Assembly: GCA_019694145.1 (NCBI GenBank)
Contig: JAIBCJ010000009.1
Coordinates: forward strand, 1 to 39,253
Reading direction: 5' to 3'
Source of the DNA: Solirubrobacterales bacterium
GTDB lineage: Bacteria; Actinomycetota; Thermoleophilia; Solirubrobacterales; 70-9
Length of the DNA: 39,253 nucleotides
A program made the position numbers and the translations under genes. Positions within the stretch are counted from its first letter, which is position 1; every line of letters starts with the position of its first letter. The notes beneath the pieces were generated by a model that worked only from the letters and a program-made list of their open reading frames with translations, was not told the origin of the DNA and ran no database searches. Shown here one piece after another: positions 1 through 39,253 of the stretch.

Positions 1-1424
1 TGCACCTCGAACAGGTTGGTACCCAGCTGCATGTCGGATAGTCCGGCCACGATCGCGATCAGGTCACCCGACGCCGCCGCCCCGAACCGGACCGCGTCGT
101 CGGCGCATTCGTAGAGCAGGTTGCGGATCTCGGTGGTCTGGTCGTTGACGACCGGCCGCACGCCGAAGATCAGCTTGAGTTGCCGCTGGGTGCGCACGCT
201 GTGGGTCACCGCCAGCACCGGAACCTGCGGGCGGTGGGCCGCCACGACCTTGGCGGTGCGACCGGAAGCGGTCGGCACCACGATCGCCTGCAGGTTCAGC
301 CGGTAGGCGGCGATCACCGCCGACTGGGTGACCGAGTCGGAGACATCCTGATCATCCTGCGGAACCCGGTTGAGGACCCAGTCCCAGTACGGCAGGTCCG
401 TTTCGGTGCCGCGGGCGATCTGGTCCATGACCCTGACCGCCTCGACCGGAAACTCGCCGACCGCGGTCTCTTCCGAGAGCATGATCGCGTCGGTGCCGTC
501 ATAGATCGCGGTCGCGACGTCGGTCACCTCGGCCCTGGTCGGGCGTTTGGCCGAAACCATCGAGGCCAGCATCTGGGTCGCGGTGATCACCGTCTTGGAA
601 GCCCGGCCGGCTGCCCCGATCAGGCTCTTCTGCAGCACGGGAACCTTGGAAAGCGGCACCTCGATGCCGAGGTCGCCGCGGGCAACCATGATCCCGCCGG
701 TGGCCCGGTCAACGATTTCCTCGACCGCGTCGGCGGCCTGCGGCTTCTCGATCTTGGCGATGATCGGGATGTCCGAGCGGAGCTCCTTCAGCTTGTTCAG
801 CACGGGGTCGAGATCCTCCGCCTTGCGGACGAAGGAAACCGCGATGTAGTCGAGCTGGTTGGCGACCGCGAACTCGACCCAGCGCAGGTCGTCCTCGGAA
901 ACCGAGTCGAGCCCGGCTTCGACGCCGGGCAGGTTCATGCCCTTGTGCGACGAGAGCGGCCCGCCGACTTCTACCTCGCACTCAACCGTCCGCCCGTCGT
1001 TGGCAACCACGCGCAGGCGGATCGAGCCGTCGGCCAGATAGACCGTGTCCTCGACACTCAGGGCCTGGGCCAGTTCGGGCCAGTCGACCGGGATCAGGGT
1101 TTCGGTTCCAGGCACGTCATCGGGCGTGATCGTCACGGTCGAACCGTGGATGATGTCCACCACTCCCTGCGGGTATTCACCGACCCGGAGCTTTGGCCCC
1201 GGCAGGTCCCCGAGGATCCCGACTTCCTTGTCGAGCCGTTCCGAGATCAGGCGAACGTCCTTGATTACCCGTACGTGAGTCGCCTCGTCACCGTGAGAAA
1301 AGTTGAGCCGGAAGACGTCTACCCCGGCAATGATCATCTGCTCGAGCACGGACGGATCCCATGAGGCGGGACCGACCGTGGCGACGATCTTCGTACGACG
1401 GGTTTCGGAGTGGATCTGGTTCAC
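1..1424 (-). CDS. pyk: Pyruvate kinase (3' end cut by window edge)
   Basis: This cytoplasmic glycolytic enzyme converts phosphoenolpyruvate and ADP to pyruvate and ATP. Reading the minus strand from a GTG at 1424 gives 474 uninterrupted codons that run off the window. The N-terminus reads RRTKIVATVGPAS, followed by RLNFSHG and GDLPGPKLRVG. The active-site stretch has IIAKIEKPQ, MVARGDLGIE, ITATQML and DGTDAIMLSEETAVGEFP, and the C-terminal domain ends GTNLFEV. Actinobacterial pyruvate kinases are about 475-480 residues, so only the last few residues should be missing. The GTG was chosen because homologues begin a few residues before RRTKIV; GGGGG just upstream is a weak ribosome site. No neighbour on the same strand is close enough to suggest an operon. 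Confidence 0.97.
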   Translation of the reverse strand, partial: MNQIHSETRRTKIVATVGPASWDPSVLEQMIIAGVDVFRLNFSHGDEATHVRVIKDVRLISERLDKEVGILGDLPGPKLRVGEYPQGVVDIIHGSTVTITPDDVPGTETLIPVDWPELAQALSVEDTVYLADGSIRLRVVANDGRTVECEVEVGGPLSSHKGMNLPGVEAGLDSVSEDDLRWVEFAVANQLDYIAVSFVRKAEDLDPVLNKLKELRSDIPIIAKIEKPQAADAVEEIVDRATGGIMVARGDLGIEVPLSKVPVLQKSLIGAAGRASKTVITATQMLASMVSAKRPTRAEVTDVATAIYDGTDAIMLSEETAVGEFPVEAVRVMDQIARGTETDLPYWDWVLNRVPQDDQDVSDSVTQSAVIAAYRLNLQAIVVPTASGRTAKVVAAHRPQVPVLAVTHSVRTQRQLKLIFGVRPVVNDQTTEIRNLLYECADDAVRFGAAASGDLIAIVAGLSDMQLGTNLFEV

Positions 1425-1454
1425 CCCCGGAATACTCTCAGTCCGGCGGGTCCG

Positions 1455-1474
1455 GCCTGTAAACGCCTGTAAAC
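1455..1474 (-). repeat. Tandem 10-bp repeat upstream of pyk
   Basis: The decamer GCCTGTAAAC occurs twice in immediate succession, 31 bases upstream of the pyk start codon. On the pyk strand it reads GTTTACAGGC twice. A 10-bp period is one helical turn, so the copies face the same side of the DNA, as direct-repeat regulator sites do. A role in pyk control is inference. The rest of 1425-1703 shows only the terminator hairpin described separately. Confidence 0.45.
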
Positions 1475-1647
1475 GGGGGTCCCGCTCGCGCGGACTGATC
1501 AACCTATCCGCAGTTGAACGGCGGACTTCGGTTTTCAGTTCGGAATCCGGGGTAAACCGAAATTACGGCCTTCATTCCACCGGGGCGATCCCCCTACGAC
1601 CCGATGGATAGGCCTGGCGGTGAGTGCCTGCACCGCCATGGAAAGAG

Positions 1648-1679
1648 GAAAGCCCGCCCCAGGGATGGGGCGGGCTTTC
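1648..1679 (-). terminator. Intrinsic terminator after the penicillin-acylase gene
   Basis: A perfect 14-bp stem (GAAAGCCCGCCCCA with its complement) encloses a 4-base loop. It lies 24 bases past the stop codon of the acylase gene. On the minus strand the stem is followed by a T-rich run (CTCTTTCC). The stem ends in an A/T-rich closing segment on both sides, so it could act in both directions. Confidence 0.85.
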
Positions 1680-1703
1680 TCCTCGATCGGGCTTTGGCCG
1701 GAC

Positions 1704-4193
1704 CTAGCGGTGACCGTTGAAGGAGATCACCTGCTGGATGCCGGACGGCCTGTTGGTGTAGCGCATGGTGACCAGGGTGAGCGGGCTGAACTTGATCTGC
1801 TCGCCTCGATGGTCGTCATCCACGTAGGCCGTGTTCACGTGCCACTGGGCCGGGTTCTCTGAGCCGTACTGGGCGGCCGCTTCGGTGCCGGCGGCGGCGA
1901 TCGCATTCCAGACCGCCTTCTGGCAGGCGGCCTTCTTGCCGTGGCCGCAGTACTTGACCTTGAACGGACTCTTGACCTTCTGGCCGAGCAGCGCCCGGAT
2001 GTCCTTGTCGAAGTACTGGTACCAGCCGGAGTACTGGCCACTCGGCGGCTGATCGAACCGTGAGAACAGCGAGCTCAGCTCGTCGAGCTGCGACCCGATT
2101 ACCGGCTTCATGAACGCGTCGGCGATCTTCGGCCAGGCGGCGTCCAGCGAGGCGGCGCCCGGGGCGTCGATCAGGTTGTCGCCGTCACGGTCCAGACGGC
2201 TGCCGTTCTTCTTGTTCCAATCGACCATCTGGTTGAGCATCTGCCGGGCCTGGGTACTGGGGGCCTTCGAGCCCTTCAGCAGCTTGGCCAGCAGCGGCAC
2301 GGTGAAGATGGCGCGCACGTCCTGGGTCGCACCGGCGTTCATCGCCGAAACGACGTCAGCCATGTTCAGCTTGCCGTTCTTGCTCTTGTTCCGGTTCAGC
2401 ATCCGGGTCAGCAGGCCAACGCGCTGGACCGAACCGTTGCGGCCCCACTCGTCATCGGCGGCGCCGAAGCCACGGGCGACGCTGTTGTTCCAGTTGACCA
2501 TCATTCCCGACTTCGGATTCATGCCGTGCGGGTGGCCCTTCTTGGAGAGGAAGCCCTTCCACTCGTACTGGCCGGTGCCCTTGGTCAAGAGGCCCGGGTC
2601 AACCCGCTTGTCGCGGATCGGCAGCTTGCCGCTGGTGTAGAGCGCGACGTTCTTGTTGTCGATGTAGAACGAGTTGAAGGTCTGCGGGGTCTTCGAGGCA
2701 GCCTCGAAGAATGACTGCGGACCCTTGACCGAACCGTTCGACAGGCGACGGTTGAACATCAGGTCGAGCACGTCCTTGCCGTAGCTGGAGCGCTTCGAGG
2801 AGATCGCGACCTTCTTGCCCTTGACCGTGGCGTAGCCGACGACCGGACCGTGGACGGTTGTCCTGAAGGAAACCGGGTCCCCGTTCAGGGTGCCGGCGTC
2901 GAAAGTGCCCATGGTGCGGCACTTGCCCTTGTACAGGTACTTGGTATCGCTGCCGCCACAGAGCGTCTCGGCGAACTGGTCGATCACGTCGCCGCTGGCC
3001 GAGGTCAGCGTCGTCGCGAAGTCCTGGCCGCGGCCGATCAGCAGGTAGCCGGGGAACGGGGCCGAGGTGGCACCGCGCCACTTCAGACCGGGCGCGTTCA
3101 TGTCGATCTCATAGGTGAGACCGGGGGCGAAGTAGCCGATCTGCGGTCCGCCGACCATCAGAGGACGGCCGGTGGCCGAACGGCCCTTGGTGATCATCAG
3201 CGTGTTCGAGGCCTGGTGACGGGGCTCGAGCGGGTTCGAACTGCTCCGGTCGCTGAGCTCCTCGGGAGTGTTCGGGGTCACGTCGACCGGCTTGAAGCTC
3301 TTCGGGTCGATGATGACGCTGCCGGACTTGTTCGAGGGGATCGGCGAGTAGGCGAAACGGCCGTCGATCGAGGTCGGGCTCTCGTTGTTGGTGTGCTGGC
3401 GCAGGTCGTTGAAGACCTTCCAGCCCTTCTTCGCACCGAGGCGCTTGATCAGACCGCCGAGGAACTGCGAACGGCGGGCTTCGTCGCCGCCGCCCTCACC
3501 GAGGAACTGGTCCTTCAGCGCGTTGACCGCGTAGACGTCGTTGCGGGTCCAGTCCGGGGTGGCCGGGCTGTTCGCATCGAGGTAATCGTTGATGCCGGTC
3601 AGGTAGGTGTCGATGTCCTTGAGGACTGCCTTGCCTTCGGAGCCGGCGGCCTTGAGGGCGTCGGTCTGCTTGGCGATCTCGTCTTCGGTCCGCTGGCTGG
3701 GCTGGAAGTTCTGCAGCCCGGCAACCAGGCCGATCGCGCTGAGGCCCGGCGCGTCGATGGCGGCGACCCGGGCGTTGTAACGGGCCTGCTGAAGCAGCAG
3801 GCCGCGGTCTTCCGCGGCGATCCAGCCGGCCGCCCAGATGCCACCGTCATAGGTGGTGGCGGTCACGTGCGGCACGCCGTACTTGTCGCGCTGAATCGTG
3901 ACGCCGGCCTTCGGCACGGTCTCCGTGGTGTAGGGACCATCGGTCGAGGTGCCAAGCTTCTCCGACTTGAAGTACTCCTTTATGTCACTGTCTGTGACGT
4001 TGTTGAAGAGCGGGGTCAGCGCGTCGTACATCACGGCCTGGGTGGTGTCCAGGGGCGGAGTGCCCTTCTGGCCGGAGGGGATGATGTTGCGCGCGATCGC
4101 GGAGTAATCCTTGGGAGCGGCGTTCGCAACGGGAACGGCGAGACCGAGGAAACTCAAGAGCAGTAACGCCAGATAGGCGCTCTTTCGAAGCAT
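1704..4193 (-). CDS. Secreted penicillin acylase family (peptidase S45) Ntn hydrolase
   Basis: Predicted exported amidase, 829 aa. S45 enzymes hydrolyse amide bonds of penicillins, acyl-homoserine lactones or related N-acyl compounds after autocatalytic cleavage into alpha and beta chains. Residues 1-25 form a signal peptide (MLRK, a hydrophobic stretch, cleavage after VANA). The alpha-chain signature is GVPHVTATTYDGGIWAAGW followed by AEDR (about 107-130). The predicted N-terminal nucleophile of the beta chain is Ser329 in QASNTLMI, with GGPQIGYFAPG and LTSASGD downstream and MVNWNNSVARG near 600. An ATG 22 codons upstream (4259) is open, but the ATG at 4193 has AAGGAG seven bases before it and begins the signal peptide. 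tRNA-Ser lies upstream on the same strand. The substrate is not predictable. Confidence 0.9.
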   Translation of the reverse strand: MLRKSAYLALLLLSFLGLAVPVANAAPKDYSAIARNIIPSGQKGTPPLDTTQAVMYDALTPLFNNVTDSDIKEYFKSEKLGTSTDGPYTTETVPKAGVTIQRDKYGVPHVTATTYDGGIWAAGWIAAEDRGLLLQQARYNARVAAIDAPGLSAIGLVAGLQNFQPSQRTEDEIAKQTDALKAAGSEGKAVLKDIDTYLTGINDYLDANSPATPDWTRNDVYAVNALKDQFLGEGGGDEARRSQFLGGLIKRLGAKKGWKVFNDLRQHTNNESPTSIDGRFAYSPIPSNKSGSVIIDPKSFKPVDVTPNTPEELSDRSSSNPLEPRHQASNTLMITKGRSATGRPLMVGGPQIGYFAPGLTYEIDMNAPGLKWRGATSAPFPGYLLIGRGQDFATTLTSASGDVIDQFAETLCGGSDTKYLYKGKCRTMGTFDAGTLNGDPVSFRTTVHGPVVGYATVKGKKVAISSKRSSYGKDVLDLMFNRRLSNGSVKGPQSFFEAASKTPQTFNSFYIDNKNVALYTSGKLPIRDKRVDPGLLTKGTGQYEWKGFLSKKGHPHGMNPKSGMMVNWNNSVARGFGAADDEWGRNGSVQRVGLLTRMLNRNKSKNGKLNMADVVSAMNAGATQDVRAIFTVPLLAKLLKGSKAPSTQARQMLNQMVDWNKKNGSRLDRDGDNLIDAPGAASLDAAWPKIADAFMKPVIGSQLDELSSLFSRFDQPPSGQYSGWYQYFDKDIRALLGQKVKSPFKVKYCGHGKKAACQKAVWNAIAAAGTEAAAQYGSENPAQWHVNTAYVDDDHRGEQIKFSPLTLVTMRYTNRPSGIQQVISFNGHR

Positions 4194-4357
4194 GAAGTTT
4201 CTCCTTGGTACCGGTCCGGAGGGCGGCATTCGGCGTCGCCACTCAGACCGGGTTGTCATGAGGGTTGATTGGAGGCTACTCCGATCAGAACACCCGGATT
4301 CGCCTATGGGTGCGGTGGAGGGTCGGCCGGGGCCGGTTCAGCGACGCCGGATCTGAG

Positions 4358-4447
4358 CGGAGAGGGAGGGATTCGAACCCTCGATACGGCTATAAACCGC
4401 ATACTCCCTTAGCAGGGGAGCGCCTTCAGCCACTCGGCCACCTCTCC
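4358..4447 (-). tRNA. tRNA-Ser (anticodon GCT)
   Basis: A 90-base class II tRNA. The acceptor stem GGAGAGG pairs with CCTCTCC, and the discriminator is G. The anticodon stem CTCCC/GGGAG encloses CTGCTAA, giving anticodon GCT. A long variable arm and a GGTTCGAAT T-loop are present. The 3' CCA is not encoded. It lies about 165 bases upstream of the acylase gene on the same strand. Confidence 0.96.
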
Positions 4448-4503
4448 GGGCCGGGGAATTGTATGAGTTGCTGAAAGATGCAGTCGGCCAACCCCTTCTG
4501 ACC

Positions 4504-4509
4504 TAGACT
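4504..4509 (+). promoter_or_regulatory. -10 box of a likely leaderless promoter
   Basis: TAGACT fits the TANNNT extended consensus and sits six bases before the ATG at 4516. No Shine-Dalgarno sequence precedes that ATG. This spacing places transcription start on or next to the start codon, the arrangement known for leaderless mRNAs in actinobacteria. The same arrangement recurs at six other genes in the window. Confidence 0.5.
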
Positions 4510-4515
4510 TCGCCC

Positions 4516-5343
4516 ATGGCGCTGAAGGAGGAGCGGTTCGACGGAGGCTCCACGGGGATCGCCTGGCGGCGGCTGGGTGAAGGACCCCCGCTCCTGCTGA
4601 TCAACGGCTATGCGGCGACCAAGGATGACTGGGACCCCACCTTTCTGGCCGGGCTCGCCGAAAAATCCCAGGTGATCTGCCCCGACAACCGCGGGGTCGG
4701 AGACTCGGCCCGCAGCGTTCAGGAGATCACGATCGCCTCGATGGCGACCGACCTGGTTTCACTCCTCGATGACCTGAAAGTCGGGGAGGTTGACGTGGCT
4801 GGCTGGTCGATGGGCGGATTCATCGCCCAGAAACTGGTCACCTGGATACCCGACCGGATCAAGTCCCTGACCCTGCTCTCCACCGACAGCGGTGGCACCC
4901 GGGCCCACCTTCGCAGCCCCGAGGCCGAAGCCGCCCTTACCGACAAGTCCGGCACCCCGGAGGAACAGGCCGACCGGCTGATCGACCTGCTCTTCCCGGC
5001 AGGGTTCGCGGCCCAGGTGAAAGCCACGGCAGGCGAGATCGTCGCCGCCTCGCGGGCCCGGCTCGACCCGGAAGTCCTGGCCGAACAGGAAGCCGCGATG
5101 GCCGGGTGGTACGGGCCTTCGGTGCCGCCGATCGACCAGGTTTCCGAACTCGCCCAGAAGGGTCTGCCGGTCCTGATCGCACACGGACTCGATGACCAGG
5201 TGATCCCCGCCCGCAACAGCCGCGTCCTTTCGGGCGCTCTCGAGGATGCCTGGCTGGCCCGCTTCCCCGGCGGTGGTCACGCCTTCATGGCGCAGGAACC
5301 CGATCGCCTGAGTGGCCTGATGTCACTGTTTCTGGCCCGATAG
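4516..5343 (+). CDS. Alpha/beta hydrolase
   Basis: A 275-residue cytoplasmic alpha/beta-hydrolase-fold protein without a signal peptide. The oxyanion region is LLLINGYAATKDDW (about 26-39), followed by PDNRGVGDS (about 56-64). The nucleophile is Ser98 in AGWSMGG. The acid is probably Asp in HGLDDQVIP (about 228), and the base is His255 in GGGHAFMAQEP. This family includes esterases, haloperoxidase-like proteins and C-C bond hydrolases, and the sequence does not narrow the substrate. The ATG follows a TANNNT box with no ribosome site. The next gene starts 38 bases downstream on the same strand with its own similar box, so the two may be transcribed separately. Confidence 0.9.
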   Translation: MALKEERFDGGSTGIAWRRLGEGPPLLLINGYAATKDDWDPTFLAGLAEKSQVICPDNRGVGDSARSVQEITIASMATDLVSLLDDLKVGEVDVAGWSMGGFIAQKLVTWIPDRIKSLTLLSTDSGGTRAHLRSPEAEAALTDKSGTPEEQADRLIDLLFPAGFAAQVKATAGEIVAASRARLDPEVLAEQEAAMAGWYGPSVPPIDQVSELAQKGLPVLIAHGLDDQVIPARNSRVLSGALEDAWLARFPGGGHAFMAQEPDRLSGLMSLFLAR

Positions 5344-5368
5344 GCGGCGAAGGCTCCGAACCCGGCTC

Positions 5369-5374
5369 TAGCCT
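5369..5374 (+). promoter_or_regulatory. -10 box of a likely leaderless promoter
   Basis: TAGCCT lies seven bases before the ATG at 5382. The 38-base gap after the hydrolase gene has no ribosome site near the ATG. The arrangement matches the box upstream of 4516. Confidence 0.45.
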
Positions 5375-5381
5375 TTGGCCA

Positions 5382-6593
5382 ATGGATCAGCCAGGCACGC
5401 GAACCCATGGGGAGCTGGAAGAGATCTTCGGCGAGGTCGAGGCTCCCTTCGCCTTCGTCGATCTCGATGCGATGTGGGCGAATGGCGAATCGATGCTCCA
5501 GCGGGCCGGCGAGAAGCCGATCAGGGTGGCGACCAAGTCGCTCCGCTGCCGGCCCCTGATCGAGCAGATCCTCGACCGCGACGACCGGTTCCAGGGGCTG
5601 ATGACCTTCACCCTGCCGGAGACCCTCTGGCTGGCTGAGCGCGGGATGGAAAACCTGCTGCTGGCCTACCCGACCACCGACCTGGAAGCGCTCGGCGAAC
5701 TCGCGCTCCGTTCGGTCGCCCTCCAGGGGGCATCTCCGGTGGTGATGGTCGATTGCGTCGAGCACCTCGACCTGATCGAGTCGATACTCGGCACCCAGGC
5801 TTCACCGGTCCGCCTCTGTCTCGAACTCGATGCCGCGCTCTGGGCCTACGGCGGCAGGGTCAAGGCCGGCACCCTGCGCTCCCCGATCCACTCACCGGAG
5901 GATGCGGTTGCGCTGGCCGAGGAGATCGGGCGCCGCGAAAAACTCGAGCTGGTCGGGCTGATGGCCTACGAAGCGCAGATCGCCGGCCTCGGCGACCGGA
6001 TCCCGGGCCGGCCCTTCCGTTCCCGGGCAATCCGCTCGATGCAGAAGAAGTCGCGGGCCGAAATTGCCGAACGGCGGGCCGAGACGGTGGCGAAGGTCCG
6101 GGAGGTTGCGCCGCTCGAGTTCGTAAACGGCGGCGGTACCGGCTCACTCGAGTCGACCTCGGCCGAGGAGGCGGTGACCGAGGTGGCCGCCGGGTCGGGC
6201 TTCTTCGCGCCGGCCCAGTTCGACCACTACTCGAACCTGAGCCTGCGACCCGCCGCCGGTTACGCCCTGCCCGTGGTCAGGAGGCCCGAGCCTCGAGTGG
6301 TCACCGCGCTCGGCGGCGGCTACCTCGCTTCGGGGCCGCCGGACCCGGGCCGGATGCCGGTCCCCTGGCTGCCGGAGGGGCTCGAGTTCGAAAAGGACGA
6401 GGGCGCCGGCGAGGTCCAGACCCCGCTGGTCGGGGAGGCCGCCCAGGAGCTCGCGATCGGCGACAACGTCTACCTCCGCCACGCCAAGGCCGGAGAGCTC
6501 TGCGAAAGGTTCGAGTCGCTGATCCTGATCGAGGGCGATGAGATAGTCGACGAGGTCCCCACCTACCGGGGCGAGGGCCAGACCTTCCTCTAG
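5382..6593 (+). CDS. PLP-dependent D-amino-acid aldolase/deaminase-like enzyme (alanine racemase N-terminal fold)
   Basis: This 403-residue protein matches the fold-type III PLP enzymes related to D-threonine aldolase and D-serine dehydratase, often annotated amino acid deaminase/aldolase. The N-terminal barrel begins APFAFVDLDAMWAN (about 21-34). Lys52 in RVATKSLRC is the expected Schiff-base lysine. Downstream are LCLELDAALW, GLMAYEAQIAGLGD and FVNGGGTGSLEST, the last typical of phosphate binding. The C-terminal beta domain includes VVTALGGGYLASG and LRHAKAGELCERF; His and Cys there could bind a metal as in D-serine dehydratase. In my recollection this family often neighbours a gulono/arabinono-lactone oxidase in actinobacteria; one lies about 2 kb away here on the opposite strand. 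The true substrate is unknown. Confidence 0.85.
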   Translation: MDQPGTRTHGELEEIFGEVEAPFAFVDLDAMWANGESMLQRAGEKPIRVATKSLRCRPLIEQILDRDDRFQGLMTFTLPETLWLAERGMENLLLAYPTTDLEALGELALRSVALQGASPVVMVDCVEHLDLIESILGTQASPVRLCLELDAALWAYGGRVKAGTLRSPIHSPEDAVALAEEIGRREKLELVGLMAYEAQIAGLGDRIPGRPFRSRAIRSMQKKSRAEIAERRAETVAKVREVAPLEFVNGGGTGSLESTSAEEAVTEVAAGSGFFAPAQFDHYSNLSLRPAAGYALPVVRRPEPRVVTALGGGYLASGPPDPGRMPVPWLPEGLEFEKDEGAGEVQTPLVGEAAQELAIGDNVYLRHAKAGELCERFESLILIEGDEIVDEVPTYRGEGQTFL

Positions 6594-6615
6594 GCGGGAG
6601 GCGCCGGAAGTTCCC

Positions 6616-7212
6616 CTAGGGCCGGAAGGCGTCGACCACCAGGTCGGTGTGGCGCCGCCAGACCTTCGGGTCCTTCTCGCCGGCGTCACCGAGGGCGCGG
6701 CAGATTCCGCCGAAGAGGATCCAGACCTCATCGACGGTGGCGTCCTTGCGGATCGCTCCCGCCTTCTGCGCCTTGCGAACCAGCCGGGCCATGTGGCCCT
6801 TGACCCGCGCCTTGACCTCGATCAGCTCTTCGGAGCTTCCCGACCAGTAGATGCCCGCCTGAAAGCTGAGATCGCTGGCCCGGGTGGCAGCTTTGCGGAG
6901 CGCCTCACCGAAGGCGGCGCCGGGATCGTCGCTTTCCAGGGCGTCGAGGATGTCCTCGTCGAAGCGGTTCATCCGGCGGATCAGGACCGCGGCAACGAGG
7001 TCGTCCTTGGTCTCGAAGTTCCGGTAGACGGTGCCCTTGCCCACCCCGGCCTTCTCGGCGATCTCCGGCACGCCGGCCTCGATGCCGTGCTCGGCGAAGA
7101 CCTGTTCGGCCGCGGCGATCACTTTCTCGCGATTGCGGACCGCGTCGGCGCGGCGCGGAACCTCGACGCTTTCGGTTACCCCGGCAGGGAGCCCGGCGTC
7201 GACCGGATTCAT
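6616..7212 (-). CDS. TetR-family transcriptional repressor
   Basis: This 198-residue protein has an N-terminal TetR helix-turn-helix (about residues 25-75). It reads NREKVIAAAEQVFAEHG, then EIAEKAGVGKGTVYRNFETKDDL. A C-terminal ligand-binding domain of about 120 residues follows. Its start overlaps the stop of the upstream DHA2 pump gene by 4 bases (ATGA), so the two are translationally coupled. The likely operator is the 28-bp dyad at 8673-8700 over the pump start codon, which would make this an autoregulated drug-responsive pair. An inducer cannot be deduced. Confidence 0.93.
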   Translation of the reverse strand: MNPVDAGLPAGVTESVEVPRRADAVRNREKVIAAAEQVFAEHGIEAGVPEIAEKAGVGKGTVYRNFETKDDLVAAVLIRRMNRFDEDILDALESDDPGAAFGEALRKAATRASDLSFQAGIYWSGSSEELIEVKARVKGHMARLVRKAQKAGAIRKDATVDEVWILFGGICRALGDAGEKDPKVWRRHTDLVVDAFRP

Positions 7213-8687
7213 CGTTCGTCGGCCGCCAGGGCGGGTTCGGGGAGAACGCTGGCCGCGCCGATTTCCTCGGTGAAGATCGCGTGGCGATGGCCGGAGCGCG
7301 GGATCAGGAGGGCGAGCAACCCGGCGAAGATCGAGACTCCGGCTCCGACCAGAAACGCGGTCCGGAACCCGTCGCTGGTCGGAAAGCCGGTCGCGGCGAG
7401 GATCGTGCCGGTCAGGATCGAGGCGGTGACCTGGGAGCCCAGCGAGGAGCCGACCGAGCGGATCAGCGTGTTGAAGCCGGTCGCCTCACCGGTGCGTTCC
7501 AGCGGCACTGCCTCCATGATCAGGTTCGGCATCGCCGCGTAGGCGAGTCCCACTCCGATCGAGGAGAGGACGTTCCAGAGCACGATCGAAAGCGCCGAAC
7601 CATGGTCGAGCCCCAGCCCGATCAGTCCGATGCCGCTGATCAGCCCGCCAAGCGCGAGTGGGACCCTGTTTCCGAACCGGGCTCCGAGATGCCCGGAAAG
7701 CGGCCCGGCCGGCAGCATCATCAAGGCTGCGGGAAGCATCACCAACCCGGCCTGGGTCGCCGAAAAGCCGAAACCGTAGCCGGTCGAATCGGGTGACTCG
7801 ACCAGCTGCGGAATCAGGATGAATGAAGCGAACATGCCGAAGCCGATCAACAGGGTGGCGGTGTTGGTCATCGCGACCCTGGGTTCGGCCAGCAGGGAGA
7901 CATCGGCCAGCGGCTCCCTGGTCCGCTTCTGCAGCCAGACCCAGAAGGTGATCACCACGAATCCGGCGAGGATCAGTCCGATCGTCTTCGTGCTGGTCCA
8001 GCCCCAGTTGTTGGCCTCCGAGATCGCATACATCGGGACCGAAAGCCCGACCGCCAGCACGGCTGCGCCCCGGTAGTCAACCTTCGCCGGAACCCGGTTT
8101 GGTGACTCGGGCACGAAGATCAGCGCCGCGGCCGCGGCCATCACGGCCATTGCCGCGCCGAGCCAGAAGATCCAGTGGTAGGAGGCGTGGTCAACTATCA
8201 GCCCGCCGACGACCAGGCCGATGCCGCCACCGATGCCGAGCGTCGCCGACATCAGGCCGACCGAGGCCGAGACCTTTTCGGGCGGGAACTCGTCACGGAT
8301 GATTCCGAAACAGAGAGGGAAGATTCCGCCGCCGACGCCCTGGAGGATGCGGCCCGCAACGATGGCGGGGACGCTGTCTCCGAGGGCCGAGACTGTGGAG
8401 CCGGCGGCGAAGATTGAGAGGGCGATGACGAGCAGCCGGCGCTTGCCGAACATGTCTCCAAGGCGCCCGAAGATCGGGGTGAAGATGGCAGCCGAGATCA
8501 GGTAGCCGGTGAGGACCCAGGCGATCCCGGTCGCGTCGGTGTGGAACTCCTCCATCAGTTCGGCCAGGGCCGGAATCAGGGTGGTCTGGGCCAGCGCGAA
8601 GGAAAGCGCGGCCAGGCTGAGGATCAGGAGCGTGCGGGTCGGATGGGGTCGGTCCGACCCGGCGGACGATTGACTAAACGGACTCAC
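7209..8687 (-). CDS. MFS efflux transporter, DHA2 (14-TM) type
   Basis: This 492-residue inner-membrane proton-driven exporter belongs to the EmrB/QacA-like drug:H+ antiporter group. The N-terminal half shows TM1, then TGYLISAAIFTPIFGRLGDMFGKRRLL (motif A, about residues 60-87) and GRILQGVGGGIFPLCFGII (about 112-130), which is motif B-like. About 14 hydrophobic segments are visible, which fits DHA2 rather than 12-TM DHA1. The start is a GTG at 8687 preceded eight bases upstream by TACTAT and by no ribosome site, so the message is probably leaderless. The downstream tetR overlaps by 4 bases. Export of a toxic compound is the usual role; the substrate is unknown. Confidence 0.92.
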   Translation of the reverse strand: MSPFSQSSAGSDRPHPTRTLLILSLAALSFALAQTTLIPALAELMEEFHTDATGIAWVLTGYLISAAIFTPIFGRLGDMFGKRRLLVIALSIFAAGSTVSALGDSVPAIVAGRILQGVGGGIFPLCFGIIRDEFPPEKVSASVGLMSATLGIGGGIGLVVGGLIVDHASYHWIFWLGAAMAVMAAAAALIFVPESPNRVPAKVDYRGAAVLAVGLSVPMYAISEANNWGWTSTKTIGLILAGFVVITFWVWLQKRTREPLADVSLLAEPRVAMTNTATLLIGFGMFASFILIPQLVESPDSTGYGFGFSATQAGLVMLPAALMMLPAGPLSGHLGARFGNRVPLALGGLISGIGLIGLGLDHGSALSIVLWNVLSSIGVGLAYAAMPNLIMEAVPLERTGEATGFNTLIRSVGSSLGSQVTASILTGTILAATGFPTSDGFRTAFLVGAGVSIFAGLLALLIPRSGHRHAIFTEEIGAASVLPEPALAADER

Positions 8688-8700
8688 CGGTCCGGATAGT
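8673..8700 (-). promoter_or_regulatory. Candidate TetR operator over the DHA2 pump promoter and start codon
   Basis: On the minus strand two 11-base arms, ACTATCCGGAC and GTCCGTTTAGT, are inverted repeats matching at 9 of 11 positions around a 6-base centre. The GTG start (8685-8687) lies in that centre. The left arm overlaps the TACTAT -10 box (8696-8701). Binding here would block both promoter recognition and the transcription start. Assignment to the TetR encoded downstream is inference from position. Confidence 0.6.
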
Positions 8701-8708
8701 AACAGCCA

Positions 8709-8728
8709 AGCGGACCCGCGGGTCCGCT
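8709..8728. repeat. Perfect 20-bp palindrome at the end of the lactone-oxidase gene
   Basis: AGCGGACCCGCGGGTCCGCT is identical to its reverse complement. It covers part of the stop codon of the lactone-oxidase gene (8727-8729) and lies 22 bases upstream of the pump start. With no loop it is a poor terminator, so a second protein-binding site for the pump promoter is possible. It shares the GGACC/GGTCC core with the nearby dyad. Confidence 0.5.
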
Positions 8729-10058
8729 AAGCGCCGAGTACTTCGGTCACATAGGCGTTGCTGAAGTTCCGGTTCGGGTCGAGCTCGTCACGCACCTTCT
8801 GGAAGTCGGCCCAGCGGGGGAAGCTCGGGGCGAGGTCCTCCGCCGTCCGGAAGTGGAGCTTGCCCCAGTGCGGCCGGCCGTCGTACTCGCGGAAGATCCG
8901 TTCGATCTCCCGGAAGTAGGGCTCGTATTCCATGGTCCGGTGCTGATGGACCGCGATGTAGACGGTCGGCCGTTCGTGGGCCTGGCTGATCAGGGCGTCG
9001 TCACCGGCCGAGATCCGGCACTCGATCGGCATTGCCAGCGGGAAGTTTTCGGTTTCGATCAGCTCCAGTACCCGGTCGAGAGCCTCCGGCCCATGCTCGG
9101 CCGGGAGCGCGTATTCCATCTCGTTGAAGCGGATCGTCCGGTAGTTCGCAAAGACCCGGTGTGAAACATCGATCTGCTCCGACTGGGACATGAAGCCGGT
9201 CGAGAACCGGGCCATCTTCGGGATGGCCGACCGGAACCGCCCGGTCAGGCGGAGGGCGAGGTCACCGAGTCCGTTCTCGACCACCACGTCACCGAGGAAG
9301 CGATCGGCCTGCGAGCGGGGGGCGAGCGGCTGGTCGGTGCGGTTGCGGATCAGGGTCAGGGCGGTCCGGGTGTAGGGGAAGACGAAGAACTCGAAGTGCT
9401 CGTTTTCTTCCGTGATCCGGTCAAAACCGGCGAGCACCTGGTCGAGGTCCATCGGCGCATCGACCCGATGCAGGTTGAAGGCGGGGACGGTACGCAGGGT
9501 CACCGAGACCAGCACACCGAGCGACCCGACCGCGACCCGGGCGGCCAGCAACCCGTCGGAGCCCGGTTCCAGCTCGCGGATCTCCCCGTCGGCTCCCATG
9601 ATGCGGGCCTTCTCGATCTGTGCGGAGATGTTCGGCAGGGCACGGCCGGTTCCGTGAGTCCCGGTGGAAACGGCGCCGGCGATCGTCTGGCGATCGATGT
9701 CCCCGAGGTTCGGCATTGCCAGACCGAGGTGATCGAGTTCACGGTTGAGGTCGGCGAGAACCGTCCCCGCCCCGACCTCGACCAGGCCGGAATCCCGGTC
9801 GGCGGAGATCACCCCGGAGATCCGGGAGATGTCGAGCAGCAGGTCATCCGAAAGCGCGGTCGGCGTGAACGAATGTCCGGAGCCGACCGTGGTGATCTGG
9901 CGGCCGGCCGCGCCCGCCGCACCGACGACCTCGGCAAGCTCCCCGACCCCGCTGACCCGGATCAGGTCGCGCGGCCGGCAGCTCTGATGACCGGCCCAGT
10001 TGGTCCAGGCGTGCCCGCCGCTTCCGAGCTTCCGGGCGTCATAGTTCTCACCGACCAT
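8727..10058 (-). CDS. FAD-linked sugar-lactone oxidase (L-gulono/D-arabinono-1,4-lactone oxidase-like)
   Basis: This 443-residue flavoprotein belongs to the VAO/PCMH family. Relatives oxidise aldonolactones or polyols using oxygen or another acceptor. The FAD domain shows TTVGSGHSFTPTALSDDLLLD (about 56-76), where the His of GSGH is the usual covalent FAD attachment site, and IAGAVSTGTHGTGRALPN (about 126-143). The C-terminal ALO domain carries RPHWGKLHF (about 394-402) and ends LDPNRNFSNAYVTEVLG, both typical. The ATG at 10058 overlaps the stop of the upstream MFS gene by 11 bases, suggesting coexpression, perhaps with that transporter importing or exporting a related sugar acid. Alditol-oxidase-like activity is an alternative. 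Confidence 0.88.
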   Translation of the reverse strand: MVGENYDARKLGSGGHAWTNWAGHQSCRPRDLIRVSGVGELAEVVGAAGAAGRQITTVGSGHSFTPTALSDDLLLDISRISGVISADRDSGLVEVGAGTVLADLNRELDHLGLAMPNLGDIDRQTIAGAVSTGTHGTGRALPNISAQIEKARIMGADGEIRELEPGSDGLLAARVAVGSLGVLVSVTLRTVPAFNLHRVDAPMDLDQVLAGFDRITEENEHFEFFVFPYTRTALTLIRNRTDQPLAPRSQADRFLGDVVVENGLGDLALRLTGRFRSAIPKMARFSTGFMSQSEQIDVSHRVFANYRTIRFNEMEYALPAEHGPEALDRVLELIETENFPLAMPIECRISAGDDALISQAHERPTVYIAVHQHRTMEYEPYFREIERIFREYDGRPHWGKLHFRTAEDLAPSFPRWADFQKVRDELDPNRNFSNAYVTEVLGA

Positions 10059-11229
10059 CCGCTGTACCTGCTTCCTCGCTCAGGTCCGAAATCACCGGCG
10101 GTCCGATGCCGAGTGAACGGGCCACGATTCCCACCCCGGCCATCACGGCCGCGGCGACCAGACAGGGCAGAAGGTATCCGGCCGCACCGGCCAATGCGCC
10201 GCCGCCGATCGCGCCGATCATCTGGCCGCCGCCCCAGGCGACGTTCGATGCTCCCGAGGCGTAACCCTGGTTGACCCCGGCCGCGGTTGCTGTGTCGGTG
10301 ACCAGCGTGCTGGCCGGGGTGAAGGCCATTCCGGCCCCGAAGGACATCACCATCACCACTGCGAAGAGCAGTGAAAGCCGGTCGAATATCCCGAGGCCGA
10401 CCAGGGCGAGGATCAGGGCACCCGCCCCGATCAGGTAGGGCAGGGTGCGGCCGACCCGGTCCGAGATCCGCCCGATCACGGGACCGACCACCGCTTCGAC
10501 GACCGAGCCGGATGCGAAGGCGGCGGCGATCAGAAACGGCGACGCTCCGAGATCATCCATGCGGAGCGGGCCGATCACCACCACCAGCCCGAAGGCGACC
10601 GAAGGTCCGGCCAGCATCAGGACTCCGCTCGGCACGTCGGACTGGCGGATCCGGCGCCAGGCCTCGCCGAGGGGCTGGGACTCGACACCGGTCGGCTCGG
10701 GCAGGGTCACGGCGATCGTGATCAGGATCAGGGCCGCGACCAGGACCATGCTGAAGACCGGCTCGGTGCCGACCTGATGTGCGATCGCCCCAAGCGGCGC
10801 CCCGAGCAGCTCGCCGACCACCGCGGCCGCGATCACGATCCCGAGCAGCTCCCCCCGGCGCGCGGTCGGGGCCGCAACGACGACCCAGCTGATCGCGCCC
10901 GCCCACATCAACGCGCCGCAGCCGCCCTGGAGGAAACGGAGCAGATCAAGCAGCACGATGTGCTCGGCGAACCCGAAGAGCGGACTGCAGATTCCGATCC
11001 CGGTCAGGCCGGCGATCACGGTCTTCCTCGCTCCCACCCTGGCCACCAGCCAGCCGCCCGGAACCGCCATGACCAGCGAACCGGCGGCAAATGCACCGGC
11101 CAGCACCCCGATCGCCCCTTCGCTGAGGTGATGGTCGCTCTTGTAGCTGGGAAGCAGCGGGGTCAGTACCGAGAAGAATGTGACGTCAAGGAAGACGACC
11201 GCACAGGAAAGAAAGAGGAGACGACGCAC
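10048..11229 (-). CDS. MFS transporter (12-TM)
   Basis: This 393-residue membrane transporter has about 12 hydrophobic segments. The first reads LLFLSCAVVFLDVTFFSVL. The motif A region is GGWLVARVGARKTV (about 58-71), and a second copy, GRISDRVGRTLPYL, lies mid-protein, as expected for two 6-TM halves. It starts at a GTG (11229) and overlaps the lactone-oxidase gene by 11 bases. A small membrane-protein gene begins 38 bases away in the opposite direction. The substrate is not predictable; sugar or sugar-acid transport would fit the partner gene. Confidence 0.88.
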   Translation of the reverse strand: MRRLLFLSCAVVFLDVTFFSVLTPLLPSYKSDHHLSEGAIGVLAGAFAAGSLVMAVPGGWLVARVGARKTVIAGLTGIGICSPLFGFAEHIVLLDLLRFLQGGCGALMWAGAISWVVVAAPTARRGELLGIVIAAAVVGELLGAPLGAIAHQVGTEPVFSMVLVAALILITIAVTLPEPTGVESQPLGEAWRRIRQSDVPSGVLMLAGPSVAFGLVVVIGPLRMDDLGASPFLIAAAFASGSVVEAVVGPVIGRISDRVGRTLPYLIGAGALILALVGLGIFDRLSLLFAVVMVMSFGAGMAFTPASTLVTDTATAAGVNQGYASGASNVAWGGGQMIGAIGGGALAGAAGYLLPCLVAAAVMAGVGIVARSLGIGPPVISDLSEEAGTADGR

Positions 11230-11267
11230 GACCCCATCCTGACAGGCGGTCGTGGGATAGTTACGGC

Positions 11268-11447
11268 ATGAGCAAGATGGGTGAAGTCGAATCCGAGGAA
11301 GAGATCCGCAAAGAGATGGAGGAGCTCGGAGTCAGCAATGACGCGACCGGCTCCCCGGATGTCCTGATGTCGGGACCGATGATCCAGGTGACGGTGATCG
11401 TCCTCGTCGTCCTCCTCGTCGCCGGCGCGCTCTTCCTCGTCTTCTAG
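11268..11447 (+). CDS. Small single-pass membrane protein (59 aa)
   Basis: A short reading frame from an ATG to TAG, starting MSKMGEVESEEEIRKEMEEL. The first 40 residues are strongly acidic and probably helical. The last 20 are a continuous hydrophobic segment (VTVIVLVVLLVAGALFLVF) with only the final residue of the protein at its end, so it is a predicted tail-anchored protein. GATAGT lies six bases upstream of the ATG, a possible leaderless promoter shared in a 38-base divergent region with the MFS gene. No family is recognised. The coherent amphipathic-plus-membrane layout supports a real gene. Confidence 0.65.
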   Translation: MSKMGEVESEEEIRKEMEELGVSNDATGSPDVLMSGPMIQVTVIVLVVLLVAGALFLVF

Positions 11448-11512
11448 CCGCGGCGGCTCAATCCCGCCAATCGACCCGCGGCCTGTCAGAATCCCCGGGC
11501 CGAACAGGCCAC

Positions 11513-11601
11513 GGAGGGGTGGCAGAGCGGTTGAATGCACTGGTCTTGAAAACCAGCATGCGTCTTACGGCGTATCGAGGGTTCGAATCCCTCCCCCTCC
11601 G
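11513..11601 (+). tRNA. tRNA-Ser (anticodon TGA)
   Basis: An 89-base class II tRNA. The acceptor stem GGAGGGG pairs with CCCCTCC, with discriminator G. The anticodon stem CTGGT/ACCAG encloses CTTGAAA, giving anticodon TGA. The variable arm is long, and the T arm contains GGTTCGAATCC. CCA is not encoded. It is convergent with the nucleotidyltransferase gene downstream. Confidence 0.97.
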
Positions 11602-11689
11602 CTCCACACCACAAATCTCGCTCTTGGTGCGGGCCTGGCAGGATGCTTCTGTGATTCTGCCAATCTCGAAGCCGAAGCTCGGGCGTGCT

Positions 11690-12166
11690 TCAGTCCTCGG
11701 GCCGGGCTGGCAAGCTCCCATGAGTTGCTTCGAGATCCGAGAGATCCGCGAGATCGCGCTCTCTGCCTGCTGCGCGCTTCAGGGCAACCAGGTCGGCAAG
11801 TGAACAGATCGGGGCTTCGACAGCGTCGATGCGGCGGATCTCGGATCTCTCCAGCAGGTTGACAAAGCTCACCGAGGCCGTCTCTTCCGAAAGCAAGTCG
11901 ATTTCGCCCAGTGGCGTCGACAGATGAACCGACCGGCCAGCGGAGAAGGCGTTCTCCAGGAGAGGTGACCCATCGGGTCGGGTCGCACCCCATTTCTCTG
12001 CCAACGAACGAATCGCCTCCAGATTGGACGGGTCAGGGTCATAGACAACATCCACATCCCGGGTGGCGCGCACCACACCGTGACGGATCAACGCGATACC
12101 GCCAACTACCACGTACCGGACCCCTGCAGCATTCAAGTCCTTGAGTATGCGACCAAAGTCGGTCAC
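11690..12166 (-). CDS. Nucleotidyltransferase-fold protein (toxin-antitoxin-like)
   Basis: This 158-residue protein carries the Pol-beta nucleotidyltransferase signature. VVVGGIALIRHGVVRATRDVDVV (about 18-40) supplies the GG and D-x-D elements, and GEIDLL (about 87-92) can supply the third acidic residue. Such minimal proteins resemble AbiEii/MenT-like or DUF6036-type nucleotidyltransferases found in toxin-antitoxin and defence modules. It overlaps a 71-residue upstream gene by 4 bases, the usual layout of a two-gene TA operon. MenT-type toxins of mycobacteria add nucleotides to tRNA acceptor ends, including tRNA-Ser, but whether this protein acts on tRNA is unknown. A non-toxin housekeeping role remains possible. 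Confidence 0.75.
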   Translation of the reverse strand: MTDFGRILKDLNAAGVRYVVVGGIALIRHGVVRATRDVDVVYDPDPSNLEAIRSLAEKWGATRPDGSPLLENAFSAGRSVHLSTPLGEIDLLSEETASVSFVNLLERSEIRRIDAVEAPICSLADLVALKRAAGRERDLADLSDLEATHGSLPARPED

Positions 12167-12378
12167 CGCGGCTCGATGAGCCGATCGGCCATCTTGCTCA
12201 GAGTGATTCCCTCCTCAAGCAAATCCTCGGCGGGACGGCCAGCGTCACGAACGAGGCGATACTCGCGCCAGGCCGCGATAGCAGCCGCGTCATCGCCGTT
12301 TGCCTCCGCCTCATGCGCTCTTCTAGACGCCTCTTCCAGGCGAACGGTGTGAGGAGTCTTGCTGGTCTGAACGCCCAC
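12163..12378 (-). CDS. Small partner of the nucleotidyltransferase (hypothetical, antitoxin-like)
   Basis: A 71-residue soluble, mostly helical, charged protein. It reads EEASRRAHEAEANGDDAAAIA near residue 15, then WREYRLVRDAG and LLEEGITLSKMADRLIEPR. No DNA-binding motif is obvious. The GTG start has TATCCT six bases upstream and no ribosome site, so it probably begins a leaderless two-gene message with the nucleotidyltransferase. Its position first in the operon and its small size suit an antitoxin, but this is inferred from layout only. Confidence 0.65.
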   Translation of the reverse strand: MGVQTSKTPHTVRLEEASRRAHEAEANGDDAAAIAAWREYRLVRDAGRPAEDLLEEGITLSKMADRLIEPR

Positions 12379-12384
12379 GGGTCA

Positions 12385-12390
12385 AGGATA
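12385..12390 (-). promoter_or_regulatory. -10 box of a likely leaderless promoter
   Basis: On the minus strand TATCCT is followed by six bases and the GTG at 12378. It would start the small-protein/nucleotidyltransferase operon at or beside its first codon. Confidence 0.45.
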
Positions 12391-12493
12391 GCCCGACAGC
12401 GTCGGTTTCATGTGGGTTTCGGCCGGCAAGAGTCCCGCTGGACGGCTTGCGAATGTAGGCTTCGCCCGTCCTTGATCCCGTCCGGAGGTTGAT

Positions 12494-12817
12494 GTGAGGA
12501 GAGCTTTGGGAGTTGCCGCATGCGCGGTGCTGTTGATCGCCGGTTGCGGAGGAGTTGCGGAGCTCGACTCCAGCGAGACTGACACGGTGAACGCCGCCAA
12601 CTCGGCCGTGGCGGATGCCACCGCGAGCGGATCGCTGAAACCCGGGGATCAGGCGAAGCTCGAAGCGTTGATGGTTCTCTGCCACGAGAAACCCCTGGCG
12701 GAATCGGATGGCGAGTCGATGCGCGAGCTGATCACCCGGCTCGCACCGGAGCTGAAGAGTGCCGATCCGAAGATGTCCCGGCGCCTCAAGCGGTTCGCCA
12801 CCGACGGCTGCAACTGA
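12494..12817 (+). CDS. Small lipoprotein (hypothetical)
   Basis: This 107-residue exported lipoprotein has signal peptide MRRALGVAACAVLLIAG and lipobox LIAGC, so lipidation is expected on Cys18. The mature part is acidic, then helical, with two further cysteines (LMVLCHEKP, TDGCN at the C-terminus) that could form a disulfide. The GTG start has CGGAGG about five bases upstream. No family is recognised. It converges with the first SGNH gene, with only 34 bases between the stops. Confidence 0.75.
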   Translation: MRRALGVAACAVLLIAGCGGVAELDSSETDTVNAANSAVADATASGSLKPGDQAKLEALMVLCHEKPLAESDGESMRELITRLAPELKSADPKMSRRLKRFATDGCN

Positions 12818-12851
12818 GCGCTCCCCGGCCGGCCAGCCGGAACCGGGTCGC

Positions 12852-13817
12852 TCAATCGCTGGTTGCCTGGCCGTTCATCGGGGAGGGGATCGACCGGACC
12901 AGGTACCCGGGCCGTGACCGTTCATCGGACGAATCGTTCGAAAGGACCGGCTTGACGTCCCTTCCGTTCCAGGGATCGTTCAGGTTCCGGCCGAGCCACC
13001 GGTTCCGGGTCCGGACCCAGGCCGCTGCCAGGTGGCCGTAATTGCGGTAGACCAGGTGGCGGCCGTCGACCGCGTAGCACCGGCGGCCGGGGCATAGCAT
13101 CGGCTGCGGATCGATCACTCCGACACCGTCCACCCTTCCGGCCGCCTTGAATTCGTATGACCAGGCCTTCCTGCGGGTTGACCTGAAATCACACCTCTGC
13201 GGGCGGGTCGGGTTCCTGCGCAGGCAGTCGGTGACGCTGAACGGCGCGGCCGAGTGGTCCCGGATCAGAACGACCTTTCTCGACCAGCGCTTCAGGTACC
13301 TCAAGGTCCTGATCATGCCGTGGACCAGCGGGCGTTCGCTCGCCTGGCGGTCCAGCCCACGGCGCTTGCGAAGGGTCCAGTAATGGTGGTAATTCGCGGC
13401 CGAGGCGACCACGACCAGACCGGGTCGCAAACGCCTGATCCGCTTCAGGGAGTTGTGCCGCCAGGTGTTGCAGTAGCGGTCGATGTTGGTCAGGGCGGCC
13501 GGGCAGCTGGCCCGGGTCAGGACGATCACCTGCCAGTGGTCGGCCCGGGCCAGCCTGAGCAGGGCAGGACCCCACTCGGCGGCGTGCGAATCACCAAACA
13601 GGACCACCCTCCGTTTCGAGTTCCGGTAGCCGAACCGGCAGGGCCTGGACCTGAGCTGCCCGTCGCCGACGATACAGCCCTGACGATAGACCTCGCCGTC
13701 GTCAAATTTGACGCGGTCGAGCTTCGGGATGAAGCCCGCCTCGCCAATGGCGCCTGACAACAGAAACGCGATGCCGCAGATCACCGCAGCCAGAGAAATT
13801 CGACCGTGCCCAACCAT
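12852..13817 (-). CDS. Secreted stand-alone SGNH-domain protein 1
   Basis: This exported protein consists of the SGNH hydrolase-like domain that usually forms the C-terminal part of OafB-type acyltransferase-3 proteins, here without the membrane acyltransferase. It is 321 aa from the ATG at 13817; an upstream TTG at 13838 is also open and has AGGA six bases before it. After an N-terminal hydrophobic export signal come VVLFGDSHAAEWGPAL (nucleophile Ser77), TRASCPAAL and LVVVASAANYHHYW. Eight cysteines match those of the two paralogues at 16474 and 17336, suggesting four disulfides. The C-terminal catalytic dyad position reads N-Y-G-H (Asn259, His262) where paralogue 3 has D-R-F-H. A separate D-G-R-H occurs nine residues earlier. 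Removal or transfer of O-acyl groups on surface glycans is the likely type of role. Confidence 0.85.
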   Translation of the reverse strand: MVGHGRISLAAVICGIAFLLSGAIGEAGFIPKLDRVKFDDGEVYRQGCIVGDGQLRSRPCRFGYRNSKRRVVLFGDSHAAEWGPALLRLARADHWQVIVLTRASCPAALTNIDRYCNTWRHNSLKRIRRLRPGLVVVASAANYHHYWTLRKRRGLDRQASERPLVHGMIRTLRYLKRWSRKVVLIRDHSAAPFSVTDCLRRNPTRPQRCDFRSTRRKAWSYEFKAAGRVDGVGVIDPQPMLCPGRRCYAVDGRHLVYRNYGHLAAAWVRTRNRWLGRNLNDPWNGRDVKPVLSNDSSDERSRPGYLVRSIPSPMNGQATSD

Positions 13818-13894
13818 GAAAAACCGCTTCCCATTCAAGCATAATCCTGACTCTCCAAGTCAAGAAGTACTCATGCCCGGGGATGTCACCGGCG

Positions 13895-15772
13895 CTACTT
13901 TCCGGTCTTCTTCCTGACCAGCTTCACGGTCTTCGTCATGGTCTTCGCGGTGCCACCGGTCGGGGTGAACCGGACCTTGACCGCGAGGCCGACCTTGCCC
14001 CTCTTCTTGAGGGTCTTCGTCGCCTTGCCCCTGGCCTTGACGGCCAGGGTGACGGTCGATTTCGCCCGGGCCGACTTCGAACTGGCGGCAACAGTCTTCG
14101 AGCCGAGCAGCTGCACCTTGCCGGCGCCCGGCACCTTGACCTGGAGGGTCGCGGTGCCCTGCTTAGTGTTCAGCTTCAACCTGCCGAAGGTGAAGGCGTT
14201 CGAAGGCGGATCGACCGGACCGGAGGTGTCGACCGTGAAGGTCCGGGAGTCCGGGGTCGAGTCCTGGTTGCCGAACTTGTCCCGGGCGTAAACCCTGAAC
14301 TCGTGCTGGCCGTCAGACAAGCCTGTGTATGTCTTCGTGGAGGCGCAGGCTTCCGCATCAGCACCGTCGATGCTGCAGAAGAACTGGGCCGGCGACTTGT
14401 TCGAGCTGAAGGCGAAGTCCGCCTGGCTTGTGGTGATCGTTCCGGAAGGACCTGAGTCGATGGTCGTTTCCGGCTTGATCTGATCCATCTCGAACTCGAA
14501 AGTCGCCGGGGTCGGGTCGACGTTGCCGGCGCTGTCGGTCGCGCGGACCCTGAACGTACTGACTCCCGGGCTGACCTGGACGATCGTGGCCGGAGAGCTG
14601 CAGAGAAGCCAGTCGTCATCGCCGCCGTCGCACTCGAAGTAGGAACCGGGTTCGGTCGAATGGAAGTCGAAGTAGGCGGTGGATTCGTTGGTGAACTGGT
14701 TCGGGGTACCGTCGAGGATCGTTTCCGGCGGCTGTCCGTCAACCGTGAACGTGCGGGTCTGGTCCGCCTCACTGCCCAGCGAGCTGACCGCGTGGACCCG
14801 GAAGGTCCAGTCACCGTCGGCCAGGGACTCGGGCGGGGCATAAGGCGAGGTGCAGGGAGTCCACGCAGGAGTGCCCTGATCAATCGAGCAGGTGAGAGTC
14901 ACGCCGGAGCTGGTGAATCCGAAGGAAGGCGTGCGGTTGCTGGTCGGCCCCGAGGGACCGGAATTGATCGTCAGGGTTGGCGGGCTTACCCCGCTGTCAA
15001 CCGCGACGGCGACGGGGTTGCCGGCGTTCTGGATGAAGCTGGTGTTGGCACCGGACCCGTCCAGATTGGCGCGGGCGATCCGGCCCGGACCCGGCAAGGT
15101 CCAGTAGATGTGGCTGGAATCAACCGCGATTCCGTCAGTTGTCGCGGCGCCGGTGATGAAGCTCTGGTTGACGCCGGTCCCGTTCAGGTTGGCACGGCCG
15201 ATTCCGTTCGTGGTATCCCCGGCCCAGTAGATGTAGCTCCCGTTGACGGCGATCCCCCGGACTCCGCTCAGGCCGCTGATGAAATCGGGGTCGGCCCCGG
15301 TGCCGTCGATGTTTGCGCGACCGATCGCGTTGCCACTGTGACTCCAGTAGATGTAGGACCCGCTGACGGTTACCGAGTCCGGCTGCAATCCGGTGTTGGT
15401 GATGAAGGCCTGGTCGAGGACGCCGGTGTTCCGGTTCTTTCGCCCGATCGAAGTGCCGGCAATGTTCGTGTAGTACGCGTAGGTCGAATCGATCGCGACG
15501 CCCCAGGCGCTGGTTATGCCGGTCGGAATCCAGGCGCTGAGAGTTTCTCCGCTGCCGTCGATGTTCGCCCGACGGACCGAGTTGTCGGTGTTGTTCGCCC
15601 AGTAGATCCCGGTGCCGTCGATCGCAACGGCCGTCGGGTTGCCGACCGACCACCAGAGGAAGTCGGAGTCAACGCCCGTTCCGTCGTTCTCGGCCCGGGA
15701 GATCTGGTCACCCGCCGTATCGCCCCAGTAGATGTGAGCCTCGGAGCGGCCGACGCCGATAATTAGGGTCAA
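13895..15772 (-). CDS. Secreted six-bladed beta-propeller with Ig-like domains; signal peptide interrupted by a stop
   Basis: The 625 residues open from a TTG at 15772 contain six repeats of about 43 residues with consensus IYWxxxxxxxIgRANxDGtGxxxxFI (about residues 13-270). This is a YWTD/NHL-like propeller. Three Ig-like modules follow (SGPSGP, FTVDGQPPETILDGTP, DQIKPETTIDSGPSG), each with paired cysteines. The C-terminus is a Lys-rich beta domain from about 530 (GRLKLNTKQGTATLQVKVPG) of a type common in Solirubrobacterales surface proteins. In the same frame just upstream lie an ATG (15814) and residues MGAMAA, then TGA (15794-15796), then ALALLFALTLIIGVG. With the TGA read as a sense codon this is a textbook signal peptide. 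The gene may therefore be a pseudogene, a TTG-restarted variant, or carry a sequence error. Confidence 0.75.
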   Translation of the reverse strand: MTLIIGVGRSEAHIYWGDTAGDQISRAENDGTGVDSDFLWWSVGNPTAVAIDGTGIYWANNTDNSVRRANIDGSGETLSAWIPTGITSAWGVAIDSTYAYYTNIAGTSIGRKNRNTGVLDQAFITNTGLQPDSVTVSGSYIYWSHSGNAIGRANIDGTGADPDFISGLSGVRGIAVNGSYIYWAGDTTNGIGRANLNGTGVNQSFITGAATTDGIAVDSSHIYWTLPGPGRIARANLDGSGANTSFIQNAGNPVAVAVDSGVSPPTLTINSGPSGPTSNRTPSFGFTSSGVTLTCSIDQGTPAWTPCTSPYAPPESLADGDWTFRVHAVSSLGSEADQTRTFTVDGQPPETILDGTPNQFTNESTAYFDFHSTEPGSYFECDGGDDDWLLCSSPATIVQVSPGVSTFRVRATDSAGNVDPTPATFEFEMDQIKPETTIDSGPSGTITTSQADFAFSSNKSPAQFFCSIDGADAEACASTKTYTGLSDGQHEFRVYARDKFGNQDSTPDSRTFTVDTSGPVDPPSNAFTFGRLKLNTKQGTATLQVKVPGAGKVQLLGSKTVAASSKSARAKSTVTLAVKARGKATKTLKKRGKVGLAVKVRFTPTGGTAKTMTKTVKLVRKKTGK

Positions 15773-15793
15773 TGCGAAGAGCAGGGCAAGCGC

Positions 15794-15796
15794 TCA
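15794..15796 (-). other. In-frame TGA inside the presumptive signal peptide of the propeller gene
   Basis: The codon series from ATG 15814 is ATG GGG GCG ATG GCT GCG TGA GCG CTT GCC CTG CTC TTC GCA TTG. A single C-to-T change from CGA (Arg) would create this TGA. An Arg there gives a normal n-region before the hydrophobic core. Confidence 0.7.
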
Positions 15797-15858
15797 CGCA
15801 GCCATCGCCCCCATGTGCCTGATTCTGTGGGTCAAAGCGTCTTGCCTCTCGAGTAGGA

Positions 15859-16446
15859 ATGTCGAACAACAATAGTCCAGAAGATTTCCCGAACTTCCTG
15901 AATAACCCGGTCGAAACCGTCGCGGAGCGGTTGCTCGGTTGCTTTTTCGAGCGAAATCTGGGCGGGCGCCGGATGCTGGCCCGGATCGTCGAGACCGAGG
16001 CCTACGACGAAGGGGATGCCGCCAGCCACTCGCACCGGGGCAGGACGGCACGAACCGAGGTCATGTTCGGCGAGGCGGGTTACCTGTACGTGTACTTCAC
16101 CTACGGAATGCACTATTGCTGCAACGTGGTCACCGGCGAGGCCGGACACGGGTCGGCCGTGCTGATTCGGGCCGTGGAACCGGTCGAGGGCATCGACTCG
16201 ATGGAGGAGCGTCGCGGGCTTCACGGCCGGAACCTCACCAACGGACCGGCCAAGCTCTGCCAGGCCCTCGACATCGACCTGCGGCTCGGCGGTCACGACC
16301 TGCGCGAGGAGCCCCTGCGGCTCCTGACCGGAGAGCTGCTTCCGGGTGAATCCTCGACCTGCACCACCAGGATCGGGATCAGCAAGGCAACCGAGCTGCT
16401 TCGCCGGCACTACATCGCCGGCAACCCCTGGGTCTCCCGCCACTAG
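15859..16446 (+). CDS. 3-methyladenine DNA glycosylase (AAG/MPG family)
   Basis: This 195-residue base-excision repair enzyme removes alkylated purines such as 3-methyladenine and hypoxanthine. It belongs to the eukaryotic-type AAG family, not AlkA or Tag. ARIVETEAYDEGDAASHSHRG (about 41-61) contains catalytic Glu47 and the intercalating Tyr49. YLYVYFTYGMHYCCNVV (about 75-91) and AVLIRAVEPVEGI (about 100-112) are family blocks, and NLTNGPAKLCQAL supplies the DNA-contacting loop. The length is typical. The ATG is preceded by a short TAGGA. It diverges from the propeller gene and converges with the second SGNH gene. Confidence 0.95.
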   Translation: MSNNNSPEDFPNFLNNPVETVAERLLGCFFERNLGGRRMLARIVETEAYDEGDAASHSHRGRTARTEVMFGEAGYLYVYFTYGMHYCCNVVTGEAGHGSAVLIRAVEPVEGIDSMEERRGLHGRNLTNGPAKLCQALDIDLRLGGHDLREEPLRLLTGELLPGESSTCTTRIGISKATELLRRHYIAGNPWVSRH

Positions 16447-16447
16447 C

Positions 16448-16466
16448 GGAGCGGACTGCCCGCTCC
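16448..16466. terminator. Hairpin between convergent glycosylase and SGNH-2 genes
   Basis: GGAGCGG and CCGCTCC form a perfect 7-bp stem around ACTGC immediately after the glycosylase stop and 7 bases beyond the SGNH-2 stop. There is no T tract, so termination in either direction is only plausible. Confidence 0.4.
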
Positions 16467-16473
16467 TGGGCGG

Positions 16474-17328
16474 TCAGCGCCAGGGGTCGCCGAGCCTGTG
16501 GCCCAGCCAGCCGTACTTCTCGCGGGTGAAGGTGGCGGCGAGGTGGCCCTGGTTGCGGTAGATCAGATTGTCGCCCTCGGTCGCCCGGCACCAGCCGCCC
16601 GGGCAGAGCATCGGCAGGGGATCGATGACCGGAACCTTCTTCACCCGGCGCGCCGCCTTGAAGTCATATGACCAGGCCCGCGGACGCGAAGCCCGGAAAC
16701 CACAATTCCCGGGGCTGTTGATGCGGAGGCAGGCGGTCACGCTGAACGGGGTGACCGCCTGGTCCTGCATCACGACCGTCTTCTTCGACCAGCGACGCAG
16801 GCGCCGCAGGGTGCGGATCATCCCGTCGACCAGGTACTGCTCGCTGGCCGCGCGGCTGAGATAGCCACCGCCGGTGAAAACCGAATACGCATCGCTGTTG
16901 GCGGCCGAGGCAACCAGCACGAGGCCGGGGCGCATCAACCGGATCCGCCGGAGTGAGTTCCTTCGCCAGGTGTCGCAGTAGTAGTCGATGTGGACCAGCG
17001 CCGCCGGGCAGCTGGCTCGGGTCAGGGCGATCACCTGCCACTGCTTCTTCCTGGCCAGCCGGATCAGCCCCGGGCCCCACTGCATGGCGTGGGAATCACC
17101 GAGCAGGACGACCTTCTTCTTCGAGTCGCGGTCCCCGAAGCGGCAGGGGCCGGACCGGACCCGGTTGTGACCCATCAGGCAGCCCTTGCGGTAGACCTCG
17201 CCCTTGTCAGCCCTGACCCGGTTGAGACCGGGGATGAAACGAGCGGTGGCCGGACCGGCCATGACGACGGTGGCCAGGCAGGCAATCGCGAGGAGCCCCG
17301 CGAGAAGTGACGACCCGCGATGCTTCAC
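16474..17328 (-). CDS. Secreted stand-alone SGNH-domain protein 2
   Basis: This is a 284-residue paralogue of the SGNH proteins at 12852 and 17336. The GTG at 17328 is chosen because GGAGGAG lies ten bases upstream and the protein then begins with a normal signal peptide (KHRGSSLLAGLLAIACLATVV). A longer open frame reaches back to 17370 into the preceding gene. VVLLGDSHAMQWGPGLI holds the Ser nucleophile, followed by TRASCPAALVHIDYYCDTW and LVLVASAANSDAY. The C-terminal dyad reads N-Q-G-H (Asn259, His262), so the catalytic Asp is replaced by Asn and no other D-x-x-H lies nearby. Eight cysteines are conserved. The gene starts 7 bases after the stop of SGNH-3 and is cotranscribed with it. Confidence 0.83.
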   Translation of the reverse strand: MKHRGSSLLAGLLAIACLATVVMAGPATARFIPGLNRVRADKGEVYRKGCLMGHNRVRSGPCRFGDRDSKKKVVLLGDSHAMQWGPGLIRLARKKQWQVIALTRASCPAALVHIDYYCDTWRRNSLRRIRLMRPGLVLVASAANSDAYSVFTGGGYLSRAASEQYLVDGMIRTLRRLRRWSKKTVVMQDQAVTPFSVTACLRINSPGNCGFRASRPRAWSYDFKAARRVKKVPVIDPLPMLCPGGWCRATEGDNLIYRNQGHLAATFTREKYGWLGHRLGDPWR

Positions 17329-17335
17329 TCGCGGG

Positions 17336-18283
17336 TCACTCCTCCCAGGGATTCTGGAGCCGCGAGTCAAGCCATGGCGCGAGAAGGCGTGAATAGGTCG
17401 CGGTGATGTGGAAGCGGTCGCGGAACTTCAGGTACCGGCCGTGGACGGGGTAGCAGCTGTAGCCGGGGCAGATCTTCGGCAGGGGGTCGATCACCTGGAC
17501 ACCGCCGACCTGTCTGGCCGCCTTGAGGTCATAGGCAAGCTCCGGCGGGCGATCCATCTCGAAGGTGCATTGGCCCGGGTCGTCCTGGTGCCCGGCGACG
17601 CATTCCGAAGGTAGGTAGTCCTTCGACATCGCCATGTCCTGCATCAGGGTCACCTCGGCGCCGCTCGCCTTGAGGTCCTCGAAGGTCCTGGCCATCCCGG
17701 CCTCGAGCGACGACCCGGCCGCCTCCCGGTCCAGTTTCGTGCCGTCGCTCACGACGGTCATGTTGGGGCCGGTGTTGCTGGCCACGATGACGAGTCCGGG
17801 CTTTTCCTCACTGATCCTCTTCAGCGAGTTTTCCCGCCAGCGGTCGCAGTTTTCGTCGACGCTGACCTGGGCTGCGGTGCAGTTCGCATGGAGCAGGGCG
17901 GTCAGGCGCCAGCCGCGCTGGCTGGCGATCCCGATCAGGGCCGGCGTCCACTGGAGCGCGTGCGAATCCCCGAAGACCACTACGTTCCGGGACGACTCGG
18001 TGTCGCCGTAGGCACACTCACCGGATTCGGGCTCATCGCCGTGAATCAGGCAGCCGTCGCCGAAGACCGGGCCCTTGTCCTGTTTGACCTCGCTGAAGGA
18101 AGGAACGAACCCGTCGGCGGATTCGTTTTCCTGGTTGTTCAGGGTCTGGCTGGTTGCGGCCTGGCTTGCGGCCGGTTCGGTTTTGTTGCTGGACCCGTCG
18201 CCGCCACAACCGGCGACCACCAGCGCCGCCACCGTTAGCGCCACCACTGCTCCCGGGATTCTTTTCATCCCTGCTGAAGACAT
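17336..18283 (-). CDS. SGNH-domain lipoprotein 3
   Basis: This 315-residue exported lipoprotein has lipobox LVVAGC (Cys26), a Ser/Thr/Asn/Gln-rich linker (27-58), then an SGNH domain. VVVFGDSHALQWTPALIG carries Ser107, and FRDRFHITATYSRLLAPWL carries the intact Asp289-x-x-His292 dyad. It is therefore the paralogue with the most complete active site. The ATG at 18283 follows AGGAGG by six bases; an ATG five codons later is less well placed. It heads a two-gene unit with SGNH-2. Anchoring to the membrane suggests work on nearby cell-envelope glycans, for example O-acetyl removal or transfer, though the substrate is unknown. Confidence 0.85.
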   Translation of the reverse strand: MSSAGMKRIPGAVVALTVAALVVAGCGGDGSSNKTEPAASQAATSQTLNNQENESADGFVPSFSEVKQDKGPVFGDGCLIHGDEPESGECAYGDTESSRNVVVFGDSHALQWTPALIGIASQRGWRLTALLHANCTAAQVSVDENCDRWRENSLKRISEEKPGLVIVASNTGPNMTVVSDGTKLDREAAGSSLEAGMARTFEDLKASGAEVTLMQDMAMSKDYLPSECVAGHQDDPGQCTFEMDRPPELAYDLKAARQVGGVQVIDPLPKICPGYSCYPVHGRYLKFRDRFHITATYSRLLAPWLDSRLQNPWEE

Positions 18284-18390
18284 CGCTTACCTCCTGTGCC
18301 GATTCTCCCCCTGCCTGCGGGGTCCGCGAGCCTACACCGCCTGACGGTTGCGGGCAAGTGTCGCCGGACCGGAACCGGTGGCCGGCCGGG

Positions 18391-19017
18391 TCAGCCGCCG
18401 ATGATCAGGCCGGCGCCGAGCCCGACCATGATGATGGCGATCAGGGCGTCGAGCACGCGCCAGGCACCCGGCCGGGCAAAGAGCGGTCCCAGCAGCCGGG
18501 CCCCGTAGCCGAGCAGGAAGAACCAGGTGAACGAGGCAGCCACCGCGCCGAGCGCCCACCACCAGCGATCGACGCCCTGCTGCTGGTTGGCAATCGAGCC
18601 GAGCAGCATCACGGTGTCGAGGTACACGTGCGGGTTCAGCCAGGTGAAGGCCAGGGTGGTCAGAACGATCGCCTTCATCGACGCGTCGGCCGGACTCTCG
18701 CCCGCGGTCATCGCCTGCGGGTTCAGCGCGCGCCGGGCGGCGATCACTCCGTAGGAGATCAGGAAGACCGCGCCGAGGATGCGGACCGCGTCGATCGCCG
18801 CGGGAGCCGCCTCGAGCACAGCTCCGATTCCGGCGACGCCGGCGGCGATCAGAACTGCGTCCGAGAAGGCGCAGATCAGGATCACTGTGACCAGGATGCG
18901 CCCGCGACCTTCCACCCCGAGCCTGAGCACGTAGGCGTTCTGGGCCCCGATCGCGACGATCAGGGTGAGGCTGGCGGCGAAGCCCAGCAACATCATCTGG
19001 AGGAGGGAGGCAGTCAT
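18391..19017 (-). CDS. lysE: LysE/ArgO-type basic amino acid exporter
   Basis: This 208-residue inner-membrane exporter of the LysE superfamily has about six hydrophobic segments. It starts MTASLLQMMLLGFAASLTLIV and contains the family block IVAIGAQNAYVLRLG (about 20-34), typical of LysE/ArgO exporters of lysine and arginine. ICAFSDAVLIAAGVAGIG and TLAFTWLNPHVYLDTVML follow. A TTG at 19056 extends the frame by 13 polar residues, but the ATG at 19017 starts the protein like its homologues. It is divergent from a LysG/ArgP-type regulator, the arrangement known in Corynebacterium, where intracellular lysine or arginine activates the exporter. Confidence 0.9.
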   Translation of the reverse strand: MTASLLQMMLLGFAASLTLIVAIGAQNAYVLRLGVEGRGRILVTVILICAFSDAVLIAAGVAGIGAVLEAAPAAIDAVRILGAVFLISYGVIAARRALNPQAMTAGESPADASMKAIVLTTLAFTWLNPHVYLDTVMLLGSIANQQQGVDRWWWALGAVAASFTWFFLLGYGARLLGPLFARPGAWRVLDALIAIIMVGLGAGLIIGG

Positions 19018-19089
19018 GCGGAGTCCGATTCTGGGGCCGTCCGCGTGTGAAGTCAAACTAAACTTTCTTATCTATCTTTAGCGCTGCTA
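19018..19089. promoter_or_regulatory. Divergent lysE/lysG control region
   Basis: The 72 bases between the two starts contain an AT-rich tract (AAACTAAACTTTCTTATCT, ending before 19080), conspicuous in this GC-rich window. LysG-type regulators bind such intergenic sites in Corynebacterium. TATCTT at 19073-19078 could be a -10 box for the regulator. No exact operator can be defined. Confidence 0.45.
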
Positions 19090-19989
19090 ATGACCGGCTT
19101 CCGCACCGAACATCTCGAAACCCTGGTTGCCCTGGTCGAGGAAGGGACCTTTGAGGCCGCGGCCCGGCGCCTCTCGGTCACCCCGTCGGCGATCTCGCAG
19201 CGGATCAAGGCGATGGAACGGTCAACCGGTCAGGTGCTGGTCCAGCGGAGCAATCCGGTCGAACCGACGACGGCCGGCGACATCGCCCTCCGCTACGGCC
19301 GCCAGATGCGACTGCTGGAAGACGAGGCCGCCCGCGCCCTGGCCCTGGAAGAAAGCGGGGGCGGCGCGGTGACGGTGCCGTTGGCGATCAACGCGGACAG
19401 CCTCGGGACCTGGTTCATGGAGGCCCTGGCGCGGGTCGACTCGCCGGGGGTGGTCTTCGAGGTCTTCCGCGAGGACCAGGAACACACGACCTCCCTGCTC
19501 AGGGCCGGCAAGGTGATGGCGGCCGTGACCTCGAATGCGGAAGCGGTCCAGGGCTGCCGCTCCGAGCTGCTCGGAACCATGACCTACCACCCGGTCTGTT
19601 CACCCGGCTTCCTCGAAGGGCAGCTTGGCGGCGAAGCGACGCCGGCCAACCTCGGCAAGGCCACGGTGGTCGACTTCGACCGCAAGGACCAGACCCAGAA
19701 CCGTTTCTTCCGGGAATTCACCGGCAAGCCGCTCCGGGCGCCGCGGCATTACATCCCGACCACCGCCGATTACGCCCGGGCGATCCTGCTCGGCCTGGGC
19801 TGGGGCCTTCTGCCGGACCGCCAGTGCCTGGAAGAGATCAAGCGGGGAGACCTGGTCGAGTTCGCCCCGGACCAGGCGATCGAGATGCCGCTCTACTGGC
19901 AACGCTGGACCCTGGAGTCGCCGCTCCTGGAGGTGCTCACCGAGGCGGTCAAAGGGGTCGCAGCAAGGGAGATGCACCCCCGGGACTAG
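19090..19989 (+). CDS. lysG: LysR-family regulator LysG/ArgP
   Basis: This 299-residue LysR-type activator has its winged helix-turn-helix at residues 5-60, with LVEEGTFEAAARRLSVTPSAISQRIKAME. The effector domain (about 90-295) begins LAINADSLGTWFMEAL and includes FFREFTGKPLRAPRHYIPT and LLGLGWGLLPDRQC, which match the ArgP/LysG/IciA subfamily. Divergence from a LysE exporter supports the call. The expected role is activation of exporter transcription when basic amino acids accumulate. Confidence 0.92.
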   Translation: MTGFRTEHLETLVALVEEGTFEAAARRLSVTPSAISQRIKAMERSTGQVLVQRSNPVEPTTAGDIALRYGRQMRLLEDEAARALALEESGGGAVTVPLAINADSLGTWFMEALARVDSPGVVFEVFREDQEHTTSLLRAGKVMAAVTSNAEAVQGCRSELLGTMTYHPVCSPGFLEGQLGGEATPANLGKATVVDFDRKDQTQNRFFREFTGKPLRAPRHYIPTTADYARAILLGLGWGLLPDRQCLEEIKRGDLVEFAPDQAIEMPLYWQRWTLESPLLEVLTEAVKGVAAREMHPRD

Positions 19990-19992
19990 AAA

Positions 19993-20015
19993 TTGACGCG
20001 CGTCAACTATAGGAT
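19993..20015 (+). promoter_or_regulatory. Palindromic operator and leaderless -10 box before the MBL hydrolase
   Basis: TTGACGCGCGTCAA (19993-20006) is a perfect 14-bp palindrome of the kind bound by TetR- or MarR-type repressors. Four bases on, TAGGAT (20010-20015) fits TANNNT and lies seven bases before the ATG at 20023. A protein on the palindrome would sit against the -10 box. No cognate regulator can be identified. Confidence 0.55.
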
Positions 20016-20022
20016 TCGGATC

Positions 20023-21051
20023 ATGGCCACCCTACGCTCCCGAATCGCCCTAGCCCTGATCAAGAAGCAGCTTCCGAAGATCGTCGCGGCCGACCCGGTC
20101 GCCGAACTCGGCGACGGACTCCACGTCGCGGTCGTCGGCTCGGGCTCTCCCTTGCCCGACGACAAGCGCGGCAATCCCTGCACCCTGGTCATCGCGGGTG
20201 AGAAGGTCTTTGTGGTCGACGCGGGCGAAGGGGCCTCGGAAACGATCAACCGGATGGGCATCGACCCGGGCCGGATCGAGGCCCTGCTGCTGACCCACTT
20301 CCACTCCGATCACATCGGCGGCATCCCCTCGGTCAATCTCCAGCGCTGGGTGGCCGACGGCACCGACACGCCGATGCCGGTCCTGGGACCGCCCGGGGCC
20401 GAAAGGGTCGTGAAGGGGTTCAACGACGCCTACCGGCTCGACCGCAGCTACCGAACCGCCCATCACGGCGAGGACTATGTTGACCCGGCGATCGGGCCGA
20501 TGGCGGTCGAGGAGTTCCCGGTCCCCGGCGAAGGGGAATCGATCGTGGTCCTCGAAGATGACGGGCTGGTCGTGTCCGCCTTCGAGGTGGACCATTCGCC
20601 GGTCGCGCCGGTGGTCGGTTTCCGCTTCGACTATCAGGGCCGGAGCGCCGTGATCAGTGCCGACACCGTCTATTCGGGGAACCTCGTCAAGGCCGCGAAG
20701 AACACGGACCTGCTGATCCACGATGCGCTTTCGATCGAACTTCTGATGATGGTCGCGGAGGCACAGACCGAAGCCGGCAATCCGGCCCGTGGCAAGATCC
20801 TCGCCGACGTGCACGACTACCACGCGACCGCCCCCCAGGCCGCCGATGCCGCCCGGCAGGCCGGCGCCAGGGCGCTTGCCCTCACCCACGTCGTGCCCCC
20901 GCTGCCCCTCAAGGGCCTCGAAGACATCTACCTGGCCGACGCCCCGGACCGGTTCGACGGACCCCTCTGGATCGCCGCCGACGGTGACCTCTACAGCCTC
21001 CCTGCCGCGGGGGGCCTGAAGCGCAGCAACCTGATCAGCCGCCGCCGATAG
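20023..21051 (+). CDS. MBL-fold (RNase Z-like) metallo-hydrolase
   Basis: This 342-residue protein of the metallo-beta-lactamase fold has the zinc motif LLTHFHSDHIGGIPS (about 95-109), preceded by VFVVDAGEGASE. Further ligands are likely in VSAFEVDHSPVAPVVGFRF (His), VISADTVYSGN (Asp) and LALTHVVPP (His). The layout resembles RNase Z/arylsulfatase-type MBL proteins rather than beta-lactamases. The ATG at 20023 is used because it follows a leaderless -10 box; the frame is open from a TTG at 19993, but that lies inside the palindrome. No export signal is evident: the N-terminus (RSRIALALIKKQ) is too weak. The substrate is unknown. Confidence 0.85.
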   Translation: MATLRSRIALALIKKQLPKIVAADPVAELGDGLHVAVVGSGSPLPDDKRGNPCTLVIAGEKVFVVDAGEGASETINRMGIDPGRIEALLLTHFHSDHIGGIPSVNLQRWVADGTDTPMPVLGPPGAERVVKGFNDAYRLDRSYRTAHHGEDYVDPAIGPMAVEEFPVPGEGESIVVLEDDGLVVSAFEVDHSPVAPVVGFRFDYQGRSAVISADTVYSGNLVKAAKNTDLLIHDALSIELLMMVAEAQTEAGNPARGKILADVHDYHATAPQAADAARQAGARALALTHVVPPLPLKGLEDIYLADAPDRFDGPLWIAADGDLYSLPAAGGLKRSNLISRRR

Positions 21052-21054
21052 GCT
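21049..21054 (+). promoter_or_regulatory. -10 box of a likely leaderless promoter
   Basis: TAGGCT overlaps the TAG stop of the MBL gene and lies six bases before the ATG at 21061. There is no ribosome site in the 9-base gap. The peptidase gene may be read from here or by readthrough. Confidence 0.4.
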
Positions 21055-21060
21055 GGCGGC

Positions 21061-22245
21061 ATGAAAACCCGGGGGTCGTCTCGCCTGATTCTGTTCGCTG
21101 CCGTTCTGCTCGGCCTGGTGGCCGCTGCCTCGCCGGCATCGGCGATCCGGCCGGATTCCCAGGCGTTCCTCTCCCCGGTTGATTTTCAGATCGTGAACCG
21201 GCCCACCCCGGTGCGCGGCGCCGATGACCGGCGGCACATGGTCTACGAGATCCAGGCCGTGAACCAGTCGGGTCTGGAAGTGGAGATCCGCAAGGTTGCT
21301 CCGCGGGCCCAGGGCAACCGGCTCGGCCTGCCGTTCACCGGCAGCCGCCTTGAGGAGCGAATGAGAATCAACTCCGGGGCCACCGGAACCACGCTCGGCC
21401 CGGGTGGCAGCGCGATGATCTTCATCGACGCTTCCTACAGCCTGGGGCGCAAACGGCCGAAGGCGATCAGCCACGCGATCAGCCTCGCCTGGGCCGACCC
21501 GGAAACCCCGTCCGAGCCGGTCGGACACACCTTCCTCGGGGTCTCGACCCGGGTGGCCCGGCAGAAGCCGGTCGTGCTTTCGGCTCCGCTGCGCGGTTCG
21601 AAATGGGTGGCGGTCAACGGCTGCTGCACCCTGAACGCCCACCGTGGCGCGACCCTGGCGATCGACGGCACGGTTCGGGTACCGGAACGCTTCGCGATCG
21701 ACTTCGTCCAGCTGAACGACCAGAACAGGCTCTACAGCGGGTTGAAGGTGGACCTGTTCAGTTACGGCTATTACCGCACCCCGGTCTATTCGGCCGCTCC
21801 CGGCCGGGTGGTCGGGGTACGGAGGAACCTGCCCGAACAGATTCCGGGTTCGCTGCCGGCCGGCGCGACAATCCAGATGGCGGGCGGGAACCATGTGGTG
21901 GTTGACATCGGTCACGGGAGGTACGCCTTCTATGCCCATCTCGCCACCAACAGCATCCGGGTCCGGCGCGGGCAGAAGGTCAAGGCCGGGCAGGTCATCG
22001 GGCTGCTCGGCAACACCGGCAACACCGACGGGCCCCACCTTCACTTCCACGTCATGAACTCGCCCTCCCCGCTCCAGTCGAGCGGCCTGCCGTTTGTCTT
22101 CCGGAATTTCCGCGGCCAGGGCGTGCTCGGGAACGTGGCCGGCATCCAGAATGGCGAAGTCGCGAGCATCAACCACAACCGCCTGCGCGGCGTCTACCGC
22201 CGGGTCCTGCCGATGGAAAATCAGGTCGTGAGGTTCGGGCGATAG
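21061..22245 (+). CDS. Secreted M23 (LytM-type) peptidase domain protein
   Basis: This 394-residue exported protein has a signal peptide (MKTRGSSRLILFAAVLLGL, cleavage near SPASA). An N-terminal beta-rich domain (about 30-170) is followed by an M23 domain (about 180-360). Probable zinc ligands are His in NAHRGATLAIDG, Asp in RFAIDFVQL, and the HxH of TDGPHLHFHVM (about 324-334). GRYAFYAHL, VRRGQKVKAGQVIGLLGNTGN and YRTPVYSAAPGRVV are standard lysostaphin-fold segments. Such proteins cut or bind peptidoglycan crosslinks in the cell wall. A membrane-protein frame follows closely downstream. Confidence 0.9.
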   Translation: MKTRGSSRLILFAAVLLGLVAAASPASAIRPDSQAFLSPVDFQIVNRPTPVRGADDRRHMVYEIQAVNQSGLEVEIRKVAPRAQGNRLGLPFTGSRLEERMRINSGATGTTLGPGGSAMIFIDASYSLGRKRPKAISHAISLAWADPETPSEPVGHTFLGVSTRVARQKPVVLSAPLRGSKWVAVNGCCTLNAHRGATLAIDGTVRVPERFAIDFVQLNDQNRLYSGLKVDLFSYGYYRTPVYSAAPGRVVGVRRNLPEQIPGSLPAGATIQMAGGNHVVVDIGHGRYAFYAHLATNSIRVRRGQKVKAGQVIGLLGNTGNTDGPHLHFHVMNSPSPLQSSGLPFVFRNFRGQGVLGNVAGIQNGEVASINHNRLRGVYRRVLPMENQVVRFGR

Positions 22246-22355
22246 CAGCGTCGGCCGGGAAGACCGGCGCGAGAAAGCCGGCCCGCAAGCCGGCGACCGG
22301 GAAACGGGGCAAGCCGGCGCCGTCCGACTCGCCGGCGATCCGGATCTGCCTCGCG

Positions 22356-22724
22356 GTGCTGGGGCTCTCGGCTCTTTCGATCGCCCTGCCCGCCTCGTTT
22401 GCCCCGGAGACCTTCTACACCGACTATCCGTTCTACACGGCGCTGGTCAAACTGCTGCCGCCCTACAACGAGCATCTGATCACCGATGTCGGTGGTCTCT
22501 ACCTGGGCTTCGGGGTGATGTTCATCTGGGCCACGATCAAACCTTCGCGCGAACTCGTCCTGCCGCTCTGCTGGGGCTGGATCGCCGCCCAGATCCTGCA
22601 CTTCGCCTTCCACGTCAGCCACCTGACCGGCTTCACCACCACCCAGGCAGTAAGCCAGCAAATCGGCCTCGCCCTCTACCTGCTCGTAGCGATCGTGCCC
22701 ATTGCCCTTTTGCGCAGGCAATAG
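22356..22724 (+). CDS. Small multi-pass membrane protein, N-terminus uncertain
   Basis: A 122-residue frame from a GTG, with about four hydrophobic segments (MLGLSALSIALPASF, TDVGGLYLGFGVMFIWATI, LVLPLCWGWIAAQILHFAF, IGLALYLLVAIVPIALL). No family is recognised with confidence. The same frame stays open upstream through a Lys/Ala/Pro/Gly-rich stretch (KTGARKPARKPATGKRGKPA) as far as the peptidase stop, without ATG, GTG or TTG. That stretch looks like a genuine basic tail. The real start may be a rare codon (ATA at 22242), or the gene may have lost its start. No ribosome site precedes the GTG. Confidence 0.6.
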   Translation: MLGLSALSIALPASFAPETFYTDYPFYTALVKLLPPYNEHLITDVGGLYLGFGVMFIWATIKPSRELVLPLCWGWIAAQILHFAFHVSHLTGFTTTQAVSQQIGLALYLLVAIVPIALLRRQ

Positions 22725-22768
22725 GGCAATCGGGACGATCTTCGGCTTGATGTAAGTCCGATTGCCCT
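22701..22768. repeat. Alternating ATTGCCCT/AGGGCAAT repeat cluster
   Basis: The octamer ATTGCCCT occurs at 22701, inverted at 22723 and again direct at 22761. The inverted and last copies extend to a perfect 11-bp inverted repeat (AGGGCAATCGG at 22723-22733 with CCGATTGCCCT at 22758-22768). The first and last copies share ATTGCCCTnnTGCGC. The two possible hairpins are mutually exclusive. It spans the stop codon of the membrane protein and may act as a terminator or an RNA switch. Confidence 0.5.
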
Positions 22769-22863
22769 GCTGCGCGAGCGGTAGCGCGAGCGTGTGGGGG
22801 ATCGAGATCGGAGTTGGGTGCGCTATTCGCGGATAACTTCAACCTTGTGAAACGGGAGAAGTG

Positions 22864-22908
22864 CGAGATTCACTTGGTCGGCGAATAACGCCGACGAAGT
22901 GCATCTCG
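22864..22908. terminator. Long stem-loop between convergent genes
   Basis: Two 20-base arms (22864-22883 and 22889-22908) are complementary at 18 of 20 positions around the loop AATAA. It begins 14 bases past the aldehyde dehydrogenase stop on the minus strand. There is no clean T tract; TTCTCCCGTTTC follows a few bases beyond on that strand. It is probably the end of the nine-gene operon and may also stop messages from the left. The gap 22725-22921 contains no gene. Confidence 0.6.
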
Positions 22909-22921
22909 ATGCATCCCCCGG

Positions 22922-24307
22922 TCAGGTTGCGGAGGGCAGGATCGTCGTGGTCGAGCTGGAGGTGAAGAACTCGCGGGCGGCGCGACCCTGTTCCCTCGGG
23001 CCGAAGGAGGACTGGCCCTCGCCTCCGAAGGGAGCGTAGAAATCAACCCCCGGGGTCGGCGCGTTGACCCGGCGGAGGCCGGTGGTCATCCGCCCGGCGA
23101 CCCGGCCAGCCCGGCCCAGATCCCGGCCGTGGACCGCGCCGACCAGCCCGAAGCGGGTGGCGTTGGCAGCTTCGACCGCCGCGTCCTCGTCGGCCACTTC
23201 GATCAGGGTGAGCAGCGGGCCGAAAGTTTCCTCCTGGTTGACCGTCGCCGCCGGGTCGTCCTGGCGAAGCAGGGCCGGCGAAACGAAATAGCCCTCGCCC
23301 TCCGGCGCCTCGGCGACGGCAAGCTCCGTGGCACCCGCCTCGAGCGCCGCCGAACGGGCAGCCTCGAACTCCTCGACCGCCGATTCGCTGATCAGGGGCC
23401 CAACCGTGACTCCGCTCTGTTCCGGGTCCCCGACCGAGAGCCCCCGGACCCTTTCGACCAGCTTTGCTTCCAGTTGCTCCCGGACCTGACTGACCACGAC
23501 CACGCGGCGGGTCGCGGTGCATTTCTGCCCGGCGAAACCCATCGCGCCGGAGATGATCGCGTCGGCTGCCGCGTCAAGGTCCGCGTCCTCGAGGACGATG
23601 GCCGCGTTCTGGCCACCCATCTCGGCCTGGGCGGGGGCCGCCCGGGAGGCCATCCGCTCGGCGACCGAGATCCCCACCCCGGTCGAGCCGGTGAAGGTGA
23701 CGGCGGCAATCCGTTCGTCATCGAGCACCTCGGAGGTCCGGGCCCCGCTCATCGGCAAGACCGACAGCACCCCTTCAGGCAGCGCCCCGGCCGCACATTC
23801 GGCTAGCAGCGCGGCGGTGGCGATCGCCGGTGAAGCCGGTTTGATCACGACCGCGTTTCCGTAGGCCAGGGCGGGAGCGGACTTCCACAGCGGGATCGCC
23901 AGGGGGAAGTTCCAGGGGCAGATCGCCAGCACCAGCCCGAGTGGATGGCGCTCGACCAGAACCCGGGCGCCCGGCACCGAGCCCGGGACCACCTCCCCGA
24001 CCGGATCGAGCGGAACCTGGGAATAGAAGCCGAGGATCGCGATCGCCCGGTCAACTTCGCCGGCCGCCTCGGCGACCGGTTTGCCGACTTCCCGCACCAT
24101 CAGGTCGATGAACTTCTGGCGCCGGACTTCGATCTCGTCGGCGAGGGTCGAAAGGGAACGCAGCCTGAGCATCGGGTCGGCCGCCCAGCCCGGCTGGGCC
24201 GCCACCCCGGCGGCGAGGACCGAATCGATTTCGGCCGCGGAAGCACCCTCGCAACCGGCAACCTGGTCGGAGGGATCAAAGGGATTGACGCTGCTGATCG
24301 CTGTCAC
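22922..24307 (-). CDS. Aldehyde dehydrogenase family protein
   Basis: This 461-residue NAD(P)-dependent enzyme oxidises an aldehyde or semialdehyde to the acid. ICPWNFPLAIPLWKSAPAL holds the oxyanion Asn, and VTFTGSTGVG binds the cofactor. Glu229 lies in AEMGGQNAAIV and the nucleophile Cys263 in GFAGQKCTATRR. The GQKCTATRR context is frequent in ketoglutarate-semialdehyde and related semialdehyde dehydrogenases. It is somewhat short for the family (about 480). It is the last gene of the minus-strand operon, 7 bases after the ABC ATPase. In context it probably oxidises an aldehyde made by the ThDP enzyme or after transamination. Confidence 0.92.
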   Translation of the reverse strand: MTAISSVNPFDPSDQVAGCEGASAAEIDSVLAAGVAAQPGWAADPMLRLRSLSTLADEIEVRRQKFIDLMVREVGKPVAEAAGEVDRAIAILGFYSQVPLDPVGEVVPGSVPGARVLVERHPLGLVLAICPWNFPLAIPLWKSAPALAYGNAVVIKPASPAIATAALLAECAAGALPEGVLSVLPMSGARTSEVLDDERIAAVTFTGSTGVGISVAERMASRAAPAQAEMGGQNAAIVLEDADLDAAADAIISGAMGFAGQKCTATRRVVVVSQVREQLEAKLVERVRGLSVGDPEQSGVTVGPLISESAVEEFEAARSAALEAGATELAVAEAPEGEGYFVSPALLRQDDPAATVNQEETFGPLLTLIEVADEDAAVEAANATRFGLVGAVHGRDLGRAGRVAGRMTTGLRRVNAPTPGVDFYAPFGGEGQSSFGPREQGRAAREFFTSSSTTTILPSAT

Positions 24308-24314
24308 GGCTTCC

Positions 24315-25067
24315 TCAGGCGGTGGCGAGACGGTCGGCCGGGGCGCCGTCCCCCGAACCGGAGTCGGAAACTACCTTCCCGTCCCGCATCTCGATCACCC
24401 GGCTGGCATGCTCGGCCACCGAGCGGTCGTGGGTCGAGATCACGGTGGTCATGCCCATCTCGTGGTTGAGGGTGGTCAGCAGCTTGACGATCGCGTCGCC
24501 GTTTTTGTGGTCAAGGTTTGCGGTCGGCTCGTCGGCCAAGAGCAGGCGCGGCTTGCCGATCAGGGCCCGGGCGATTGCCACCCGCTGCTGCTCGCCGCCG
24601 GACATGCGGCTCGGAGTGTGATCAAGCCGGTGACCGAGGCCGACCCGCTCGAGCAGCTCGACGCAGTCACGCCGGACCTGGCCGCTGTCAACGTCGTCGA
24701 AGACCAGGGGCAGTTCGACGTTCTCGGTCGCGGTCAGCAGCGGGATCAGGTTGTAGGACTGGAAGATGAAACCGACCGCCTGATGGCGCATGGTCGAGAG
24801 CTGGCTCTCGGTCAGCCCGGAGAGCGGCTGGCCTTCGAGGTAGATCTCGCCCTTGGTCGGCCGCTCCAGCCCGCCCATCAGGTGCAGCATCGTTGACTTG
24901 CCGCTGCCGCTGGGGCCCATGATCACGACGAGTTCACCGGGGTGGATCTTCAGGCTGACGCCCTTGAGCGCCTTGACCACCTCATCGCCGAGCTTGAACA
25001 GCTTCCACAGGTCTTCGGTCTCGACCACCGGCCCGGTGCCGCCCGGGACTTGCTCGTGTTCGTTCAT
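24315..25067 (-). CDS. ABC transporter ATPase, MacB/LolD type
   Basis: This is a 250-residue ATPase. The ATG at 25067 has AAGGAG five bases before it; an ATG at 25091 lacks one. It shows Walker A GPSGSGKST, Q-loop GFIFQSYNLIPLLTA, signature RMSGGEQQRVAIARAL, Walker B RLLLADEPTANLD and the H-loop STHD. The TANLD and SYNL contexts match the MacB/LolD/FtsE-like group that energises FtsX-type permeases, not solute importers. The two genes just upstream encode such permeases. Together they form a type VII (mechanotransmission) ABC system, here embedded in a metabolic operon. Confidence 0.93.
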   Translation of the reverse strand: MNEHEQVPGGTGPVVETEDLWKLFKLGDEVVKALKGVSLKIHPGELVVIMGPSGSGKSTMLHLMGGLERPTKGEIYLEGQPLSGLTESQLSTMRHQAVGFIFQSYNLIPLLTATENVELPLVFDDVDSGQVRRDCVELLERVGLGHRLDHTPSRMSGGEQQRVAIARALIGKPRLLLADEPTANLDHKNGDAIVKLLTTLNHEMGMTTVISTHDRSVAEHASRVIEMRDGKVVSDSGSGDGAPADRLATA

Positions 25068-25096
25068 CGGATCTCCTTCAGCCGGCGGCATTCATC

Positions 25097-25651
25097 TCAC
25101 CAGGCATGGTTGATTGCTTCTACGGCCGGGGCCTGAACGGCGCGACGGGCGGGCGCCAGCCCGGCCAGGGTGGCAACGACGGTGGAAAGGGCGACCGTGA
25201 TCACGAAGGCCCGCAGAATCTCCTCGCTGCCCGGCATCGGTCCGAGCAGGGCGATCAGGAGACCGACCAGGCAGCCGATCACCCCGCCGGTGAAGCCGTA
25301 GATCAGGGACTCGAAGAGAAAGACGAGGAAGATGTCCCGGCTCGATACTCCGGCCGCCTTGAGCACGCCGATTTCCTGCATCCGCTGCAGCACCACCCGG
25401 GTCATCAGCACGCCGACCTGGAGGGCGCCGACGATCACGGCGATCACGGTCAGCGAAAGGGTCGCCCTCTCGATCGTGTCCACCCCGATCCCGCCGACCG
25501 CGAGATCGGTGGCCTGATTGCGAACGGTCGAACTCTGGGCGAGGACGAAGAAGGTGAGGGCGGCCGCGACGGCCACCGCGCCGGAGCGAAGCAGCGACGA
25601 GCCGCGGGCCCGGGTGATCATCCGCAGGCTGTACTTGAGGGGTTTGATCAA
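25097..25651 (-). CDS. Minimal FtsX-domain ABC permease (no periplasmic domain)
   Basis: A 184-residue membrane protein with four hydrophobic segments. TM1 is AVAVAAALTFFVLAQ, followed after only about 30 residues by the FtsX core: TM2 LSLTVIAVIVGALQVGVL, the coupling-helix stretch RMQEIGVLKAAGVSSRDIF, TM3 and TM4, ending LAPARRAVQAPAVEAI. MacB-type permeases normally carry a periplasmic domain of about 200 residues between TM1 and TM2, absent here. The TTG start at 25651 has AGGAG six bases upstream and overlaps the preceding stop by 4 bases. It probably forms a heterodimer with the larger permease. Confidence 0.85.
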   Translation of the reverse strand: MIKPLKYSLRMITRARGSSLLRSGAVAVAAALTFFVLAQSSTVRNQATDLAVGGIGVDTIERATLSLTVIAVIVGALQVGVLMTRVVLQRMQEIGVLKAAGVSSRDIFLVFLFESLIYGFTGGVIGCLVGLLIALLGPMPGSEEILRAFVITVALSTVVATLAGLAPARRAVQAPAVEAINHAW

Positions 25652-26556
25652 GGTGAACTCCTGAGCAGTTCGAGGGGACTCTTCTGAAGCAGGCGCCAGG
25701 CCGGGATCAACGCCCCGAGAATGAGCATGATCGGGAAGTAGACCGAGACCAGGGCAACCGCCTTGCCCACCGTCCCCAGCGAGAAGATCGAGGGCAAAAG
25801 CAGGGCGAACATGCCTCCTCCGAAGATCACCCCGACCACCAGCCCCATCGCGATCAGGAGTCCGGATTCGACCAGAAACAGGTAGAGCACGTCATCGGTG
25901 ATCCCCACCGCGGCGAGGATGCCGAACTCGCGGCGGCGTTCGTCGATCGAGATCAACAGTGAGGTCAGGACCGCGAGGAAACCGAGCGCAAGGGTGACCC
26001 GGCCGACCACCCCGAGCACGCTGGAGGCCACCTCGTTGACCTGAACCGCCTCGAACTGCTGGGAGAAGGTGTAGACGCCGAAGCGGTCCTCGCTGGCCGT
26101 GATCAGGTAGGCGAGGGCCGGGGCGTCTCCGGTCGCCGTGCTGCGAGCCGGGTCCGAAGTCACGGTCAGGCCCTTGCTCTTCATCGCGTCCGCGGTCAGC
26201 TTCGGGTTGGAAGTGGTGACCTGAAGGGTTCCGGCACCGCTGCCGGTGACCGCGGTCACGGCAGTGACTGCCGGCAGCGATCTGACTTCGGCCTCGATCC
26301 CCGACGGCAGGCTGCCGATCGCGTCGATGCTCTCGTCCTTCCGGTTGACCTCGACCCCCTTGGCCGGCACCACCCAGATGTCGGCCTTGCCGATCGCCGA
26401 CTCGATCGCCTGGGAGCCGGAACTCTCGAAAGCGACCGAAAGCGAATAGACGAAGACGACCGCCCCGACCGAAAGGGCCAGCGAGCCGACCGTCATCGCG
26501 GTGCGGAGCTTCTGGCGTCGCCAGCTGGCGACCGCGAGCTTGACCAGCTTGCTCAT
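25648..26556 (-). CDS. FtsX/MacB-type ABC permease with periplasmic domain
   Basis: A 302-residue membrane protein. TM1 (TAMTVGSLALSVGAVVFVYSL) is followed by an external MacB-PCD-like domain (about 45-175). The FtsX core comprises VTLALGFLAVLTSLLISI, the coupling stretch DERRREFGILAAVGITDDVL, two more TM segments and LIPAWRLLQKSPLELLRSS. It overlaps the GntR gene by 4 bases (ATGA) and the short permease by 4. MacB-like systems export substrates or move lipoproteins; with no outer membrane expected, extrusion or sensing is more likely than tripartite efflux. Confidence 0.88.
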   Translation of the reverse strand: MSKLVKLAVASWRRQKLRTAMTVGSLALSVGAVVFVYSLSVAFESSGSQAIESAIGKADIWVVPAKGVEVNRKDESIDAIGSLPSGIEAEVRSLPAVTAVTAVTGSGAGTLQVTTSNPKLTADAMKSKGLTVTSDPARSTATGDAPALAYLITASEDRFGVYTFSQQFEAVQVNEVASSVLGVVGRVTLALGFLAVLTSLLISIDERRREFGILAAVGITDDVLYLFLVESGLLIAMGLVVGVIFGGGMFALLLPSIFSLGTVGKAVALVSVYFPIMLILGALIPAWRLLQKSPLELLRSSP

Positions 26557-27293
26557 CCGCCGGCGACCAGCCTCTCCCAGCCCAGGCTCAGCGACGAGCT
26601 GCGTCCGCCCTCCTGCTGAAGCAGGAGCGAGGCCGTGTTGACCAGGTGCTCCTTCATCGCGGCCGCTGCCGCTTCACCATCGCCGGAAGCAATCGCGGTG
26701 AGGATCCCTTCGTGCTCGTCGACGATCTCCGTCAGCGAGCGCGTGTTGTCAACGGTCGAAACTCCGCGGGTCAGGATCAGGTCGCGAAGCGAGTCGACGT
26801 ATTCGGTCAACCGGGAGTTGCCGGAGGCCGTGTTGATCAGTTCGTGGAAGCGGCGGTCGTGCTGCATCATGGTCGGCTCGTCCCCGTTCTCGGCCGCCTC
26901 GACCATCGCGTCGAGCTCCTGCCTGAGGGCGCTGAGCCCGTCGGCATCGATGTGCTCGGCCGCCCGGTAGGTGGCGGGAACCTCGAGTAGGATCCGCAGG
27001 ACGAGGATCTCTTCGAGGTCGTGGACCGAGGTCTCGAGAATCCGGACACCGCGATTGCGCTCGAACTCGACCATGTCGGCCCCGGCGAGGTCGATCAGGG
27101 CCTCGCGAACCGGGGTCCGGGAAACCTTGAAGATGTCAGCCAGCGACTTGACCGAGTGAAGCGACCCGGGCTCCAGGCTACCGTCGATGATCGCCTCGCG
27201 AATCGACTCGCGCACCCTCGCCGTGAGGCTCGATTCAGCCTTGATTTCCCGCAGCGATCCCTTTTCCTCGTTCCCGATGTCGATGCTCTTCAT
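26553..27293 (-). CDS. GntR-family regulator, FadR/FCD subfamily
   Basis: This 246-residue regulator has an N-terminal winged helix (about 20-85: ESIREAIIDGSLEPGS, LADIFKVSRTPVREALIDLAG). The all-helical FCD effector domain (about 95-225) has likely metal/ligand residues in MMQHDRRFHELI (Asp, His), IVDEHEGILTAI (His) and MKEHLVN (His). FCD proteins usually sense small organic acids or sugar acids and repress their catabolic operon. The ATG at 27293 follows GGGAGG by five bases and overlaps the preceding stop (TGATG). Its likely target is the inverted repeat at 32236-32251 in the divergent promoter, which would control both arms of the cluster. Confidence 0.93.
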   Translation of the reverse strand: MKSIDIGNEEKGSLREIKAESSLTARVRESIREAIIDGSLEPGSLHSVKSLADIFKVSRTPVREALIDLAGADMVEFERNRGVRILETSVHDLEEILVLRILLEVPATYRAAEHIDADGLSALRQELDAMVEAAENGDEPTMMQHDRRFHELINTASGNSRLTEYVDSLRDLILTRGVSTVDNTRSLTEIVDEHEGILTAIASGDGEAAAAAMKEHLVNTASLLLQQEGGRSSSLSLGWERLVAGG

Positions 27294-28294
27294 CACTGCC
27301 TCCCATCCAGATCGCTGACGCGAATCGAGTTGCCGGTCTCTGCCGAACGATAGGCAGCCTCGATTACGGCAACTGCGGAGCGGCCCGCCGCCAGCCCCGA
27401 CTCGGGTTCCCGGCCCGCGGCGAGATCGTCGAGGCAGGCCCGGACCGAGGCGATCACCGACTCGTCCCAGTCGCCGGTCACCGGGTCATCGACCCAGGCT
27501 CCGTCGAGCCGGGCCCGCAGCCTGAGGTCCCCGGAAAGGTCACCTTCGAAGAACGCCTCGCAGCCCAGCGCCTCGGCCATCCCGGCCGAGCCCTGGATCT
27601 CGATCCGGTCGTCGAAGACCCCTTCGGGCCCGTGATAGCCACCCTGGATCACGCCGGTGGCTCCGCTCTCGAACTCGAGGGTGAGGACGAAGCTGTCCTC
27701 CGACCGGGGCTTGTCCATCACCGCCGAAACGGTGCTTACCGGGCCGCCGAGATACTCGGCCATGTAGACCCGGTGGACCCCCGCGTCCATCAGGAGCCCG
27801 CCGCCAACCTGGGATGAATCCTCCCGCCAGCCGCCGTACTTTCCGCCCATCCACAGGCGCTCGTAGATCGCCCTGATCTGCCCCAGCCGGCCCGCGTCGA
27901 TCAGCTCACGCAGACGCCGGTGAGGCGCGAAGTGGATCTGGTTGTGGGAGATCCCGACCCGGTGGTCAAAGGCTTCGGCCGCGGCGATGATCTCGTCACA
28001 GCCGGCGAGATCAATCGCCATCGGCTTCTCGAGCAGCACGTCGGCGCCGGCTTCGAGCGCGGCCACGGCGATCGGCACGTGAAGGTGGTGAGGCAGGCAG
28101 ATGTCGACCACATCCGGCTCGGTCAGTTCGACCATCTCCATGACCTCGGTGTGGATCGGCACCTCGTCACCGACGCTTTCGACCGCGAGGCGGCGGTTCA
28201 GTTCCAGCACACCGACCAGTTCGTGACCGCTTTCGCGGATCGCCCTGAGGTGGATCTGGCCGATCTCGCCGAGTCCGCAGAGCGCGACCTTCAC
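27293..28294 (-). CDS. Gfo/Idh/MocA-family NAD(P)-dependent oxidoreductase
   Basis: This 333-residue dehydrogenase of the inositol/glucose-fructose oxidoreductase family has a Rossmann N-terminus (VALCGLGEIGQIHLRAI). DICLPHHLHVPIAVAAL precedes LLEKPMAIDL (Lys of EKP, about 97). The substrate region contains GGGLLMDAGVHRVYMAEYLGG, with Asp and His four residues apart as in inositol dehydrogenases. These enzymes oxidise a ring or chain hydroxyl of polyols or sugars. It overlaps the preceding and following genes, so it is coexpressed. The pairing with an IolE/IolI-like isomerase points to polyol or sugar derivatives. Confidence 0.92.
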   Translation of the reverse strand: MKVALCGLGEIGQIHLRAIRESGHELVGVLELNRRLAVESVGDEVPIHTEVMEMVELTEPDVVDICLPHHLHVPIAVAALEAGADVLLEKPMAIDLAGCDEIIAAAEAFDHRVGISHNQIHFAPHRRLRELIDAGRLGQIRAIYERLWMGGKYGGWREDSSQVGGGLLMDAGVHRVYMAEYLGGPVSTVSAVMDKPRSEDSFVLTLEFESGATGVIQGGYHGPEGVFDDRIEIQGSAGMAEALGCEAFFEGDLSGDLRLRARLDGAWVDDPVTGDWDESVIASVRACLDDLAAGREPESGLAAGRSAVAVIEAAYRSAETGNSIRVSDLDGRQ

Positions 28295-29076
28295 GAGCCC
28301 TCCCCGAGCAGGGCCGCCACCTGGCCGCGGGCGAGCCTGGCCGCGGCAGCCGGGTCGCTGCCCAGCACCTGCTCGTAATAAGCGTAGGCCTCGAACTCGA
28401 CCGAGAGCGGGCCTTCGTATCCGACTCGGTCGAGCGCCGCGAAAGTCTCCGGCCAGGGAACCTTGCCCTCACCGAGCATGCAGAAGATGAAGTCCTCGCC
28501 GTCGATGCCGGGCCGGCCGAAGGCGTCCTTGAGGTGGAAGTGGACGATCCGCTCGCCCCAGCGTTCGATCAGCTCCGGGATCGGGTCGCCGGTCATCACG
28601 AAATGGCTGGGGTCGAAGGTGACCGAAACGCCGACCGAATCCAGCACCCGCTGGGCGGTCTGCGCGTCGTGGGCCAGGGTGCCCCAGCAGGGTTCGAATC
28701 CGATCGCAACTCCCGCCGCCTCGCCCCGGGCGACGATCCACTCCAGCGCTTCGAGCGCAACCTTCCAGGCTGCTTCATCGTCGCGCTGAACCGCGCCCTC
28801 CTCCCACAGATTCGGGCCGGTCAGCACGTTGACGACCCCGATCCCGGCGGCGGCCGCCGCTTCGATGCCGCGGATGGTTTCCTCGGCCGCTTTTTCGCCT
28901 CCGGTGACCAGGTCCATCTGACAGGCGAGGGCCGAGGCCGGCGCGAGCAGTTCCTCCGCGTGGGCCATGGTCCACTCGACCGAGTCATATCCGGCCTCGA
29001 GCAGCGACTCGAGGACTTCCGCGGCGGGGCGCTCTTCGTAGTCGAGCGCCGCGATGAAGCTGATCTCCCTCGTCAC
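28291..29076 (-). CDS. Sugar phosphate isomerase/epimerase-like TIM barrel
   Basis: This 261-residue AP-endonuclease-2 family TIM barrel covers IolE, IolI, hydroxypyruvate isomerase and ketose 3-epimerases. Likely metal ligands are Glu in IGFEPCWG (about 127), Asp in VTFDPSHFVM (about 158), His in VHFHLKDAFG (about 184) and Glu in LSVEFEAY (about 226). The barrel starts SFIAALDYEERPAAEVLESL. The GTG start overlaps the aminotransferase stop by 4 bases. The exact reaction (isomerisation, epimerisation or dehydration) cannot be assigned. Confidence 0.9.
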   Translation of the reverse strand: MTREISFIAALDYEERPAAEVLESLLEAGYDSVEWTMAHAEELLAPASALACQMDLVTGGEKAAEETIRGIEAAAAAGIGVVNVLTGPNLWEEGAVQRDDEAAWKVALEALEWIVARGEAAGVAIGFEPCWGTLAHDAQTAQRVLDSVGVSVTFDPSHFVMTGDPIPELIERWGERIVHFHLKDAFGRPGIDGEDFIFCMLGEGKVPWPETFAALDRVGYEGPLSVEFEAYAYYEQVLGSDPAAAARLARGQVAALLGEGS

Positions 29077-30419
29077 AGAGTCGCCTCGACATCACCGAGG
29101 GCCCGCTTGAAGAGGTCGATCATCTCCATCGCGTCTTCCTCGGTCACGTTGACGGCCGGCTTGAACTTGGCGACGTTGCCGTTCGCGCCGAAGACCGGGC
29201 CGGTCTTGCCGATCATCAGTCCATGCTCGAGGCAGGCGGCCATCAGCTGGTCGGTTTCCTCGAAGGCCGGTTCCCTGGTCTCCCGGTCGCGGACCAGCTC
29301 GACCCCGATCATCAGGCCCTGGCCGCGAACATCGCCGATCAGCTTCGAGTCCTCCTGGATCTTCTCCAGTTCCTCGATCATCATCGTGCCGATCCGCTCG
29401 GAATTGGCAGGCAGGTCATCCCGGACCATGATCTCGACCATTGCCAGGCCCGCCGCGCAGGCCATCGGGTTGCCGGCCTGGGTGAAGCCGTATTCCCAGG
29501 GCAGCAGTTCCGAGTACTCGGGGGTGGTGATCGTGGCCGAGAGCGGCAGGCCGCCACCAAGCGCCTTGCCGAGGATGATCATCTCCGGCTCGATCCCGGC
29601 CCGCTGGCTGGCGTACATCGGCCCGCAGCGGCAAAGAGCGCCCTGGATCTCGTCGACGATCAGCGGGACCTCATGTGACTTGGCGATCTCGTGGACCCGC
29701 TCGAGGTAGCCGTCCGGGGCGGGAACCATGCCGCCGTTTGCCTGGTAGGGCTCGACGATCACCCCGGCCGGACCGTTCAGGTGGCCCTTGTCGAGGGCCC
29801 AGTCGACCGCTTCCGCGCAGGCCATGTCACAGGTTCCGGGTTCCAGGTTGAGCGGGCAGCGGTAGCAGTTGTAATTCGGCACCCGCATCTGTCGCGGCAG
29901 GTAGCGGTCGAGGCCCTTGTTGGCCCCCTCGACCATGCCGGGGTTCACGTAGGTCAGGCCGATCGTGGCAAAGGTCCGGCCGTGGAAGGCAGCGTCGAGG
30001 CAGACGAAATCAGTCCCACCCGTCGTCCGCATCGCAAGATGCATCGCTCCTTCCACGGCCGATGCGCCGGAGAGACCGTAGAGCACCTTCGAGAGTGCTC
30101 CTGGCGCAAGTTCAGCCAGTTTCTTCGCATAGGCGGTCCGGGCTTCATCCTCGAAGACCGGCGATACATAGTCGATCTTGCCGAACTGGGCCTCCATCGC
30201 TTCGATGATCTCGGGGTGGCGGAAGCCGAGATTGAGAACCCATTCGGCCGAGATCGCGTCCAGGTATTCGTTGCCGTCGGCATCCCAGACCCGGACGCCT
30301 TCGCCCTTGACCAGGCCCATGTCCACATCGCCCATGCACTTGATGACATGGTCATCGGACTCGTTCTTCAGCTGTTGCGCGGCCCCGTTCGGGTCTCTTT
30401 CGGGGGTGTCGTGATTCAC
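29073..30419 (-). CDS. Class III (omega) aminotransferase, PLP-dependent
   Basis: This 448-residue fold-type I PLP enzyme transfers an amino group, typically from a terminal amine, to pyruvate or 2-oxoglutarate. VWDADGNEYLDAISAEW opens the domain, GLSGASAVEGAMHLAMR binds PLP phosphate, and VDEIQGALCRCG holds Asp256. Lys285 in ILGKALGGGLPLSA is the Schiff-base lysine. NYNCYRCPLNLEPGTCDMACAE is a cysteine-rich insert seen in beta-alanine/taurine- and dialkylglycine-type relatives. AAGGAGG lies seven bases before the GTG start. The ThDP gene ends 23 bases upstream and the isomerase gene overlaps by 4. An amine-bearing substrate for the pathway is therefore probable. Confidence 0.93.
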   Translation of the reverse strand: MNHDTPERDPNGAAQQLKNESDDHVIKCMGDVDMGLVKGEGVRVWDADGNEYLDAISAEWVLNLGFRHPEIIEAMEAQFGKIDYVSPVFEDEARTAYAKKLAELAPGALSKVLYGLSGASAVEGAMHLAMRTTGGTDFVCLDAAFHGRTFATIGLTYVNPGMVEGANKGLDRYLPRQMRVPNYNCYRCPLNLEPGTCDMACAEAVDWALDKGHLNGPAGVIVEPYQANGGMVPAPDGYLERVHEIAKSHEVPLIVDEIQGALCRCGPMYASQRAGIEPEMIILGKALGGGLPLSATITTPEYSELLPWEYGFTQAGNPMACAAGLAMVEIMVRDDLPANSERIGTMMIEELEKIQEDSKLIGDVRGQGLMIGVELVRDRETREPAFEETDQLMAACLEHGLMIGKTGPVFGANGNVAKFKPAVNVTEEDAMEMIDLFKRALGDVEATL

Positions 30420-30442
30420 CTTGTTGCCTCCTTGGGTGGGGG

Positions 30443-32197
30443 TCAGGGGAGGTAGGCCGGCTTCGGCAGATCCCAGTGGCCGATGTTCACGCCTTCACTG
30501 TCGGCCGGTTCGGATGAGAGTTCGAACTCGATCAGGCAGGGCCCTTCCGAGGCCATCGCCCGCTCGAAGGCGGGACCGATATCGCCGGTCTCGGTCACCT
30601 TCTCCGAGCCGCAGTTGAAGGCTTCGGCAATCGCGCAGAAGTCGACCGGCATCAGCTGGTCGCCCTTGCGCGAGCGGAACTCGGTCTCGAAGCCGCGGTC
30701 CTCGCCGAACATGCCGCGCTGGAAGTCCCGGATCGAGATCCAGCCGGTGTTGTTGAGGCAGGCGATGATCACGGCCGCGCCGGTCTCGGCGGCAACTGCC
30801 AGCTCCTGGATCGTCTGCTGGAGGTCACCGTCACCGGCGAAGCCGACCACCGGCACATCCGGTTTGGCCAGCTTGGCTCCGATCGCGGCCGGCAGGGTGT
30901 AGCCCATGGTCGAGTAACCGCCCGGGCTGAGCCAGGTCCGCGGTTCATAGGAGAGGAACTCCTGGAAGGCCTGGATCTGGGGGTGGCCGGCCGAGGCGAT
31001 CGCGATCGCTTCCCGCGGCAATACCTCCCGTGACTTGTGCAGGACCTGGCTGAGCGAGAGCTTGCCGGTCCAGCGGCCGGTCAGCATTTCCTTCCAGTCG
31101 GCCCGCAGCTTCGCGATCTCTTCCCGGTAGGCGGGCCGGCTGATTCCTTCGGTTCCGTTGTGATCGACCAGCGCGTCGAAGAGATCGTTGAGACCGGCCT
31201 TTGCGTCACAGACCGCGCCGACCGCGGTCGGGTAGTTCTTGCCGATCTCGGTCGGGTCGATGTCGAGGTGGATGATCTCGGTCGGCGGAATCGAGAAGGA
31301 CATCCCGTCCATGAAGGAGGAGGAGGTCTGCTCGGCAAAGCGGGTGCCGACCGCGAGGATCACGTCCGCGTTCTTGGTCATGTAGTTGCCGACCAGGGTG
31401 CCGTTGGAGCCGGTGTGTTCGGCGTCGAGCGGATGGTCCTCGGGGAAGACCCCCTTGCCCATCATGGTCACGACCACGGCCGCGTCCAGATATTCGGCGA
31501 CCTTCTTCACCTCGGCCGCCGCCTTCGCCTCGAGGCAGCCGCCGCCGGCCAGCAGCACCGGCCGCTTCGCCGCGAGCAGCTTCGCCGCCGCCTTGTCAAT
31601 CGCGTCCGGGTCCGGCCTCACCGCGCCGGATGTGGCCCGCCGCTCGGCCGGGTCCGGAACCGGCAGTTCGGTCACTTCGGCCTGAACGTCCATCGGCAGC
31701 TCGATGTGAACCGGACCGGGCCGGCCCGAGAGCATGTTGTTGAAGGCCCGCGGCAGAACATCAGCCAGCAGGTCCACATGCTGGACATCCCAGTTCCGCT
31801 TGACCATCGGCTGGATGATGTGAGGGAAGACATTGTCCTGCTGGCGTTCGAGTTCCTGCAGGACACCGCGGCCGAGCATGTAGGTCTGGGGGCCTCCGGT
31901 GAATGAGATCAGCGGGATCGAATCGACGAAGGCGGTCCCGAGACCGGTGGCCACGTTCATCGAACCCGGACCGATCGAGGTCATCGTGGCCAGAGGTTTG
32001 CCCGACGCCCGGTAATAGGCATCGGCCATATGGGCAGCCGCCTGCTCGTGCCGCGGGCCGATCATGGTGATCCGGTCGGCCCGGTCCTTGAATGCATCGA
32101 ATGCCGCCATGTCGCCATGACCGGGAATTCCGAATACATACGGAACCCCCTCCGCGATCAGATACTCGGCGACGAATTCTCCTCCGGTCAGTCCCAC
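30443..32197 (-). CDS. ThDP-dependent enzyme, acetolactate-synthase/IolD-like
   Basis: This 584-residue enzyme has the three domains of the POX/ALS family. Catalytic Glu51 lies in GPRHEQAAAHMADAYYRASG, a central domain (about 195-330) begins after SGRPGPVHIELPMD, and the ThDP/Mg motif GDGDLQQ runs to ACLNNTGW with the canonical two Asn. The GTG at 32197 is used because GGAAGGAG precedes it by five bases; the frame is open ten codons further. It is the first gene of the nine-gene operon. Candidate reactions are 2-oxoacid decarboxylation, aldehyde ligation, or C-C hydrolysis of a cyclic dione as in IolD. GHWDLPKPAYLP at the C-terminus does not identify a subfamily to me. Confidence 0.9.
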   Translation of the reverse strand: MGLTGGEFVAEYLIAEGVPYVFGIPGHGDMAAFDAFKDRADRITMIGPRHEQAAAHMADAYYRASGKPLATMTSIGPGSMNVATGLGTAFVDSIPLISFTGGPQTYMLGRGVLQELERQQDNVFPHIIQPMVKRNWDVQHVDLLADVLPRAFNNMLSGRPGPVHIELPMDVQAEVTELPVPDPAERRATSGAVRPDPDAIDKAAAKLLAAKRPVLLAGGGCLEAKAAAEVKKVAEYLDAAVVVTMMGKGVFPEDHPLDAEHTGSNGTLVGNYMTKNADVILAVGTRFAEQTSSSFMDGMSFSIPPTEIIHLDIDPTEIGKNYPTAVGAVCDAKAGLNDLFDALVDHNGTEGISRPAYREEIAKLRADWKEMLTGRWTGKLSLSQVLHKSREVLPREAIAIASAGHPQIQAFQEFLSYEPRTWLSPGGYSTMGYTLPAAIGAKLAKPDVPVVGFAGDGDLQQTIQELAVAAETGAAVIIACLNNTGWISIRDFQRGMFGEDRGFETEFRSRKGDQLMPVDFCAIAEAFNCGSEKVTETGDIGPAFERAMASEGPCLIEFELSSEPADSEGVNIGHWDLPKPAYLP

Positions 32198-32235
32198 CTG
32201 TTCTCCTTCCTCCGGGCTGATGCCCACGCTATAGC

Positions 32236-32251
32236 AGGTAACATATTACCT
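32236..32251. promoter_or_regulatory. Inverted repeat in the divergent catabolic promoter (candidate GntR operator)
   Basis: AGGTAACATATTACCT consists of perfect 6-base arms around CATA, in the AT-rich gap between the ThDP operon and the FAD-oxidase gene. On the minus strand TATAGC and TAATAT are possible -10 elements; on the plus strand TACCTT (32261-32266) is one. The arms with GT and AC spaced across a short centre suit FadR/FCD-type GntR proteins, and the only such regulator nearby is in this operon. Confidence 0.55.
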
Positions 32252-32333
32252 ACTACCGGCTACCTTGCAATCAGGATCCGGGGAGCTGAGGGACGAACCC
32301 GCATTGGAATCAGGAATTTCTGAAAAGCGAATC

Positions 32334-33719
32334 GTGAACGGCAACCTTGCCCGGGAACTGGCGAACCTGCTTTCGCCTGAACAGGTGGTCACTATCGGCC
32401 CCGAATTGAGAGCTGCCCTGCAGGACGGAACCGGCAACCGCGGCATCAAAGGCGAGGCCGAGGCTCTCCTCCTGCCCGCCGACGCTGAAGAAGTGGCCGA
32501 GGTCATGGCCTGGTGCTACGGGCATGGCGTGCCGCTGACCGTGCGCGGGGGTGGCACCGGACTGGCCGGTGGGGCCGTGCCGGATGGCGGGGTTGTACTC
32601 AGCCTGGAACGGCTAGCCCGGGTTCGTTCGATCGATCCCGAGCTCTGGCGGATGGAAGTCGAGGCCGGGGTCCGGACGGCCACAGTGCACCGGATCGCGC
32701 TCGAGAACGGACTGATGTTCCCTCCCGACCCGGGGGCCAGCGAACAGTCCACGATCGGCGGCAACATCGCCACCAACGCCGGCGGCCCTCACGCATTCCG
32801 GTACGGGGTGACCGGGGCCTGGGTGACCGGCATCGAGGCGGTCGTGCCACCGGGAGAGGTCCTTTCCTCCGGCGGGCCGCTGAGGAAGAACGTCGCCGGC
32901 CTCGACCTGACCGACCTGATGATCGGTTCGGAAGGAACCCTCGGGATCGTCACCTCAGCCTGGCTGCGGCTGGTGCCGGCCCCCGAGGAACGCGGCGTCG
33001 TGGTCGGCTTCTACCCGGACACCGCCTCCGGCTGCGAGGCGATTGGAATGATCATGGGTTCCGGGATCCAGCCGACGGCGCTCGAGTTCCTCGACCGCGG
33101 CGCGCTCGAATCCAGCCTCGGTTCCTTTCCTTCCGAGGCACCGGAGCAGGCGGGTTTTGCCGTGATCGCCGAGGCCGACGGTTCCGCCGGCGAGGTGAAC
33201 CAGGCGGTCGGGGACCTGGAAGAGGCGATGGCCGGAGGGGCACTTCAGCCGCCGGTCAGGATCACCGACCATGTCGCAATCCGGAACTTCTGGGCCTGGC
33301 GGGACGGAGTTTCGATCGCCGTCACCGCCCAGCGCGGCGGCAAGATTTCCGAGGATGTCGTGGTTCCGGTCGAGTCGCTGGCTGCGGCGGTCGACGAGAC
33401 GGTCGAGATCGGCCGCCGTCACGACCTGCCGGCCTGTTCCTGGGGTCACGCCGGGGACGGCAACCTGCATTCCAGCTTCCTCGTCGACCTGGCCGACGAT
33501 GACCAGATGAAGCGGGGCGGCGCGGCGGCGGCCGAGATCTTCGAGATGGCGATCCGCCTGGGCGGGTCGATCAGCGGCGAGCATGGCATCGGCTCGCTCA
33601 AGACCGGACATGTGGAGGCTGCCCTCGGGCCGGTCGCGGTGCGGCTGCAGGCGGAGATCAAACGAGTCTTCGACCCCAAGCTGCTGCTCAACCCGGGCAA
33701 GAAGATCCCGCTGCCCTGA
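32334..33719 (+). CDS. FAD-linked 2-hydroxyacid oxidase/dehydrogenase (GlcD-like)
   Basis: This 461-residue flavoprotein of the GlcD/D-lactate dehydrogenase family oxidises 2-hydroxyacids to 2-oxoacids. The FAD-binding PCMH domain (about 30-210) has LTVRGGGTGLAGGAVPDGG, PPDPGASEQSTIGGNIATNAGG and LMIGSEGTLGIVTSAWLRL. The C-terminal domain contains ACSWGHAGDGNLHSSFLVD (metal and substrate histidines) and ISGEHGIGSLK, ending FDPKLLLNPGKK. The GTG at 32334 was chosen by homologue length; open TTG codons at 32265 and 32304 are alternatives, but the first would overlap the promoter. Divergent from the ThDP operon, it would supply a 2-oxoacid to a ThDP enzyme. No Fe-S partner (GlcF) is present. Confidence 0.9.
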   Translation: MNGNLARELANLLSPEQVVTIGPELRAALQDGTGNRGIKGEAEALLLPADAEEVAEVMAWCYGHGVPLTVRGGGTGLAGGAVPDGGVVLSLERLARVRSIDPELWRMEVEAGVRTATVHRIALENGLMFPPDPGASEQSTIGGNIATNAGGPHAFRYGVTGAWVTGIEAVVPPGEVLSSGGPLRKNVAGLDLTDLMIGSEGTLGIVTSAWLRLVPAPEERGVVVGFYPDTASGCEAIGMIMGSGIQPTALEFLDRGALESSLGSFPSEAPEQAGFAVIAEADGSAGEVNQAVGDLEEAMAGGALQPPVRITDHVAIRNFWAWRDGVSIAVTAQRGGKISEDVVVPVESLAAAVDETVEIGRRHDLPACSWGHAGDGNLHSSFLVDLADDDQMKRGGAAAAEIFEMAIRLGGSISGEHGIGSLKTGHVEAALGPVAVRLQAEIKRVFDPKLLLNPGKKIPLP

Positions 33720-33807
33720 GCCTCGCTCCCGCCCTTCAGGAGACTGCGGGAAAACCCTGAACTTTCGCTCGGGAAGCGGAGAAGACGAGATTTGCTCCTA
33801 CACTCGG

Positions 33808-33861
33808 GTCTGCCCTTTTCCGGAAGAAAAGCAGACTTCCAATCCCGTGCGGCACCGCACG
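33808..33861 (+). promoter_or_regulatory. Two hairpins in the leader of the second ThDP gene
   Basis: Within the 167-base gap before the gene, 33808-33836 can pair as GTCTG/CAGAC plus CTTTTC/GAAAAG with a two-base bulge. CGTGCGG-CA-CCGCACG (33846-33861) is a near-perfect short inverted repeat. TACACT at 33799-33804 is a possible -10 box, which would place both structures in the mRNA leader. They could be an operator, a leader RNA element or a terminator for the preceding gene. Confidence 0.4.
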
Positions 33862-33886
33862 ATGCCGCCGACAGCAAGGAGCAGTG

Positions 33887-35605
33887 ATGTCCGAGATCAC
33901 CGGCGGCGAACTCTTCGCCAAGTGTCTGGCAAGCGAGGGAATAGAGCATGTCTTCGGATTGCCTTCCCCCGAGATCGACCCCCTCTTCGCGCAGCTCGAG
34001 AAGTACGGGATCCGGCTGATGCCGGTGCGGCATGAATCGGCCGGGGTCCACATGGCCGAGGGTCTCTACAAGTCGACCGGCAAGGCGTCCTGCGTGATCG
34101 GCAACCCCGGCCCCGGGTCAGCCAACCTGCTGCCGGGCATCTTCACGGCACTTCACGAAGGCGTGCCCGTGCTGGCGATCACCTCGCAACACCGTATGGG
34201 CGTGAGTTACCCCTCGCCACCTTCGACTTTCCAGGGCCAGGACCAGCTCGATGCCTTCCGGCCCGCGGTCAAGTGGGGCGGGCCGATCTTCGAATGGGAC
34301 CGGATCCCCGAGGTGCTCCGGCTCGCCTTCCGCGAGATGTGGAACGGCCGTCCCGGCCCGGTTCACGTCGATGTCCCGGTCACCGTCATGTATGACCTCG
34401 GCGAAGAGAGCGAGCAGCCGATCCTCGCCCCCGGGGCCTACCGCCCTTCACAGCCACAGGCATCAGCCGCGCAGATCGGTGCCGCCGCGGATCTGCTCGA
34501 GTCGGCCAGCCGCCCGATCGTGGTGGCCGGAGCCGGCGTGGACCGGGCCGGGGCCAACGCGCAGGCGGCGGAACTGGCCGAGCTGCTCGGCTGCCCGCTG
34601 ATCCCCACCCAGGCCGGACGGGCCAGCGTCAGATCCGACCACCCGAACTATGTCTTCGGCTTCGGCGAAGGCGGGATCAAGGCCCGGCTCGAAGCCGATG
34701 TGATTCTGGTCGCCGGGTCCCGGATCGGCAACCTCGACCTCCCCTACGACAAGTACTGGGGCGACCCCGAGAACCAAAGCCTGATCCAGATCGATACCGA
34801 CCCCAGCCATCTCGGTGTAACCCGGCCCCTGGCGATCGGCATGGTCGCCGACGCCGCCGACGCGCTGGGCGGGATCACAGCCGAACTGAAAAGACGGGAC
34901 AAGACTCCCTCGGCCGAAGCGACCGCGGCCCTGGCCGAGGCCCGGGAAGCTGACGCGGCCTGGCAGGCAGTTCAGGCCTCCACCGCGGATGACTGGGAAG
35001 GCGAGGGGATCCACCCGGCCCGGGCGATCGAGGTGATCGGCGAGACCTTTGGCGACCAGGCGATCTACACGGTGGACGGCGGCCTGACCTCGGTCTGGGC
35101 CTACGCCGGCCTGCCGCCGACCCCGCCCCGTTCGTACCACAGCATCCTCGAGCTGGGCATGCTCGGAACCGGCATTCCTTCCGCGATCGGATCGAAGATC
35201 GGCTGTCCCGACCGGGATGTCGTCTGCGTGACCGGGGACGGCGCCGCCGGGTTCAACATCATGGAAATGCAGTCAGCCGCGCGCGACTCGATCCCGGTCA
35301 CCGTGATCGTCTTCGCCGAGGGCTCCTGGACCATGGAGGAACCAAACGAACTCGCCCTCTTCAACCGGACCTTCGGTACCGAGCAGGGCGAGACCCGATG
35401 GGATCTGGTCGCCGAGGGGCTCGGATGCCACGGCGAATTCGTGGATCAACTCGGAGACCTGGGCGAGGCCCTGGTCCGGTGCCGTGATTCCGGCCGGCCT
35501 TCGGTTGTCTGCCTGAAGACGAACCGGGATGCGAACCGGGTCATCCCCCCGGCGATGGCCGCCCGCTGGATGGAGGTCCAGGCGGGCCCGATCCCGGGGG
35601 TCTGA
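33887..35605 (+). CDS. ThDP-family enzyme with altered metal-binding motif
   Basis: This 572-residue protein of the POX/ALS family has catalytic Glu50 in MPVRHESAGVHMAEGLY, NPGPGSANLLPGIFTAL, a central domain (about 185-330) with VVAGAGVDRAGANA, and a ThDP motif beginning GDGAAGFN at 450. In the family the motif closes with Asn-Asn or Asn-Asp about 25 residues later; here the positions read Ala477-Glu478 (FAEGSWTMEE). Codons GCC GAG at 35315-35320 confirm this. The ATG at 33887 follows AAGGAG by five bases. It lies downstream of the GlcD-like gene on the same strand. It may bind cofactor differently or be specialised for a distinct reaction. Confidence 0.87.
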   Translation: MSEITGGELFAKCLASEGIEHVFGLPSPEIDPLFAQLEKYGIRLMPVRHESAGVHMAEGLYKSTGKASCVIGNPGPGSANLLPGIFTALHEGVPVLAITSQHRMGVSYPSPPSTFQGQDQLDAFRPAVKWGGPIFEWDRIPEVLRLAFREMWNGRPGPVHVDVPVTVMYDLGEESEQPILAPGAYRPSQPQASAAQIGAAADLLESASRPIVVAGAGVDRAGANAQAAELAELLGCPLIPTQAGRASVRSDHPNYVFGFGEGGIKARLEADVILVAGSRIGNLDLPYDKYWGDPENQSLIQIDTDPSHLGVTRPLAIGMVADAADALGGITAELKRRDKTPSAEATAALAEAREADAAWQAVQASTADDWEGEGIHPARAIEVIGETFGDQAIYTVDGGLTSVWAYAGLPPTPPRSYHSILELGMLGTGIPSAIGSKIGCPDRDVVCVTGDGAAGFNIMEMQSAARDSIPVTVIVFAEGSWTMEEPNELALFNRTFGTEQGETRWDLVAEGLGCHGEFVDQLGDLGEALVRCRDSGRPSVVCLKTNRDANRVIPPAMAARWMEVQAGPIPGV

Positions 35606-35747
35606 ACCCGGCCCATATCCCGAAGCGCGCCCTCCGGATACTGGGCGTCGCACCAGCCTGCTGCGGGCGGAATACCTCAGTTCAAGTGGACGGCCAAGAC
35701 CAGGTACAGGATCAAACTACCTTTCAGGCAACAGCGTTGTGTATGGT

Positions 35748-35766
35748 TAGACAACATTGTTGTCTA
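35748..35766. promoter_or_regulatory. Perfect 19-bp palindrome upstream of the CocE-type gene (candidate TetR operator)
   Basis: TAGACAACATTGTTGTCTA has 9-base arms around a central T. It lies just after TATGGT (35742-35747, a possible -10 box) and 19 bases before the start codon, covering the expected transcription start. Size and symmetry suit a TetR dimer. A truncated tetR lies at the far end of the same gene. Confidence 0.7.
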
Positions 35767-35785
35767 GGAGGAGGAGTGCGTTACC

Positions 35786-37741
35786 GTGGTGCAAACTGAA
35801 GCTGGACTCCTGGTCCTGAAGCGGACTTCGGCTTGGTCAGTCGCAATTGCTTTGGCAGTCGTCGGACTGCTGGTATTCAGCTCGCTGGCCCAAGCGGCAA
35901 ACCCGTTGCCTGACAGTCAACGGGCCGACCTTCCCAAGCCCGGTAATTACCTGCCCGTCAATGGGGTCTGGGCGGAGCGCTTGACCGGATACATGGATGC
36001 CCGAGACGGTATGGACCTGAAATACAGCGTCCTTCTTCCACCCGGCGACGGACCGTTCCCGGCGATCATGAATTACTCGGGCTATGACCCCGGAAGCATC
36101 GGTGGCACCGCCTATCAAGCTGGCAATACAACCATGGACCCTGAACTTGACGCGAAGCTGCTCAAAGCTGGGTACGCGGTGGTCGGCGTGAATATGCGCG
36201 GAACAGGATGCTCGGACGGCAACTTCAGCTTGTTCGCGAACGAATGGGGCACGGATGGCTACGACGCCGTCGAGTGGACGGCCGATCAGCCGTGGTCGAA
36301 CGGCAAAGTCGGAATGGCGAATTGGTCGTATGCGGGGCTAAGTCAGATCTTGACTGCGGTGAACAATCCTCCGCACCTGAAGGCGATCGCTCCCGGCATG
36401 GCCGTGACCGATCAGTGGCGCGACGTCGCCAGCCCGGGCGGTGTGACCAACTGGCTATTCCCCTACGGCTGGGGTCTCTTCATCCAGCAAAGGTGGAACG
36501 CCGCCAAGACCAGCGCAGAAGTTGAAGGCGACACCAAGTGCATTGACAACATCGCCGCCCACAATGCCGGTTTCAACGCCGTCAGCCCCTATCGAGAGGG
36601 TGTCGAGCGTCCACATGTCGACAACAAACCCGGTCGGACAAATCACGTCTGGCGTCAGGTCCACAAGATCAAGGCCGCGGTCATCTCGATGGTTGCCTGG
36701 CAGGACGAAGCGACCGGACCTCGAGCGGGCTACTACCAGAACCGCCTCGATCCGAAGAGGTCCTACCTCGTCGGCACCAACGGCCCGCACGACATCTACA
36801 TGGCAGACCGCTGGCAGGCGATGCTGATTCCGTTCTTCGATCGCTACGTAAAGGGCAAGAAGAACGGCTTCGAGAAGAAGCCGCACGTCCGCCTGTGGTT
36901 TGACACGAAGACCCCGGATGGATCTTCTACCAAGAGTGGCAACCTCCGAAAGTCGACCCCCGGAACTGTCCTGACCCAGAAGAGCCTGCCGATCAAGGTC
37001 AAGCCGCTTAGGCTGTCACTTCGATCAAGTGGAAGCCTGACGACGAACAAGCCGAGGAAGCCGGAACCGGCCTCGTCGTATGACTTCCCGACGGTGAGCC
37101 CGAACGTCAATCCTGACTACGCCGAACCCGGCGACACGGATTGGCAAGAGGATCCTGCTGACCCGAACGGAACGGTCGCTTTCACCACCGCTCCGCTCCA
37201 GCGGACTCTGACGTTCCAGGGCCCGGCCAGCGTTGACCTCTGGGTGTCGGCAACGACTCCGGACGCCGACATTCAGGCCACGATCACCGAGGTCCGGCCT
37301 GACGGCAAGGAGGTCTACGTCAACCGCGGTTGGCTGCGCCTCTCCGAAAGGGCACTCGACAAAAAGCTCTCGACCCCCACCCTTCCGTTCCTGAAGAGGA
37401 CCAAGGGCGCGGTTCAGATGCTGAAGGACTCTAAGCCCGTCTACGGACGAGTGGAGATCATGCAGTTCGCCCACATCTTCCGTAAGGGCACGAGCATCAG
37501 GGTTCTCCTTGACACGCCGAGCACCACCGGTGGATACGGATTCGAAGGCCCGCGGGACGACACCAAGATCAAGGTGTTCCACGGACCGAACCGGAACTCC
37601 AAGCTCGTGCTTGGACTGATGAGGGTCGGCGGCATCAAGACACCGAAGCCTGCCTGTGACACCGTGCTGCGGCAGCCTTGCCGTGAGAACACATTCTCGA
37701 TTCCCACGGGCAAGGGGCCTGACGGTTCTACTGCCAGGTAA
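35786..37741 (+). CDS. Secreted CocE/NonD-type hydrolase (X-Pro dipeptidyl-peptidase S15 fold)
   Basis: This 651-residue exported alpha/beta hydrolase has a signal peptide (to about SSLAQAA, residue 38). YSVLLPPGDGPFPAIMNYSGYD opens the hydrolase domain, and VNMRGTGCSDG is family-specific. The nucleophile is Ser181 in MANWSYAGLSQ, and the catalytic His is probably in VGTNGPHDIYMAD. The C-terminal jelly-roll domain (about 430-630: LTFQGPASVDLWVSATTPDADIQATITEVRPDG) is typical of CocE and S15 enzymes, which cleave esters or X-Pro peptides. The GTG start follows AGGAGGAGGAG. Codons look less GC-biased than in the genes to the left, perhaps a sign of acquisition. Control by the downstream tetR is likely ancestral. 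Confidence 0.92.
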   Translation: MVQTEAGLLVLKRTSAWSVAIALAVVGLLVFSSLAQAANPLPDSQRADLPKPGNYLPVNGVWAERLTGYMDARDGMDLKYSVLLPPGDGPFPAIMNYSGYDPGSIGGTAYQAGNTTMDPELDAKLLKAGYAVVGVNMRGTGCSDGNFSLFANEWGTDGYDAVEWTADQPWSNGKVGMANWSYAGLSQILTAVNNPPHLKAIAPGMAVTDQWRDVASPGGVTNWLFPYGWGLFIQQRWNAAKTSAEVEGDTKCIDNIAAHNAGFNAVSPYREGVERPHVDNKPGRTNHVWRQVHKIKAAVISMVAWQDEATGPRAGYYQNRLDPKRSYLVGTNGPHDIYMADRWQAMLIPFFDRYVKGKKNGFEKKPHVRLWFDTKTPDGSSTKSGNLRKSTPGTVLTQKSLPIKVKPLRLSLRSSGSLTTNKPRKPEPASSYDFPTVSPNVNPDYAEPGDTDWQEDPADPNGTVAFTTAPLQRTLTFQGPASVDLWVSATTPDADIQATITEVRPDGKEVYVNRGWLRLSERALDKKLSTPTLPFLKRTKGAVQMLKDSKPVYGRVEIMQFAHIFRKGTSIRVLLDTPSTTGGYGFEGPRDDTKIKVFHGPNRNSKLVLGLMRVGGIKTPKPACDTVLRQPCRENTFSIPTGKGPDGSTAR

Positions 37742-37752
37742 GAGCGGCCTGT

Positions 37753-37790
37753 CGGCAGCCTACGCGGAGAAACGACCGCGTAGGCTGCCG
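37753..37790 (+). terminator. Strong hairpin between the hydrolase gene and tetR
   Basis: A perfect 15-bp stem (CGGCAGCCTACGCGG with its complement) encloses AGAAACGA, starting 12 bases after the hydrolase stop. Only GTTA follows, so there is no proper T tract. The right arm contains TAGGCT, seven bases before the GTG of tetR, so terminator and tetR promoter may overlap. Confidence 0.65.
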
Positions 37791-37793
37791 TTA

Positions 37794-37954
37794 GTGCCAC
37801 CTGAAATCAACGTTCAAGAGCGCCTGTCGGCGATTGCAGAAGCGACCCTTCAACTCGTTCGTGACGAGGGAACCCGTGGAGTTACTGTTCGAGCTGTCGC
37901 GAAAAAACTCGGTGGCTCAACTTCGCTTGTCACCAAGTACGTCCCGTCGCGAAT
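37794..37954 (+). pseudogene. TetR-family regulator truncated by IS insertion
   Basis: From a GTG at 37794 the frame encodes about 53 residues ending in a complete TetR helix-turn-helix. It reads QERLSAIAEATLQLV, then TVRAVAKKLGGSTSLVTKYVPSR. The IS begins immediately after (37955), so the whole ligand-binding and dimerisation domain is missing. The frame then runs into the IS in a meaningless phase. The protein should be nonfunctional. Its intact ancestor probably bound the palindrome at 35748-35766. The rest of the gene should lie beyond the IS, outside this window. Confidence 0.85.
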
Positions 37955-37971
37955 TGAACCGCCCCGGGTTT
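37955..37971 (+). repeat. IS3 left terminal inverted repeat
   Basis: The 17 bases TGAACCGCCCCGGGTTT are the exact reverse complement of 39237-39253. Transposase binds and cuts here. Confidence 0.95.
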
Positions 37972-38005
37972 GTTGGAGGCCAATTGCTTTGAGAGGATCG
38001 GTCAA

Positions 38006-39222
<1,217 letters not shown>

Positions 39223-39236
39223 AAACCGTCTCCACA

Positions 39237-39253
39237 AAACCCGGGGCGGTTCA
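39237..39253 (+). repeat. IS3 right terminal inverted repeat
   Basis: AAACCCGGGGCGGTTCA is the exact reverse complement of the left end. It is also the end of the window, consistent with an assembly break at a multicopy element. Confidence 0.95.

What the first reader, a model, noticed from the sequence alone, without database searches (positions are those of the whole stretch)
35748..37954. IS3 insertion has probably uncoupled a secreted hydrolase from its TetR repressor
A perfect 19-bp palindrome sits at the promoter of the CocE-type gene, and the gene directly downstream is a tetR cut right after its helix-turn-helix by a complete IS3 element. If the TetR bound the palindrome, the hydrolase is now derepressed.
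Basis: partly seen in the sequence, partly recalled or inferred. Interest (0 to 1): 0.6.

Follow-up and report, generated by a model that had tools for sequence, protein, structure and literature searches.

The report
Mobile element broke a local repressor
A jumping gene has cut in two the small repressor gene that, judging by conserved DNA-binding sites in distant relatives, used to switch off the neighbouring secreted hydrolase gene, so this uncultured actinobacterium probably now makes the enzyme all the time; the mechanism is ordinary, but the comparison reveals the binding code of an apparently uncharacterised repressor family.

Summary
The palindrome TAGACAACATTGTTGTCTA is at 35748-35766, in front of a CocE/NonD hydrolase gene with a signal peptide (35786-37741). 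A complete 1,299-bp IS3 element (37955-39253) cuts the downstream tetR inside codon 54 of 191. The window ends at the IS edge. The missing 3' part of tetR lies on another contig of the same MAG, joined by a 127-bp overlap, in frame, with a 3-bp target duplication (AAT). A sister-species MAG shows the empty site. The TetR-operator link, a guess in the finding, is now well supported. Distant orthologs of this TetR (27-46% identity) mostly sit next to CocE genes, and the promoters beside them carry the palindrome core CAACN3GTTG: exact in 8 of 16 loci (shuffles: mean 0.06), at most one mismatch in 13 of 16. Only three RCAACN3GTTGY sites exist in the 2.55-Mb genome, and two are here. No second TetR of this family was found in the MAG (81% complete). 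Derepression is the likely consequence, but expression was not measured. IS inactivation of a local repressor is a known kind of event.

The parts
35729..35739 (.).
   Evidence: exact CAACN3GTTG; the same 11-mer lies upstream of a hydrolase gene in L078 and a cocE in L109
35742..35747 (+). possible -10 element TATGGT of the cocE promoter, between O1 and O2 (no good -35; weak)
   Evidence: read from sequence; consensus scan found no sigma-70 promoter
35748..35766 (.). Operator O2 (predicted): palindrome TAGACAACATTGTTGTCTA
   Evidence: its core 11-mer CAACATTGTTG occurs identically in L113:4013
35767..35775 (+). Shine-Dalgarno-like GGAGGAGGA of cocE
   Evidence: read from sequence
35786..37741 (+). 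cocE: CocE/NonD (S15) hydrolase with apparent signal peptide, 651 aa; likely catalytic S181, D307, H335
   Evidence: motif positions; triad by motif only
37753..37790 (+). 15-bp stem, 8-nt loop hairpin between cocE and tetR; no T-run; terminator-, attenuator- or stability-type element
   Evidence: fold of 37735-37830 -47.6 kcal/mol, z -4.6
37794..37954 (+). 5' part of tetR (codons 1-53 plus two bases), HTH without ligand-binding/dimerisation domain
   Evidence: TetR_N; reads on into the IS to give a 112-aa ORF
37952..37954 (.). left copy of 3-bp target duplication AAT (right copy on contig C184)
   Evidence: empty site in L040
37955..39253 (+). complete IS3-family element, 1299 bp, TGAACCGCCCCGGG...CCCGGGGCGGTTCA; the contig ends at its edge
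37970..38329 (+). IS orfA (HTH_Tnp_1)
38326..39222 (+). IS orfB (rve integrase core, DD(35)E counted by eye)

Best explanation
cocE and tetR formed a self-regulated pair. The TetR, a dimer, bound two CAACN3GTTG operators (O1 and O2) at the cocE promoter and kept cocE, and by read-through its own gene, low until an unknown ligand released it. An IS3-family element recently inserted into codon 54 of tetR, leaving an HTH stub without the domain that TetR-family proteins use to dimerise and sense ligand. With no other copy of this regulator found in the genome, both operators should be unoccupied and the secreted hydrolase constitutively expressed. Shown here: the insertion, its boundaries, target duplication and empty site, the split gene, the conserved operator core beside TetR/CocE genes in distant genomes, and absence of a detected second copy. 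Inferred: binding, repression (not activation), loss of stub function, and raised expression.
For: Split gene and 3-bp duplication. Empty site in a sister species. Operator core conserved next to distant orthologs (G086, G408, G065, G040 and relatives of G408): exact in 8 of 16, at most 1 mismatch in 13 of 16, versus shuffle means 0.06 and 1.2 with maxima 2 and 6 in 2000; 2 exact sites in 151 kb of the same loci outside the tested promoters. Only three RCAACN3GTTGY sites in the whole MAG, two at this promoter, the third inside a phoH-like coding region. CocE near this TetR in 13 of 16 loci. Conserved recognition-helix region S-T-x-x-V-T-x-Y. No other TetR of this family in the MAG. In the Streptomyces survey of Ahn et al. 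all five tested TetR regulators under 200 bp from a divergent neighbour repressed it (PMC3511530). In G086 the palindrome lies right after TTGACA-N17-TAATGT, a repressor position.
Against: No expression or binding data. The cocE promoter itself has no good sigma-70 match, so an activator or weak promoter is possible. In the window tetR lies downstream in the same direction, not divergent as in the relatives, and the cocE is not orthologous to theirs (about 24-37% identity over parts). The MAG is 81% complete, so another TetR could be missing. Three loci have only 2-mismatch sites. Many of the 16 loci come from one bacterial family, so they are not 16 independent events, and the tested intervals of L078 and L109 were set after seeing the hits.
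Confidence: 0.78

Rival explanations
1. The operators are real and tetR is broken, but expression of cocE is little changed, because the promoter is weak or needs an activator, or because another regulator binds the same sites.
For: No consensus promoter upstream of cocE; the MAG is incomplete.
Against: No second relative of this TetR at E<=1e-3 in the MAG. The possible -10 TATGGT sits between O1 and O2, a repressor-like layout.
Confidence: 0.15
2. The whole unit is decaying: the insertion is one step in loss of a recently acquired, lower-GC accessory module rather than an adaptive derepression. (This can be true together with the best explanation: it concerns why, not what.)
For: cocE/tetR GC 0.58-0.61 versus 0.66 for the window's left part; no close relative of this cocE in the genus except G010; in G010 cocE has a 63-bp deletion and tetR a frameshift.
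Against: cocE in the window is intact, with catalytic-looking motifs and signal peptide; the deletion in G010 is in frame.
Confidence: 0.2
3. The palindrome is unrelated to this TetR (chance, or the site of another regulator).
For: Odd 9-bp-arm palindromes occur in a window like this by chance at about 0.4 expected, 2 seen.
Against: Conservation of its core beside orthologous TetR genes, and the second copy 23 bp away.
Confidence: 0.06
4. The insertion is an assembly artefact.
For: The contig breaks at the IS edge; MAG assembly.
Against: Both halves are found, in frame, with a 3-bp duplication and a matching empty site.
Confidence: 0.03

Closest known systems
TetR-family local repressors with adjacent target gene (TetR paradigm; Ahn et al. 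2012, PMC3511530)
   Same: short palindromic operator at the promoter of the adjacent enzyme gene; N-terminal HTH
   Different: here the regulator is downstream and co-directional with its target, there are two operators 23 bp apart, and the regulator is disrupted
BetI / KstR / 2gfn (pksA-related) subgroup of TetR proteins
   Same: best weak profile matches (BetI 37.5 bits, KstR 26.9 bits, PDB 2gfn E 4e-17); the KstR motif TNNAACNNGTTNNA (known motif; papers listed, not read) also has AAC/GTT half-sites
   Different: far below the BetI and KstR equivalog cut-offs; spacer is 3 (CAAC-N3-GTTG) rather than 2; linked to CocE, amidase and peptide ABC genes
CocE/NonD (X-Pro dipeptidyl-peptidase S15) hydrolases
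   Same: TIGR00976 above cut-off, both S15 and PepX_C domains; closest solved relatives 3ib3 and cocaine esterase
   Different: carries an N-terminal signal peptide; substrate unknown
IS3-family insertion sequences
   Same: orfA/orfB, DD(35)E, TG...CA ends, 3-bp target duplication
   Different: no further intact copy found in the MAG; nearest genus copy 76% identical in G010

Membership tests
IS3 family element | two overlapping frames, transposase with rve/DDE core | tested here: met
   (NF033516 on orfB 299 bits, cut-off 160)
IS3 family element | terminal inverted repeats and 3-4 bp target duplication | tested here: met
   23/26 repeat identity; AAT duplication and empty site
CocE/NonD hydrolase | TIGR00976 above curated cut-off | tested here: met
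   191.8 bits, cut-off 66.3
CocE/NonD hydrolase | Ser-Asp-His catalytic triad, active | not testable with these tools
   motifs NWSYAG (S181), WQDE, NGPHD present; activity not assayed
TetR family repressor | N-terminal TetR_N HTH | tested here: inconclusive
   TetR_N E 1.7e-4, 21.8 bits, just under the Pfam cut-off of 24; orthologs and PDB TetR matches support it
TetR family repressor | palindromic operator at target promoter | tested here: met
   by comparison of sequences only
TetR family repressor | binds DNA and represses, released by ligand | not testable with these tools
   needs EMSA or reporter
BetI or KstR | NCBIfam equivalog cut-off | tested here: not met
   37.5 vs 201.3 and 26.9 vs 280 bits

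The most novel reading that the evidence does not exclude
The repressor has been lost twice independently: by IS insertion in this species and by a 1-bp frameshift in a sister species that shares an otherwise nearly identical ~11-kb tract. That would point to selection for constitutive expression of a secreted hydrolase, on a tract spread between species by recombination.
Probability: 0.2. Interest if true: 0.6.

Novelty: new member of a known kind. Interest (0 to 1): 0.38.

Why it matters
It gives a concrete, testable operator code (CAACN3GTTG, often in pairs) for a TetR subfamily, apparently uncharacterised, that is linked to CocE hydrolases, amidases and peptide ABC transporters in distant actinobacteria, and a natural knockout with an IS-free sister allele in which to test it.

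Tried and rejected
Exact-palindrome search (at most 2 mismatches) in 232 genomes of the order found only G000, G010 and two weak sites: the full 19-mer is not the conserved unit, the CAACN3GTTG core is. G010 was first taken as an intact cocE-tetR pair; being identical it gives no conservation evidence, and its tetR is frameshifted. The most similar plasmid-borne cocE (Nocardia farcinica, 40%) has neither this TetR nor the site at its promoter. A Herbiconiux plasmid TetR pair (29-30%) lacks the exact core. Literature searches for a described CocE-TetR operator gave nothing relevant.

Full report
What is there. The window is one whole contig (C79) of a 233-contig MAG, 2.55 Mb, 81% complete, probably Solirubrobacterales because its genus-mate G010 matches the public MAG HKST-UBA63 in sequence and contig length. 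The palindrome TAGACAACATTGTTGTCTA is at 35748-35766, directly before a strong Shine-Dalgarno sequence and the GTG of a 651-aa CocE/NonD hydrolase gene whose N-terminus reads as a signal peptide. 52 bases after cocE, past a very stable hairpin, a tetR starts at 37794.

The insertion. A 1299-bp IS3-family element with good terminal repeats and both transposase frames fills 37955-39253, and the contig stops at its last base. Contig C184 shares its last 127 bases with the IS end, the sort of overlap an assembler leaves, and then continues with the missing TetR domain in frame. The duplicated target is AAT. HKST-UBA63/G010 carries the empty site.

Is the palindrome the TetR's operator? The 19-mer alone would not settle this: it recurs nowhere convincing in the order. 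The TetR itself was therefore followed; as a search query only, its two halves were read through as one protein. In G086 the ortholog is divergent from a CocE gene and the space between holds the perfect palindrome GGTGAGAGGCAACGCTGTTGCCTCTCACC right after TTGACA-N17-TAATGT. The shared core with the window is CAACN3GTTG. This core then turned up upstream of cocE in G408, in pairs 13 bp apart in several loci of that family, upstream of a hydrolase gene in G040 and in the transporter/TetR promoter of G065. Some sites elsewhere contain the same 11-mer as O2 or O1 (CAACATTGTTG in L113; CAACAGCGTTG in L078 and L109). Over 16 loci other than the window, 8 have an exact core and 13 a core with at most one mismatch; dinucleotide shuffles give 0.06 and 1.2. 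Caveats: many loci are related to each other, and the intervals used for L078 and L109 were set after seeing the hits.

A second site in the window. O1 and O2 are 23 bp apart, and the possible -10 TATGGT lies between them. In G408 the two site clusters are 13 bp apart, about one helical turn less. In the whole MAG only three RCAACN3GTTGY sites exist: these two and one inside a phoH-like gene.

Neighbourhood. In 13 of 16 loci the TetR is near a CocE gene, often with an oligopeptide-binding protein and an amidase. The window's cocE is not an ortholog of those (about 24-37% identity over parts), so regulator and enzyme class are conserved together, not the exact enzyme. This suggests a peptide-, amide- or ester-type substrate or product as ligand (inference).

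Consequence. A TetR protein without its C-terminal domain is not expected to form the usual dimer (general knowledge of the family). The stub reads on into the IS for 112 aa in all; the rest of tetR could be translated only from an ATG at the IS edge, as a domain without HTH. No other TetR of this kind was found in the MAG. Derepression of cocE is thus the most likely result (0.78), not measured. tetR is convergent with the next gene, so no polar effect is expected.

Sister species. G010 is a different species by its flanks (about 78-80% identity left, about 86% right) yet identical from window 27738 to 37954 and 1054 bp beyond (about 11 kb, with 201 bp of cocE not covered by its contigs) except for a 63-bp in-frame deletion in cocE, a 1-bp insertion that frameshifts tetR, and no IS. 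Either a very recent cross-species recombination with two independent repressor losses, or strain mixing in the metagenome assemblies; this cannot be decided here.

Verdict. Confirmed observation, supported interpretation, ordinary mechanism, with a useful by-product: the operator code of a TetR subfamily.

Noticed in passing
window 27738-37954 and L007 (C184) 9157-8104 versus L043, L040 (G010/HKST-UBA63): About 11 kb without base mismatches between two species-level genomes, with a sharp change to about 78-86% identity on both sides: very recent recombination, or chimeric metagenome assembly.
   Followed up: partly
L040:1263-1840 (G010 tetR): The IS-free tetR allele carries a 1-bp insertion that frameshifts the ligand-binding domain; possibly a second, independent loss of the repressor.
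   Followed up: partly
L041:3120, window 35907-35969: 63-bp in-frame deletion in cocE of G010, removing 21 residues just after the signal peptide.
   Followed up: partly
window 37753-37790: 15-bp perfect stem between cocE and tetR without a T-run (fold -47.6 kcal/mol); may limit tetR read-through or protect cocE mRNA.
   Followed up: partly
L007:9192-8740 (-), window 39220 region: The IS ends with an ATG, overlapping the transposase stop (ATGA), that is in frame with the TetR ligand-binding domain; a domain-only protein could be made.
   Followed up: no
L113:4000-4025, L117:4657-4682, L118:4634-4659: Pairs of overlapping CAACN3GTTG palindromes 13 bp apart in CocE/TetR promoters of relatives of G408.
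   Followed up: yes
G000:C169:13730-13899 (L003): A 79%-identical remnant of the right end of the same IS, next to a different IS3-like element.
   Followed up: no
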